Shown here piece after piece: positions 1 through 45,768 of a stretch of 45,768 nucleotides of DNA. How positions within the stretch are numbered: position 1 is the first letter of the stretch; the number at the start of each line of letters is the position of its first letter. The stretch covers positions 1-45,768 of the forward strand of contig MESW01000001.1 in assembly GCA_001771135.1 (NCBI GenBank). Direction: 5' to 3'. The position numbers and the translations under genes are program-made. The notes below the pieces were generated by a model. It did not search any database, was not told the origin of the DNA, and was given only the letters and a program-made list of their open reading frames with translations. The DNA is from a candidate division CPR3 bacterium GWF2_35_18. GTDB lineage: Bacteria; Patescibacteriota; CPR3; GWF2-35-18.

Positions 1-60
1 CACCATGATTCCGAACACCATTACTGCTTCAAACTATCTCCCTCTTTCTGGAGGAACACC

Positions 61-2802
61 ATGATTCCGAACACCATTACTGCTTCAAACTATCTCCCTC
101 TTTCTGGAGGAACTTTAATAGGAAACTTAAATCTCGGATCGCATAATCTTACAAACATTACGACTCTTTCTACAAACAATCTAACTGCTACCGGAATCGT
201 TTCTCTTCCCAATAACTCCATTACTGACACCATGATTCCCAATACGATTACTGCTTCAAACTATTTACCTCTTTCTGGAGGAACGATGAGTGGAGACATT
301 AACTTGGGAACCAATGATCTTACTAATGGAGGAGCGATTACGGCTAATGCCTTTTCGGGAGATTTAACAGGTGACGTTACAGGATCACTCTTTGGAGGGA
401 GTGTAGATATCACAGCACTTACTATGGCGTCAGGAGCTTCTAGTGGATATGTTTTAACTACCGATGGATCTGGAGTGGCTTCCTGGACAGATGTCTCTTC
501 GACTGGAGGACCTTGGACACTTTCTGGATCAAATCTCTATCCTGATGATATCTCCTATAATGTGGGAATCGGAACAACTAGTCCGACAGAGAAACTGGAA
601 GTTCAAGGAAATAGCCGATTTTCCGGAAATATTTCAATAGCAAATACCATAATAAACCCTTATAAATACTTAAATTTAGAGTTGTCAACTGCCGAGACAG
701 CAAATCATCATTATGGTAGTTATATAAAATTAACTCAAACTGCAGCAGCTAGTAAATATACATATGGATCATCTTCTATTTTAGTTTATACCGGTACAGA
801 AAATTATTCTGGGATGTATGCAGCTTATAATACAGTCACAAATGCTGGTTCAGGAACGCTAACTTCCCTATTTGGAGCATATGATTATGCATCAAATCAA
901 TCTTCAGGTTCTGTCACAAATGTTTGGGGAACAATTGGTCAAGGAAGAAATACTGGAAGTGGTTTAGTAACAAATGCGTATGGCGGAGTTTTTATTTCAG
1001 ATACCAGCTATGGAGAAGCATCTGCATCAGTTACAACTAATGCTGTTGCAATTCTTGGTAGAGTTAATAATACAAACGGGTCAGGAGCAACAATTGTTAC
1101 TGCAAAGGGTCTTGATCTTTCTGGATGGACAAAATCAGGAACGATAAATACCTCTTATGGTATTTATATGGACACCTCAGTTGATATTGGGACTAATCAC
1201 TGGGCTCTTTATTCTTCTTCTACCTCCAACTCATATTTTGCCGGAAATGTGGGAATTGGAACGACTGCTCCAAATTACGGATTAGAACTATCTGAAACTA
1301 CAGGCGCAAATCTAAGTCTTGAAACTAAAGACACTGCTATGATTGACGGTGACGACCTTGGAACTATATTGTTTAGAGGAATTGGTTCTTCTGTAAGAAC
1401 AGGAGCTATGATAAAGGCTGAAGTTGATACAAATACTTGGGGAGATATCAATGATGCTCCCACAGAACTCCAGTTTTTTACTCAAGCAGATGGGGATACA
1501 GATACTTTAACAACTCCTAGAATGGTAATTGACCAATTAGGTTATGTCGGAATCGGAACTACTAATCCTTCTACATATTTGGACGTCAGCTCCGGAATGC
1601 CTACTCCTCTCATGTTGTCAAGAACAGGAGGAGATACAAATGTAAACATTAAGTATCATAATGACTCTGGTAGTATTTACGCTGGAATTAACAGTTCTTC
1701 AATATTTGCAATTGATGATGATGCAGACCTAGGTGATGCAAGTTTTAAGATTGATGCAACTAACGGTAATTTATTAACTGATCTCACTATGACAGGAACT
1801 ACGCCTACTCTAACAATAGGTGACTCTGGAATGGAAGACACGAGTGTTATATTTCATGGAAATGCTCAAGATTATCATGTCGGACTTGACGATACAAACG
1901 ACTCATTCGAAGTTGGTTTAGGATCAATATTAGGAACATCCAGTTTTTTAAATATTATTCCTTCTGGTAATGTGGGTATTGGAACAACATCTCCGAGTAC
2001 TTCATTACATGTATTACGCAATAATACCGATTACACAATGATGATAGAGAATAACAGTGTATCATCATCGGCTCACGGGTTATCGATTGATATTGCATCT
2101 GGTTCAGTCAGCAATGCATTGTATGTGGTTAGTAATTCAACACCAAAATTTGTAATGAAAGCTGATGGATATATGGGAATAAACAAGGGAACCGCAAGTT
2201 CTGCTCTAGATATTACCGGTAATATCAGACAAGATTATGCCAACTCTGCAAGTCATTATTTTTACTCAAGTGCGACGATATATACTGGTTTAGATTTGAA
2301 TACAGACAACAGAAATTTAACTATAAGAAATGTTTCTGATAGTAATGGGGGAAATATCATACTACAACCAGATATTGAAACTGGTAATGTAGGTATTGGG
2401 ACGACTAATCCATCTCAGAAACTGGAAGTATATAATGGAGTTTTGAAGATTAATCGAGATGATGGAACTGATTCTTATATTCATTTCTATGAAGACACAT
2501 TCGGCAGTAGTTGGAGTATAGGATCAAAGAATAATGGAAGTTTTGTTATTGGTGGAGGAGAAGATATTACAACGGGACAAGTGTTAGTTATTGATGGAGA
2601 TCATGATGTGGGAATTGGTTCAACTAATCCTACTGCGAAACTTGAAGTTACTTCTGTCATTAGATCAACTCCTTCAGACGCGCCGGGAACATGTGATGCC
2701 AATACTGAAGGCGGAATGTATTATGACGCTTCGATGAACGAACCATGTTTCTGCGATGGAGTAAATTGGGTTCAGTTTGACGGTGGCGGCAATTGTATCT
2801 AG
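61..2802 (+). CDS. Large repetitive surface/tail-fibre-like protein with LSGGT..G.I.LG..L.N and VGIGTT.P...LEV repeats; 5' end probably truncated by the window edge
   Basis: 913-aa ORF; repeated VGIGTTSPTEKLEV-type motifs and LPLSGGTxxGxxNLG motifs; Cys-containing C-terminus GTCDANTEGGMYYDASMNEPCFCDGVNWVQFDGGGNC. Confidence 0.8.
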   Translation: MIPNTITASNYLPLSGGTLIGNLNLGSHNLTNITTLSTNNLTATGIVSLPNNSITDTMIPNTITASNYLPLSGGTMSGDINLGTNDLTNGGAITANAFSGDLTGDVTGSLFGGSVDITALTMASGASSGYVLTTDGSGVASWTDVSSTGGPWTLSGSNLYPDDISYNVGIGTTSPTEKLEVQGNSRFSGNISIANTIINPYKYLNLELSTAETANHHYGSYIKLTQTAAASKYTYGSSSILVYTGTENYSGMYAAYNTVTNAGSGTLTSLFGAYDYASNQSSGSVTNVWGTIGQGRNTGSGLVTNAYGGVFISDTSYGEASASVTTNAVAILGRVNNTNGSGATIVTAKGLDLSGWTKSGTINTSYGIYMDTSVDIGTNHWALYSSSTSNSYFAGNVGIGTTAPNYGLELSETTGANLSLETKDTAMIDGDDLGTILFRGIGSSVRTGAMIKAEVDTNTWGDINDAPTELQFFTQADGDTDTLTTPRMVIDQLGYVGIGTTNPSTYLDVSSGMPTPLMLSRTGGDTNVNIKYHNDSGSIYAGINSSSIFAIDDDADLGDASFKIDATNGNLLTDLTMTGTTPTLTIGDSGMEDTSVIFHGNAQDYHVGLDDTNDSFEVGLGSILGTSSFLNIIPSGNVGIGTTSPSTSLHVLRNNTDYTMMIENNSVSSSAHGLSIDIASGSVSNALYVVSNSTPKFVMKADGYMGINKGTASSALDITGNIRQDYANSASHYFYSSATIYTGLDLNTDNRNLTIRNVSDSNGGNIILQPDIETGNVGIGTTNPSQKLEVYNGVLKINRDDGTDSYIHFYEDTFGSSWSIGSKNNGSFVIGGGEDITTGQVLVIDGDHDVGIGSTNPTAKLEVTSVIRSTPSDAPGTCDANTEGGMYYDASMNEPCFCDGVNWVQFDGGGNCI

Positions 2803-2918
2803 TTTATATTGTCAATTTAACCTTTTTCAAATATAATTAATTCCATTAATAATTTCTCCGTAAAATAAAGGAACTTCTCCATTAAAGTCGAAGAATAATT
2901 ATAGAGTAATATAAAATT

Positions 2919-3440
2919 ATGAATCTACTCGATGTCATTCTAATCCTGATTGTTTTGGCTTTTGTCTATAAAGGCGCTCAACAAGGCATTGCTTACATGC
3001 TTGGACAAGCAGTTGGGATTATTGTGGGAGTTTTGATTGCCAGTCGCATATTTGATGATCTAGCCCACCTTATCAAACCACTTTTTTTAGGCAACTATGC
3101 CATCGCAGCTATCTTTTCCTTTGTGCTCATCTTCGAAATTATCAACGAACTTTTAGGTCTTATCTTAAGTGCTCTAAATGTTTTTGGTTTTTTGAGAAAT
3201 CTCCCCATTTTTAGCACGCTTGATAAATGGCTTGGCGCCCTTTTAGGTTTATTTGTGGGAAATCTAATTCTAGGAGTGATTCTCTTTTTTCTACTCCGAA
3301 CTCCAACCAATACATCCCTAGATGAGTTATTGGGCACCTCCTCTTTAACACCTTTATTTATTAATTTTGCCGCCTGGTTCATCGCACTTTTCCCAAATGA
3401 TTTTAAAATGCTGCCGACCGTAATCGAAAAAGAGCTCTAA
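2919..3440 (+). CDS. CvpA family membrane protein
   Basis: 173 aa, 4 hydrophobic segments, N-terminus NLLDVILILIVLAFVYKGAQQGI typical of CvpA. Confidence 0.75.
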   Translation: MNLLDVILILIVLAFVYKGAQQGIAYMLGQAVGIIVGVLIASRIFDDLAHLIKPLFLGNYAIAAIFSFVLIFEIINELLGLILSALNVFGFLRNLPIFSTLDKWLGALLGLFVGNLILGVILFFLLRTPTNTSLDELLGTSSLTPLFINFAAWFIALFPNDFKMLPTVIEKEL

Positions 3441-3442
3441 TT

Positions 3443-4249
3443 ATGAATCCCCTTATTATTGATACCCACGCGCATCTTGATTTTAAAGCTTTTAATGCCG
3501 ATCAAAATGGCGTAATTCAAAATGCATTCCAAAACGGTATAAACAAAATTATTAATATCGGAGTAAATTTTGAGACCAGCCAAAAGTCAATTGATCTCTC
3601 TACTGTCTATCCTCAAATCTACGCCACGGTCGCCATTCATCCTGAAGAAATTATAACTATAGAAGGACAAACTGAAAAAGAAGTTATGGAGAAACTTACT
3701 GTTTTATCTTCAAATAAAAAAGTCGTTGCCATTGGAGAATGCGGACTGGATTATTTTTACTTAAGAAAAGATGAAACCAATCGCCGTTTAAACATCGAAA
3801 GACAGCAAAAATTATTTGCACTACATATTAAACTCGCTAAAAACTTAAATCTACCTTTAGTGATTCATTCCCGAGATGCTTTTACCGATGTTGTAAATTT
3901 ACTTACGGAACATAAATTTCCTTTTTCTAAAGTTGTTTTTCACTCCTGGAGTTATAATTTCAAAAAAGCACAACAGGTTATTGAAAAAGGCGGTTTTATC
4001 TCCTTAAATGCCATCGCTACCTATCCCAATGCTAAAGAGGTTCAAGAAACTGCGGCAAAAATCGATGAGAAAAGTTTTTTTCTGGAAACTGATTGCCCTT
4101 TTTTACCACCCCAAAGCAAAAGAGGTCAACGCAACGAACCTTCTAACGTTATTGAAACCGCTAGTAAAATTGCAGAATTACGCAGAACAACTTTAGAGCA
4201 AATTGCTACAAATACAACGTATAATGCGACCAATTTCTTCCAACTGTGA
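3443..4249 (+). CDS. tatD: TatD family metal-dependent deoxyribonuclease
   Basis: IDTHAHLDF start, AIHPEE, AIGECGLDYF, LPLVIHSRDA, ETDCPFLPP motifs. Confidence 0.93.
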   Translation: MNPLIIDTHAHLDFKAFNADQNGVIQNAFQNGINKIINIGVNFETSQKSIDLSTVYPQIYATVAIHPEEIITIEGQTEKEVMEKLTVLSSNKKVVAIGECGLDYFYLRKDETNRRLNIERQQKLFALHIKLAKNLNLPLVIHSRDAFTDVVNLLTEHKFPFSKVVFHSWSYNFKKAQQVIEKGGFISLNAIATYPNAKEVQETAAKIDEKSFFLETDCPFLPPQSKRGQRNEPSNVIETASKIAELRRTTLEQIATNTTYNATNFFQL

Positions 4250-4297
4250 TCCATGGTATACTTCAATCTGGAATAACCAACAACCAAATCTCAAATA

Positions 4298-4759
4298 GTG
4301 ATTCAATCTTTTAAATTTGGTAAAGGGGATAAATTGACAATGATTCAACAAGAAAAAGTTCGAAAAAATCGCAAACCTTTAATTACAAAGTCTTTTTTTG
4401 AATATCAAAGATTTCCTTTGTGGAAAGATGATAAAAAAATAACCTCAGTTGCGATTGCAAGTATAATCCTTCTTATCTCTGCTTGGATCTTTATCGCCAA
4501 GTTTTTTAACGAACTACCTCCAGAGATTCCGCTTTATTTTGTCAAAATCGGAAATGGGGCTTTAGCAGAAAAAAAAGATCTTTATTTTCTTCCGTTAGGA
4601 TTTGCTTTTTTTACATTTCTGAATCTGTATCTCGCTCATTACTTATATCGTAAAGAAAAATTGCTCTCAAATATCCTGATCTACATCTGCCTTTTTTTGA
4701 ATATTATGTTAATCCTAATCATTTTTAAATTAAGCTATATCACGGGATTAATATTCTAA
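4298..4759 (+). CDS. Hypothetical membrane protein (three predicted TM segments)
   Basis: 153-aa ORF between tatD and the glycosyl-1-phosphate transferase; GTG at 4298 or in-frame ATG at 4340. Confidence 0.6.
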   Translation: MIQSFKFGKGDKLTMIQQEKVRKNRKPLITKSFFEYQRFPLWKDDKKITSVAIASIILLISAWIFIAKFFNELPPEIPLYFVKIGNGALAEKKDLYFLPLGFAFFTFLNLYLAHYLYRKEKLLSNILIYICLFLNIMLILIIFKLSYITGLIF

Positions 4760-4760
4760 A

Positions 4761-5837
4761 ATGAATCTTTTGATACTCCTTATTATTCCGAGCGTAATTT
4801 CCTTTATCTTGTTTCCTGTGGTTATTAAATTTGCATTCAAATATGGGTTTACTGATGATCCTTCTAAAAGTAAACATCCTGCAAAATTACACCTAAAAAT
4901 CCTTCCCCGAATGGGTGGAATAGCTCCTTTTATTGCGATCCTTCTAACAATACTAATTTTCATTCCCTTGGATAAACACCTTACCGGAATGCTTATTGCT
5001 AGTTTAATTCTGCTTTTAATAAACACTCTCGATGATAAGTATGATATCCACCCTTTAATTCGTTTTGGAGTTGAATTTGTTGCAGCCAGCATTATTGTAA
5101 TTAGTGGAGTAGGAATTTCTTCCCTTTCCATTCCTTTCCTTGGAAATATCGATCTCAATATTATTGATATCCCAATCAACTTCCTCGGAGAACATCATTT
5201 TTTCCCTCTGGCGGATATTTTAGCCGTATTCTGGATTATGACGGTAATCAACTTTGTAAATTGGTCATCTGGGGTTGACGGACAACTTCCGATGTTAACT
5301 ATCATTTCGTTAGCTTTCATTGCCCTACTAGCTTCTCAATTTATCTCCTACGATAACTCCCAATGGACCATAATTAAAATATGTCTCATTACAATTGGAT
5401 CGGTTATTCCTTTTTTAATATTTAATTGGCATCCGGCGCAAATTCTTCCTGGTGATGGAGCTTCAACATTTTTAGCTCTCATTATTTCCACCTTGGCCAT
5501 TTACTCCGGTAGTAAAACCGCCACCACAATTTTGATTTTGGGTGTTCCAATTATGGATGGATTATGGACGATCGGCAGAAGAATTTATAAAGGCAAACTT
5601 CCTATCTGGGGAGACAGAGAGCACCTACACCACAAGCTATTGAATATCGGTTGGACACATGAAAAGATTACCGTTTTTTACGGCGCAGTAACTTTGATTC
5701 TTGGCTTAATCGCTATCTATTCTTCAAAAATAACGAAGTTTTGGTCAATCATTACAACAGGAATACTGCTTGTTGGTTTAACTTTATATTTAGGATTTTT
5801 AGGTAAGAAGAAGCCAAAGACACAAAACAACAGTTAA
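4761..5837 (+). CDS. MraY/WecA-like undecaprenyl-phosphate glycosyl-1-phosphate transferase
   Basis: Polytopic; LPRMGG, NTLDDKYDIHP, NFVNWSSGVDG, PGDGAST, WGDREHLHHKL motifs. Confidence 0.85.
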   Translation: MNLLILLIIPSVISFILFPVVIKFAFKYGFTDDPSKSKHPAKLHLKILPRMGGIAPFIAILLTILIFIPLDKHLTGMLIASLILLLINTLDDKYDIHPLIRFGVEFVAASIIVISGVGISSLSIPFLGNIDLNIIDIPINFLGEHHFFPLADILAVFWIMTVINFVNWSSGVDGQLPMLTIISLAFIALLASQFISYDNSQWTIIKICLITIGSVIPFLIFNWHPAQILPGDGASTFLALIISTLAIYSGSKTATTILILGVPIMDGLWTIGRRIYKGKLPIWGDREHLHHKLLNIGWTHEKITVFYGAVTLILGLIAIYSSKITKFWSIITTGILLVGLTLYLGFLGKKKPKTQNNS

Positions 5838-6296
5838 GATTTGCGTACCAATTCCGATCCAAACATTCCCTTTCGTAAACTTGAAAACCAGCTTTTCTTT
5901 TTCATGCTTGACATCTTGATCTAACTTCGCATGAATTTTTTCAGCTATTGAAATAAGAGAGTGGCTTTGGGTTGACGGAAGATCACGTCGTAAAAGTAAC
6001 GCAGGAATTCTGACAGCATCAAGAAAATTTCCCAAAGCTGCTCCCAAAATTACAATCCAAAATTCATTTGACCCAAACGGAAATTTCAGCGCAAAAAAAA
6101 GCCCCAAACTCAAAGAGATAATAAAATCAACATACAACGCAATTGATTTTTTTCCAAAGAAGGTGGGAGTCTGTGTCCAATGAGGAATGAAATCCAAAAG
6201 ATAATGTGATAATAAAGCTAATGGTAATGATATCGAAGGATTTTCAATTTTTGTTGCTAAAGTTACACCTGCTAAGGTGTGAGGTATCATCCACAT
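5799..6296 (-). CDS. Membrane-bound metal-dependent hydrolase-like protein (YbcI/DUF457-like)
   Basis: MIPHTLAGVTLA and LALLSHYLLDFIPHW motifs; 3' end overlaps the converging upstream gene by 39 bp. Confidence 0.5.
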   Translation of the reverse strand: MWMIPHTLAGVTLATKIENPSISLPLALLSHYLLDFIPHWTQTPTFFGKKSIALYVDFIISLSLGLFFALKFPFGSNEFWIVILGAALGNFLDAVRIPALLLRRDLPSTQSHSLISIAEKIHAKLDQDVKHEKEKLVFKFTKGNVWIGIGTQILTVVLCLWLLLT

Positions 6297-6307
6297 AATA
6301 ATAAATG

Positions 6308-8149
6308 TTAATTTTTAAAGCTCTTTTTATCCCGGAGAAATAATTTATCCAATTGTTTCCGACCTAATCTAACAACTACAGGTCTACCATGAGGACAAGT
6401 ATATTTCTCCTTTGTTATCTCAAATTGCTGTAATAAATTCCTCATTTCTGATATTTCAAGTTTATCTCCAGCCTTAATTGCACTTCTACAGGATAAAAAC
6501 GTCAGCATTCGTAAAGTTTTGCGATCAATTTTCCAATCTCCTTCTATTGTAAATTCTTCATGAGAAATAAGTCCGTCTAAAAAATCTCGAAATCGTGATT
6601 TTAAATTATCACTATTAAGAACTATGGGAATCTCTTTAATCAGTACTTTTTTGTCCTCAACCTCCAAACCGAAACCCAATTTTTGTAATTTATCTTTCTC
6701 TTTCAGAATAATCTCCCTTTCTGGAGAAGATAGTTCTACCTCTTCTGGAAAAAGTAACGCCTGCGTTTCTCCCTGCTTTTGCTGACTCAAATATAAATGA
6801 ATAAATTTTTCAAAAAGCACTCGTTCGTGCACTGCATGCTGATCATAGATAAATAATTCGCTACCTTTAATTTCAATAATATAAACAAAATCAAGCTGAA
6901 AAAGTTGTGATGTTGAACTATTACAACTCTCTTCTGTTTCCTCCCAAGGGAATTTTTGCGGTTCAATGTCTACAGGATTATTCTTCGCATCACTTTCTTT
7001 TAAACTTACATCACTGATCTTTTCATTAAACTCAAAGGCTTGTTTTGCCATTTTTGGCGTGACAAATTCTCTCTGATGTTCATATATAGACGGTTCTGAA
7101 AAATGTAAACGTCGTGACTGCTCAAAGACTCTCTCTACTCCGGCAGCTGGGGTTAAATCAATTTTCTCCAAAGCTTTAGAAACAGCTACTTTTACTCCGT
7201 TAAAGATAAGATCGTTCACGGCAAATTTTACCTCTTCTTTGCGTGGGTGGATATTGATGTCAATAAGATCAGCACGAATTTCAAAATTAAGAAAGAAAAC
7301 CGGATAACTTCCAATTGGTAAATACGATCCATATCCTTGTTTAACCGCGGAAAAGACTAACTTATTTGTAACAGAACGACTATTCACAATTAAAAATTGC
7401 TGATTCTTTCGAGTTCGAGAAATTCCTGGCTTTCCAAGAAACCCAGTAATTTTTAAATATTCGTGATTAAAAAGTACTGGAAGTAAATCTTGTTCTTCTA
7501 ATTCAAAAATAGACACGATCCTCTCTTTGAAACTGGAAACTGGGAGCTGAAATAATTTTTTGTTTTCATTAAACAGTTCAAAACGGATTTGAGGATGTGA
7601 CAAAGCTTCAGCAATAAAAATCTCACGGCAGTATTTTAATTCTGTATTTACTGATTTTAAAAATTTCTGGCGGGCTGGAATATTAAAAAAAATCTCAGAA
7701 ACTGTCACCGCAGTTCCCTCGGGACAACCCACCTTCTTTAACTCTCCTTTTTCTTCTCCGGAGATAGTAAAAACTGCTCCAATTTCTGTTTTCTGCTTTG
7801 TTTCAATTCTGACCTTAGAAACTGCGGCAATTGAATAAAGAGCTTCACCGCGAAAACCGAGACTATTTAAATGAAGTAAATCATCAGCCGCGCTTATTTT
7901 GGAAGTAGCATGTCTTTCAAAAGCCAACGGGAGCTCACTGCTTTTTATCCCAAAACCGTTATCAATTACTTGAATTTTGATTAATCCACCTTTTTCTAAA
8001 AAGACCTTAATAACAGAGCTTCCAGCGTCAATCGAATTTTCCAGTAGTTCTTTTAGAATCGAAGCTGGGTTTTCAACCACTTCTCCAGCAGCAATCTGTT
8101 TGATAACTTCTGGCGACAAAATTTTTATTTCCGGTATTACTATTTTCAT
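6308..8149 (-). CDS. mutL: DNA mismatch repair protein MutL (endonuclease-motif type)
   Basis: IAAGEVVENPASILKELLENSIDAG, GFRGEAL, DQHAVHERVLFE (DQHA-x2-E-x4-E), CRSAIKAG, CPHGRP. Confidence 0.96.
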   Translation of the reverse strand: MKIVIPEIKILSPEVIKQIAAGEVVENPASILKELLENSIDAGSSVIKVFLEKGGLIKIQVIDNGFGIKSSELPLAFERHATSKISAADDLLHLNSLGFRGEALYSIAAVSKVRIETKQKTEIGAVFTISGEEKGELKKVGCPEGTAVTVSEIFFNIPARQKFLKSVNTELKYCREIFIAEALSHPQIRFELFNENKKLFQLPVSSFKERIVSIFELEEQDLLPVLFNHEYLKITGFLGKPGISRTRKNQQFLIVNSRSVTNKLVFSAVKQGYGSYLPIGSYPVFFLNFEIRADLIDINIHPRKEEVKFAVNDLIFNGVKVAVSKALEKIDLTPAAGVERVFEQSRRLHFSEPSIYEHQREFVTPKMAKQAFEFNEKISDVSLKESDAKNNPVDIEPQKFPWEETEESCNSSTSQLFQLDFVYIIEIKGSELFIYDQHAVHERVLFEKFIHLYLSQQKQGETQALLFPEEVELSSPEREIILKEKDKLQKLGFGLEVEDKKVLIKEIPIVLNSDNLKSRFRDFLDGLISHEEFTIEGDWKIDRKTLRMLTFLSCRSAIKAGDKLEISEMRNLLQQFEITKEKYTCPHGRPVVVRLGRKQLDKLFLRDKKSFKN

Positions 8150-8165
8150 ATAATTACGGTTTCTA

Positions 8166-8210
8166 TACCCATATAACCGCGATTTGCAGTTTAATTTGTT
8201 TATATGGGTA
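8166..8210. repeat. 11-bp perfect inverted repeat TACCCATATAA-N23-TTATATGGGTA
   Basis: Between divergent mutL and eno copy 1. Confidence 0.8.
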
Positions 8211-8332
8211 ATACTCGACTACTTTTTTGTAAATTCAAGAAAGTTGAGTATATGTCTTCCCATTCTATCAAAAATCTCTCTGTTGTATAATAACAATATC
8301 TATCTTACCGATATTTTATAAAAAGGAGAAAC

Positions 8333-9589
8333 ATGAAAATTACAAATATAAAATCTTATGAAATTCTTGCCTCGGGTGGTTACCCCACGATTGAAACCAG
8401 AGTGGAACTTGATAACGGAGTGTTTGGTGTAGCATCTGTTCCTTATGGGGCTTCTGCGGGATCTCACGAAGCTACAGTTTTAACAGATAATGATAAATCC
8501 CGTTGGAATGGTAAAGGAATGTTGAAAGCTGTAAATAATATCAACAAAAAAATTACTCATCTAATTAAAGGTCTAGATCCTGAAGATCAAAGAGCTCTCG
8601 ATCAAAAAATGATAGAGGCAGACGGGACCGAAAATAAAGCTAAATTCGGCGGGAACGCAATTCTTTCTGTTTCAATTGCGGTTGCCAATGCAGTTGCCAA
8701 TGCCAAAAAAATTCCTCTTTATCAATATATTATTGATTCCTATAAAACTAGTGTTGATTTGGAAGAATTACCTCAGCCAATGGTTGTCGTTATCGAAGGT
8801 GGAAAACATGCCGATAATACTACCGACCTACAAGAATTCTGCTTTACAGCGTTAGGAAATAAAAGTGTGGCTGAAAATTTGCGCATTATCATGGAAAGTT
8901 ATCATGCCCTCAAAAATGTTTTGAAAAGTAATAATTTATCTATAAATGTCGGGAATGAAGGCGCCTTTGCCCCGAATGGAATCCCTAATAATGAAGCTCC
9001 CTTTAATTTTATGTTAGCAGCGATAAAAAATGCCGGATATGAGCCGGGAAAAGACGTTGGAATCTCTATTGATGCCGCCGCTTCAGAGTTTTTCAAAAAT
9101 GGGAAGTACCATCTCTCAATTGAAAATAAAAGTTTAAATTCAAATGAATTAATTAGTTATTATGAAAATTGGTTGCAAAAATATCCAATTGTCACAATTG
9201 AAGATATGCTCCATGAAGATGATTGGAATGCTTGGGTAAAATTAAATGAAGTTGCCAAAAAATATAAAATTGAATTAATCGGTGATGACTTAACCGTTAC
9301 CAATATGCAGAGAGTTCAAAAAGCGATTAATTTGAAGGCAATTTCCGCTGTACTTATAAAGTTAAACCAAATCGGAACTTTAACTGAAACCGTGGATTGC
9401 TGTATGCTGGCACGGAAAAATAATCTGATGACTACCACTTCTCATCGTGGCGGCGGTGAAACAAATGATACTACTATGGTGGATGTTGCCGTCGCTGTTG
9501 GTAGTCGATTTATCAAAGTCGGACCCACTCGCGGAGAACGAATTTCAAAATATAATCGCTTAATGGAAATTGAAAGAGGCTTAGATTAA
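8333..9589 (+). CDS. eno: Enolase family protein (divergent copy 1)
   Basis: [67 protein letters not shown] aaaaaggag upstream of the ATG. Confidence 0.88.
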
Positions 9590-12094
9590 CTCCATTTGTC
9601 CACTTTCATCGCGCGTCTTTTTCGCATTTACCTTCAAGGTATTCTGATTTGCTTTAAGTTTATAGAGAATTTCTTGGGCGCGTTTAATCACTGGAGCTGG
9701 AAGTCCAGCGAGCTTCGCTACTTCAATGCCATAGCTTTCCCACTCTGCTCCAGGAATAACTTTTTTTAAGAAAACAATCTCCCCTTTTTCTTTGGCAACC
9801 GCCATCTGCATATTCTTGATTTCTGAATATTTATCAGATAGAACGGTCAATTCATGATAATGAGTAGCAAACAAAGTTCGAGGTCTTTTATTCCTTTGTG
9901 AAAGAAGATACTCAATTACTGCCCAAGCAATACTCATGCCGTCAAAGGTAGATGTCCCTCTTCCCACTTCATCAAAAACAACTAAACTTTTACTGGTTGC
10001 GTTATTTAAAATATTCGCAGTTTCAATCATCTCCACGAGAAAAGTGCTTTGCCCTTCGGCTAAAGAATCTGAAGCTCCCACTCGGGTAAAAATCTGATCT
10101 GTAAGGGGAATGACTACTGAATCCGCCGGGACAAAAGATCCCATCTGTGCCATTAAAATAATCAAAGCTACCTGTCGTAAATAAGTTGATTTTCCAGACA
10201 TATTGGGACCAGTAATCAGAAGTAATAAAGAATCTTTTTCTGATATCACGGTATCGTTGGGAACAAATTGGGTATCAAGGATTAAACTCTCAACCACTGG
10301 ATGTCGACCGTTTTTAATAATGAGATCACCGTTAACTATCATCCGCGGCTTAGTATAGTTTTGAGCCTCAGCGATTTTGGATAAAGAAGTTAAACAATCA
10401 ATCTCTCCAACTCTTAAAGCAATCTCCTGTAAAATCGGTAAAAATTCCATAACCTTTTTTACGGTTTCGTTGAAAATCGTAAATTCAATTTTATTAATTT
10501 TTTCCTCAGCTTCAAAAACCTGAGATTCGCGGATCTTTAATTCTGGAATAATAAAGCGTTCGCTTGAAACCAAGGTTTGCTTCCTTACATAATTAGGAGG
10601 AACAAGGTGCATATTGGCTTTGGAAACTTCTATATAATAACCGTAAATTTTATTGGAATCGATTCTTAGTTTTTCAATTCCCGTTCTTTTACGTTCTTTT
10701 TCCTGAAGCGCATCTAAAAACTCTTTATCTCCCGAAAGTAACTGTCGTAAAGAATCGAGTTCAGCAGAAACACCCAACCTTACAAATCCACCTTCTCTTG
10801 TCGAAAACGGAGGATCTTCTTTAATTGTTTTCTCAATATAATTAATAAGCGGAATTATAAGCTTTATAAGTTTAAAAGGTAATTTGGGTTGAAGAATTTT
10901 TTCTTCAGCAAGTAACTGTGAAAGTTTAACCACATGTCGTAATGAATTTTTGAGTCCATCTAGGTCACGCGGTGAACCCAAAGAAAGTGACAAGCGAGAA
11001 ATTAATCTTTCAATATCAATAATCTCTTTTAAACTCGTTTCCACTTTTTGGCGAAAAGATTTTTTTTGAAGTAAGATCTCTACCGCATCCAAACGAGCAT
11101 TAATTTTTGACATGTCAGAAAGCGGTTGGCTTAACCATTTTCGCAGTAATCTTCCTCCCATAGCTGTGTGTGTCTGATCTAAAAGATTAAGTAATGAACC
11201 TTTTTTACTTTGACCTCTTACGGTTTTAAAAAGCTCAAGATTAGAAACTGTGGCACTATCGATTCTCAGATATTCATCTGAAAAATAGGAATCAATTTTC
11301 AGAAAATGCTGAAGCTCGCTTTTTTGAGTTTCTTTAAAATAAGTCAGTAAATTTGCTGCTGCTCCCAAGGCTAAAGGATAATTTTTAACCTCAATCCCAA
11401 AAGCTGATAAACTTTTTATTCGAAAATGGTTAAGAAGAATTTTATCACTATTTTCTACAACATGGCTCCAATCTTTCAGCATAAAGATATTCACATCTTC
11501 TTCAATCTTTGCCACCTTTAAAACATGCGGATTATCATAAAGAAGAGGCGGAAGAAGCAATTCTTTCGGTTGAACCTGACGGATCACCGAAGCCAGATCT
11601 TTTTCAAAAGAGGTAAATGACATTTCATGGATTTGGAAAATACCGGTTCCTAGATCTGCAAAAGCAAAACCCAAACTATTTTTATTTTGATTCACACATA
11701 AAAGAAAATTGTTTTCTTTCTTTTCTAAAAGTTTTTCATTTAAAACTGTTCCCGGGGTCACAATGCGAATTACTTCTCGCTCAACTAAACCTTTACTGTC
11801 ATTGGAATCAGTGGTTTGTTCCGCAATAGCGACTTTGTAACCAGCTTTAACAAGTTTGTTAATATAGTTTTCCGCAGCGTGATATGGCACTCCACACATC
11901 GGTATTTTTCCGTCCGCCCCACGCGAACGTTTGGTAAGAGTAATATTCATTAATTCCGAACCAACTTTGGCATCATCAAAGAACAGCTCATAAAAATCAC
12001 CCAAGCGGAAAAATAATAATGAATCCGGGGTTTTATCCTTAAGAGCTTGGTACTGTTGCAACATTGGAGTTTTAAACTGATTATCTAGGAACAT
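9581..12094 (-). CDS. mutS: DNA mismatch repair protein MutS
   Basis: [69 protein letters not shown]. Confidence 0.97.
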
Positions 12095-12179
12095 AGTCTT
12101 TTTACCTAATAACCGCTATTATACACATAAGACTCTTTTTTAAAAATAAGCTGGAAAAATAGAAAAGAAATTTAAAGTT

Positions 12180-12728
12180 TTAGGAACATTCTTCCCAAGT
12201 CACATCGTATTCATAATTTTCTTCACTTATAATATTCCACTTGATGTTCGCTTTACATTTAAAATATTCTACTCCGGAAGCAAAAATTCCCCCTAAATAG
12301 CCAACACTTAAGGGACTATTTTTAACGATAGCTTTAACATGATTTCCTCCAAGATCTTGAACTTGGAAATCAAATCCTTCTTCTTTCTGAATAATTGAAA
12401 CTGCTTTAGGAATTCCCATTACCGCTTTTTTTACATCAGTTGCCAGTAAAGCCATGATTGTTTTTCCTGCGATACTATTTATATATGTTCCAAACATCTT
12501 TTTCCCTAAACGAAAAAAACTTTCTTCACTTGAATCGCCAAACATAATTTCACAAACATATTTCTGTAGCTTCATTTTTTCTTCAAGAGGATACTTTCGA
12601 AAGGAATAATATTGAAGCGACCCATTTTTTATTTCGAGCAAATGTTTTCCCTCTGGTCCTTTTTCTTTTTCTACTAACTTAATGAGGTTTAGTATCGAAA
12701 ATCCAGTTGTAGTTCTTTGCATAGACAC
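12180..12728 (-). CDS. DUF2378-like protein
   Basis: 182 aa, soluble, general resemblance to the DUF2378 (myxobacterial paralogous family) pattern; SD agaaggag. Confidence 0.4.
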   Translation of the reverse strand: MSMQRTTTGFSILNLIKLVEKEKGPEGKHLLEIKNGSLQYYSFRKYPLEEKMKLQKYVCEIMFGDSSEESFFRLGKKMFGTYINSIAGKTIMALLATDVKKAVMGIPKAVSIIQKEEGFDFQVQDLGGNHVKAIVKNSPLSVGYLGGIFASGVEYFKCKANIKWNIISEENYEYDVTWEECS

Positions 12729-12840
12729 TCCTTCTATTTTATGATAACAAACTCCATCGAAGTTAACAATATAAATAAACTGGTTATGGTCAATATAAAA
12801 AATATTCTCTTCTTTCTAATATCCTGATACAATAAGCTCT

Positions 12841-14031
12841 ATGCAGTTTTTAAAAATAACATATCAGAATAATATCTGGAAATATTATGCTTTTGAGTTT
12901 TTCCGTCAGTTTTTCTTTGTAAGCGGAGTTCTCATCCCCTTTTTTACCGAATTCGGACATCTAGCTCAATCCCAAATCCAATTTACGCAATCATGGTTTA
13001 TGCTTTGGTTGTTTTTATTGGAAGTTCCTACCGGAGTTATTGCCGACTACTGGGGTCGCAAGTTTTCCCTGATTTTAGCCGGAGTAACTGTTACTGGTGC
13101 GGCTTTAATCTATGGAATCTTCCCCAATTTTTATGTATTTCTAGTAGGAGAGTTTTTCTTTGCTCTATCCGGAGCGCTCCGATCTGGAGCCAACGAAGCT
13201 TTTGTATATGATACTTTGAAAGAGCTTAAAAAAGAATCCGAAGCCAAAAAGGTTTTTGGAAGAGGCGATGCCTTTCGAAAAATTGCTATTGGTGTTTCCG
13301 CAATCATTGGAAGCTTCATCGCTAAATATTTTGGATTGCAGTATACCATGCTTTTTTCAATCTTTCCGATGATCATACAAACATTAATTGCCTTCACTTT
13401 TAAAGAACCTCCTCTTCACGATGTGGAAAAAGAATCACGACGATATCTGGATATTCTAAAAATTGGAGTAAATAATCTAATCCATAACAAAACCCTGAAA
13501 ATACTCGCAATTGATTCTACACTCGTTGCCTCTCTTGCTTATTTTGTCATCTGGCTTTACCAACGCAAACTGCTAGCGATAAATATTCCCGTAATTTATT
13601 TTGGATATTTCACTCTTTTTTTAGTTCTAATGGAAATTATTGTTGTAATCTTCCCTCACAAGATTGAAGCGATTTTGGGAGGCAAAAAGCGGTTATTAAC
13701 TTTTGGGTCGTGGGGAACAGCCATTACTTTCCTACTCGTTGGAATTTCTAACCACCCCTTTGCAATAGTTCTATTTCTTGCTTTTGCCGGAGGATTTGGT
13801 TTGACCAGACAGATTATTATGAGCTCTTACTTTAATAAACACATCTCTTCCAGTGAAAGAGCCACCACAATATCTGCGATTTCAATGTTACCGCAATTTA
13901 TTCTTTTTATTGTAAACCCGATCGTAGGTTTACTAGTTGACTGGAATTTAAATTATACTTTTATTATTCTTGGTATAACTGGAGTGTTCATCGCTATCTT
14001 TTCTCAGGTGGAAGAAAAAATGTTGCTGTAA
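12841..14031 (+). CDS. MFS transporter
   Basis: 396 aa, about 12 hydrophobic segments; EVPTGVIADYWGRKFSLILAG motif between TM2 and TM3. Confidence 0.88.
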   Translation: MQFLKITYQNNIWKYYAFEFFRQFFFVSGVLIPFFTEFGHLAQSQIQFTQSWFMLWLFLLEVPTGVIADYWGRKFSLILAGVTVTGAALIYGIFPNFYVFLVGEFFFALSGALRSGANEAFVYDTLKELKKESEAKKVFGRGDAFRKIAIGVSAIIGSFIAKYFGLQYTMLFSIFPMIIQTLIAFTFKEPPLHDVEKESRRYLDILKIGVNNLIHNKTLKILAIDSTLVASLAYFVIWLYQRKLLAINIPVIYFGYFTLFLVLMEIIVVIFPHKIEAILGGKKRLLTFGSWGTAITFLLVGISNHPFAIVLFLAFAGGFGLTRQIIMSSYFNKHISSSERATTISAISMLPQFILFIVNPIVGLLVDWNLNYTFIILGITGVFIAIFSQVEEKMLL

Positions 14032-14067
14032 GTAGTTTATTGACTCATTATCTGTTAGAATTTAATT

Positions 14068-14904
14068 ATGTTATCTGTTCATCCTCAAAAATTATCAGAG
14101 CTTTACCCTTCACTAGCCTCAACAAATGGGTTAAGAGCTGCTTCGGCTGAATTATCTGCTCACCTTGATCCTCAATCTCCTCTATCGGAAATGCTCGCGC
14201 TCACTATGGATCAAACGGTAAATATTATTGGAAAACTGGAAAAAACAATCGAAGAAAACGGCTTGGAAGCGGAAACACCTCAAAATCCAATGCTTCCAGA
14301 ACAGCTTACAATTTCCAGAATTAATGGAGTAAAAAAGGGATTACATAGTGTTGATGAATTTTTGAATGGAGATGCCTACAAAGCTCATCCAAAATTGAGA
14401 AATACTTTTCACCTCAGAGAATCTGATTCCAATTTAGCCCCAGCTCTTCAAATATCATATAATAATCTTGATCTGCCTGAATTTAATTTTATTGAACCAG
14501 ATTGGTATGGTTTAACTCTACTAGAACTTAAACAAGCATTAACTCAAGCTGATAATACTAGTCGCGCTCAACAAAGTGCAGAAGTAAGATTTGATAAAAA
14601 TGAACAACGCCTCCAGGGAGTAACCTCTACCTGGGAAAGAGTCTCTCCGGGAACTATAAAAATCGCATGGGGATCTCTAACTGGTAATAACTTTATTCCT
14701 CATGATACACATCTAGAAATTAATATTGCCTACAGTGCACAGCACGGTTATGTAGGAATTCCGAAATTTGTGGTTGAAACCGAAGAAAGTAGAGAAAAGG
14801 GAATTGATATTGTTGTCGAAGGAGAACCATTTCCTTTAAATACTTTAAATGGTATTCCTGCTCCAAATTTGAATAAAATGATTACCGAAAAACTAAAGAT
14901 ATAA
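14068..14904 (+). CDS. Hypothetical protein, upstream partner of heliorhodopsin
   Basis: 278-aa ORF ending 20 nt before the heliorhodopsin start; no family recognised. Confidence 0.7.
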   Translation: MLSVHPQKLSELYPSLASTNGLRAASAELSAHLDPQSPLSEMLALTMDQTVNIIGKLEKTIEENGLEAETPQNPMLPEQLTISRINGVKKGLHSVDEFLNGDAYKAHPKLRNTFHLRESDSNLAPALQISYNNLDLPEFNFIEPDWYGLTLLELKQALTQADNTSRAQQSAEVRFDKNEQRLQGVTSTWERVSPGTIKIAWGSLTGNNFIPHDTHLEINIAYSAQHGYVGIPKFVVETEESREKGIDIVVEGEPFPLNTLNGIPAPNLNKMITEKLKI

Positions 14905-14924
14905 ACTAATAAAGGGGGTTTTAT

Positions 14925-15704
14925 ATGTCCCAAGAAAAAGTTGATCTAATCTTTCATAAACTCCGAATTTTTAATGCAGTAATGGGGCTTTTTCATTTTA
15001 TTCAAGGTTCTCTGATGCTTTATCTATCAAATGATTTTACACTCCCTGTAACCTCTTCATATTTAAGTTTTGATCTAAATACCAAAGCAATTACCACTGC
15101 CCACAAAATTATTGCGGAATGGAGAATCGGACCGCTTGTGGCTGCTTTTTTATTTATTTCTGCTCTCGCTCACTTTCTACTTTCTACAGTTCTCTATTCC
15201 TGGTATGTAAAAAATCTTAAAAGAAATATTAACTCCGCCCGTTGGATAGAATATGCATTTTCTTCTTCACTCATGATTGTGGTAATTGGAATGCTCGTAG
15301 GAATGTATGATTTATCTAGCTTGATCCTTATTTTTTCACTTAACGGTATGATGAATCTTTTTGGACTTATGATGGAACTCCACAATCAAAAAACCGAAAA
15401 AACAAATTGGACATCATTCATATTTGGCTGTATCGCGGGAATCGTTCCCTGGATTACAATTTATCTCTATTTTTCCGGAGCCGTGGCTTCTGTTGGAGAT
15501 GTGATTCCCAAGTTTGTATATGGAATCCTGATTTCAATTTTCGTTTTCTTTAATATCTTTGCAATTAATATGTTACTGCAGTACAAAAAAGTTGGAAAAT
15601 GGAAAAATTATCTTTTTGGTGAAATGATGTATATTGTTTTGAGTTTGGTGGCAAAATCCGCTCTAGCTTGGCAGATATTTTCCGGAACATTAAGACCACA
15701 ATAA
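14925..15704 (+). CDS. Heliorhodopsin
   Basis: SARWIEYAFSSSLMIVVIG (TM3 with Glu counterion), FGCIAGIVPWI, FVYGILISIFVFFN, GKWKNYLFGE, LSLVAKSALAWQIFSGTL (TM7 retinal Lys, codon 15654-15656); SD aaaggggg. Confidence 0.95.
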   Translation: MSQEKVDLIFHKLRIFNAVMGLFHFIQGSLMLYLSNDFTLPVTSSYLSFDLNTKAITTAHKIIAEWRIGPLVAAFLFISALAHFLLSTVLYSWYVKNLKRNINSARWIEYAFSSSLMIVVIGMLVGMYDLSSLILIFSLNGMMNLFGLMMELHNQKTEKTNWTSFIFGCIAGIVPWITIYLYFSGAVASVGDVIPKFVYGILISIFVFFNIFAINMLLQYKKVGKWKNYLFGEMMYIVLSLVAKSALAWQIFSGTLRPQ

Positions 15705-15855
15705 GAATATAGGTTCCAACAATAATCACTTTTACAAAGCGGTAGTGTCTAGGGATTAAAATCAGTAATTAAAATATAAAAGAAGTTTAAACTGGTTTGT
15801 ATCCTAAAACTTTCTTCACTTTTTCGCTGATAAATTCTAGTTATACTGATTTTTC

Positions 15856-17562
15856 CTACCAGCTTCCGCCGCCACCGCCTCCTCCTCCACCGCCCGAAAA
15901 TCCACCACCACCCGAAAACCCTGATGAAAAACCAGAGCTAGACCTTGAAGAAGAGTATGGAACTCCGCTCATCGTTTCCGCAGCTTTAGTGAAATTCGTC
16001 AGGTTCGTGACAAACATGAGTGGAAGTAAACCAGTTGTATCTCCTTGATACCAAGCTACGTTTTCCGGAATCTGCAAATCTTTAAATTTCTCTGCCCAGA
16101 CTTTCGCGACTCCAAAAGCAATTGCATAAGGAAGAAGCTTTTCAAAAAAATACCAATTCTTTTCCTGAAACTCTAGCTGCCGATCTTGTGATTCTAGGAA
16201 TCTTTTTAAAGCTAACGACTCTTCTTTTTTCTCGGCTCCAAGAACTGTGCGCTTGGGCATTATTCTTGAAAAAATCAGAAATAAAATTCCCAGGAAAAAA
16301 TTGAAAACAAAGAAACAAACGATTCCGATCACGGTGTAAACAGTTCGTGTCGTTTCTGGATTGTTTTCGAAATACCCTTTATCTTTCATATTTTTGTAGA
16401 GAAAATCTTTACCCTTTTTAACCGCGGTATAGAATTTATTTTCTAATGAGGTAATCGTTGCCTCCGTCTTCTCTCCTTTAAAAATACCATCGTAAATATC
16501 CTGTTCAAACTCGGTTAGCTTCGAAGTATCTTTGTCTGTTTTTTTCACAAACTTGTAATCTTTACTCCCTTTACCGGTTTTTTCGATAACCATATACCCT
16601 TTAATTGCGAGGGATAATATCGTCGCAGAGATGTCACGCGGATCGATTTTTTCATCAGTAAGCAGACCTACTTCAGCCGGAATCATCTCCCTACCATCCA
16701 CATGTTTGGCTATATCAAACCACGCTCGGGGACCAGGATTGACTTTGGGATCTCTTCCCTTTTTCCACCAAATAATAAGTAATATTAAAGGCAGAATAAA
16801 ATACATAAATAGAAGACCGAAAAGTGCGATATACGCTAAAATATCATCAAAGATACTGGGTTTATATTCGGTAGGTTCGATTTTGGCAACAATTGCGGTG
16901 GGAAAACCAATCACAATCGAAAGATTTTCCGCGTTTCCTAAAGCTCCGCTAGTATTAAAACGAAATTCGTGGGATCCTTTAACTCCATAACAGTTCTGTG
17001 CTTTGGAATCTAAAGTTCCGGTATAACATTTCAAATAAACATCCGTTTGTGTAATCGATGCTGGCAATTTAACTGTCGCCGTCACGCTACTAGCAACAAC
17101 TTCCCATTCGGTTCCATTTACATTCCAATATAATTCATCATGATCTTCAAAATAGGTTAAAGCTCCCCTTACTGTATAACTAATCACATAGGTATGAATT
17201 CCAGTTAGAGTAATATCAGCATCCCCAATTTTTATAATCGCCTTTTCGCGAGTAGAATCATCTGAATAAGTTAGACTTTTGCCATTTTCATCCGTCACAC
17301 TTTTCAATTCAAAATCCATGATAAATACTTTCTCATCACTATTTTCTTTAACAAGCGGAATATTTCGATAAATCCCATGTCTTTCTGTATATCCAAAGTC
17401 ATAAACGATCGTTTCTTTCATATCCACACTTCCATCAAGATTGACAGTCGCTTCTGTATTGAATGAGTTAATTGTCTCTGCTGCCGAAACTGGTATTGTA
17501 AAAGCAACCACAAAAAGAAAAATAAAGGAAAAAAGGAAAGAAAGAATGAGTTTTTTTGGCAT
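15856..17562 (-). CDS. DUF2207 domain membrane protein with Gly-rich C-terminus
   Basis: Signal peptide, DFGYTERHGIYRNIPL, TM helices, terminal SGGGGFSGGGGGGGGGGSW. Confidence 0.88.
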   Translation of the reverse strand: MPKKLILSFLFSFIFLFVVAFTIPVSAAETINSFNTEATVNLDGSVDMKETIVYDFGYTERHGIYRNIPLVKENSDEKVFIMDFELKSVTDENGKSLTYSDDSTREKAIIKIGDADITLTGIHTYVISYTVRGALTYFEDHDELYWNVNGTEWEVVASSVTATVKLPASITQTDVYLKCYTGTLDSKAQNCYGVKGSHEFRFNTSGALGNAENLSIVIGFPTAIVAKIEPTEYKPSIFDDILAYIALFGLLFMYFILPLILLIIWWKKGRDPKVNPGPRAWFDIAKHVDGREMIPAEVGLLTDEKIDPRDISATILSLAIKGYMVIEKTGKGSKDYKFVKKTDKDTSKLTEFEQDIYDGIFKGEKTEATITSLENKFYTAVKKGKDFLYKNMKDKGYFENNPETTRTVYTVIGIVCFFVFNFFLGILFLIFSRIMPKRTVLGAEKKEESLALKRFLESQDRQLEFQEKNWYFFEKLLPYAIAFGVAKVWAEKFKDLQIPENVAWYQGDTTGLLPLMFVTNLTNFTKAAETMSGVPYSSSRSSSGFSSGFSGGGGFSGGGGGGGGGGSW

Positions 17563-17734
17563 AGGTTTTAGTAAATTAATAGTTTAAATATATCTTAAGC
17601 TAGATAAATTGAATTGACAAGACAAATTGTGTAATATACTCAATTTCCTCTGCTTTACAATTAAAGTAGTTGAGTGTTATCCATGTAACAACATGATAAA
17701 TTGCAAATTGGAGTTATCTGGATATAATGTAAAT

Positions 17735-19024
17735 ATGAATAAACTGAAACAACTTTTTTGGTATCTTTTTCATCACCGGATTAAAGTCCTTTTTTTCTGG
17801 AGTGTTTTGGCTACCGGAGTATTTGTCTTTCTAGGAATCTACCTCTGGTATCTTCATAACAAAATCAACTTTAATGAAATCGACATTAAAAGTCTCAATA
17901 CAAAATTTGAACAGTATCAACTTGGTTACGAAAATTTTCTTTTTTCAGATCACCTTAATACCTTGGAAAATTTGAAATTAAATCAGGTGAAAGGAACCAT
18001 TGAAACAGAGCTAGAAAGAGTCAGAGGAGAAGATTCTGCAGAGAAACTCGCAAAGATTGAAGAGATCTATTCTCTCTACCAAACTTTTATTGATAAAACC
18101 CAACGCAATCAAGGAGTCAGCATCTCTGTAACGGAGATGACCGATAAGATTGATGATTGGGGAAAAAAGCTTCTAAATCAGGATTATGATGCCTTAAATC
18201 AAGAAATTGTTAGCGCCAATTCTACTCTTGACTCTAGTTATCAAGGATATCTAGCCTCGCTAGTTCCGGTTGTTATCCCAACTCAACCGTCACAACCATC
18301 ACAACCTACGATACCCGTGAGCACCGAAGGTTACAGCTTTCAAGTAACTGCAACTATCCGTGGCAATTTCAGTACCTACCTAATCAAAATGCCGCTTTCC
18401 AAAGTGACCGTAAAAACTGTTACGGCCAACTCTTCCGATTGCACGAATAACTGTCCCACCAAAACTCTGGCTGAATATATTAGTGAAAACCAAGCATATG
18501 CGGGTATGAATGGTACTTATTTCTGTCCACCTGACTATGCCTCATGTGCTGGGAAAACTAACTCCTATGACTTTGCGGTTTATAATTCCAATTTGGGAAA
18601 ATGGTTGAATCAGCATGCTTTAGGTTGGGATAGTACTGGATTTGCTGGATTCAATGGCTCTACTCCCGTCTTTGCTCAAAAATCAAACCAATACGGAAAC
18701 TCGGGAGTAACCGCTGGAATTACCAACTTTCCTTCCCTAGTAGTCACAAATAGCGAAGTTACGGTTGATGAATCGAAACTTACCTCATATCAAAAAGATG
18801 TCAAAGGAATCAGAGGAGCAATTGGGGCTGACGACAGTAATGTTTACCTCGTTCTTATTAGTAATGCGAATGTTACAGACCTTGGTTATGTGATGAAAGC
18901 TTTGGGCGCTAAAAATGCCTTAAATCTTGATGGTGGTGGTTCGGCCGCCATGTACATCGGAGGAAGCTACAAAGTTGGACCTGGCCGTCGTCTTCCAAAT
19001 GCAGTTGTTTTAGTAAAAAAATAA
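17735..19024 (+). CDS. Phosphodiester glycosidase (NAGPA/DUF2233-like) exported protein with N-terminal TM and coiled coil
   Basis: NGTYFCPPDYASC, RGAIGADDSNVYLVLI, NALNLDGGGSAAMYIGG; start chosen at ATG 17735 rather than the ORF start at 17627. Confidence 0.82.
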   Translation: MNKLKQLFWYLFHHRIKVLFFWSVLATGVFVFLGIYLWYLHNKINFNEIDIKSLNTKFEQYQLGYENFLFSDHLNTLENLKLNQVKGTIETELERVRGEDSAEKLAKIEEIYSLYQTFIDKTQRNQGVSISVTEMTDKIDDWGKKLLNQDYDALNQEIVSANSTLDSSYQGYLASLVPVVIPTQPSQPSQPTIPVSTEGYSFQVTATIRGNFSTYLIKMPLSKVTVKTVTANSSDCTNNCPTKTLAEYISENQAYAGMNGTYFCPPDYASCAGKTNSYDFAVYNSNLGKWLNQHALGWDSTGFAGFNGSTPVFAQKSNQYGNSGVTAGITNFPSLVVTNSEVTVDESKLTSYQKDVKGIRGAIGADDSNVYLVLISNANVTDLGYVMKALGAKNALNLDGGGSAAMYIGGSYKVGPGRRLPNAVVLVKK

Positions 19025-19041
19025 TTTTATGAGGAAAAAGT

Positions 19042-19554
19042 ATGACTAAAAATTTTACCAAAGATCTTTCTGATATCTCAATAACTCATCACCGAATCAA
19101 AAGTCTGAAAGCTCGAGAGAATGAACGACGAAAGTTTTCAGAAAGACTCGCTGATTTTATGACTGCGAAGTTTGGAACTATTTGGTTTCTTACCTTAAAC
19201 GCGTTGATATTTATACTCTGGATATTAATTAACAACGACTTCTTTTCTTTTATCAAACCTTTTGACCGTTATCCATTTCATTTTTTAACTTTTATGGTGT
19301 CACTCGAAGCAATCATTCTTTCAATCTTTGTCTTAATCTCTCAAAACCGGGCGTCAAAGGTAAATGATCTTCGTGAAGAAATTGACCTTCAGATTGATAT
19401 TATTGCGGAGCAAGAGCTGAAAAGACTCACAAAGCTTTTAATTATATTGATGGAAAAACAGGGAATCAAGGTTGATGAAAAAGCTCTTTTAGAAGATCTC
19501 GATAAAGAAACAGATACTGCTAATATCGAACGAAAACTCGAAAAACAGGTGTAG
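19042..19554 (+). CDS. DUF1003 family membrane protein
   Basis: ADFMTAKFGTIWFLTLNALIFILWILIN, FDRYPFHFLTFMVSLEAIILSIFVLISQNR. Confidence 0.85.
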   Translation: MTKNFTKDLSDISITHHRIKSLKARENERRKFSERLADFMTAKFGTIWFLTLNALIFILWILINNDFFSFIKPFDRYPFHFLTFMVSLEAIILSIFVLISQNRASKVNDLREEIDLQIDIIAEQELKRLTKLLIILMEKQGIKVDEKALLEDLDKETDTANIERKLEKQV

Positions 19555-19560
19555 AAAATT

Positions 19561-20754
19561 CTACTTAAAGTATTTCTTCTTTCTTAACTGTTCTGGTAAA
19601 TACGTTGATTTATCTTTGTTATACATTTCATACCCTTTTCCATAATCCATCCCTTTCATCATTTTCGTCGGAGCATTCAGAATCTGCATCGGAATGGGAA
19701 GATTTCCCTGTTCGCGTACATCAGATTTGGCGGCAAAATATGCATTATAAGCTGATCGATCTTTTGGACAACGACAAAGGTAGGCAACTCCATGGGCAAG
19801 ATTAATTTCACATTCTGGAAGCCCTATTACCCGACAAGCATTAAAAACTTCATTTGCAACAACTAACGCGGTCGGTTGCGCTAGACCAATATCCTCGGAA
19901 GCAAAAACCACCATCCTCCGTGCGATAAAAAGTGGATCTTCTCCAACCTCAATCATCCGAGCTAAATAGTATAAAGCTGCATCCACCGCACTGCCCCGCA
20001 TTGACTTGATAAACGCAGATATGGTGTTGTAATGTTCATCTTCAAGCTTGTCATAACGAAGTGCTTTATGTTGTAACGCTTCTTCAATAATAGATAAAGT
20101 AACAGTTTTGGCTGGCGCTAGTATCGTCACAGCAATTTCTAAAGCATTTAAGACAATTCGCGCATCTCCACTAGAAACTTTTAATAAAAACTCTAAAGCA
20201 TTATTCTCTATTTTCGCTTTATGTTTTCCCAATCCGTTTACTGTGTCTACCAAGGCTCTCTCTGCAATTTTTTTTAAATTCTCTTCCGTTAAACTTTTTA
20301 AAACCAAAACACGACAACGGGAAAGCAAGGGAGATATCACTCCAAATGATGGGTTTTCCGTGGTAGCACCAATCAAAATAATTACTCCATCCTCCACAAA
20401 GGGAAGTAAACGGTCTTGTTGCGCTTTAGAAAAGCGATGAATTTCATCAATAAAAAGGATTGTTTTCTGATTCATCTTGAGCCGAGTTTTAGACTCTTCC
20501 ACTACTTTGCGGATATCTGAAACCCCAGCTGAAGTTGCTGAAATTTCTTCAAAAAAAGAATCGGTAGCACTCGCGATCACCCGCGCCAAAGTCGTCTTAC
20601 CTGTTCCAGGAGGACCCCAAAAGATCATCGGAAAAATTTTACCCGAATTCACCATCTGTCGGACTACTTTATCTTCTGAAACTAAGTGTTCTTGACCAAT
20701 AAATTCGTCTAAATTTTTGGGCCGCATACGAACGGCAAGAGGAAGATTATCCAT
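19561..20754 (-). CDS. rarA: Replication-associated recombination protein A (RarA/MgsA) AAA ATPase
   Basis: MRPKNLDEFIGQEHLV, WGPPGTGKTTLARVIA, LFIDEIHRFSKAQQD, GATTENPSF. Confidence 0.95.
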   Translation of the reverse strand: MDNLPLAVRMRPKNLDEFIGQEHLVSEDKVVRQMVNSGKIFPMIFWGPPGTGKTTLARVIASATDSFFEEISATSAGVSDIRKVVEESKTRLKMNQKTILFIDEIHRFSKAQQDRLLPFVEDGVIILIGATTENPSFGVISPLLSRCRVLVLKSLTEENLKKIAERALVDTVNGLGKHKAKIENNALEFLLKVSSGDARIVLNALEIAVTILAPAKTVTLSIIEEALQHKALRYDKLEDEHYNTISAFIKSMRGSAVDAALYYLARMIEVGEDPLFIARRMVVFASEDIGLAQPTALVVANEVFNACRVIGLPECEINLAHGVAYLCRCPKDRSAYNAYFAAKSDVREQGNLPIPMQILNAPTKMMKGMDYGKGYEMYNKDKSTYLPEQLRKKKYFK

Positions 20755-20811
20755 AATTATTCGGGTTTAATTTGGGTTTATTGTAACAGGAAAAGAGGTA
20801 GAAATAAAGGG

Positions 20812-21345
20812 TTAATCAATTTTTCGCATCATGATTTCCGGATAATGCCGATCTTTTTCATCGTTATCGAGTCCATAACCAAAAACCCAAACGTCAGGAA
20901 TTTCGAATCCTAAATAGTTAACAGTTATAGATACTTTTCGACGACTTGATTTACTTAACAAAGATACGGTTTTTAGAGATTGTGGTTGTTTTTCTTGGAA
21001 ATGTTTAATTAATAATTCTAAAGTCTCTCCGCTATCAACAATATCTTCAACTAGATAAACTTTTTTATCTTTTATATCTGTTTCAATATCGCGTTTAATA
21101 ATCGGCTTGCTTTTTATTTTTCCTAAATCTGCATAGTTTGAATCTACCTCTACAAAATCAATTATGATGTCCTTAACTCCAGCTTCAAACAAACTACGCA
21201 CCAGATCAGCGGTAAAAATAAAAGAACCTTTTAAAACACAAATCATATAAATAGTTTCGTTGGAAACATCTTCGCTAATTTTAATAGCAATTTCTTTTAA
21301 CCTTTTTTCAATACGTTCTTTGGAGATTAAAACTTGATCAGTCAT
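20812..21345 (-). CDS. hpt: Hypoxanthine phosphoribosyltransferase
   Basis: CVLKGSFIFTADL, VYLVEDIVDSGETLELL (PRPP loop), VWVFGYGLDNDEKDRHYPEI. Confidence 0.93.
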   Translation of the reverse strand: MTDQVLISKERIEKRLKEIAIKISEDVSNETIYMICVLKGSFIFTADLVRSLFEAGVKDIIIDFVEVDSNYADLGKIKSKPIIKRDIETDIKDKKVYLVEDIVDSGETLELLIKHFQEKQPQSLKTVSLLSKSSRRKVSITVNYLGFEIPDVWVFGYGLDNDEKDRHYPEIMMRKID

Positions 21346-21511
21346 ATATTTAGTTAGTTTAATAGAAATTAGGAGCTTTGGGAAGGAGAAACGGAGAAAC
21401 GATGTTAAAATGCCAATACGGCAAGTAATTTTGTTGTGTCTCCCCTTCCATTGAAAAGTAACTAAAGAGGGATCTATACAAGCACCCCTCTTCTTGAAAA
21501 ATCATGCACTT

Positions 21512-22081
21512 TTATACTTGAGGAGGAATACCCCAAACGTCAGGAGCCAGACGAAATTTCTCGTCTACGTCAAGGCCGTAACCGATCCCCCAAAGATTGT
21601 CGGGTAAAACTAAACCTAGATAATCAACCGGAGCATCGGTACTTGATACCGCAAGATTTCCTTGCTTGGCAAACATCACTGCGGTTTTCACTATTTTCGG
21701 GTCTTTGGCTGAAAGTAGCTTCAAAATTGCTCGAAGCGTGTATCCTGAATCAATAATGTCTTCAACCAGAATAACGATTTCGTCTTGGATCGAAAACTTC
21801 AGATCCAAATCAATTCGTACCTGGTCACGGTGGCTACCTTTACGGTAGCTCGACACAGAAAGAAACGCGATTCGGATATCATGGATTCCACACTGAACTA
21901 ACGCTCGCGCCAGATCAACCGTAAAAAGAGCAGCTCCAGTGAGAACTCCCACCAGAACAATCCTTTGACCCGGAAAATCCTTTGCAATTGCAGCCGCAAG
22001 TTCTTGAACACGCTCCTCAATCTGTGCTTGAGAAAAAACCAACGCGGCATTATCAGGAACAACTCCTTTATTGACCAACAT
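21512..22081 (-). CDS. Second HPRT-like purine phosphoribosyltransferase
   Basis: VGVLTGAALFTVDLARAL, VILVEDIIDSGYTLRAIL, LWGIGYGLDVDEKFRLAPDVW. Confidence 0.9.
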   Translation of the reverse strand: MLVNKGVVPDNAALVFSQAQIEERVQELAAAIAKDFPGQRIVLVGVLTGAALFTVDLARALVQCGIHDIRIAFLSVSSYRKGSHRDQVRIDLDLKFSIQDEIVILVEDIIDSGYTLRAILKLLSAKDPKIVKTAVMFAKQGNLAVSSTDAPVDYLGLVLPDNLWGIGYGLDVDEKFRLAPDVWGIPPQV

Positions 22082-22127
22082 TTGAACTTACCTCCTTTCT
22101 TTCAAATTCCAATTGATGATTAACAAA

Positions 22128-22156
22128 AAGAGAGAATAGATGCTGATACCTCTCTT
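22128..22156 (-). terminator. Probable intrinsic terminator of the WD40 gene
   Basis: Minus strand AAGAGAG...CTCTCTT followed by TTTGTT. Confidence 0.55.
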
Positions 22157-22198
22157 CTCAAAAATTAGAAACGCGCTCACGGCGCTACAATTTTAGAT

Positions 22199-23191
22199 TC
22201 AAATCCTACATTTTTCCTGAGGTTCTTCGTTGGACTCTGGATGCTTTAAATCCCACATTCTTACAGTGCCATCATCAGAAGCAGAAAGAAGTTTTTTACC
22301 ATCAGGGGTAAAAGTTACAGCCCACACATAATCCGCGTGCCCATCAAAAGCTTTCAGTGGTTCTTTAGCAGAAATCAAATTATGGAGCACAACCTGACCA
22401 CTTGTTCCTCCAGAAGCTAGAAAACCCTTACTTCTGGAAATTGCGAGGGCAAAAATGCAACCCTGGATAGCAAATATACTTTTTTCAGCGGTTAAAATAT
22501 TTTTGGCAAATTTTATGAGATAAATCTTTCCCATTTGTGTAGCAGCCAGCATGCGACTAGCGTTAAGGGAAACTATATTCCAAATTGCTCCGCTCTTTTC
22601 AAGTCGTAAAGGAGCTGAACTGACAAGATTCCCAGATACAACATTCCAAAGCCAAAGAACTCCATCACCATCTCCAGCGGCAAGGAATAAATTTTTCCTT
22701 GCTTTGTGGAAAGTAAGACCAAACAGCCCATATTTTGGACCAGAGAAAGTCTGAATAGGATCTCCCAGATGATCTGTAATTCTTCTGACCACAATCACAT
22801 CAGTAGATCCAGAAGCTAACAAAAGTTCTCCTGAAAACCCTTGGTGAAAAGAGATCACATTAACAGCATTTTTATAAGCGGCTTTTTCACCTAAAATCTG
22901 CCAGGTTTCAGTGTTATAGACAAACACACCTCCATCTGACAAACCGCAGGCTAAGTATCTCCCATCCGGGGAGAACTGAACACAATGGATTTGCGTCCAC
23001 GTTTGATCGTTGAATCGCTGTTCAAATATTGTTTCTCCGGTGAAAGATCTTACAACAATTAGAGGATCCTTCGTCCCCTTTTTACCAGTGGGAAGGACCC
23101 CAAATGCAATCATCTTTCCATCCGGTGAAACAGATATAGAACGCACATAATGTGGATTATTGAATATAATCATCTCCATTCCTCCATTCAA
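22199..23191 (-). CDS. WD40 repeat protein
   Basis: Repeats such as VSPDGKMIAFG, FSPDGRYLACGLSDGGVFVYN, GHADYVWAVTFTPDGKKLLSASDDGTVRMWDL. Confidence 0.9.
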   Translation of the reverse strand: MNGGMEMIIFNNPHYVRSISVSPDGKMIAFGVLPTGKKGTKDPLIVVRSFTGETIFEQRFNDQTWTQIHCVQFSPDGRYLACGLSDGGVFVYNTETWQILGEKAAYKNAVNVISFHQGFSGELLLASGSTDVIVVRRITDHLGDPIQTFSGPKYGLFGLTFHKARKNLFLAAGDGDGVLWLWNVVSGNLVSSAPLRLEKSGAIWNIVSLNASRMLAATQMGKIYLIKFAKNILTAEKSIFAIQGCIFALAISRSKGFLASGGTSGQVVLHNLISAKEPLKAFDGHADYVWAVTFTPDGKKLLSASDDGTVRMWDLKHPESNEEPQEKCRI

Positions 23192-23609
23192 AAATCATTT
23201 ATTCTGTTCACACTTTTTCTTAATCTTTTTGACTTTGTCTCCTTTACGCTTTTTTAAAAAGCGCTTGCCGCGGGTTTCTAATTGTGCTCCCAATTCTTGT
23301 TTCTGCGGCTAACCGAAACGAGCAGAGCAAGCTCTCCCTTTTTAGGGTTGCTTAAGGGAGAGGTGAAATGAAATATTTTCATTCCATTTTCCCCATAAGC
23401 AAAACCTTTTTTGTTTCTCCGTTTTTAAGGTACTGATTCTGAATAATCAGAATCACTATTTTAAAAATGAGAATAAAACAGGCAGTAAGAAATTAGGGCA
23501 GCAGGGAAAGTACAAAGGATACGAACAATATGGGCGATACCCACTAATTATACTGTTTCTTCAAAGAAGATCAAGTAAAAATATTTTTATCAAAAAAATC
23601 TGAAACTCT

Positions 23610-25340
23610 TTAAATCACTCCTACAAATTGGTCGACGTCGGTAATTTTTATGGGTTTATTTCCCTCCACTAAGCCAACTACATACAAGGCTTTTTCCTGA
23701 TCTTTGGAAACATAAAATACAATATATTTTCCGCTTCCGGCAAACTCAAATCTAGTTACTCCTCCAATTACCGATAATCTCCGTTCATTGTTTCCTTGCA
23801 AATCAGCAACGTATAAATCATTTTTTCCGTCGCGATAATCAATATACGCTTTCAAGTTCGCGGGAATAAACTCCTTTTCTTCATAGTCAAAATACCCCTC
23901 TCCCACTGATTGTCCTTTACGAGGTTCCAAAGGAATTTGTGTTTCTTTTCCACTTGCAATATCAATCTCATATCGCTCTGGATTGGCATTTTGGTAATAC
24001 ATGAATTGAATCTTGGTCTTATCAGGAGTTAAGGTAAAGCTGTAAGGATTTTTAGCGGTTAATCGTGTTAGATTCTTTCCATCTTTATCTGATTTATACA
24101 AACCCGCTTTTGTAGAATCAGAATAGTTGGAAACTCTAATAATAATTTTATTATCGTCAGCTACTAGCACACTCGAAATATTCGCCGCATTAGTTGTTTC
24201 TTTTTTCTCAAAATCAGTGTCTTTAAAAAGATCTTTTAGCTGTTGCGTGGCAATATCATAACTCCTAATTGTTCCAATTGAATTATCAAGATCGGTAGAC
24301 ACGTAACTCAAAAATACAAATCCTCCCGAGTCATCAAACCAAGCTACAGTACCAGTCTCATCACTTATTTTCTTTAAATTCAAACCGTCAACATTATTTA
24401 AGTATAACTTACTTTTATACTCTCCATTTTTATCTTTCTCACCTTCACGGTTTGAATAAAAAGTTAAATAACTATTATTGGGAGAAAGTACAACGCTATA
24501 ATCATCAAAATCTTTTTTATTCTCCCAAAGTTTCGTAATATTTTCACCATCAAAGTGTCCCTGATAAACAGCTCTATTACCATCTCGATTGGATACAAAA
24601 ATCGCTCTAGAAGACGGTGTTAAATAGGTGTCTTCTAATTCAGTGTCATATAGACCAGAAACTTCCTGCTCTTTTATAACATAACCCTCTTTTTCAAATT
24701 TGGTTTTTTGGGTTCCTGGAAGAACCTCTTTGAATTCAAACTTTCCCTCTTTATCTGTTTCTACAGTCACATCTTTTAGAGTAACTTTTACTCCTTCAAG
24801 ATACGTTTTATTCACATAATCACGCACACTTCCAGAAATATTTACAAGGATTAAGTCTAGGGAGACTGTAAACTCTCCATTATTTCCTCTCTTTAAAGTC
24901 ACCGGTTCCTCAACATCAGCATAACCTTCGACAACAACGATAATATTGTGCGTTCCTGGCTTTAGACTATCGAAGCGGGCTTTTCCAAAATTATCTGTTT
25001 TTTGTGATTGCTCCCCAACCTGAACTTCAACTCCACTAATAATCTTTCCGGTTCTTTCATCTTCTACTTTCACGGTAAAAAACGAGTTGGAAAAAAGAAA
25101 ATAATAGATCACCGAAATAATTACCCCAATAAAAACTACGGCTAATGCCAAAGAAATTGCTAGAACTTTTCGATTCTCTTCAATGAATTTTTTTATTTTA
25201 CTTTTCCCCTTACTATCATCTTCAAATTTCAACTCAATCGGTTTAATCGGAGCTTGTTTTGTTTCTGTATTATCGGTTAAGATCTCGTTTTTATCTTCAA
25301 CCTGTTTTTCAGAAATAATAGCTTCATTTTTTTCTACCAT
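23610..25340 (-). CDS. Membrane-anchored protein with two carboxypeptidase-regulatory-like domains and TolB/DPP-like beta-propeller repeats
   Basis: TM near residues 50-75; GKIISGVEVQVGEQSQKTDNFGKARFDSLKPGTHNIIVVVEGY and TYLEGVKVTLKDVTVETDKEGKFEFKEVLPGTQ; SNRDGNRAVY. Confidence 0.78.
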   Translation of the reverse strand: MVEKNEAIISEKQVEDKNEILTDNTETKQAPIKPIELKFEDDSKGKSKIKKFIEENRKVLAISLALAVVFIGVIISVIYYFLFSNSFFTVKVEDERTGKIISGVEVQVGEQSQKTDNFGKARFDSLKPGTHNIIVVVEGYADVEEPVTLKRGNNGEFTVSLDLILVNISGSVRDYVNKTYLEGVKVTLKDVTVETDKEGKFEFKEVLPGTQKTKFEKEGYVIKEQEVSGLYDTELEDTYLTPSSRAIFVSNRDGNRAVYQGHFDGENITKLWENKKDFDDYSVVLSPNNSYLTFYSNREGEKDKNGEYKSKLYLNNVDGLNLKKISDETGTVAWFDDSGGFVFLSYVSTDLDNSIGTIRSYDIATQQLKDLFKDTDFEKKETTNAANISSVLVADDNKIIIRVSNYSDSTKAGLYKSDKDGKNLTRLTAKNPYSFTLTPDKTKIQFMYYQNANPERYEIDIASGKETQIPLEPRKGQSVGEGYFDYEEKEFIPANLKAYIDYRDGKNDLYVADLQGNNERRLSVIGGVTRFEFAGSGKYIVFYVSKDQEKALYVVGLVEGNKPIKITDVDQFVGVI

Positions 25341-25378
25341 AATAACTCCTTTGAAATTGTTGTCACTAAATAAGGTCG

Positions 25379-25774
25379 TTACTTAAAGAGTTTTTGAAAC
25401 AGTTTCTCCACACTTCTATCATTAATCTTTTTTCCAAAACACCGATGTGGCACCAAACTTCCGGAAAAAGTTTTTGGAATATGCATCATTTCATGAATAA
25501 GGACTTTTTCCTGCTCTTTCTCTTTTAGTTTATCATATCTCTCTGAAACAACCTCAATAATGTAGTGAGCCTCAATAGAAAGAGCCCTTTGCCAAATCCG
25601 AGGCAGGCTCCAAATTCTGGCAATTGCCCGAGAAGCCGACCCTACCGAGCGAAAACAAAAAACACGAGTCAAATCAATATGCTGAAAATCTTCGATTTTG
25701 GGAGCTAACTCCATCAATTTATTTTTTATATCAAAAGCGGGTTCAAATTCAAATTTAGGATTTTTTCTCTTCAT
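25379..25774 (-). CDS. Putative phage-type metallopeptidase
   Basis: HEMMHIPKTFSGSLVPHRC (HExxH-like zinc motif variant); ATG at 25772-25774 preferred over the 25825 ORF start. Confidence 0.65.
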   Translation of the reverse strand: MKRKNPKFEFEPAFDIKNKLMELAPKIEDFQHIDLTRVFCFRSVGSASRAIARIWSLPRIWQRALSIEAHYIIEVVSERYDKLKEKEQEKVLIHEMMHIPKTFSGSLVPHRCFGKKINDRSVEKLFQKLFK

Positions 25775-26579
25775 ATTTTTCCATCTCTTTTTTAAATAGA
25801 TATCGGTATTTACGTGCCACATCATATTGTTTCAAGGCTTCCGTTTTTACAACCACTTTAATCACATATTTTCCCATGTCAATATCTTCAATTCCCAGGA
25901 CTTCAGGGTTTTTGATCACAATATTCTCCATTTTTTTGGTGGAGATAAGGTCTTCAGAAATTGTTTTTAGAATCTTAAAAGCGTCATCAATTTTTATTTC
26001 TTTAGGAAATTGGATGTCTAAATTTACCTTGGCAAAATCACGACTCAAATTTGAAACAATAGTTATTCTGCTGTTTGGAATAATATGCATTACTCCATTA
26101 AAATCACGCAGGGTAGTCGATCTTAAATTCATCCGTTCCACCTTTCCCTTGTAAGCATCAATCTGAATAAAATCACCTTCTCCAAACTGATCTTCAAACA
26201 GAATAAAAATACCATTAATAAAATCTTTGACCAAAGTCTGAGCTCCAAAACCCACCGCCAAACCGATAATTCCTGCTGAAGCGATAATGGGAGTAATATT
26301 AACTCCGAATTCGGATAAGACCATCATTCCGGCTACAAGATAAATAATTGTTTTCAGTAAACCTCTAAAAACACTAACAATTGTCAGCATTCTTTTTTTA
26401 CTTCTCTGTTCTTCCGAAGTTAAGCCGGTTTTTTTAACTAATTTAAAACCTTCACCTAAAAGTTTCGGTATGAACCTTTCCACCACTTTTAAAGCTAAAT
26501 AAGATAAAATCACAATTGCCGCGATTCTCAAAATTTGAGTGAAAATGTATGGATAGGAAATAAAATTATCAGTAATCAT
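25755..26579 (-). CDS. MscS family mechanosensitive ion channel
   Basis: AGIIGLAVGFGAQTLVKDFINGIFILFEDQFGEGDFI, IIPNSRI. Confidence 0.92.
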   Translation of the reverse strand: MITDNFISYPYIFTQILRIAAIVILSYLALKVVERFIPKLLGEGFKLVKKTGLTSEEQRSKKRMLTIVSVFRGLLKTIIYLVAGMMVLSEFGVNITPIIASAGIIGLAVGFGAQTLVKDFINGIFILFEDQFGEGDFIQIDAYKGKVERMNLRSTTLRDFNGVMHIIPNSRITIVSNLSRDFAKVNLDIQFPKEIKIDDAFKILKTISEDLISTKKMENIVIKNPEVLGIEDIDMGKYVIKVVVKTEALKQYDVARKYRYLFKKEMEKYEEKKS

Positions 26580-26724
26580 TGTAAATCCTTCGTATTTATT
26601 GAAATATCTTAAATTATTCTAGCAGGAAAACAATTTGAAGTAAAAACATCCGGAATTGCGTCTATTATCGAAACATATTACAATATCTTCAAATATCACT
26701 ATTTATTTTTATATATTTTTATAT

Positions 26725-27639
26725 ATGAAAACTCTTTATTATATCTTTCTCTCCATGCGTCCCAAACAGTGGATCAAAAATTTGAGCCTCTTTGTGGCGA
26801 TCTTTTTTGCTGGAAACCTCTTACTTGACTTCAAGCTTTTCCCGGTAATTAAAGGTTTTTTAATTTTTTGTCTCCTTTCTGGAGCAATCTATATTCTTAA
26901 TGACTATAAGGATCGCAAAAAAGACCAACTACATCCCGGCAAAAAAGATCGCCCCATGGCTTCTGGGAATCTCAATCCCAGGGTTGCCTTAGTTGCCTAT
27001 TTTATAATTTCAGTAGTTTCTTTGACCCTTGCCTATCTTCTTTCAGAATACTTTTTTATAATTTCTTTACTCTATTTTATTACCCTAACCGCCTACTCTC
27101 TTTACTTTAGAAATGTCATTATTTTGGACGGAATGATTGTTGCAATTGGATTTGTATTGCGGGTTTGGGCGGGAGCTTTTGTGGCCGCAGAACCGATCTC
27201 TGCCTGGCTTATTATCTGCACGATTGCGACTGCCCTATTGATCTCTTTTGGCCGTCGTCGTTGCGAATTAACGATTCTAAAAACTAACGCTTCTGAACAT
27301 CGTCACACCCTTTCTTTGTATCCGGAAAAATTTCTTGACGTGATTATTACTGCCGCAACCTCATTCACCTTAATTTCTTATGCTATGTTTACTTTTTTTA
27401 ACTCAAATGTCTCGCTCCCTTCCATGTTTTCCCACTATCTTCCCGAATATTGGATCAATCTAAAATGGTTAATGATGACTATTCCGGTTGTTATCTATGG
27501 AGTGTTTCGATATCTCTATTTAATCTATGAAAAAGATACCGCCGCTTCCCCAGAACAAGCTATCTATACCGACTTACCACTTTTTTTATCTCTCTCTTTA
27601 TGGCTGTCTATGCTTTTTGTAATCATTTACATGCTTTAA
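26725..27639 (+). CDS. UbiA-family prenyltransferase, decaprenyl-phosphate phosphoribosyltransferase-like
   Basis: MRPKQWIKNLSLFVAIFFAGNL, NDYKDRKKDQLHPGKKDRPMASG. Confidence 0.88.
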   Translation: MKTLYYIFLSMRPKQWIKNLSLFVAIFFAGNLLLDFKLFPVIKGFLIFCLLSGAIYILNDYKDRKKDQLHPGKKDRPMASGNLNPRVALVAYFIISVVSLTLAYLLSEYFFIISLLYFITLTAYSLYFRNVIILDGMIVAIGFVLRVWAGAFVAAEPISAWLIICTIATALLISFGRRRCELTILKTNASEHRHTLSLYPEKFLDVIITAATSFTLISYAMFTFFNSNVSLPSMFSHYLPEYWINLKWLMMTIPVVIYGVFRYLYLIYEKDTAASPEQAIYTDLPLFLSLSLWLSMLFVIIYML

Positions 27640-27642
27640 TTT

Positions 27643-29496
27643 ATGGATTCGCATAATCGTTTTTCAAAAATCTTCTTTAGCCTATTTGCAATATTGTTTT
27701 TCATTACACCTTTGCTTGTCACCCCTTTTACTGATGAACTTTTTGAATTTCCCAAAATGGTCTTTGTCTACTTTATCGGATCACTGATAGTTTTTATCTA
27801 TTTGATCAAAGCTATTTCCAGTAAAAAGGTAGACATTAAAAGATCTCCCTTAAACATAGCTTTGTTATTAATTCTAATATCTAGTATAACCTCAACCATA
27901 TTTTCCCTGCATCTTCCAACCTCAATTTTTGGTTATTATAGTCGGTTCAATGGAAATCTTTTGTCGATTATTTTGTATATTTTACTCGCTTTTATCATGA
28001 TCAGTGAAATAAAATCCGCCGAAATAAAAAAATTGATTTTGTATTTAATTGCCAGCTCTACAGTCATTTCTATTTATGCCGTTGCCCAAAAATTCGGGAT
28101 TGATAAAGACTACTGGGTTGAACATTCCTGGGAGAGAGTTTTTTCTACCTTTGGCCAACCAAACTGGCTCGCCGCTTTTTTAGTGATGGTTATTCCATAT
28201 ACCGCAATTTTAACTTTTAAAAATCTACAGCAATTTTTTAAAACTCCTGGTGTTAAAAAGAAATTTCGGCTAGGAAGTATCTTTGTGATTACGCTTGCTA
28301 TAACTTCCCTGCAAATCGCCGCATTAATTTTCACCCGCTCAGTATCGGGATATTTGGCACTTCTTGTCTCCCTAGTAATTCTTTTCCTATATTATTTAGT
28401 AACTTGGTTTTCAAAAAAACAGCGACTTCTTATTCCTCTACTTATCATTATAATCAGTATTCCTTGTTTTATATTTGCAGTATCGCCAAAATCTCAAAGC
28501 TATCTAAAAGATCTGTTTTGGGAAAAAGAAACAAACCAAATTCGTTTGATTGTGTGGAAAGGAGCTCTCGATCTAATTTCCACACGACCAATAATTGGTT
28601 ATGGATTAGAAACATTTGCTTACAGCTTTTTGCCATTTCGACCGGCAGATATAAATCAAACCACCGAGTGGAATTTTTTGTTTAACAAGCCCCATAATGA
28701 ATATTTGGAAATTCTTAGCGAAAGCGGATTTATCGGTTTAATTACTTATACTTTCTTTATCTCAATTCTTGTCATTTGGATTTATAAAAAACGTAGAAGC
28801 GTAAAAAATCAAGCTGAAATTATGGCTCTCTTTGCCGGTTTTTCAGGTTTATTAGTTACTCTATTTTTTGGTTTTCAGGTAGTTATGACCAATCTCCTGT
28901 TTTTCCTCTTTCCAATTTTTATCATCATAATTTCAGAAATAAATTTTACGCAAAAAACTGTGACTCTAAAAATATCTGAAACTCTAAAAACTGGTTTTTA
29001 CGTTTTTTTTACACTCGCCTACTTAACATTAAACACTTTTGTTATTCGCTATTTTCTAGCTAATGTTTTTTATGATTTTGGCTCCTTATACTCTCTGGAA
29101 AAAGCTGTACAATATGCTCCTTTTGAAAATACTTACCGTCGACACCTAGCATATGCGTATACCCAAAAAATTAGTGAAAACTCTGAAAATGAAGCAAAAG
29201 CAGTAACGGAAATAGACAAAACCCTCCAAAGTAACGACCAAAATTATCTGAATCTCCAAACTCTAACTCAAACCTATTTAGAACTTGCTCAAATCGATTC
29301 AAAATATTTTGCACAAGCCACAGAATTAACCGAAAAACAGCTAGCTCTTTGCCCTACTGATCCAGAGGTTTACTACACTTATGGACTACTCTTAATGACT
29401 CAAGACAATAATGAAAAAGCCAAAGAAGCCTTCAAAAAAGCTTTAGAATTAAAACCAGATTATGAGAACGCACTAAAGATGTTCAATCTCTTTTAA
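27643..29496 (+). CDS. O-antigen ligase/polymerase family protein with C-terminal TPR
   Basis: Polytopic; ISTRPIIGYGLETFAYSFLPFR, FNKPHNEYLEILSESGFIGL; TPR-like YYTYGLLLMTQDNNEKAKEAFKKALELKPDYENAL. Confidence 0.88.
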   Translation: MDSHNRFSKIFFSLFAILFFITPLLVTPFTDELFEFPKMVFVYFIGSLIVFIYLIKAISSKKVDIKRSPLNIALLLILISSITSTIFSLHLPTSIFGYYSRFNGNLLSIILYILLAFIMISEIKSAEIKKLILYLIASSTVISIYAVAQKFGIDKDYWVEHSWERVFSTFGQPNWLAAFLVMVIPYTAILTFKNLQQFFKTPGVKKKFRLGSIFVITLAITSLQIAALIFTRSVSGYLALLVSLVILFLYYLVTWFSKKQRLLIPLLIIIISIPCFIFAVSPKSQSYLKDLFWEKETNQIRLIVWKGALDLISTRPIIGYGLETFAYSFLPFRPADINQTTEWNFLFNKPHNEYLEILSESGFIGLITYTFFISILVIWIYKKRRSVKNQAEIMALFAGFSGLLVTLFFGFQVVMTNLLFFLFPIFIIIISEINFTQKTVTLKISETLKTGFYVFFTLAYLTLNTFVIRYFLANVFYDFGSLYSLEKAVQYAPFENTYRRHLAYAYTQKISENSENEAKAVTEIDKTLQSNDQNYLNLQTLTQTYLELAQIDSKYFAQATELTEKQLALCPTDPEVYYTYGLLLMTQDNNEKAKEAFKKALELKPDYENALKMFNLF

Positions 29497-29605
29497 AAAT
29501 ATCTTTTAATCTAATGAGTCTTTCTTCTTTGTAATCTCCATCACTAATCTTCTGTTACACACCTTACTGCTATGTAAGATACCCTATGTTAAAAATAGAG
29601 TTATC

Positions 29606-29629
29606 TTTGATTAGAAAAGCCTAATCAAA
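29606..29629 (+). promoter_or_regulatory. 5'UTR hairpin TTTGATTAG-AAAAGC-CTAATCAAA upstream of repeat protein 1
   Basis: 9-bp perfect stem, upstream of the aaaaggaggtgag SD. Confidence 0.6.
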
Positions 29630-29649
29630 AACATTTACATTAAAAGGAG

Positions 29650-31380
29650 GTGAGAAATATGTCGATCTTCAAAAAAAATCTTAAATTTAAAGCCTCAAGA
29701 AAGGAGGGTTCCATGAAAACAAAAAATCGTCGCAAATCATATTTAGTTTCACTTCTCAGCATTTTGAGCGTTTCAACAATTGCTTTTCCTTCTCTTACAC
29801 TTGCCCGTACAATTGAAGGAACAGCTTTAAATCATAACACTCAAAGTGGTTCATACAATTATTCAGAAACCACAATCACCGAAGATATTATTGTTACCAA
29901 TAATAATGAAGCGGATGTCCAAAATTCGATTACCCAGACTGCAAATACTGGTTATAACACCGTAAGTTCAGTTAATGGAGATGTCTCCATTTCAACAGGT
30001 GATGCTGAATTAGTAGCTTCTGTGGAAAATAATCTGAATACGAATGAAACTACAATCTCCGGAGGCGGAGGGAACGTAGAAATTACTACCGAGAATAGCA
30101 ATACCGGAGCAAATTCTGAAAACTACTCTTACGGTACTTACGAAAGTAATACTGAAGTCTTAAATAACAATGAATTAGATGTAGACAATAGCGTTGAACA
30201 AACTGCAGATACCGGTTATAACACCATCGCCTCAGTAAATGGTGATGTGGAATTGGATACCGGAGATGCAGACTTAGAAGCTGATGTTTCCACAAGTGGA
30301 AATACGAATTCTACTGAAGTTATGGGTGGCGCGAGTGCTTCTCTTTCTGCGGAGAACAGTATGACTCAGTCAAACTCATTCAACTACTCTGATTCCTCTG
30401 CCACCGTCAATACTATGGTCGAAAATAGTAACGATGCTGATGTTGATAACGAAACTATCCAACAAGGATATAGTGGTTACAACACCATCGCTTCAATAAA
30501 TGGTGATGTCGATGCTGGAGAATCAACTGGAGATGTTAATATGTCGAGTAGTTCTAGTACTGACGTTAATCATAACTCCACACAGGTCGGTTTAAATGGA
30601 ACTAGTATTGAAATTGATACGATGAATTCCAATACTCAGTCCGACTCCGAAAACCTAGCTTTCGGCACTCTGACATTAGGATTAGAAATTGAAAATAACA
30701 ACGAACTAGATGTTGATAATTTCAATTATGCCTACGGGGACAGTGGCACAAACGTAATCTCTGATGTCAATGGAGATGTTGAACTTGATACTGGTGATGT
30801 CGAAGTAGAATCAGAATCTGAAGTTGAAGGAAACAGTTCTGAGACTGAAATTGACGGACTAGGAGACTTCTCCACGTCTGCCATGAACGAATTCACACAG
30901 TCAGATTCATTTAACTACGCTGATTCTCTAATGACACTCGCCTTGGGTGTGAGTAATGATAATGATGCTGACATCCGAAATTGCTCAGCTATCTTCGGAT
31001 ACTCAGGTTATAACCAAGGTTGGGAGATAAATGGAGACGTCGATCTCTCTTCTGGAGATGTTGACTTAATGACCTCAGTAAACACTGACGTCAACATGAA
31101 TGTCACTATGGCCGAAGAAGGTTTTGGCGACATCGAAGAAGAAACCAGCAATAGCAATACTCAATCTGATTCCGAAAACTATGCTTATGCAACAGTAGAT
31201 CTTTCTATCGAAGCGGAAAATGATAATCGTCTTCGACTCAGAAACGACCTATTCTCCATGAGCGATACTGGATATAACGTATTTTTCGACATTAACGGAG
31301 ATACCGATATTCAGGCTGGATCAGTTGAAGAAGGCTTTGAAGTAATAAATGAGGGAAATGTAAGTATAACCAATATCTAA
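29650..31380 (+). CDS. Exported repeat protein 1: about six ~88-aa TGYNTxxSxNGDVxxxTGD repeats
   Basis: Signal peptide MKTKNRRKSYLVSLLSILSVSTIAFPSLTLA; repeat anchors at 29950, 30214, 30475, 30745, 31006, 31270 (period 261-270 nt). Likely start 29659 or 29713. Confidence 0.85.
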   Translation: MRNMSIFKKNLKFKASRKEGSMKTKNRRKSYLVSLLSILSVSTIAFPSLTLARTIEGTALNHNTQSGSYNYSETTITEDIIVTNNNEADVQNSITQTANTGYNTVSSVNGDVSISTGDAELVASVENNLNTNETTISGGGGNVEITTENSNTGANSENYSYGTYESNTEVLNNNELDVDNSVEQTADTGYNTIASVNGDVELDTGDADLEADVSTSGNTNSTEVMGGASASLSAENSMTQSNSFNYSDSSATVNTMVENSNDADVDNETIQQGYSGYNTIASINGDVDAGESTGDVNMSSSSSTDVNHNSTQVGLNGTSIEIDTMNSNTQSDSENLAFGTLTLGLEIENNNELDVDNFNYAYGDSGTNVISDVNGDVELDTGDVEVESESEVEGNSSETEIDGLGDFSTSAMNEFTQSDSFNYADSLMTLALGVSNDNDADIRNCSAIFGYSGYNQGWEINGDVDLSSGDVDLMTSVNTDVNMNVTMAEEGFGDIEEETSNSNTQSDSENYAYATVDLSIEAENDNRLRLRNDLFSMSDTGYNVFFDINGDTDIQAGSVEEGFEVINEGNVSITNI

Positions 31381-31401
31381 AAACTACTTACTAGTTGGAG
31401 G

Positions 31402-31428
31402 AAGAGGGGAAAATTTTTCCCCTCTTCT
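31402..31428. terminator. Perfect hairpin GAAGAGGGGAAAA-T-TTTTCCCCTCTTC after repeat protein 1
   Basis: 27-nt palindrome, 13-bp arms, 22 nt after the stop codon. Confidence 0.8.
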
Positions 31429-31503
31429 GCTCCCTCTTTTGAAGAAAGATTATGAAAAAGACTTTCTAATTTTTCTTCAGAAAAAACAATAAAAGGAGGA
31501 AAA

Positions 31504-34008
31504 ATGAAAATCCTAAAAAAAGACTCTCTTAAAAAAACTATGAAAATTTTGACCGTTTTGGTAATAATTATTCAGTTAACAATCTTTCCAGCTCGTTTAA
31601 TTGCAGCCACAGAATTAAATAGTGTTATTCTTCCGGAAGAAAACTCTCTGAGAGAAGTTAGAGATGTCAAAGAAACCCAAGAATTAAGAGATCCTCAAGA
31701 TCCAACCCTTAATGCTGATTTAACAATAGAACAAACTGAAAGTCAGATAATCACAGAACCCTACAGTGATACCCAAAACCTAGGAGCGCTCTGTCAAAAT
31801 ACAGAGATGGATACTTCAAATAGCAATCTTTTGAGTTGTACTCCACAAGCATTTCCAGATGAACCGCTTACAATTTATAATGCTGAAATTAATTCCTCAA
31901 ACATTACCCCCACTTCTTCTGATGAAAACCAAACAAATAATTTACCCGAAGAAGAGAATTCAGTGATTATTGAATCTGAAGCTACGCAAACAGATCCAAG
32001 TAATCTTATTATAATGGAAACCGAAACCACTCCAGAAGTAATTTCAGATGAAACTCAAAACTCTCAAGACATAGTTGACTCATCTAGTACAAGTAGCACC
32101 TCAAATACTAATACTGGCGAAAATTCTTCAAATTCGGTAATTACTGACAACAGCAACACTACGGAAATAAACAACGAAAATAATCTCTCCTTAGACCAAA
32201 CTGTTGAAGTTATGGGTGATACGGGCCAGAACAATGTTGCTTATATCAATGGTGACACGGAAATTATCAGCGGTGATATAAATGAAAACGTTAATCTAAT
32301 AACGATGGCTAACACAAATATCAATGGCAACACCACACCTGCTACGACTGTCTCTTTAGATATTGTTGGAACGATGGAAGAAGATATTGATTTTAATAAT
32401 CTCGAATTACTGGGACTCCAAGAAACGAATGATTTTCTGAATGGAAGTTTGGTAAACACGAACGAAAATACCGGATTCAACTCGAAAAACACAACGGTAA
32501 CGATAGAATCCACAAATACAGACATTAAAAATTTTAATAATGCAGATCTGGCAAATGATCTCGATATTACCCTTTCAACTGGTGACAATTCCACTCAAAG
32601 CATAAATGGTGATTCCACAATTGAAACCGGAGACATTAATATGGCTGCGAATGTCGTAAACTTTGTTAATTCTAGCATTACGACTGTAGGCAACTTTGTC
32701 ATTGGCGTAATCGACATTTTTGGAACTTTAATTGGCGATATTATCCTACCCGATGCTCCGCAAACTACAACTACGACAGAAGGAACTTCTTTACTAGCGG
32801 AGAATAATAATACTGGACCAAACTCACAGAATACCAGTGAGACAAAAAGCTCCTCTACAACCTCAATTGATAACAACAATGATCTTACCCTCTCGAACGA
32901 TTTTAATATTTCTGCAGATACTGGAAGTAATGGAGTGGAGAGTATTAACGGAAATACGACAATTGACACCGGAAATGTCTACGTTGAAAGTAACACTGTC
33001 AATATTGGTAATTCTAATACTGTCGCAGATAACACTGACACTACTCAAAGCTTCTGGTTAGTTCTTATCAATAACTTAGGAACTTGGACAGGACAAATAC
33101 TAGGATTAGATTCATCGGGAAATCCGAATGACAGTATTATTGCTTATCAATTTACAGATACCGATCTCGCTTCTTTGAACGAAAATACTGGAGCAAATTC
33201 AATTAATCAAGCTAGTTCAACCGGTAGTACGACAAATAAGATAACTAACCAAAACGAGGCTAGTATTGATAACACAATTGACATCAACGCTTCAACCGGA
33301 GGAAATACCTTTACAAACAATAATGGAAATAACTATCTCGAAACCGGAGATATTAATATATTGGCGAATGTTTTAAACATCATGAATTACAATTTTGTCG
33401 GCGGCAGTTGGGGACTTCTTGTTATTAATATCTTTGGTACTTGGATGGGGGATCTAGTTGGACCGGGATATGAATATCCAGTAGCGATAGAAGATAATAA
33501 CGAAATTGAAGAAAGTATTATTCCCGATGCAATTCCTCCAGTTATCGATGATAAAATTGTAGATGAAACAACAAATCCTGTTGAGGAAGACACAACTTCT
33601 GAAACTAATAATACTTATATTCCCTCAGAAAAAATAGCTAGCAATACCCAGTCTGAAATTCTTTCTCCAGACCAAGAATCAATAAAGCCAGAAGATACTA
33701 ATACTCAAAGCAATAATGTTGTTTTGTCTCAGAATAACAACCTAAGCTATTACTCTAACCCCGAAATGAACTCTCCAGAAGTAATATTTATAACTGCCAA
33801 TATGCCATTACAAATAGGTAGTGGGACAAAACTAGACAAAGAAATTGGTACTGATTCTCTACAAGAGACAAACTCATCGACAATTTACGAAGTTGGAAAT
33901 AATAAAAACTCCGATAGTCCTTTTGTAGATTTTCTGAAAGACTATTCCCCTTTTGCCTTAATTGGAATTATGGGAATTGTTCTTAAAAAAAGAGTTTTTA
34001 ATCCCTAA
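31504..34008 (+). CDS. Exported repeat protein 2: four larger repeats with NENTGxNS..., TGDN..SINGDS.IETGDIN... cores and a C-terminal TM plus KKR tail
   Basis: 834-aa ORF; SD aaaaggaggaaaa; hydrophobic N-terminus; repeated GDTGQNNVAYINGDTEIISGDIN, STGDNSTQSINGDSTIETGDIN, ADTGSNGVESINGNTTIDTGNV, ASTGGNTFTNNNGNNYLETGDIN. Confidence 0.85.
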   Translation: MKILKKDSLKKTMKILTVLVIIIQLTIFPARLIAATELNSVILPEENSLREVRDVKETQELRDPQDPTLNADLTIEQTESQIITEPYSDTQNLGALCQNTEMDTSNSNLLSCTPQAFPDEPLTIYNAEINSSNITPTSSDENQTNNLPEEENSVIIESEATQTDPSNLIIMETETTPEVISDETQNSQDIVDSSSTSSTSNTNTGENSSNSVITDNSNTTEINNENNLSLDQTVEVMGDTGQNNVAYINGDTEIISGDINENVNLITMANTNINGNTTPATTVSLDIVGTMEEDIDFNNLELLGLQETNDFLNGSLVNTNENTGFNSKNTTVTIESTNTDIKNFNNADLANDLDITLSTGDNSTQSINGDSTIETGDINMAANVVNFVNSSITTVGNFVIGVIDIFGTLIGDIILPDAPQTTTTTEGTSLLAENNNTGPNSQNTSETKSSSTTSIDNNNDLTLSNDFNISADTGSNGVESINGNTTIDTGNVYVESNTVNIGNSNTVADNTDTTQSFWLVLINNLGTWTGQILGLDSSGNPNDSIIAYQFTDTDLASLNENTGANSINQASSTGSTTNKITNQNEASIDNTIDINASTGGNTFTNNNGNNYLETGDINILANVLNIMNYNFVGGSWGLLVINIFGTWMGDLVGPGYEYPVAIEDNNEIEESIIPDAIPPVIDDKIVDETTNPVEEDTTSETNNTYIPSEKIASNTQSEILSPDQESIKPEDTNTQSNNVVLSQNNNLSYYSNPEMNSPEVIFITANMPLQIGSGTKLDKEIGTDSLQETNSSTIYEVGNNKNSDSPFVDFLKDYSPFALIGIMGIVLKKRVFNP

Positions 34009-34024
34009 TTGAAAGGAGATTATA

Positions 34025-34999
34025 ATGAAAAGATTTAAATTAATCCCGATATTGTTTGCACTTACAGCTACTCTCATAACTTCCTACCAACCTGTGCTAG
34101 GAAAAGAGATTCGACTGGAAAGTGCGAATATAGATACCGGAAGCGGTTCTGTAAATATCTCTGAAACAACCTATGCGGAAACAATTAACGTCAGTAATAA
34201 TCATGAAGCTACAGTGGAAACGAATATCACCGCCGAAAGTAGTACCGGAAATAACGAGACTTCAAATATTAATGGAGATGTGAATCTCACAACCGGAGAT
34301 ATTGATAATAGTACAACGGTAGAAGAAACTATAAATACTGCCAACAACGTAATTTCATCAGAGATTACAAACTCAGTCGAAATTGAAACTATAAATAGTA
34401 ACACTGGAGTAGATAGTGAAAATAACACTTCGGTGAATGTGGAGCAAAACATAACGGTTTCGGATGAAAAAAGTTTTGAGAGTAGTTTACAGGTAAGTTC
34501 AAGTTCCGAAACAGGTAATAGTGTAGTCTCAAATATAAATGGTGATGTAAATGTATTTACCGGAGACGTCGGAAGCACTATCTCCGTTATTATCCAGACG
34601 AATAACGACACGATTACGCTCTCTTCTATCCCGGAAATACTTCCTCCACCATCAGACAATGATTTCCCTCCTAATGATGAAGTTACTCCTCCAATTGACG
34701 ATAATATCACTCCACCAATCATTCCCTTAGACGATAATCCTGCCGGTGGATCTGTTTTGGAAGCAGAAATTCCATCTGAAATAGCTACTAATAATCCTCC
34801 CGAAATTAGTAAACCGCCAGTTTATACTAATCCAGAAGTTAAAGGGGATAGCAGTAAAAAGAACAGTGACAAATCCATTGGCTCATTCTTGGGTATAACT
34901 GAATTACCTTTGACAGCTCAAAACAATATTCTTGGCGCTTTGCTTACAGGGGTTACTCTTGGTCTTAGCATTATTCTTAAAAAATTTTTAAATAATTAA
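34025..34999 (+). CDS. Exported repeat protein 3: two repeats, Pro-rich linker, C-terminal LPLTA + TM + KK tail
   Basis: SSTGNNETSNINGDVNLTTGDID and SETGNSVVSNINGDVNVFTGDVG; C-terminus ELPLTAQNNILGALLTGVTLGLSIILKKFLNN; SD gaaaggag. Confidence 0.85.
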   Translation: MKRFKLIPILFALTATLITSYQPVLGKEIRLESANIDTGSGSVNISETTYAETINVSNNHEATVETNITAESSTGNNETSNINGDVNLTTGDIDNSTTVEETINTANNVISSEITNSVEIETINSNTGVDSENNTSVNVEQNITVSDEKSFESSLQVSSSSETGNSVVSNINGDVNVFTGDVGSTISVIIQTNNDTITLSSIPEILPPPSDNDFPPNDEVTPPIDDNITPPIIPLDDNPAGGSVLEAEIPSEIATNNPPEISKPPVYTNPEVKGDSSKKNSDKSIGSFLGITELPLTAQNNILGALLTGVTLGLSIILKKFLNN

Positions 35000-35018
35000 T
35001 CAAAAAAGGAAACTAATT

Positions 35019-35645
35019 ATGAACCAAAAGATCTCACGAATATTAAATTACAAACAGAACCAGAATTATAGTCAGGAGGTAATAAATCCGAAGAAAACCA
35101 AATTTAACATTAAAAGAATGGGGTTACTCATCGGCGGGATCATTCTGCTTTTAGGAGTGAGTTTTACTACCTACAGTTTGATCACAAAAGCACCCTTTAT
35201 CTCAGCCTCTTCTCAAAGTAGTAAGATTAGTCGAAAAATTGATATTTATAAAACCTATACTTACAATCTAAAAACAAAAGAAGGAAATGATGCTGGTCAA
35301 TTAGTATTAAACGTTACTAATGCTGAAAAAACTGACATCGTAATGGTCAAAGGAGAAGCAATTAAGGCTCCCACGGGCAAGATATTTCTGGCAATTAATA
35401 TCGAATGGGACAATAAATCCTCTCAAAGTTTGAATGTTGATACTATCAATTATTTCCGTTATTTAAGTCCGGAAGATAAGCTATATGCTCCAGCATTTTA
35501 TAATGAAAACGTTTCAGTATCACCAATCTCTGTCCGTAATGATAAGTTGGCTTTTGTAGTTCTGGAAAATCAGAAAGATATTAAAATTCAGATAGGAGAA
35601 CTGCGAGGAACTAAAGAGATTGTCGAACTGAAATTCAATGAATGA
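35019..35645 (+). CDS. Membrane-anchored DUF4352-like protein
   Basis: N-terminal TM; GQLVLNVTNAEKTDIVMVKGEAIKAPTGKIFLAINIEWDNKSSQSL pattern; same operon as the repeat proteins. Confidence 0.6.
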   Translation: MNQKISRILNYKQNQNYSQEVINPKKTKFNIKRMGLLIGGIILLLGVSFTTYSLITKAPFISASSQSSKISRKIDIYKTYTYNLKTKEGNDAGQLVLNVTNAEKTDIVMVKGEAIKAPTGKIFLAINIEWDNKSSQSLNVDTINYFRYLSPEDKLYAPAFYNENVSVSPISVRNDKLAFVVLENQKDIKIQIGELRGTKEIVELKFNE

Positions 35646-35646
35646 G

Positions 35647-36336
35647 TTAAAAAGTGTAACTAAAAGTTGAGCGAGATAAAAACTTTTCGATTAACTCTTC
35701 TTCAAGCTGCTTATGGTCTAGAATAACTAGAAATCTTTTATCTTGATCGATTAATTTCATCTTCTTTAATTCTGAAATCTCTTTTGTTGCTGTTTCACGA
35801 CTGATACCGGCCATATTTGCAATTTCCTGATGGGTGAGTTTGATACTAATTTTTACCTGACCATTTTTATCTCTAATTCCAAATCGACTGGTAACCATAA
35901 GTAAAACCGAAACAATTCGGGTTTGAGCATTCCCAAACATCAGATGTTCGATTCTGGCCATCATTCCTTGCAGTCCAGATAAAATTCGTTGCGTAAGTTC
36001 ATAAGTAACATCTGAATTTTCTTTTAAGAATACTTGAACATTTTCAGGATTTGCGCGATACAAAGTAACGGGAGTCATAGCTTCAAAATAATAATAATTC
36101 GGATAATTAGAAAAAACCCAATTTAAAGGGAAATATGATCCTGGTTTGAAAATATTTAGAGTTAACTCTTTTCCTTCGATAGAAAGTGTATATACCCGGA
36201 CATAACCACTTTTTAAAAAGAAAACCCCCTGGGGAATATCTCCACCTCTTATGATAATTTCATTTTTTTTATACTTAAGAGAAGTAAAACGGAGAAAGAA
36301 ATTCTCAATTTTATTTTCTAAAGTAACGTTGTTCAT
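35647..36336 (-). CDS. Crp/Fnr family transcriptional regulator
   Basis: Cyclic-nucleotide-binding-like fold segment (IIIRGGDIPQGVFFLKSGYVRVY) and HTH LTHQEIANMAGISRETATKEISELKK. Confidence 0.9.
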   Translation of the reverse strand: MNNVTLENKIENFFLRFTSLKYKKNEIIIRGGDIPQGVFFLKSGYVRVYTLSIEGKELTLNIFKPGSYFPLNWVFSNYPNYYYFEAMTPVTLYRANPENVQVFLKENSDVTYELTQRILSGLQGMMARIEHLMFGNAQTRIVSVLLMVTSRFGIRDKNGQVKISIKLTHQEIANMAGISRETATKEISELKKMKLIDQDKRFLVILDHKQLEEELIEKFLSRSTFSYTF

Positions 36337-36466
36337 GGTTATAAGGATAACTTTTAATAACTATTACTAATAGTATCATAGTATATTCTAAAAAAGCAAA
36401 TTATATTATTAACAATGAAAAATTATTGGAATTAGAATCTAGTTATGAAAAACTCGTAAGAGATGT

Positions 36467-37036
36467 TCAATTTATTTTCAGAATATAAATATCAGTTTTT
36501 TCTTCAAAACCTTTTAAATGAAATTTTCCTTTGTATGTAAATAAAGATTTATCTTTAATTCCCAATCTTTTGTAAGTATGACTCGTGATCAAAAAATTAG
36601 ATTTTATAGAATGACTTAAATTCTCACTTCTGCAAGCCTCAATAATACCATCTCCGACTAAAGTAAAAACATTTATATTATTGTTTATAATATTTTTACT
36701 TACAATCTTTCCAGAACTTATTCCAATTTTTAAGTCAAAGGGAATATTCTGTTTTGGTAAATCATGAAAAATCTGAAGCCCAAACTTTATTGCATGTTGA
36801 GCATGATTCTGCCCCCAAAAAAGAGATCCTAAACCATCTCCTAAAACATCTATTACTCGACCATGATATTTATAAGCAAGAGGAATAATCCAATTATAAT
36901 ATGTTGTAAGATAATTCAGAATTAATTTTAAATTATGTTCATGAACGAAATTACTATAATGAGAAAGATCACAAAAAACATAAGAGCCTTTTCTTATTGT
37001 TGTCGGAATGTCCTTATACGGATTTTTATATAACAT
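36467..37036 (-). CDS. Class III adenylate/guanylate cyclase-like domain protein
   Basis: VFCDLSHYSNF, YHGRVIDVLGDGLGSLF, LKIGISSGKI, FTLVGDGIIEACRSENL correspond to class III cyclase catalytic motifs. Confidence 0.75.
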   Translation of the reverse strand: MLYKNPYKDIPTTIRKGSYVFCDLSHYSNFVHEHNLKLILNYLTTYYNWIIPLAYKYHGRVIDVLGDGLGSLFWGQNHAQHAIKFGLQIFHDLPKQNIPFDLKIGISSGKIVSKNIINNNINVFTLVGDGIIEACRSENLSHSIKSNFLITSHTYKRLGIKDKSLFTYKGKFHLKGFEEKTDIYILKIN

Positions 37037-37090
37037 ATAGATAGATTAACAAAATAATAATATATATCAACTCTGATTGTAATGAAAGAC

Positions 37091-38716
37091 TTAGTTTACT
37101 CTCTCTGTAAACTGACTGGAAACCCAACCTTCTACTCCGTTTTTGAGCTTTATTTTTACCCATCCACTAACTTCTTCTACAAAAAGATACTTTTCTCCCG
37201 GAGTGACGCGGTCAATAATTCCACCAGAAAGACCTGCCTTATCCCTAACATTCAGATATCCCGTTCCCGTATCTTTTATCAAAACCATCTTCTGTACTCC
37301 ACCAGTAACTTTTATTTTGACTGTAAATTCTGATCCCTCAATCTTCTGAAACTCTTCGTTTTTTTCAACATAAAGAGCAAAATTTTCAAATTTTTCACCA
37401 TCTTCGTTTGGGGCAAGAATAGTAAAATCAAATCGGACATCTTGATCTTTAGAAACAAACGCTGTAGGGAGGATTTTTACAATGCTTTTGTCTACCCAAT
37501 CACTTGAATTAAAAAATACTGATTCCGCATTTTCTGACTTTAAAAAAACTTTCTTAGGGCTTCTATCATACCATATAGAATCTCCTAAGTTTTTGTAAAC
37601 AATCCCAAAGCTTTTTATTTTTGTAGCTTCAAGCTCTTGAGTATCTGCAGTATTCGACTCTTTTATATTCGCTTTATAGTATAAAGCTTTTTCTTGATCA
37701 TTTGATAGAAGAGTGTAAGCAATTTGGGCTTTTTCTGTTAATCCTTCCTCACTTTTACCCAGATAACCTACACGTAAAAGACCTTCTTGTCCCAAAATCG
37801 CTACTTCAAATCCACCGGCCTTTCCTTCATAGATAACACCTTCACGATCAATCAGATAATGCCATTCTAGATCAGATTTTCCTAGATAAGAAACCTCATA
37901 ATAATAGAGTCCCTTTACCCAAGTTTTTGGATTATTAAAAAGCATTTCATCGCTTACTGAAAGATCGTATAAACTGATTTTGGAAAGAGAAGCATACGTT
38001 AATTGAATATTTTGTTTAAGACCTTCATCAGCTTTCCAAATCTCCCTAGTTATTATATTTTCCGGTTGAGGATAATTGGTAATTTCTGTTTGGCGTAAGA
38101 TTTCGGGATTATCTTTTTCGGGAATCTGAAATAGATCTATAGAAACATGTGTTGAAAATCCCGATTTTACTTTCAAGGTAATTTTCCTTCCTTGATATCC
38201 CTCTTTTACAAAGGTAACCTCATAATTTCCCTCAGCATAACTAGGGAGGAAAAGTGGCGTTAAACCAATATCTCTATTATTTATAATTACCGAAACTTCT
38301 TCGGGACTGGAAACAAAAGAAAAACCACTTTCGTCTTTCTTAAAGTAAACAACTTCCCCAGCAGAAAAATTTGAAGAAGGTCCTATTTCTCGATTAATAT
38401 ATGGCTCTATTCCAGATGCAAAAGTAACATTTTGTCCCCAATTAGAATAAAAGGGTTCTTCTCTATAAAGCTCTACAAAATGTTTCCCCACACTAATATT
38501 ATTCAAAGATAGTGGAGTTTTTCCTTTATCTTTTGAATCAATTTTAACCTTTACTTCAGATCGTCCACTTTCAATCTTTAAAGTAGTTGTTTGAAAAAGT
38601 TTATTTCCGACAGTAATCCATAAAAGATAGGCAAAAGCGCTAAAAATTATAATGACAAAAATAAGGATAAGTGTGGAAAAGTTCTTCTTTTTACTTTGAT
38701 ATTCAGAGATTTTCAT
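37091..38716 (-). CDS. Membrane-anchored protein: two PEGA-like domains, degenerate amidase_2/PGRP-like region, C-terminal SH3b
   Basis: KVKIDSKDKGKTPLSLNNISVGKH and VIINNRDIGLTPLFLPSYAEGNYEVTFVKEGYQG; WHYLIDREGVIYEGKAGG; GYLNVRDKAGLSGGIIDRVTPGEKYLFVEEVSGWVKIKLKNGVEGWVSSQF. ATG at 38716 preferred. Confidence 0.7.
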   Translation of the reverse strand: MKISEYQSKKKNFSTLILIFVIIIFSAFAYLLWITVGNKLFQTTTLKIESGRSEVKVKIDSKDKGKTPLSLNNISVGKHFVELYREEPFYSNWGQNVTFASGIEPYINREIGPSSNFSAGEVVYFKKDESGFSFVSSPEEVSVIINNRDIGLTPLFLPSYAEGNYEVTFVKEGYQGRKITLKVKSGFSTHVSIDLFQIPEKDNPEILRQTEITNYPQPENIITREIWKADEGLKQNIQLTYASLSKISLYDLSVSDEMLFNNPKTWVKGLYYYEVSYLGKSDLEWHYLIDREGVIYEGKAGGFEVAILGQEGLLRVGYLGKSEEGLTEKAQIAYTLLSNDQEKALYYKANIKESNTADTQELEATKIKSFGIVYKNLGDSIWYDRSPKKVFLKSENAESVFFNSSDWVDKSIVKILPTAFVSKDQDVRFDFTILAPNEDGEKFENFALYVEKNEEFQKIEGSEFTVKIKVTGGVQKMVLIKDTGTGYLNVRDKAGLSGGIIDRVTPGEKYLFVEEVSGWVKIKLKNGVEGWVSSQFTERVN

Positions 38717-38811
38717 GATGTATTGAATTATACAAGTAATTAACAATAATATCCATAATTGCGTAAAGAAAAAAGCGAAAGAAACATTGATTAAATGGTA
38801 GTCTTTAACTC

Positions 38812-38840
38812 TTGACAAGTACAAAAAGGAATGCTATATT
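38812..38840 (+). promoter_or_regulatory. Sigma70-type promoter for hsp20: TTGACA-N17-TATATT
   Basis: TTGACA 38812-38817, TATATT 38835-38840. Confidence 0.85.
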
Positions 38841-38845
38841 TTTAC

Positions 38846-38872
38846 TTAGCAGTTAAGAGCTCTAACTGCCAA
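38846..38872 (+). promoter_or_regulatory. CIRCE-like inverted repeat TTAGCAGTT-N9-AACTGCCAA
   Basis: 9-9-9 architecture at the predicted transcription start; compare CIRCE TTAGCACTC-N9-GAGTGCTAA. Confidence 0.7.
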
Positions 38873-38902
38873 ACAAATATCAGCAAAATAAAGGAGGTTC
38901 TT

Positions 38903-39313
38903 ATGAAAATTGTAAAATTTGATCCTTTTTCTCTACGTTTTCCTTCTACCTTTGAGGATTTCGACACTATGACTACTTCTGTTCCTCTAGATATAGATGA
39001 AACAGATAATGAGGTTGTTGTCACCGCTTCCATTCCGGGAATTAATCCGGAAGAGGTTGATATTAGTATCACTCGTGACACTCTAACGATTAAAGGAAAA
39101 AGCGAAAAGAAGGAAGAAAAGAAAACTAAAACAAGTTATGTAAAAGAGATCTCATATGGAGAATTCTCAAGAGTCGTTTCTTGGCCAACCGAAATCCAAA
39201 CCGATAAAGTTGAAGCCCATTTTGAAAATGGACTACTCAAGGTCGTGGCTCCAAAAGCAGAAGAGGTCAAACCAAAAAGTGTGAAAATAAAGGTTAAGGC
39301 TCAGAATAAGTAA
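38903..39313 (+). CDS. hsp20: Hsp20/alpha-crystallin small heat-shock protein
   Basis: VPLDIDETDNEVVVTASIPGINPEEVDISITRDTLTIKGKSE, SYGEFSRVVSWPTEI, ENGLLKVVAPK; SD aaaggaggttctt before ATG 38903. Confidence 0.93.
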   Translation: MKIVKFDPFSLRFPSTFEDFDTMTTSVPLDIDETDNEVVVTASIPGINPEEVDISITRDTLTIKGKSEKKEEKKTKTSYVKEISYGEFSRVVSWPTEIQTDKVEAHFENGLLKVVAPKAEEVKPKSVKIKVKAQNK

Positions 39314-39319
39314 AAACAA

Positions 39320-39355
39320 AAAGGAGGGAGGCCACAAATGTGGCCTCCCTCCTTT
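39320..39355. terminator. Bidirectional intrinsic terminator between hsp20 and NUDIX
   Basis: Perfect hairpin AAAGGAGGGAGGCCACA-AA-TGTGGCCTCCCTCCTTT. Confidence 0.85.
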
Positions 39356-39366
39356 AATCTTGTAAA

Positions 39367-39900
39367 CTAACGCAGTTGAGGAAAAAAGTTTTTAACCACA
39401 AAATGAAACGCATCTCCAAGCATTTTTGGGTTTTCTCTAATAATTGTTTTTAACTCTATTTCTGTAAAAATCTTAAAACTAACACTTTCTTCATTCATAA
39501 TATAAGGACCATTGGAAGTAATTTCATAATAAATAAAATAGTGATTCTCTTTACGATCACAAACCTCGCGGTTAAAAATTGCTTTTCCCAGAAGTTTAAA
39601 AGAAAAATCTTTAATACCCATCTCTTCAAAAGCTTCTCTTTTTATGGCACTATCTTCCGATTCTGAAGCCAATACATGTCCACCAATTGGAGAAACATAT
39701 TGACCTGGATCTTGACGATCCGCAGCTTGCTTAACAAGGATATACCTTTTCTGTGAATCTCGGATCATCGCAATGACAGTGCGGTGTAGCAGCCCTTTTT
39801 CGTGTGCTTCTTTTTTAGAAACGGAATAAAGAACTGCATCTTCTTCATTAACAATGTCAATTAATTCATCCATAATATTATCGAATATCTCGATTCCCAA
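39367..39900 (-). CDS. NUDIX hydrolase
   Basis: GGHVLASESEDSAIKREAFEEMGI matches GX5EX7REUXEEXGU. Confidence 0.9.
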   Translation of the reverse strand: MGIEIFDNIMDELIDIVNEEDAVLYSVSKKEAHEKGLLHRTVIAMIRDSQKRYILVKQAADRQDPGQYVSPIGGHVLASESEDSAIKREAFEEMGIKDFSFKLLGKAIFNREVCDRKENHYFIYYEITSNGPYIMNEESVSFKIFTEIELKTIIRENPKMLGDAFHFVVKNFFPQLR

Positions 39901-39904
39901 CTAT

Positions 39905-41152
39905 TTACCTGATTCCTAACTCTCTCTCAATCCAAAGTAATCGGTTATACTTGGCAATTCTCTCTCCACGACAAGGCGCTCCACTTTTTATCTGTCCACA
40001 AGCAGAAGCCACACAAAGATCAGCAAAAAAAGAATCTTCAGTTTCTCCTGCGCGTTGAGAAACCATTGCTTGAATTTTATTCTCGGACGCAATTTTTAAA
40101 GACTCCACCGTCTCGGAAACTGTCCCCACTTGATTTAATTTAATCACAATCGAATTGGTAGCCTTACTTCGAATTCCTTTTTGTAATAAACGCGGGTTGG
40201 TAGTGTAAAGATCATCTCCTACTACCTGAATTTTATCTCCCAAGGCGGCCGTCATTTTTTGAAATCCCTCCCAATCATCTTCATAAATAGCATCTTCAAT
40301 GGAAAAAATCGGATAATCATTAATAAGATTCTGACAATATGAAATCATCCCTTGTGTATCCAAAACTTTATCATCTTTTGGAAGATAATATTTTCCTTGC
40401 TTGTAAAACTCGCTGGAGGCTAAGTCTAAAGCAATTTTAATATCTTTTCCTGGAATAAATCCCGCTCTTTCGATGGCTAAAACTAACATTTCTAAAGGTT
40501 CTTCATTGGAGCAAACTTTACCCGCAAATCCCCCTTCTTCTCCAACCGTTAAGGACCAACTTCTCTTTTTCACAATCTCTTTAAGACAGTAATAAATTTC
40601 TAAAGCAATCTCCATTTTTTCGGCAAAATTATTACCCGCAAAAGGAGCAATCATGTATTCTTGAAAATCAGAAGAATAATCGGCATGTTTTCCACCCTCA
40701 ATAAAAACCATTAAAGGAATTGGAAGTTTTAAACCATTTATTGGGAAAAAGGTTTTTAAATATTTATAAAGAGGAATTCTTTTACTTAAAGCTGCCGCTT
40801 TTGCAACTGCCATTGAAACAGAAAGAATTGCGTTACCACCTAATCTTTTCTTATTCGGAGTCCCATCAAAATCAATCATTTTTGCATCAATTTCTGGCTG
40901 ATTCTCAACATCCATTCCCATAATTTGAGGCGCAATCACTTTTTCCACAATATGTACTGCATCCCGAACACCTTTTCCACGAAGTCTTCTACCACCATCT
41001 TTTAGCTCTAAAGATTCATGATTTCCATAAGAAGAACCTGAAGGATAATCGGAAAAACTAACAATTCCATTCTCAAGAGTTAATCTAACTCCTATAGTTG
41101 GATATCCTCGTGAATCATAGATCTCTTGTGCTTGGATGGCAGTGATTTTCAT
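39905..41152 (-). CDS. Enolase family protein (divergent copy 2; catalytic-loop His replaced)
   Basis: IYDSRGYPTIGV, GGKHADYSSDFQEYM, VGEEGGFAG, SIEDAIYEDDWEGF, VGDDLYTTN, VIKLNQVGTVSET, SQRAGETED, IKSGAPCRGERIAKYN. ATG 41152 preferred over 41167. Confidence 0.88.
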   Translation of the reverse strand: MKITAIQAQEIYDSRGYPTIGVRLTLENGIVSFSDYPSGSSYGNHESLELKDGGRRLRGKGVRDAVHIVEKVIAPQIMGMDVENQPEIDAKMIDFDGTPNKKRLGGNAILSVSMAVAKAAALSKRIPLYKYLKTFFPINGLKLPIPLMVFIEGGKHADYSSDFQEYMIAPFAGNNFAEKMEIALEIYYCLKEIVKKRSWSLTVGEEGGFAGKVCSNEEPLEMLVLAIERAGFIPGKDIKIALDLASSEFYKQGKYYLPKDDKVLDTQGMISYCQNLINDYPIFSIEDAIYEDDWEGFQKMTAALGDKIQVVGDDLYTTNPRLLQKGIRSKATNSIVIKLNQVGTVSETVESLKIASENKIQAMVSQRAGETEDSFFADLCVASACGQIKSGAPCRGERIAKYNRLLWIERELGIR

Positions 41153-41244
41153 AATTTTCAAAAACATTTTGAGGTTATCAGATCAAGGTGTTTCTTTGAG
41201 GTCAACATTGTTTTTCAAAATGGCTCTCCAAAAACCCATCTTTC

Positions 41245-41273
41245 TTGACAATACCCTATAGACTGATTATAAT
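41245..41273 (+). promoter_or_regulatory. Perfect consensus sigma70 promoter TTGACA-N17-TATAAT
   Basis: TTGACA 41245-41250; TATAAT 41268-41273. Confidence 0.9.
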
Positions 41274-41279
41274 TTCTCC

Positions 41280-41360
41280 GAACAATTTGAAAAAATTGTT
41301 CACAAATAAAAGACAGCCGGGTCATAAGTATGGGGCAAGTGACCTGGCTCTCTTTTTTTA
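41280..41360 (+). ncRNA. Candidate small RNA (~80 nt), family unknown
   Basis: Starts 7 nt after the -10 box; 5' hairpin GAACAATTT-GAAA-AAATTGTTC (41280-41301); ends in a terminator hairpin and T7 run (41315-41359). Confidence 0.65.
41315..41359 (+). terminator. Intrinsic terminator AGCCGGGTCA...TGACCTGGCT followed by TTTTTTT
   Basis: 10-bp stem with one G-U pair, 15-nt loop, T run 41353-41359. Confidence 0.8.
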
Positions 41361-41414
41361 TGTAAATACCATTCTCTATTTATCATACTCTAAAACAAAA
41401 AATATTCCAATTAC

Positions 41415-41448
41415 AAAAAGAGGCGCGGCAATTGCCGCGCCTCTTTTT
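41415..41448. terminator. Bidirectional terminator downstream of groEL
   Basis: Perfect 34-bp palindrome AAAAAGAGGCGCGGCAATTGCCGCGCCTCTTTTT. Confidence 0.92.
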
Positions 41449-41476
41449 ACATATTCATATAAATTTCCAAGTGGTT

Positions 41477-43108
41477 TTACATCATTCCCATTCCGCCACC
41501 CATTCCCCCTGGCATTGCCGGCATTTCAGGTTTTTCTTCAGGAATATCGGTAACAAGACATTCTGTTGTTAAGATCATAGTAGCTACCGAAGTAGCGTTT
41601 TGAACTGCAGATCTAGTTACTTTGACTGGATCAATAATTCCCTTTTCAATCATCTTTCCAAACTCCATGGTTACCACATTAAATCCATAATCACCTTTAT
41701 TCTTCTCCACCTCTTTTACGACCCATCCCGCATCTACTCCGGCATTTGCGGCAATCTGACGAATAGGCTCTTCCATGGCTTGACGAATAATTTCAGCTCC
41801 AACTAACTCTTCTTTGGTATATCCTTTTAAATTTTCCAATACTTTACGAGCACGGATTAAGGCAACTCCACCACCGGAAATAATACCTTCTTCAACCGCA
41901 GCTTTAGTAGCTTGTACCGCATCTTCAACTCGATGCTTCTTTTCTTTAAGCTCAATTTCCGTAGCTGCACCAACTTTCAAAACCACAACTCCACCAGAAA
42001 GTTTTGCCAATCTTTCTTCTAATTTTTCGCGGTCAAATTCTGAAGTTGTTTCTGAGATCTGTTTTCTAATCTGTGAAACTCTAGCTTCTAAATCATGTTT
42101 TTTACCTTTTCCACCGACAATCGTAGTTTCGTCTTTGTTAGCAACGACTTTTTCCGCTCGACCAAGATCTTCGATCTTCACATTATCTAGTTTGCGACCA
42201 GCATCTTCAGAGATTACGGTTCCACCAGTAAGAATAGCAATATCTTCAAGCATTTCTTTACGGCGATCCCCAAACCCCGGTGCTTTTACTGCAAGAACGT
42301 TAAAAGTTCCGCGGAGTTTATTCACAACGAGAGTAGCGAGAGCTTCACCTTCAATATCATCTGCAATAATAACAAGGTCTTTAGAAACTTTGACAAAATT
42401 CTCGAGCATCGGAAGTAGATCGCTCATTCCGGAAATTTTTTTATCGGTGATTAAAATATATGGATTTTCAATCTCCGCTTCCATACGATCGGTATTGGTA
42501 ACAAAATAAGTAGAAACATAACCTTTATCAAAAAGCATTCCTTCCTTATGTTCCTTCTCCATCTCCAAACCTTTTGATTCTTCAACCGTAATTACGCCAT
42601 CGTCACCAACCTGTTCCATAGCCTCAGCAATAAGATTTCCGATTTGGGGATCTGCCGCTGAGATTGTCGCCACTTGTGCTTTTTCCTCTTTAGTAGAAAT
42701 TCGTTTGGCCATTTTTTTGAGTTCGGACACAATCGCATCTGCCGCTTTTTCTAAACCACGACGAATCATCATCGGGTTTGCACCAGCGGTGATATTTTTT
42801 AGTCCTTCGGTCACAATCGCTTGGGCTAAAACAACAGAAGTTGTAGTTCCGTCACCTGCAATATCATTGGTTTTACTAGCCGCTTCTTTAAGAAGCTGAG
42901 CCCCCATATTTTCAAAAGGATCTTTAAGTTCAATTTCTTTAGCAACCGTAACTCCATCATGAGTCACATCTGGAGCGCCCCACTTTTTATCGAGAGCGAC
43001 ATTTCGACCTTTGGGTCCTAGTGTTGTTTTTACAGCAAGGGCAATCTGATCTACCCCTGATTTCATTTTTTTTCTGGCATCATCGCCATATACTAATTGT
43101 TTTGCCAT
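41477..43108 (-). CDS. groL: Chaperonin GroEL
   Basis: [47 protein letters not shown]-terminal [12 protein letters not shown]. Confidence 0.98.
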
Positions 43109-43137
43109 ATTTTCTCCTTTATATTTATATTTTTTAA

Positions 43138-43425
43138 TTATTTAACAATTGCTAGAACATCTTCTAATTTCACGATTAACATCTCTTTCCCATCGACCTT
43201 TACCTCTGATCCTCCCCATTTTTTATACATCACTGTATCTCCAACTTTAAAAGGAAACTTAATCTCGTTTCCCTTCTCATCTTTTCCACCTGTCCCAAGT
43301 ACTTTTACAGTACCCTTTTGGGGTTTTTCTTTGGCAGAATCTGGTAACAAAATACCAGAAGCAGTTTTTTCCTCCCCCGAAGCGGGTTCAATAAGAATTT
43401 GATCATGAAGTGGCTGTATTTTCAT
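43138..43425 (-). CDS. groS: Co-chaperonin GroES
   Basis: [39 protein letters not shown]; directly upstream of groEL; SD aaggagg. Confidence 0.97.
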
Positions 43426-43486
43426 AAAACCTCCTTAAAATTAAGATAATTCCTTTTGGAATTGTTCTAAGATATTAGATAGGATT

Positions 43487-43514
43487 ATTTTACCAGAAAA
43501 ATTAGCAGAGTCAA
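43487..43514 (-). promoter_or_regulatory. Promoter for groESL: TTGACT-N16-TAAAAT
   Basis: Minus strand; -35 at 43509-43514, -10 at 43487-43492. Confidence 0.65.
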
Positions 43515-43545
43515 TAGCTGTTTGATAGGAATTCTTAATAAAACC

Positions 43546-44436
43546 CTACTCTGACAAACCAAATTGCGTTAATTTATGCTGATAATTTTCCATTATTTCT
43601 TTTTTCACATCATGAGGATGAAAGTATAAAGCCTTATCGCTGATCTTTTCCGAGCTAATTTTTTTTCTCATGTATTTCAGCTGCATGTTTTTCGCTATTT
43701 TTTCCAACAAATCAAAAATGATAAATCCGTTTTTTATCTTTCTCTCGCCCGAATTACCACTATTAACTTCAAATTTTTTTTGCCAATTCGGTAAAAAGTT
43801 ATTAGTCCAGAGATTTTTTTCGATAAATAGTTTATAAGTTCCTCCCCTATCCCACAGCAACTTCATTTGAACTATTTCGTGAGCAATAAAAAGATTTTGA
43901 TCTTCAATATGGATATTTTCCTCACTTAAATACAAGTTTGGGCAAAGCAGGTCTTGAGCCTCTTTTTGCTGAGGATTTCGTCTTTTTCCGATTAATTTTA
44001 AAACTACATATTCTATAATTCTTCCCAAAAATAAACGATTTTTACTAAAAACTAACATTAGATCGATATCATCACCAACATCAGCATTTTCTACCGCCAA
44101 AGTTCCAGTGATCGCGACCATTTTTAAATAGGGATTGAGTTTAAGAAAACGAGCCCATTTTTGTGCTTTGATAATCTTTTTGCGGGAAATATCAGCGCGT
44201 TTTTGGCGGAGTTGCGCAAGAGATTTTTCCTGTTTTAAATAGTAATAACCTTTTTCTTCCACCACAATTTTTTTTCTAATCAGAAAATTTAGGATTTTAT
44301 CAATATTATTCAGACTTAACCTTTTTCCAATAAGATAATTGAAGATCTCTTCTTTTTTTAGAGCATATTCAAAAATATCGCTGTAAATAATAGTTTTAAG
44401 AACTGCTTGTTCACTTTCGGTCATGATGAATATCAT
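43546..44436 (-). CDS. Protein with N-terminal winged-helix-like region and nucleotidyltransferase domain
   Basis: VAITGTLAVENADVGDDIDLMLVF resembles the NTase GS...D.D motif. Confidence 0.6.
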   Translation of the reverse strand: MIFIMTESEQAVLKTIIYSDIFEYALKKEEIFNYLIGKRLSLNNIDKILNFLIRKKIVVEEKGYYYLKQEKSLAQLRQKRADISRKKIIKAQKWARFLKLNPYLKMVAITGTLAVENADVGDDIDLMLVFSKNRLFLGRIIEYVVLKLIGKRRNPQQKEAQDLLCPNLYLSEENIHIEDQNLFIAHEIVQMKLLWDRGGTYKLFIEKNLWTNNFLPNWQKKFEVNSGNSGERKIKNGFIIFDLLEKIAKNMQLKYMRKKISSEKISDKALYFHPHDVKKEIMENYQHKLTQFGLSE

Positions 44437-44516
44437 ACAGAATATTTTCCCTTTTCACAAACCATAAACTAGATTTATTTGCACCAAGAATAAAATTATT
44501 TTAAAATGTGATCTTC

Positions 44517-45248
44517 ATGTCTAAAAAAATAAATTTCCACCATCAAAAATATATATTCCTAACCGTTTTTCTTTTTCTCGGTCTTTCAGCTTTTGTAATA
44601 TCCAAATCCTCCCAATCTCAAGCAAAGAATTTCGAAATATCCGAACTTACTCATAATGAATACATTAAAGAAACACTATCAGTAAAAACAGAAACTCTTT
44701 TTAGTGAAAAAGAAATTGTTTTCACAAACTCAATTCCTTTTGAAACGATATATGAAGACAATCCTGAATTAGAAATTGGAAATAGCGAAACAAAACAGGA
44801 AGGGATCAACGGAACTAAAACTGAAACCTACAAATTATATTTATATGAAGGAGTTGAGATAGATCGTGAATTAATAAATATTGAGACCACTCCCGCTCAG
44901 AATGAAATTATTTCTAAAGGCACAAAAATCGTTATCAGACAAATGGAAACACCTGATGGAATTATTTCGTATAAACAAAAACTAAATGTCTATGCTACAC
45001 CTTACACAACAGATTCTGCTGGCGGCTCGGGATATACTGCCACCGGCACCAAAGCTCATTTTGGAAGCATCGCTGTTGATCCAGCAGTCATTCCTTTTGG
45101 GACAAAAATGTATATTCCCGGCTATGGCATTGGTGTGGCTGAAGATACAGGCGGAGCCATTAACGGAAATATGATAGACCTTTTCTACGAAGGAAATCAC
45201 GGCTGGTGGGATTCAAAATGGGTTGAAATCTACATCCTTTCACATTAG
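44517..45248 (+). CDS. G5 domain plus 3D domain exported protein
   Basis: N-terminal TM; G5-like region ETYKLYLYEGVEIDRELI...; 3D domain TATGTKAHFGSIAVDPAVIPFGTKMYIPGYGIGVAEDTGGAINGNMIDLF. Confidence 0.85.
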   Translation: MSKKINFHHQKYIFLTVFLFLGLSAFVISKSSQSQAKNFEISELTHNEYIKETLSVKTETLFSEKEIVFTNSIPFETIYEDNPELEIGNSETKQEGINGTKTETYKLYLYEGVEIDRELINIETTPAQNEIISKGTKIVIRQMETPDGIISYKQKLNVYATPYTTDSAGGSGYTATGTKAHFGSIAVDPAVIPFGTKMYIPGYGIGVAEDTGGAINGNMIDLFYEGNHGWWDSKWVEIYILSH

Positions 45249-45454
45249 ATAACTCATACTTAACTCTTAAATACTCAATAAACTCAGTTATACCTATATA
45301 GTAAAGACACACTCACCTCAGTCTACCTAGGATTAATAAACTTCCAAGGGCTAAAATCCTAGATATTCTTTAATAAGTTTAACTACAATTTTACAACTTA
45401 AATCAAGTTATGTATTATTGTAATTAGTTAAAAATTATTCCAAATCTTAATTTC

Positions 45455-45768
45455 ATGGAAAAATCTCAAAAGAAACTACTATTGATATCAATTATAAGCT
45501 TGGTAATCTTTCTTACCTTTTTTGCTCTAATTAATCCACTTATCACAAATGCTTACACAATTACGGAAGAGCTATCCATTATTGGAGACCTTAATATTTC
45601 TGGAACAGAGGTTACCCTGGGATCAGAGACCTTCAATCAGGGTAAGTATATGTCTTTCAATCTGAATCAAGGGGGGTCAAAGATCTATGATGATGTACAT
45701 CTGCATATATCAACAGATGATTACCTCTTCCTGGAATCAAGAGAAAGGGTATTTGTAACCACAGACCT
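45455..45768 (+). CDS. Partial exported protein, continues past the window edge
   Basis: Own translation: MEKSQKKLLLISIISLVIFLTFFALINPLITNAYTITEELSIIGDLNISGTEVTLGSETFNQGKYMSFNLNQGGSKIYDD...; signal peptide then beta-rich sequence, no in-frame stop. Confidence 0.65.
   Translation, partial: MEKSQKKLLLISIISLVIFLTFFALINPLITNAYTITEELSIIGDLNISGTEVTLGSETFNQGKYMSFNLNQGGSKIYDDVHLHISTDDYLFLESRERVFVTTD

Follow-up and report, generated by a model that had tools for sequence, protein, structure and literature searches.

The window analysed here, a stretch of 45,768 nucleotides from the candidate division CPR3 bacterium GWF2_35_18, carries a locus that, judged from its genes alone, is probably a previously unrecognised cell-surface coat or fibre system of CPR bacteria. 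Three adjacent genes encode repeat proteins (P1, P2 and P3), and a DUF4352-like gene (P4) follows them. All four open reading frames lie on the + strand within 29650-35645, where the earlier note had placed them, and the features of the locus are as follows.

29650..31380, + strand: P1, secreted repeat protein, 576 aa as listed; predicted signal peptide, six tandem repeats, no C-terminal anchor, pI ~4
29821..30057, + strand: P1 repeat 1 (repeat HMM)
30082..30321, + strand: P1 repeat 2 (repeat HMM)
30346..30588, + strand: P1 repeat 3 (repeat HMM)
30613..30852, + strand: P1 repeat 4 (repeat HMM)
30877..31107, + strand: P1 repeat 5 (repeat HMM)
31141..31377, + strand: P1 repeat 6 (repeat HMM)
31504..34008, + strand: P2, 834 aa; N-terminal hydrophobic signal, long low-complexity linker, four repeats, C-terminal low-complexity linker, short hydrophobic C-terminus plus KKR
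32095..32328, + strand: P2 repeat 1 (repeat HMM)
32455..32688, + strand: P2 repeat 2 (repeat HMM)
32695..32751, + strand: P2 conserved hydrophobic insert after repeat 2 (VIGVIDIFGTLIGDIILP)
32797..33021, + strand: P2 repeat 3 (repeat HMM)
33049..33093, + strand: P2 conserved hydrophobic insert after repeat 3 (FWLVLINNLGTWTG)
33172..33396, + strand: P2 repeat 4 (repeat HMM)
33409..33453, + strand: P2 conserved hydrophobic insert after repeat 4 (WGLLVINIFGTWMGD)
34025..34999, + strand: P3, 324 aa; predicted signal peptide, two repeats, proline-rich linker, LPLTA-hydrophobic-KK C-terminus
34118..34354, + strand: P3 repeat 1 (repeat HMM)
34385..34618, + strand: P3 repeat 2 (repeat HMM)
34904..34999, + strand: P3 sorting-signal-like C-terminal region (LPLTA, hydrophobic stretch, KKFLNN; LPxTG in many orthologues)
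35019..35645, + strand: P4, DUF4352-like protein, single N-terminal membrane segment

Membrane segments were called by hydropathy. The gaps between P1, P2, P3 and P4 (123, 16 and 19 bp) are consistent with a single operon; promoter and terminator scans at the locus gave scores no higher than those of shuffled sequence. Translation of P1 probably starts at ATG 29659 (preceded by AAAGGAGGTGAGAAAT) or ATG 29713 (preceded by AAAGGAGGGTTCC) rather than at GTG 29650, as the GTG falls within the first Shine-Dalgarno, a strong one, and each ATG has a Shine-Dalgarno of its own.

The repeat was detected with a profile HMM that was first built from the window proteins and their relatives and then rebuilt on 648 repeats from other genomes only. 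This window-free model finds six copies in P1 (227.7 bits), four in P2 (159.8 bits) and two in P3 (64.4 bits), whereas the best of 300 shuffles per protein reached -1.8 bits and no other open reading frame in the window exceeded 1.1 bits. A whole-genome search returned 12 copies, all of them in P1, P2 and P3. The repeat is ~80 aa long with a period in P1 of ~88 aa, and the copy numbers and 88-aa period given in the earlier note agree exactly with this independent model. Its approximate consensus is N-x-x-TG-x-x-S-x-N, a variable strand, and then I-x-N-x-N-x-A-x-I-x-N-x-V-x-x-x-A-N-TG-x-N-x-A-x-x-N-TG-x-x-x-I-x-TGDA; the repeat proteins are acidic, with a strong Asn/Ser/Thr bias. P1, P2 and P3 had no significant match in Pfam, NCBIfam or PHROGs and no sequence relative in the PDB, profile search included, which bears out the earlier impression that they belong to no named family. 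Nor is the family described in any paper that we found. By sequence, none of the libraries searched contains the repeat, P2 or the gene set, and a new Pfam family could be proposed for the ~80-aa repeat.

To characterise the fold, mean-field coevolution was computed on 809 repeats (effective number 682). The strongest antidiagonals, i+j = 103 and i+j = 105, held 10 and 9 pairs above z 1.5 with summed z of 39.5 and 31.6; every other antidiagonal summed to at most 12, and no dominant parallel diagonal was seen in these repeats. Coevolution thus defines the repeat as a long antiparallel beta-hairpin, in which positions 31-48 pair with 55-73 around an NTG tip at 50-54. From a weaker antidiagonal at 59-60, positions 8-27 also seem to run antiparallel to 31-48. 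The coevolution hairpin agrees with the strands of the AlphaFold2 model of P1, which was built with 54 relatives (mean pLDDT 82.2, pTM 0.68) and is confident and all-beta over residues 50-576, with a strand pattern alike in all six repeats. On order versus disorder, for which the earlier note had looked to AlphaFold, P1 is thus predicted to be an ordered, all-beta protein. The P2 core was modelled as four similar modules, with pLDDT ~90-95 in the cores and lower values in the linkers. Foldseek searches of the PDB with the P1 and P2 models gave no match below E 0.001, the matches for P1 having E >= 0.14 and TM <= 0.09. Two viral Foldseek matches under E 0.001 were discarded (TM 0.06-0.08, rmsd ~40 Å). 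The only signal in profile autocorrelation was the two-residue alternation of beta-strands, without a clear coil length. Coevolution likewise gave no sign of one repeat stacking on the next: same-column coupling of adjacent repeats is strong, yet it is equally strong between repeats two or three apart, and common ancestry explains it.

In a sample of 59 genomes from the phylum, 6 contained relatives of P1, and a search of 380 genomes (313 genera) recovered the repeat from 41 (39 genera). A scan of 84,980 species for the hydrophobic motif of P2, confirmed by tblastn, returned 79 loci; being keyed on this motif, it could miss P1- or P3-like repeats outside CPR that lack a P2. All informative record titles among the 79 are CPR except one labelled Rhodoglobus, several being titled only 'bacterium', and the lineages comprise Levy-, Woese-, Gottesman-, Davies-, Ames-, Chisholm-, Nealson-, Staskawicz-, Moran-, Portnoy-, Shapiro-, Roizman-, Wirth- and Saccharibacteria, and CPR2. 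Searches of viral contigs, phages and plasmids found no relatives.

Gene order was compared over 74 P2 loci, from which all locus rates are quoted, as a larger set of 104 loci holds some genomes twice. Directly upstream of P2 lies an unanchored repeat gene (P1) in 65 of the 69 loci with enough upstream sequence to test, at a median gap of 106 bp, and a further repeat gene (P3) begins within 300 bp after P2 in 40/74. The synteny among CPR relatives that the earlier note proposed to look for is therefore present. Clustering of flanking genes, with no partners assumed, yielded three recurrent families: the P4/DUF4352-like family (46/74), a sortase (39/74) and P5, which is small and exported. At its most complete, the locus reads P5 - P4 - P1 - P2 - P3 - sortase - convergent two-repeat gene. 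Many Microgenomates carry the small exported protein, DUF4352-like protein, P1, P2, P3 (with LPxTG) and sortase in that order; Saccharibacteria mostly have a minimal pair of P2 and a two-repeat P1, and Wirthbacteria have the P4-P1-P2 set twice. The recurrence of the P4 family supports its earlier assignment to the locus, although it usually sits upstream of P1 and in the window lies 3' of P3. P4 resembles DUF4352 proteins (PF11611) below the Pfam threshold of 25.9 bits, scoring 22.2 bits (23.0 bits for a relative), and its family is a separate CPR subfamily that has a membrane segment at the N-terminus and is tied to this locus.

Of the three repeat proteins, P2 has the most constant layout. 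Its orthologues have four or five recognised repeats in 68/74 loci, most repeats are followed by a hydrophobic segment of the VNxFGxWxG type in a fixed order, and the protein ends in a hydrophobic segment. P2 forms one orthologous family, seen only in CPR/Patescibacteria, and its fixed layout makes it a usable marker. NCBIfam models for BAC, BimA, GltJ and TonB matched some P2 proteins (1-3 of 58 members), probably through their proline-rich linkers. P1 and P3 vary more, with 2-6 and 1-3 repeats, and the C-terminus of P1 carries neither an anchor nor LPxTG in the window and in nearly all relatives.

The earlier note had read the ends of P2 and P3 as transmembrane segments with positive tails. 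That both are anchored relatives of P1 is supported, but the end of P3 has the layout of a sortase signal, and the C-terminal stretch of the window P2, SPFALIGIMGIVL-KKR, is short and falls under the hydropathy cut-off (it is full-length in most orthologues). Many P3 orthologues end in LPATG or LPVTG and a membrane segment, and many thus combine the C-terminal LPxTG, hydrophobic segment and positive tail of sortase-anchored surface proteins. The window motif, LPLTA, is degenerate, and several relatives, some Woesebacteria among them, have an LSDTS-like motif in its place. The gene following P3 in relatives encodes a sortase domain (PF04203; E 5e-22 and 2e-23). In 38 of 44 cases, drawn from the 104-locus set with its double-counted genomes, no more than ~75 bp separate its start from the repeat gene before it, and the linked sortases (50 sequences) keep the catalytic His in 100%, Cys in 94% and Arg in 94%. 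Neither the linked sortase nor the LPxTG signals of P3 had been picked up in the earlier note. The window's genome has two PF04203 genes, both on another contig. Since a sortase is found in 325 of 380 genomes of the phylum (86%), its mere presence was dropped as evidence and only adjacency was taken as informative.

Based on these features, we propose that free P1 is held by anchored P2 and P3 in a fibre or coat, a mechanism that we consider about evenly poised between right and wrong, polymerisation being an inferred step. P1, P2 and P3 would be exported by their signal peptides, and each repeat would fold into the long antiparallel hairpin, with a further strand alongside, indicated by coevolution and AlphaFold. 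P3 would then be joined to the wall by sortase, as its LPxTG-type signal and the sortase next to it in relatives imply, while P2 would be kept in the membrane by its C-terminus, with its extra hydrophobic VNxFGxWxG segments lying between the repeats. As P1 has no anchor, it would most likely be retained by packing on the homologous repeats of P2 and P3, giving a beta-rich fibre or coat. P4, which crosses the membrane once and bears a DUF4352-like domain on the outside, may aid export or assembly. In favour of assembly we count the single repeat common to one unanchored and two anchored proteins, the place of P1 next to P2 in 65 of 69 testable loci, the orthology and repeat layout of P2, the adjoining sortase with its catalytic residues, the LPATG/LPVTG tails of many P3, the recurrence of the P4 family, and the all-beta AlphaFold model and coevolution hairpin. 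Against it we count the missing stacking signal in coevolution, the low share of genomes with the repeat, the commonness of sortases in the phylum, the position of the window's sortases on another contig, and the LPLTA and LSDTS-like motifs in the window and in several relatives.

The same genes could instead encode separate adhesin stalks or a loose coat, in which P2 and P3 expose their repeats on the cell while P1 is released as a decoy, as matrix or as a host-binding protein, without any fibre. Repeat numbers that vary freely in P1 and P3, as in stalks of varying length, fit this well, as do the acidic, Asn/Ser/Thr-rich surface and the absence of inter-repeat coupling beyond ancestry. The retention of P1 beside P2 in nearly all testable loci is, however, hard to explain without an interaction between them, and we regard this possibility as rather doubtful.

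It is improbable that the locus specifies a pilus of the Gram-positive type, with pilins joined covalently by a class C sortase. An LPxTG substrate adjoins a dedicated sortase in both systems, and among NCBIfam sortase classes the linked enzyme is nearest class C, but its 68 bits fall far under that model's cut-off of 160. Furthermore, the likely major subunit, P1, lacks a sorting signal, which P3 alone carries, and the predicted fold had no match among solved structures.

Less probable still is that annotation has overlooked a genuine functional amyloid of the curli or Fap type, or some other parallel beta-solenoid. In curli, adjacent genes encode homologous repeat proteins, the free subunit CsgA and the surface-attached CsgB, and the CPR locus shares this arrangement of adjoining genes, homologous repeats, and free and attached members. 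The repeats are also Asn/Gly/Thr-rich, and FapC (E 1.6) and CsgA (rank 22, E 1.2) occur among the non-significant Foldseek matches. The curlin-type or beta-solenoid likeness suggested in the earlier note was nevertheless not supported: Pfam gave no curlin match in P1-P3 or 55 P1 relatives, the PDB profile search returned neither CsgA nor FapC, and Foldseek found no beta-helix match of meaningful TM-score. Curli are parallel beta-solenoids with ~20-residue rungs, in contrast to the antiparallel hairpin of the CPR repeat, and are secreted through an outer membrane, whereas sortase and membrane anchoring are proposed here. That the proteins are low-complexity, largely disordered exported linkers with repeats arising from composition, as their Asn/Ser/Thr bias might suggest, is the least credible explanation, because same-composition shuffles never score, the AlphaFold model is confidently all-beta and orthologous repeats are conserved among CPR lineages.

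For the proposed assembly of free P1 on anchored P2 and P3, the closest known arrangement appears to be that of the chaplins. In Streptomyces, anchorless, secreted short chaplins and sortase-anchored long chaplins, in which the domain is repeated, are thought to co-assemble and so tether the layer (PMC5618241). By analogy, P1 and P3 would be the unanchored and sortase-anchored members with a common domain, with the sortase adjacent in relatives. The chaplin domain itself (PF03777) had no match in P1-P3 (E<=1) or in 55 P1 relatives (E<=0.05), and the CPR locus differs in its unrelated ~80-aa repeat, in its added membrane-anchored third family (P2) and DUF4352-like partner, and in a linked sortase that scores nearer classes C/D than class E. 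Surface assemblies that pair free with anchored relatives and are linked to a sortase are a known kind of system; new here are the repeat, P2 and the gene set. In dividing labour between free and anchored members, the proposed assembly would parallel short and long chaplins, or CsgA and CsgB, while using a repeat unrelated to theirs.

The genomes of CPR bacteria are tiny, and an attached life on other cells is assumed for many of them; to our knowledge, genes are known for few of their surface structures. An operon that is conserved yet unnamed, with three repeat proteins, a dedicated sortase and a fixed partner, is a concrete surface-structure candidate for CPR. Tentatively, and with the balance against it, the locus may define a CPR-specific class of filament or coat, made of P1 hairpin repeats, seeded by membrane-anchored P2 and fixed to the wall through sortase-linked P3. 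Pili-like appendages and periodic layers in CPR are usually ascribed to type IV pili or S-layers. By microscopy, CPR cells have been seen to bear pili-like appendages and a surface layer whose periodicities are 3.8 and 10 nm (PMC7906910). If the proposal is true, such a filament or coat could explain some of these appendages or periodic surface layers.

Two genes on the minus strand directly adjoin the surface locus in the window, and further genes of interest lie on either side:

35647-36336 (-), CRP-family regulator
36467-37036 (-), adenylate/guanylate cyclase-family nucleotide cyclase
8333-9589 (+), enolase
39905-41167 (-), enolase
6308-8149 (-), MutL, full
9581-12094 (-), MutS, full

Relatives of the CRP-family regulator also adjoin P2, the membrane-anchored repeat protein, in two other loci (L093 and L172), and this recurrent placement hints that the surface system may be under cyclic-nucleotide control. 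Elsewhere in the window, the two enolases share 45% identity with one another, and the presence of both in one 1.1 Mb genome is unusual for a genome this small. This small CPR-type genome also carries full MutL and MutS.

Further members of the cassette were found in relatives. P5, an exported protein of about 160 residues with no match in Pfam, lies upstream of the DUF4352-like P4 in about 40 of the 104 loci (for example, L117 5441-5935 and L112 6099-6584). At many loci a convergent protein of about 200 residues with two repeats is encoded, often downstream of the sortase at a distance of several hundred bases (for example, L094 11499-12119, minus strand). In Wirthbacteria, the set of P4, P1 (the unanchored repeat protein) and P2 occurs twice in tandem (L095 5536-14832; L095 and L022 are one record), a natural duplication of the cassette. 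A P1-P2 pair of the Saccharibacteria type was seen on a contig labelled Rhodoglobus sp., an actinobacterium (L165), which is probably mis-binned.

In some sortase-linked P3 proteins, mostly from Woesebacteria, LSDTS- or LSKTS-like motifs replace LPxTG:

L105 11709-12878
L108 9650-10813
L120 9746-10930
L128 9849-11003
L126 1707-2906
L103 9803-10954

These motifs could be a variant sorting signal, altered jointly with its sortase. In the window's own genome, one of the two sortases has beside it an open reading frame whose C-terminus is of the LPETG type (contig 2, near 55233-55658; L029), so sortase anchoring is probably of wider use in this genome.
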